Assembly (NCBI GenBank): GCA_031278755.1
Contig: JAITJV010000181.1
Location: 1-11,443, forward strand
DNA from: Treponema sp.
GTDB lineage: Bacteria; Spirochaetota; Spirochaetia; Treponematales; Breznakiellaceae
DNA length: 11,443 nucleotides
Direction: 5' to 3'
This document shows, piece after piece, positions 1-11,443 of this stretch; within the stretch, counting starts at the first letter, position 1, and every line of letters starts with the position of its first letter. The notes below the pieces were generated by a model. It was not told the DNA's origin and did no database searches. It saw nothing but the letters and a program-made list of their open reading frames with translations. The position numbers and the translations under genes are program-made.

Positions 1-2
1 TG

Positions 3-134
3 CTTGAACAAATTGGTATCAGTGATGAAATCCTGAAGGACTGCCACGGCCCGGACGATTTGGCCGATGAGCATCGGCCCCTCCGGGACCGGGCGCGGCT
101 CAAAGCCGCCCTGACGGCGGTCAAAAACCCGTGA
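3..134 (+). CDS. C-terminal end of an unidentified protein (partial)
   Basis: An open frame enters from the left edge (first full codon at base 3) and ends at a TGA at 132-134, giving 43 residues from LEQIGISDEI to LTAVKNP. The other two plus frames stop almost at once. The third codon positions are rich in G and C, as in the neighbouring genes, and the residues look like a charged, helical C-terminus. I do not recognise the family and assign no function. Its last 14 bases overlap the end of the convergent lipoprotein gene (stop at 121-123). It could be a chance frame, because only 132 bases are visible. Confidence 0.5.
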   Translation, partial: LEQIGISDEILKDCHGPDDLADEHRPLRDRARLKAALTAVKNP

Positions 135-858
135 AAAAATTTTCTTTGAGGTGGTTTATCGCGGCGGCCTGATCGCGGGTGGGCGGGACAATTGTTTTGA
201 CCATGTTCATTATGCGGAACAGTTCCCTTTCCAGAACCGGTTTATCTATAGTGATCAGGATAAAAAAACGGTAACGTTCCTGATCTACCGTTACGCCGTC
301 TTCCTCATAGGAACGTTGCCGTATCCAGTAAACAGAATCAACGGAGGCTTCGAATACGGAATTGAAAATGTCCTTTATAAAACGTTCGAAAAATTCACCG
401 TATTCATCATCGGGGTACAGAGTTTTGCCTGTCATGCGGTCTTCGGTGCGCGAAGCGACAAGGCGGGGGACGTCCCGCCTGCCTGAAAATTCCCGGGCCC
501 AGAGGCTGAGTATTTCGAAACGGCTTCCTTCGTTGGATGCGACAAAGACGTACTTATTGTAAAATTCGGGAGACGCTTCTATGTCGCTCCGCCTTCCGGC
601 AAGGTACAACTCGATCCAGCGGGGAACCGTTTCTCCTTCTTCCTTGCCCTGATAATCAATAATATGTTGAACTTCGGCCGCCGGAGGCGGCGGCGGTTCG
701 ACCGGCCGTATGATCGGCTGTTTGGGCGTTCCGGAGCAGCCGGCTAAGAAAAAGAGAACAAACGGAATTACCGGGAACAGCGGATGCAGGGAAAAATCAG
801 AACGGCCCAAGGCTTTGGGAGCTTTTAACCGGCAGAACGGCGGAGACGGCAAATTCAT
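121..858 (-). CDS. Putative lipoprotein, 245 aa, LPP20/FlgT-like flavour
   Basis: Predicted lipoprotein of unknown function. An N-terminal hydrophobic stretch (VIPFVLFFLAGC, about residues 30-41) ends in a lipobox whose Cys would be lipidated after signal peptidase II cleavage. A Pro-rich linker (PVEPPPPPAAEV) follows, which is typical of a tether between membrane anchor and folded domain. The soluble part has no motif I can name firmly. The pattern around VYWIRQRSYEEDG followed by YRFFILITIDKPVLER recalls LPP20/FlgT-like periplasmic domains (inference, weak). The ATG at 858 is chosen; a TTG lies just before it at 861. Neither has a clear ribosome-binding site, and both lie inside the end of the upstream lipoprotein gene (stop at 797-799), so expression is probably coupled to it. 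The n-region before the hydrophobic core is long, so an internal TTG (giving LGRSDFSLHP...) is a possible true start. The 3' end overlaps the convergent partial gene. Confidence 0.75.
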   Translation of the reverse strand: MNLPSPPFCRLKAPKALGRSDFSLHPLFPVIPFVLFFLAGCSGTPKQPIIRPVEPPPPPAAEVQHIIDYQGKEEGETVPRWIELYLAGRRSDIEASPEFYNKYVFVASNEGSRFEILSLWAREFSGRRDVPRLVASRTEDRMTGKTLYPDDEYGEFFERFIKDIFNSVFEASVDSVYWIRQRSYEEDGVTVDQERYRFFILITIDKPVLERELFRIMNMVKTIVPPTRDQAAAINHLKENFFTGF

Positions 859-2377
859 CAATAACGGCGCTTACATCCGCAGGTTCCGGGGCAAGCCCGG
901 TTTCCGCTTCCTGTTCCGCCGCGGGCTGTCTTGCGGCCGGCAAGGCAGCCTGATCCGATCCGGCCGCCGCTCCCCCCAGCCGGAAGCTTTCTTTAAGCCT
1001 GAAAGATTTGCCCCCGGAAACCGCCGCCGTAAAGGGAAGCATCAGCGGCGAAAAAACGGCTGTTTCCGAAACAAGGGCGGCGGAGAATTCTCCCGGACGT
1101 ATAATAAAATCAATGACTGCGCTGATAAAACCGCCGTTTAGGGGCAGGGGAACGGTAAGGGTTTTGGCGGCAAAGGATGTCTTTGCACGGAGACAGAGAT
1201 TTCCCCCTTCGGTGTACAGGGTAAGTTCCGCCGCCTCAGGGGAATTTTCGGCCGCAAACACCGAACTCAGGATCTCTCCGTCCGCCGCCGGCTTAACGTG
1301 AAGCATCAGCCGCCCGCCCGCCCGTTCCCCTTCAATTGGCGGGCTGAGTTCTTCCAGCATATAGGCGTCGGCGGGGCCGACGGCAAGGCCGTAGATGCCT
1401 TCTTCCGGAAGCCACCGGGGTGAACCGCCGCCCGTGGGGATCAGGGCTTTTTCCGTTGAGGTTGGCGCTATTGTATCATGGAGGTCTCCGTTGAACTGAT
1501 ACCAGTGGGCAAGGGATTCCTCTTCCTGCCGGTAATAACCCGAATCCTTGGACTTTGCGGAAATCATCAGGGAAATCTCACGGGAAACGCCCCGGAATTC
1601 CGGTTCGGGGGTAAAGGGGAAGAGTTCCGCCCTTATCGTATTAAAACCCGTCTGATCCCCGGCTTTCCACAGAAAGCGCCCCCCGCCTTCGGAAATTTTT
1701 CCTTCACTCAGACGCTTTTTCCCGCTGTACCAGATGACATAAGGATCCGTATCTTCCGCATCCGCCGATGACGAATAGGCGTATGTTTCAAGCATTACCG
1801 ACATTCCCGGAGGTATAAGCTGGGAATCGGCGGCATAGGGAAGATAGCACCGTATATTGCCTGCCTGAAAGTTTAAATTTCCCGTAAAATAGACGGGTTT
1901 TTCCACCCGGTAAAGGATGTCTTTTTCTCCCAAAACCTGGAAAACCATGGTGTAACTGCCGATCTCAAGTTTTTCAGGCAGGGGAAAAACGGGGAATCCC
2001 CCGTCAAGCCGGCCGACGTACACCAGGACGTCTTCGTTTCCCTCTTTGGCTTTATAGCTTCGCAAAACATACTTGACTCCGCTGCCGGGTATTCTTCCGG
2101 TTTTGTTTTCAAGATGAACCGCAAGGCCGTATAAGTCGGGATCGTTGGTAACAGAGTTGATAAAGAAGGGGTTGATTTCAATGTCCTCCCCTATAATTGA
2201 CGTTTCATCCAGGGTGCTTTTAAACCCGCCCGCCTGGGAAATTTCACTGACATAGGCGCTTACCCGGTAGCTTCCGGTCGAAGGGAGAACCGCCCCTAAA
2301 TCACCGCATGAAGAAAAGAAAAGCAGGATTCCGGAAGCCGCCAAGGACATCCCCGGTAAATACTTATACATACCCAT
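797..2377 (-). CDS. Lipoprotein with C-terminal LamG-like domain, 526 aa
   Basis: Probable surface or periplasmic lipoprotein of unknown ligand. Residues 1-24 form a signal peptide (MGMYKYLPGM, hydrophobic core, then FFSSC with the lipidated Cys at 24). Residues about 35-275 look like two beta-sandwich, Ig-like segments, with alternating hydrophobics and phrases such as SYTMVFQVLG and FNTIRAELFPF. From about 288 (HWYQFNGDLHD) to 515 there is a concanavalin/LamG-like domain of the type that follows the pattern W.F.G...D; it ends in VSAVIDEFAVSAVL. It is interrupted at about 469-499 by an Ala/Pro/Glu-rich segment. A -10-like TATAAT lies only 4 bases before the chosen ATG, so the in-frame ATG at 2371 (MYKYLPGM) may be the real start. 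The gene overlaps the downstream lipoprotein gene by about 60 bases, suggesting one transcript. The LamG assignment is by pattern only; a role in binding a carbohydrate or protein is inference. Confidence 0.8.
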   Translation of the reverse strand: MGMYKYLPGMSLAASGILLFFSSCGDLGAVLPSTGSYRVSAYVSEISQAGGFKSTLDETSIIGEDIEINPFFINSVTNDPDLYGLAVHLENKTGRIPGSGVKYVLRSYKAKEGNEDVLVYVGRLDGGFPVFPLPEKLEIGSYTMVFQVLGEKDILYRVEKPVYFTGNLNFQAGNIRCYLPYAADSQLIPPGMSVMLETYAYSSSADAEDTDPYVIWYSGKKRLSEGKISEGGGRFLWKAGDQTGFNTIRAELFPFTPEPEFRGVSREISLMISAKSKDSGYYRQEEESLAHWYQFNGDLHDTIAPTSTEKALIPTGGGSPRWLPEEGIYGLAVGPADAYMLEELSPPIEGERAGGRLMLHVKPAADGEILSSVFAAENSPEAAELTLYTEGGNLCLRAKTSFAAKTLTVPLPLNGGFISAVIDFIIRPGEFSAALVSETAVFSPLMLPFTAAVSGGKSFRLKESFRLGGAAAGSDQAALPAARQPAAEQEAETGLAPEPADVSAVIDEFAVSAVLPVKSSQSLGPF

Positions 2378-2381
2378 ATCA

Positions 2382-2387
2382 ATTATA
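2382..2387 (-). promoter_or_regulatory. -10 element for the lipoprotein pair
   Basis: Read on the minus strand, bases 2387 to 2382 are a perfect TATAAT. The ATG at 2377 starts only 4 bases further on, so a usual start site would fall in or just after that codon. No good -35 is present (TAGATT at a 17-base spacing matches 3 of 6). The mRNA would be leaderless or would use the ATG at 2371 with a leader of a few bases. Confidence 0.45.
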
Positions 2388-2408
2388 ACATGATACCGGC
2401 ATAAAATC

Positions 2409-2437
2409 TATACATTTGTGCGGCGCCGGGCTATGAT
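2409..2437 (+). promoter_or_regulatory. Predicted sigma-70-type promoter of alr
   Basis: TATACA at 2409-2414 (4 of 6 against TTGACA) and TATGAT at 2432-2437 (5 of 6 against TATAAT) are separated by exactly 17 bases. The expected start site, 6-8 bases after the -10, falls at 2443-2445, which is the alr ATG itself (2444). No Shine-Dalgarno sequence precedes that ATG, which fits a leaderless transcript. Confidence 0.45.
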
Positions 2438-2443
2438 GATCCT

Positions 2444-3568
2444 ATGGGAGCCACCCGTGCCCTTATACATCTTGAAAGATTCCGCCGTAATGTGCGGGCT
2501 GTTGTACACCTGACGGGCCGCCGGGTGTGCGCGCCCGTCAAAGCCGACGCCTATGGCCACGGCGCTCCGGAGATTGCCCGCGCCGCGCTTGAAGCCGGCG
2601 CTTCCTGCCTTGCGGCGGCCCTTGTTTCCGAGGGGGCGAAACTGCGGGAAAACGGCCTGGACGCCCCCATACTCCTTCTTTCCCAGCCCCTTCCCTGTGA
2701 GATACCCGAAATTCTTCATTATAGGCTCTGTCCCCTGGTTTCCGACGGGGATTTTGCCTTTGAGCTTGCCAGGGCCGCGGAAGCGGCGGGCGTGCGGCTT
2801 CCCGTTCATCTTAAAATAGACACAGGCCTGGGCCGGCTGGGCTGTTCTCCGGAAGAAGCGCCTTCGCTGGCAGCCCGTATTGAGGGCCTTTCTCCGCTTG
2901 AGCTGGCGGGAACCGCCACTCACCTTGCCGTCTCGGATTCGGCGGACAGGGAAGACCGGGCCTATACGGAAGAACAGCTTGTCCGTTTCGGAAAAGCCCT
3001 TGACGCCATGCGATCCTCGGGTCTGGATCCCGGCATTGTGCACGCCGCCAATTCGGGCGGCGTGATGCTTCATCCGGAATCCTGGTTTGACATGGTGAGG
3101 CCGGGAATTCTCCTTTACGGGTATGACATGACGGGCGCCGCGGGAAAAACATCCGGCGCGGGCGTCCTTTGCCCCGAGCCTGTGATGGAGCTGAGGACGC
3201 GGATTGTGCTGATACGGAATGTAAAAAAAGGTGAAAGCGTTTCGTACGGGAGGATATGGCGCGCCCCCAGGGATACGGTTGTCGCCGTTATTCCCGCAGG
3301 TTACGCCGACGGCTTTCCCCGGCTGATAAGCGGCAAGAATTGGGAAGTCGGCATACGGGGCCGCCGCTATCCCCTTATCGGCCGCGTCTGTATGGATCAG
3401 TGTATGGTGGATTTGGGGCCTGATTCGAACATATCCCGCTGGGAAGAAGTTTCCGTATTCGGCGGGAACGCCCCCGACGCCGGAGAGCTTGCCGCGGAAA
3501 TTGGGACCATTCCCTACGAAATCACCTGTAATATATCAAGCCGCGTTCCGCGCGTGTATATTGAATAG
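2444..3568 (+). CDS. alr: Alanine racemase, PLP-dependent, 374 aa
   Basis: Interconverts L- and D-alanine in the cytoplasm, supplying D-Ala for peptidoglycan. It has the full length of the family (about 370 residues). The PLP-binding Lys is K33 in APVKADAYGHG, at the start of the alpha/beta barrel. HLKIDTGLGRLG and ANSGGVML are barrel signatures, and FDMVRPGILLYG precedes the C-terminal beta domain. The second catalytic base is Y268 in SVSYGRIW, followed by VIPAGYADGFPR and GRVCMDQCMVDLG, which complete the substrate site; the end is EITCNISSRVPRVY. All key residues are present, so the enzyme should be active. The start MGATRALIHLERFRRNV aligns with the usual family start, and no upstream in-frame start exists before a TAA at 2402. 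There is no Shine-Dalgarno; a promoter ends just upstream. The fhs remnant follows 21 bases after the stop on the same strand, so the two were probably co-transcribed. Confidence 0.96.
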   Translation: MGATRALIHLERFRRNVRAVVHLTGRRVCAPVKADAYGHGAPEIARAALEAGASCLAAALVSEGAKLRENGLDAPILLLSQPLPCEIPEILHYRLCPLVSDGDFAFELARAAEAAGVRLPVHLKIDTGLGRLGCSPEEAPSLAARIEGLSPLELAGTATHLAVSDSADREDRAYTEEQLVRFGKALDAMRSSGLDPGIVHAANSGGVMLHPESWFDMVRPGILLYGYDMTGAAGKTSGAGVLCPEPVMELRTRIVLIRNVKKGESVSYGRIWRAPRDTVVAVIPAGYADGFPRLISGKNWEVGIRGRRYPLIGRVCMDQCMVDLGPDSNISRWEEVSVFGGNAPDAGELAAEIGTIPYEITCNISSRVPRVYIE

Positions 3569-3589
3569 AATTGTTTTCAGGAGTGATGG

Positions 3590-4811
3590 ATGAAAAGCGA
3601 CATTGAAATTGCCAGGGAAACTCCGCTGCAAAAGATATGCGGCGTCGTTTCTTCCATGGGAATACCGGAGGAATACCTTGAAGAATACGGTGCATACAAG
3701 GGGAAAATAGATTATCGCATCCTGAAAGACGCCGCGCTGCCGTCTCCGCGGGCGCATGGGGCGCATTATCCCCGCCGCGGACAGGCGGGGGAATTTTCTG
3801 AGCGCCGAAGATTTTGGCGCGGCGGGGGCCATGACGGTTCTCCTTAAAGACGCGCTTAAGCCAAACCTTCTGCAGATGCTTGAAGGGCAGGGGGCCTTTG
3901 TGCATGCGGGGCCTTTTGCCAATATCGCCCACGGGAATTCTTCGGTCATGGCGGATCTTGTCGCCGTCCGTTATGCGGATTATGTTGTTACGGAAAGCGG
4001 CTTCGGTTCCGACATGGGAATGGAAAAATTTTTCGACATCAAGTGCCGTGTTTCAGGACTTGCCCCTTCGGCCGCAGTGCTTGTGGCGGCCGTCCGCGCG
4101 CTTAAATCCCACGGAGGCGGCCCCGCCGTCGTTCCCGAAAAGCCCTTTCCCGCGGCCTACCGGGAAGAAAACCTTGAACTCCTCAGAGCGGGCCTTTCCA
4201 ACCTGAGGGCGCATCTGGGAATCGTGCGCCGTTTCGGAATTCCCGCCGTCGTCGCGATCAACGCGTTTCCTTCCGATACGGAAGCCGAGTGGGAACTGGT
4301 GAAAAACGAAGCGGTCAAGGCAGGCGCGGCAGACGCGGTTGTATGCCGGCACTGGGCCTGCGGCGGCGAAGGCGCGGCGGTTCCGGCCGGGGCGGTGGAA
4401 GCGGCCGCGGGCGGCGCAAACGGCGCGGATTCCGCTTCGCCGCAATTTCTTTACTCTGACGAAACGCCGCTCGCGGAAAAGATCGAAACGGCCGCCAGAG
4501 AGATATACGGCGCGGACGGCGTAGATTACGGCGAAGGGGTACGGAAAGAACTGGACAGGTTTGAAGATATGGGCTATGGAAAACTCCCCGTCTGCATCGC
4601 AAAAACGCAGTATTCACTTTTCCATGATCCGGCCCTCAAGGGCGCCCCCTCAAACTGGCGGCTTCCGGTGAGGGAAGCGCGGCTTTTTGCCGGAGCGGGG
4701 TTTGTCGCTCCGCTCTGCGGGGAGATCAGCGCCATGCCGGGCCTGCCGTCGCGGCCTGCCTTTATGGATATAGACATTAACGAAGAAGGAATCATACGGG
4801 GCCTGTTTTAG
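3590..4811 (+). pseudogene. fhs: Broken formate-tetrahydrofolate ligase (internal deletion plus frameshift)
   Basis: Formate-tetrahydrofolate ligase makes 10-formyl-THF from formate, THF and ATP, in one-carbon metabolism and the methyl branch of acetogenesis. A good AGGAG at 3580-3584 precedes the ATG at 3590. The first 50 or so codons (MKSDIEIARETPL, then YGAYKGKIDYRILKD) are a normal family N-terminus. At about 3728-3750 homology jumps, in another reading frame, to what is normally residue about 225: MGRIIPAADRRGNFLSAEDFG (split here at MGRIIPAADR/RGNFLSAEDFG). From there the protein is intact: VLLKDALKPNL, GPFANIAHGNSSV, ESGFGSDMGMEKFFDIKCR, CIAKTQYSLFHDP and MPGLPSRPAF, ending EEGIIRGLF at 4811. 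About 170 residues are missing, including the ATP P-loop (PTPAGEGKTTT in the family) and the FTGDFHA region. The first frame ends at 3847. The family is about 556-560 residues. It is a pseudogene unless the gap is an assembly error. The missing length is estimated from family knowledge, not an alignment. Confidence 0.88.
3756..4811 (+). CDS. C-terminal fragment of formate-tetrahydrofolate ligase, 351 aa open frame
   Basis: This is the 3' part of the broken fhs, listed separately because it is a long open frame that a gene caller would report. It starts at an ATG that is just an internal Met of the ancestral protein (MGRIIPAADR), with no Shine-Dalgarno before it. A later ATG at 3831 (MTVLLKDALKP) has a purine-rich run ahead of it. 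The fragment keeps the middle and C-terminal domains but has no P-loop, so it cannot be an ordinary ligase. A Gly/Ala-rich insertion (VEAAAGGANGADSAS) lies before QFLYSDETPLAEKIE. Conserved blocks to the very C-terminus contain no stop codon, so the lesion is either young, artefactual, or the remnant is still selected. Translation is uncertain. Confidence 0.5.
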   Translation: MGRIIPAADRRGNFLSAEDFGAAGAMTVLLKDALKPNLLQMLEGQGAFVHAGPFANIAHGNSSVMADLVAVRYADYVVTESGFGSDMGMEKFFDIKCRVSGLAPSAAVLVAAVRALKSHGGGPAVVPEKPFPAAYREENLELLRAGLSNLRAHLGIVRRFGIPAVVAINAFPSDTEAEWELVKNEAVKAGAADAVVCRHWACGGEGAAVPAGAVEAAAGGANGADSASPQFLYSDETPLAEKIETAAREIYGADGVDYGEGVRKELDRFEDMGYGKLPVCIAKTQYSLFHDPALKGAPSNWRLPVREARLFAGAGFVAPLCGEISAMPGLPSRPAFMDIDINEEGIIRGLF

Positions 4812-4820
4812 CGGACGTGT

Positions 4821-4899
4821 TCAATACCCGGGCTGAAGTTTCCGAACAACTCCAGTATACGGGAACGGGCCTCCGCTCGGGCGGATTCCCGGGTATGGA
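4821..4899. repeat. Inverted repeat in the fhs-clpP gap
   Basis: TCAATACCCGGG at 4821-4832 is matched in reverse complement by CCCGGGTATGGA at 4888-4899: 11 of 12 pairs, with a perfect 9-base core ATACCCGGG/CCCGGGTAT. The arms are 55 bases apart and fill most of the 135-base gap before clpP. There is no T-run after the second arm, so it does not look like a simple terminator. It could be a long-loop RNA structure or a pair of binding sites; the role is unknown. Confidence 0.45.
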
Positions 4900-4946
4900 C
4901 CCTTCGCGGCGAATCAATTACAGTAAAGAAAGCTGGAGGTTTGTTC

Positions 4947-5576
4947 ATGGATCATTTTGTAAAAGATCAGATGGAAGGCGCGCGCCTGGAAAACGAAGAA
5001 GACGAGGAAGAGCAGGAATCCAAACAGTCAGGGGCCGATCCGCTTGTTCAGAAGATGCTCAAGACGCGGACCATTCTGCTCTGCGGCGAAATAAAAAAAG
5101 ATTTGGCCGAAAAGGCCATACGGCAGCTTCTGCTTCTTGAAAACATGGGCGATGATCCCATAAAGATTTTTATCGATTCCCCCGGCGGAGACGCCGACGC
5201 GGGTTATGCAATTTTCGACATGATACGTTTTGTAAAGCCTCCGGTTTTTATCATAGGCATGGGCCTCGTGGCAAGCGCCGCGGCCATCATACAGCTTGCA
5301 AGCCCGAAGGAAAGGCGGATGGGGCTTCCCAACAGCCACTACCTTATCCATCAGCCCCTTTCGGGAATACGCGGCGTGGCGACCGACATAGAGATACACG
5401 CCCGCGAGCTTGACAAGCTGCGGGAGAAGATCAACAGGCTCATCGCCGAAGAAACCGGCGCCGCCTACGAGCAGGTTGAAAAAGATACGGACAGGGACTA
5501 CTGGATGAACGCGGAAGAAGCCGCGGCCTACGGCCTTATCTCAAAGATCATAAGCCGGAGAACTGAGCTTCGATAA
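4947..5576 (+). CDS. clpP: ClpP-family serine protease with divergent acidic N-terminus, 209 aa
   Basis: Peptidase subunit of the Clp family: a barrel of Ser-His-Asp sites that normally degrades proteins fed by an AAA+ unfoldase in the cytoplasm. The triad is complete: S110 in GLVASAAAI, H135 in YLIHQP, and D184 in TDRDYWMNAEEA. IDSPGGDADAGYAIFD is the oxyanion-strand motif, and ATDIEIHARELDKLR is the handle-helix region. Unlike standard ClpP, the N-terminal axial-loop segment is replaced by a strongly acidic stretch (residues about 16-25, NEEDEEEQES), and GQAASMG is GLVASAA. The partner may therefore be non-standard, or this is a second ClpP. GGAGG at 4935-4939 sits 7 bases before the ATG at 4947 and decides the start over the TTG at 4941. 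No clpX or other unfoldase is adjacent. It lies downstream of the broken fhs and is convergent with the pyrophosphatase gene. The 50-base repeat starts at its stop codon. Confidence 0.92.
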   Translation: MDHFVKDQMEGARLENEEDEEEQESKQSGADPLVQKMLKTRTILLCGEIKKDLAEKAIRQLLLLENMGDDPIKIFIDSPGGDADAGYAIFDMIRFVKPPVFIIGMGLVASAAAIIQLASPKERRMGLPNSHYLIHQPLSGIRGVATDIEIHARELDKLREKINRLIAEETGAAYEQVEKDTDRDYWMNAEEAAAYGLISKIISRRTELR

Positions 5577-5623
5577 AAGCAGCCGCAGGCTGACACACCG
5601 ATAAAAGCGGCAGGAGCCGGCGC
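5574..5623. repeat. 50-bp intergenic repeat, copy 1
   Basis: A 50-base unit beginning with the clpP stop codon TAA (5574-5576). It matches copy 2 (5687-5736) at 49 of 50 bases; the single difference is TAAAAGCGG here against TAAAGGCGG. It contains a small stem, CAGCC-GCA-GGCTG, and a second, CGGC-AGGA-GCCG. The core TAAANGC followed by GCAGG occurs twice within it (5574 and 5602). Confidence 0.9.
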
Positions 5624-5653
5624 ACAATAAATGCCGCAGGTTAGACGTAATGA

Positions 5654-5671
5654 GACTGGCTTTAGCCAGTC
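5654..5671. repeat. Hairpin between the repeat copies (possible bidirectional terminator or REP-like stem)
   Basis: GACTGGC (5654-5660) and GCCAGTC (5665-5671) are perfect 7-base arms around the loop TTTA. Flanking CGTAA and TTGCG can extend pairing after a small bulge with one G-T pair. No T-run follows in either direction, so ordinary intrinsic termination is doubtful. It sits between the convergent clpP and ppaC ends. A third, divergent unit of the repeat core (TAAATGCCGCAGG at 5628-5640) lies just upstream. Confidence 0.55.
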
Positions 5672-5686
5672 GTTGCGCCGCTCCGG

Positions 5687-5736
5687 TAAAAGCAGCCGCA
5701 GGCTGACACACCGATAAAGGCGGCAGGAGCCGGCGC
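5687..5736. repeat. 50-bp intergenic repeat, copy 2
   Basis: Second copy of the unit, in direct orientation, starting 113 bases after copy 1 and with the same internal stems. It ends 25 bases before the ppaC stop codon. Two close copies plus a partial one inside one intergenic gap suggest a dispersed REP/MITE-like family. Nothing else in the window matches it by eye. Confidence 0.9.
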
Positions 5737-5761
5737 CGATCGTCCGCGGCGCTGGGGCCGC

Positions 5762-7429
5762 TCATCCCATGTTCATGACAAGCTCGGACAAAAGCGGCAT
5801 GAGCTGTTTCTTTCTGGAAACTACGCCTTTAAGCAGATAGACGCCGTCCTCGTTCCTGGGGATGAGGACCTGTCCCATGAATGATTTTTTCCCCGATATA
5901 AAGAGAAAGGAATCAAGCGCCAGCACATCGGTAACAAGCAGGGCGGAAAAGAGGTGGTTTTTTGACGCGCAGGTTTTTTCAAGAGCGGAGATGATTTCGT
6001 TTTTCCGGTCAAGGAGGCTCTGCGGATTATCCGTTTCAACCTGGCTTACCGAAAAGGTTACGCCCCGTTCCGTATATTCTTTCATGTCCATGGCGGTAAG
6101 TTCTCCGGCGGGCCTTTCATTGACGCGGTTCGCCGCGGCCTGTATGTCGCGGGCAAGGGCGGCGATCTCAAGTCCGGCCGCGGATGCAAGAAAATCCGCG
6201 GCTTCCCTGTCCGCCGCGGTCGCCGTAGCGGATTTCAGCCCCAGCGTGTCGGCAAGAATTCCGCAGAGAAGAATGGAGGCGATTTCTTTTTTAAGGGGCG
6301 CGTTCTGCTCCCTGTAAAGGCCCGCGATGATCGTGCAGGTGGCTCCTACCACCCTGTTGATGAAGGTGATGGGATAGCGCGTCGAAAACGCCCCGATACG
6401 GTGGTGGTCAATCACTTCACGGATATGGTAATTTTCCGCGCCCTCAACCGCCTGGGAAAATTCGTTGTGATCCACAAGGATAAGTTCTACATTGGGCTCC
6501 TTGATAAGATCCCCTTCAAACAAAATCCCCGTAACCCTGCCTTCATCATCCCCGACAGGGAGGCACCGCGACGGAGCGTGGGAAATCGGTCCGCGTATCC
6601 TGTGTATGTGATCGCTTGTGTTTACAAGGGGAACAGAAGCATCCCCTATGGCCCCGACGGGAACCGAATAGATGATGAGCATCGCCGTTGAAGACGTGTC
6701 GTAGGGGCTTACGATCACGGGAACCCTGTTCTTTTCGGCAAGCGCCTTAATGTCGTCGTCAACGTCATGGCCGTTGGAAAGGATCAGCGCCCTCACCTTC
6801 CGCTCTATGCAGTGCCTCTGTATTTCCTTCCTGTCGCCCGCTATCACAAGGGAATCCTCCGGGCTTCCGTCTTCCAGGTGGGCCATGAAATAATCGTCCG
6901 GTTCAGCCGCCACCACTATAGGCGACAGCTTTACTTCCGCACCGTTAAAGACGGCGACGGGCTGGGCGCGGAGGGTGCGGATCAAAAGATCCATCGAAAC
7001 GGGAAAGGCCGATTTTTTGTGCGGATTGATGTTGGCGGTGATGTAGTTTGCAAAGCCGCGGTTGTGAAACATGCCCCGGTATTTTCCGTCCGCGTCCGTA
7101 ATGGGAAGCACCCTCGGATTTTCTTCGGGAATTGTCCGCTGCATGCGTTCCAGCGCTTCCCACAGTGAAGCTTCCGCGGGTATCGTAACGACGGGGCCTG
7201 AAATGTAGTGGAGCGCCTTGGGAACAAGATCGGGAAGGTATTCAGGCACGCTTACGCCGAAGCGTTCAAAAATATATTCGGTCTGCGGACTCAGGTTCCC
7301 CGCCCTGGCCGCCCTGCATGAACGCATCCCCTGCGCCTGTTTAAGGGCGGCGTAGGCCGCGGCGGACGCCACCGAGTCCGTATCGGGATTTCTGTGCCCT
7401 ATGACATAAACTGTTTTTTCTTCATCCAT
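5762..7429 (-). CDS. ppaC: Family II inorganic pyrophosphatase with CBS-DRTGG-CBS insert, 555 aa
   Basis: Hydrolyses pyrophosphate to phosphate in the cytoplasm, pulling biosynthetic reactions forward. The DHH domain is split. GHRNPDTDSVASA (H12, D16, D18) holds metal ligands; then comes a regulatory insert with CBS1 (about 75-132), a DRTGG domain (about 150-255) and CBS2 (about 256-310). The DHH part then resumes with LVDHNEF (D320-E323), IDHHRIG (D341-H343) and GILADTLG (D394). The DHHA2 domain follows, ending in VVSRKKQLMP (538-542), the substrate-binding signature. All metal and phosphate residues are present. At 555 residues it has the long CBS-PPase length against about 310 for simple family II enzymes. 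In this subfamily AMP/ADP inhibit, and enzymes with DRTGG can be activated by diadenosine polyphosphates (family knowledge). The start is the ATG at 7429, with a CAGGTGA site a few bases upstream. It is convergent with clpP and divergent from pth, and has no operon partner on its strand. Confidence 0.96.
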   Translation of the reverse strand: MDEEKTVYVIGHRNPDTDSVASAAAYAALKQAQGMRSCRAARAGNLSPQTEYIFERFGVSVPEYLPDLVPKALHYISGPVVTIPAEASLWEALERMQRTIPEENPRVLPITDADGKYRGMFHNRGFANYITANINPHKKSAFPVSMDLLIRTLRAQPVAVFNGAEVKLSPIVVAAEPDDYFMAHLEDGSPEDSLVIAGDRKEIQRHCIERKVRALILSNGHDVDDDIKALAEKNRVPVIVSPYDTSSTAMLIIYSVPVGAIGDASVPLVNTSDHIHRIRGPISHAPSRCLPVGDDEGRVTGILFEGDLIKEPNVELILVDHNEFSQAVEGAENYHIREVIDHHRIGAFSTRYPITFINRVVGATCTIIAGLYREQNAPLKKEIASILLCGILADTLGLKSATATAADREAADFLASAAGLEIAALARDIQAAANRVNERPAGELTAMDMKEYTERGVTFSVSQVETDNPQSLLDRKNEIISALEKTCASKNHLFSALLVTDVLALDSFLFISGKKSFMGQVLIPRNEDGVYLLKGVVSRKKQLMPLLSELVMNMG

Positions 7430-7439
7430 TTTTGTTCAC

Positions 7440-7468
7440 CTGACAAAATATAATCTATAGTATATTAT
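7440..7468 (+). promoter_or_regulatory. Predicted sigma-70-type promoter of pth-mazG
   Basis: CTGACA at 7440-7445 (5 of 6 against TTGACA) and TATTAT at 7463-7468 (5 of 6 against TATAAT) have an ideal 17-base spacing. The start site would be near 7475, leaving a leader of about 36 bases before the pth ATG. The -10 lies in an AT-rich inverted repeat (ATATAAT 7448-7454 with ATTATAT 7464-7470) that also puts a TATAAT on the minus strand toward ppaC. No good minus-strand -35 was found. Confidence 0.65.
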
Positions 7469-7510
7469 ATGCTAACATCAAACAGAAGAATTTTCAAAGG
7501 ATTGTTGTAC

Positions 7511-8110
7511 ATGATAGAACTGGCGGCCTTTCTGGGAAATCCGGGCCGTGAATACGCGCGGAACAGGCATAACGCGGGACGGCTTCTGGCTGAACGGCTC
7601 CCGTTTTATTCTTCACTTTCATGGCGGAAAAAATTCAGGGGGCTTTATGCGGCGGTGAATTCCGGCCGCCGCGTACATCTCCTTATGCCGGAAACGTATA
7701 TGAACCTTTCAGGGGAATCGGTCGCCGAAGCCGCGTCTTTTTTCAGGATAGAGTGCGGCTCCATTCTTGTCGTTCACGACGAACTTGAGCTTCCCCTGAA
7801 TACCGCGGCTTTTAAACTGGGAGGAGGCCTCGGAGGACACAACGGACTGCGTTCGCTTAAGGCGTGCCTCGGCGCTCCCGATTTCTGGCGGCTCCGCATA
7901 GGAATAGGAAGGCCCGGCCACGATGATATTTCAGGATGGGTTCTTTCGGACTTTACCGCCGGGGAAGAGGAAACGCTGGAGCCTGTTCTTTCCGCATGCG
8001 CGGAAGCTTTTGTAAAGGCGTTGTCGGAAGGCCCCGAAAGCCTGTTGCCCGAATGGAACAAAAAGAAGATTGAAAGGTACGGATCCGCTTGCGAATCAGG
8101 GGGGCGCTGA
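7511..8110 (+). CDS. pth: Peptidyl-tRNA hydrolase, 199 aa
   Basis: Cleaves the ester bond of peptidyl-tRNAs released from stalled ribosomes, freeing tRNA. Canonical residues are all visible: N10 in LGNPGREY, catalytic H20 in NRHNAG, the MNLSG motif (about 67), VVHDELELP with the catalytic Asp (about 92), and GGGLGGHNGLRS with its Asn. FWRLRIGIGRPG and DDISGWVLSDF follow, as in the family, and the length is normal. The ATG at 7511 gives MIELAAFLGNPG, matching the usual N-terminus; AAAGG at 7496-7500 is a slightly distant ribosome-binding site. A TTG at 7505 or a start at 7469 would add an unusual extension, and 7469 overlaps the promoter -10. mazG starts one base after its stop, so the two are translationally coupled. 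Confidence 0.96.
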   Translation: MIELAAFLGNPGREYARNRHNAGRLLAERLPFYSSLSWRKKFRGLYAAVNSGRRVHLLMPETYMNLSGESVAEAASFFRIECGSILVVHDELELPLNTAAFKLGGGLGGHNGLRSLKACLGAPDFWRLRIGIGRPGHDDISGWVLSDFTAGEEETLEPVLSACAEAFVKALSEGPESLLPEWNKKKIERYGSACESGGR

Positions 8111-8111
8111 A

Positions 8112-8972
8112 ATGAAAAAAAACGGTACCGGCAATGCCGCCGCGTTTGAAAAACTTTCCGGAATTGTAAAACGCCTTCGCGCTCCCGGCGGCTGTCCCTG
8201 GGACAGGGAGCAGACCCCCGCAACCCTCAGGGGCGATCTGATTGAAGAAACGTATGAATGTGTTGAAGCCATAGACGGAAAAGAGCCGGGCCACATTATG
8301 GAAGAGCTGGGCGATCTGTTTTTGCTTGTAACCATGCTTTCCTACATGCACGAACAGAAGGGCGGCTTTACCGTTGCGCAGACGCTTGAAGGCGTTTCCG
8401 CCAAGCTCATACGGAGGCATCCCCATGTGTTCGGGGACGTCAAGGTCGGCGGCAGCGCGGATGTTTTGGAAAACTGGGCGCGCATTAAAGTAGAGCAGGA
8501 GGGAAGGAAGCCAAAAGACTCGATTCTGGATACGGTGTCCCGCGGCCTTCCCCCGCTTGACAGGGCCTGCAAGCTTCAGAAAAAAGCCGCCCGCGCGGGT
8601 TTTGACTGGCCTGACCTTGCGGGCGTTGTTGGCAAGATCGAAGAAGAATTGGCCGAAGTACAGGAAGCGTTCGCGCACGGCGCGGCGGCGGAAAACGCGC
8701 CGGCAACGGAAAACGCGGCGGCGGCGGGCGTCCCCGCGCCCGAAGACAGGGCCGCCCTTGAATGCGAACTTGGGGACCTTCTTTTTTCCGTTGTGAACCT
8801 CTGCCGTTACTTCGGCATCGAGCCTTCCGTCGCCCTGCAGCGCACCAACGGCAAATTTGAAAACCGTTTCAAGCATGTGGAAAAAAGGATGAAGGAAACA
8901 GGCGTTGAAATGAAGCGGGAAAACCTCGCCGTAATGGATAAATTCTGGGAAGAAGCGAAAGAGAAGGTTTAA
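8112..8972 (+). CDS. mazG: MazG nucleoside triphosphate pyrophosphohydrolase, 286 aa
   Basis: House-cleaning enzyme that hydrolyses NTPs and dNTPs to NMP and PPi using Mg2+. It has two tandem MazG domains. The first has GGCPWDREQT (26-35), EETYE (45-49) and EELGD (64-68); the second has EEELAEV (177-183) and ECELGD (217-222). The link RGLPPLDRACKLQKKAA...GFDW is a clear family signature, as is the end NGKFENRFKHVEKRM. It is slightly longer than the E. coli enzyme (263 aa) because of an Ala-rich insertion at residues about 189-215, within the second domain between its two acidic motifs. The ATG at 8112 is preceded by an AGGGGGG run about 8 bases upstream, overlapping the end of pth. The PPi it makes would be removed by a pyrophosphatase such as the neighbouring ppaC product, though that gene is transcribed separately. 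Confidence 0.96.
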   Translation: MKKNGTGNAAAFEKLSGIVKRLRAPGGCPWDREQTPATLRGDLIEETYECVEAIDGKEPGHIMEELGDLFLLVTMLSYMHEQKGGFTVAQTLEGVSAKLIRRHPHVFGDVKVGGSADVLENWARIKVEQEGRKPKDSILDTVSRGLPPLDRACKLQKKAARAGFDWPDLAGVVGKIEEELAEVQEAFAHGAAAENAPATENAAAAGVPAPEDRAALECELGDLLFSVVNLCRYFGIEPSVALQRTNGKFENRFKHVEKRMKETGVEMKRENLAVMDKFWEEAKEKV

Positions 8973-8980
8973 GGGAAATT

Positions 8981-9005
8981 CCGGAAACCCGGCCGGGGTT
9001 TCCGG
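8981..9005. terminator. Strong hairpin between convergent mazG and histidine kinase genes
   Basis: CCGGAAACCC (8981-8990) pairs perfectly with GGGTTTCCGG (8996-9005) around a 5-base loop GGCCG. It starts 8 bases after the mazG stop and lies 35 bases past the end of the convergent kinase gene. T-runs are short on both sides (GGCTTTC on plus, AATTTCC on minus), so it is a plausible but not classical bidirectional terminator. Confidence 0.6.
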
Positions 9006-9040
9006 GGCTTTCGGCGGAACGGACGATATTATAAGGGGCT

Positions 9041-11443
<2,403 letters not shown>

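Follow-up and report, generated by a model that had tools for sequence, protein, structure and literature searches.

The question raised by this locus is whether its gene for formate--tetrahydrofolate ligase (fhs; FTHFS, PF01268) was broken by an internal deletion in the living organism, or only in the assembly of its DNA. The window, that is, the whole stretch of 11,443 nucleotides that was analysed, constitutes contig 201 in a 322-contig, 1.73-Mb assembly that is 62% complete. Judged from its relatives, the spirochete that carries it would be close to Treponema MAGs of the Breznakiellaceae, and the termite gut, which is the habitat of these relatives, is the presumed source of this organism too. 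The features on which the argument turns are these.

2444 to 3568, plus strand: alr, alanine racemase gene, intact upstream neighbour and control gene (Pfam)
3590 to 4811, plus strand: fhs remnant, between alr and the clpP-type gene
3590 to 3847, plus strand: 5' remnant of fhs, an 85-aa open reading frame (ORF list; Pfam FTHFS positions 1-47, 31.1 bits)
3743 to 3755, plus strand: deletion junction, ambiguous in position, with the frame shifted (ungapped two-sided comparison with L112)
3744 to 4811, plus strand: 3' remnant of fhs, open to the native stop (Pfam FTHFS positions 215-556, 445.5 bits)
4941 to 5576, plus strand: clpP-type protease gene, intact downstream neighbour and control gene (Pfam)

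A functional FTHFS is read in a single frame of about 556-590 aa; here the Pfam profile is matched in two frames, at 3593-3733 (profile 1-47 of 556) and at 3744-4808 (profile 215-556), with no stop codon inside either match. The 5' remnant comprises some 55 native codons, beyond which translation runs out of frame until a stop at 3845-3847, while the 3' remnant is represented in the protein database by a 326-aa entry (P0001) that begins at an internal start and carries PF01268. A split gene with its missing part elsewhere was considered and dropped, since no FTHFS match beyond these two turned up when the genome was searched. A pattern scan gave no promoter-like patterns, and six terminator-like patterns against 2.6 expected. 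Scanning the fhs remnant for repeats yielded none that bears on its interpretation.

The identity of the gene is clear from its relatives. With the window's own entry excluded, the best matches listed are P0002 (583 aa, 92% identity), P0003 (a named Treponema MAG, 80%) and P0004 (81%); the first of these is a full-length FTHFS (PF01268; NCBIfam NF010030-NF010032), and its 92% identity extends over the 351 C-terminal residues that the window retains. The closest named DNA, JAIRXH010000006.1 of Treponema sp. isolate Gsp477_bin147 (L112, corresponding to congener G002), has an intact syntenic fhs in the order orfB-alr-fhs-clpP-pth-mazG, and the tree separates P0003 from the G002 gene by hardly any distance. 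The alr-fhs-clpP neighbourhood is thus common to the window and to intact relatives such as L112, L019, L036 and L037.

Beyond these three genes, an ORF of 526 aa that matches no Pfam family lies at 797-2377 on the minus strand, divergent from alr; its homologs (30-64%) occupy the same position in L112, L035-L037, L040 and L048-L050, so that it constitutes a conserved unknown beside alr. On the other side, a convergent gene at 5762-7429 on the minus strand, encoding a DHH/DHHA2 protein with CBS and DRTGG domains, stands between clpP and pth in the window. The spacing of clpP and pth is about 41 bp or less in congeners G001, G002 and G003, with no DHH/DHHA2 gene between them, and in G018 (L117) and G019 (L128) clpP adjoins a DHH/DHHA2-type gene.

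Against the syntenic intact gene of L112, an ungapped two-sided comparison gives a net loss of 530 bp. The breakpoint scores highest at 3742-3743 and nearly equally well up to about 3755, where the window resembles both flanks. In P0002 numbering, agreement on the left extends to about residue 55 and is taken up again on the right at 233, leaving residues ~56-232 (~177) missing, together with the frame. Both PLGEGKTT (position 67 of P0002), which we take to be the ATP-binding P-loop of FTHFS, and GIKGGAAGGGY (position 104), presumably its glycine-rich segment, fall within this interval, and a functional FTHFS would carry both. Its product is consequently very likely inactive, as far as can be judged from the sequence. 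The internal deletion, frameshift, loss of the ATP site and inactivity proposed in the preliminary description are therefore borne out by the two-piece Pfam match and the comparison with L112. So is its expectation that the FTGDFHA-type priming region had been lost, since HLTGDIHAV of P0002 lies in the deleted part. Its figures were slightly low, at about 170 residues and 510 bases with resumption near residue 225. Solved FTHFS structures exist for eight distinct sequences.

An intact gene could nevertheless appear broken if an assembler had fused its flanks, passing over sequence that is conserved among relatives in the same community. The missing part is indeed very conserved and may be fragile in assembly: in G008 a second fhs breaks off at a contig end, at profile position 100, and among the 120 FTHFS matches listed six (P0025, P0030, P0043, P0096, P0099 and P0108) are only 459-460 aa long, starting inside the conserved region. 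We considered whether these six represent a recurrent N-terminally truncated family and dropped the idea, as all begin at the conserved motif MED[FI]NLH; since the comparable G008 copy starts at a contig end, they probably reflect contigs that break off within this conserved and fragile region. At the junction in the window, however, the similarity between the flanks in the L112 comparison spans only about a dozen bases. So short a similarity would be too little for k-mer fusion by the usual assemblers. Furthermore, no FTHFS fragment occurs elsewhere in the 1.73-Mb assembly, itself 62% complete.

Across an alignment of 108 full-length fhs homologs, 97 positions are invariant in all, and a functional FTHFS would be expected to keep them; the window gene deviates at six (T>M, T>A, G>E, L>P, S>F and T>A), where the next worst homolog deviates at three and the median is zero. 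The margin over the next worst is smaller with looser cut-offs, at 8 versus 4 for positions of 98% conservation and 11 versus 8 for 95%. Conversely, the neighbouring genes are unchanged at their invariant sites (0/94 in clpP across 119 homologs; 0/70 in alr across 118), with a single M>L in alr appearing at the 98% and 95% cut-offs. The relaxation of constraint is thus specific to fhs, as would be expected of a pseudogene. The preliminary description had held that everything after the junction is intact, which stands for the frame and fails for the residues.

Polarising the changes with P0003 and P0004, and leaving out four sites where the window and P0002 both differ, assigns 17 to the window branch and 6 to that of P0002 (two-sided sign test, 0.035). 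No clear excess on the window side is seen in the neighbours, for which the window-to-sister counts are 4:7 or 10:11 in alr and 4:4, 4:3 or 4:2 in clpP. For calibration, lineages were polarised against a near sister in 52 fhs (the window included), 63 alr and 34 clpP. The window, with 6 of its 17 changes at invariant sites, is alone among the 52 fhs lineages in having at least three such changes, and no alr (0/63) or clpP (0/34) lineage has as many. We take fhs, on this reading of its residues, to have been dead during much of its time as a separate lineage. The deletion had been called recent, a description that holds only in part given the ~17 polarised amino-acid changes already on the window branch.

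Judged by site entropy, the changes appear randomly placed in the window (P 0.47) and constrained in its sister P0002 (P 0.0004). Calibration showed that placement is likewise indistinguishable from random in 18 of 51 other fhs, 24 of 63 alr and 20 of 34 clpP lineages; since many intact lineages also look random, the test is not diagnostic. It fits drift and does not discriminate, and we have dropped it as strong proof. The 3' remnant has acquired neither a second frameshift nor a stop, which is unremarkable because 17-21 amino-acid changes would be expected to bring with them only 0.5-0.8 stops.

Changes at invariant residues confined to fhs would not be expected of a fused living gene or of an error-rich contig. 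Errors or strain mixing limited to fhs could also be a source of the odd residues. Because the remnant is changed at invariant residues and alr and clpP are not, we take the deletion to be real, and an assembly collapse, which had earlier been given equal standing, becomes an improbable explanation. We place at roughly 85% the reading, drawn from sequence comparison, that the window's fhs is a genuine pseudogene, formed by internal deletion and decayed since, and that loss of the native gene has been tolerated. In having a single disruption, open frames, changes at conserved residues and intact neighbours, it resembles the bacterial pseudogenes formed by internal deletion, and we found nothing to set it apart from them.

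The sequence of events may have been as follows. A 530-bp internal deletion in the native fhs, between alr and clpP, would have taken both the ATP-binding core and the reading frame. Slippage between short similar GC-rich stretches was perhaps the route, the protein of the sister P0002 suggesting that both ancestral flanks carried such a stretch of about a dozen bases. Afterwards the remnant would have gained changes at residues where the family tolerates none.

An open frame of 326-351 aa does survive, and could in principle yield a truncated product that has taken on a new role. Such a product would have lost the P-loop and the glycine-rich segment, and we rejected it on the changes at invariant residues; we regard it as the least plausible explanation by far.

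How could loss of the native gene be tolerated? The genus is represented by four genomes, all incomplete: the window's own, G001, G002 and G003; a wider set of 34 family relatives (G001-G034) was surveyed. The native fhs is intact in G002. In G001, the interval between alr and clpP holds two BPD_transp_1 genes, one SBP_bac_1 gene and other ORFs, and no native fhs. In G003, near-identical transporter genes come after the end of alr and run to the edge of the contig, and clpP opens another contig, so that the gap between is unseen; a search of its genome found no native fhs. Both G001 (G001:C86) and G003 (G003:C192) possess a divergent fhs, here termed type B, beside a second folD and metF, and G003 has one more copy of the type-B clade. 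Within the G001 interval (L177:5033-6009), neighbouring ORFs match DUF6575 and, barely above cut-off, SecB.

Type B belongs to the same enzyme family and occurs in the same genus as the window's fhs, yet forms a separate clade (support 0.998), the window remnant having an identity of 0.47 to the member from G006. It is possible that the native fhs of the window is dead while an intact type-B gene beside folD and metF resides in the unassembled part of the genome, which would refine the pseudogene reading. The pattern in G001 and G003, where no native copy is seen and type B stands beside folD and metF, favours such an arrangement. Nevertheless, a type-B fhs, a second folD and a metF above cut-off (best match 18.9 bits against 24) are all wanting in the window's genome at 62% completeness, and G002, the nearest congener by its fhs gene, has the native type only. 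We give this refinement somewhat less than even odds. An FTHFS profile search of the whole 1.73-Mb assembly found no second fhs of any kind, which at this completeness is not proof of absence.

Among the family relatives, 10 of 34 have no fhs match, four of these being at least 90% complete (G021, G027, G032 and G034). In G005, G008, G014, G021 and G023, no more than about 130 bp separates alr from clpP, with no fhs between; G005 has a native-type fhs elsewhere, G008 and G014 have the divergent type, and G021 and G023 have none. Hence, fhs is dispensable in nearby relatives. The passages available from PMC13067680 and PMC9137090 fit a dispensable native fhs. No fhs pseudogene was found for this group in the parts of the literature that were accessible, which is weak evidence of its absence from print.

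A close alr (P0243, 92%) and a close clpP (P0122, 92%) both name a 5,219-bp contig as their longest, an equality of size that may be coincidence. None of the 120 fhs matches listed names this contig, which may mean that a sister strain, too, is without an intact fhs.

The preliminary description foresaw consequences for acetogenesis. This expectation is weak: acsB (PF03598), present in 9 of the 39 genomes searched (the window's own included), was found in none of the four incomplete genomes of the genus, and fhs itself is absent from several relatives. Because no acsB was found in these four, the loss probably has no bearing on acetogenesis. The window's genome retains glyA (C231), folD (C160) and two formyltransferase-like Formyl_trans_N genes (C58, C322). 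The route through GlyA and FolD suffices to supply 10-formyl-THF from serine and, with both genes in the assembly, loss of fhs would be tolerable if they function as predicted. It is also possible that a second fhs outside the assembled part covered the loss, as in two congeners. Formate production may continue, given a single partial PFL-like match in the genome.

Taken together, our findings are fairly well accounted for as ordinary gene loss, a small example of gene decay. Their practical bearing lies in detection. The 3' remnant scores 445.5 bits against a Pfam FTHFS cut-off of 27, so that tables of acetogenesis-marker presence and absence in metagenome-assembled genomes can count a dead fhs. 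Conversely, the full-length NCBIfam models reject the remnant (394-398 bits against cut-offs of 652, 938 and 800), the full-length P0002 itself clearing just one of the three. Changes at invariant residues, combined with controls from neighbouring genes, can also help to separate a real deletion from an assembly error without reads.

It is tempting to speculate, though only tentatively, that the native fhs has been lost repeatedly within one apparently non-acetogenic genus of spirochetes, being replaced in two species by the divergent type B next to folD and metF, remaining intact in one, and standing in mid-decay without replacement here. If so, surveys in which the remnant registers as fhs would overcount this marker, and the window's species would no longer bring formate into the folate pool at all.
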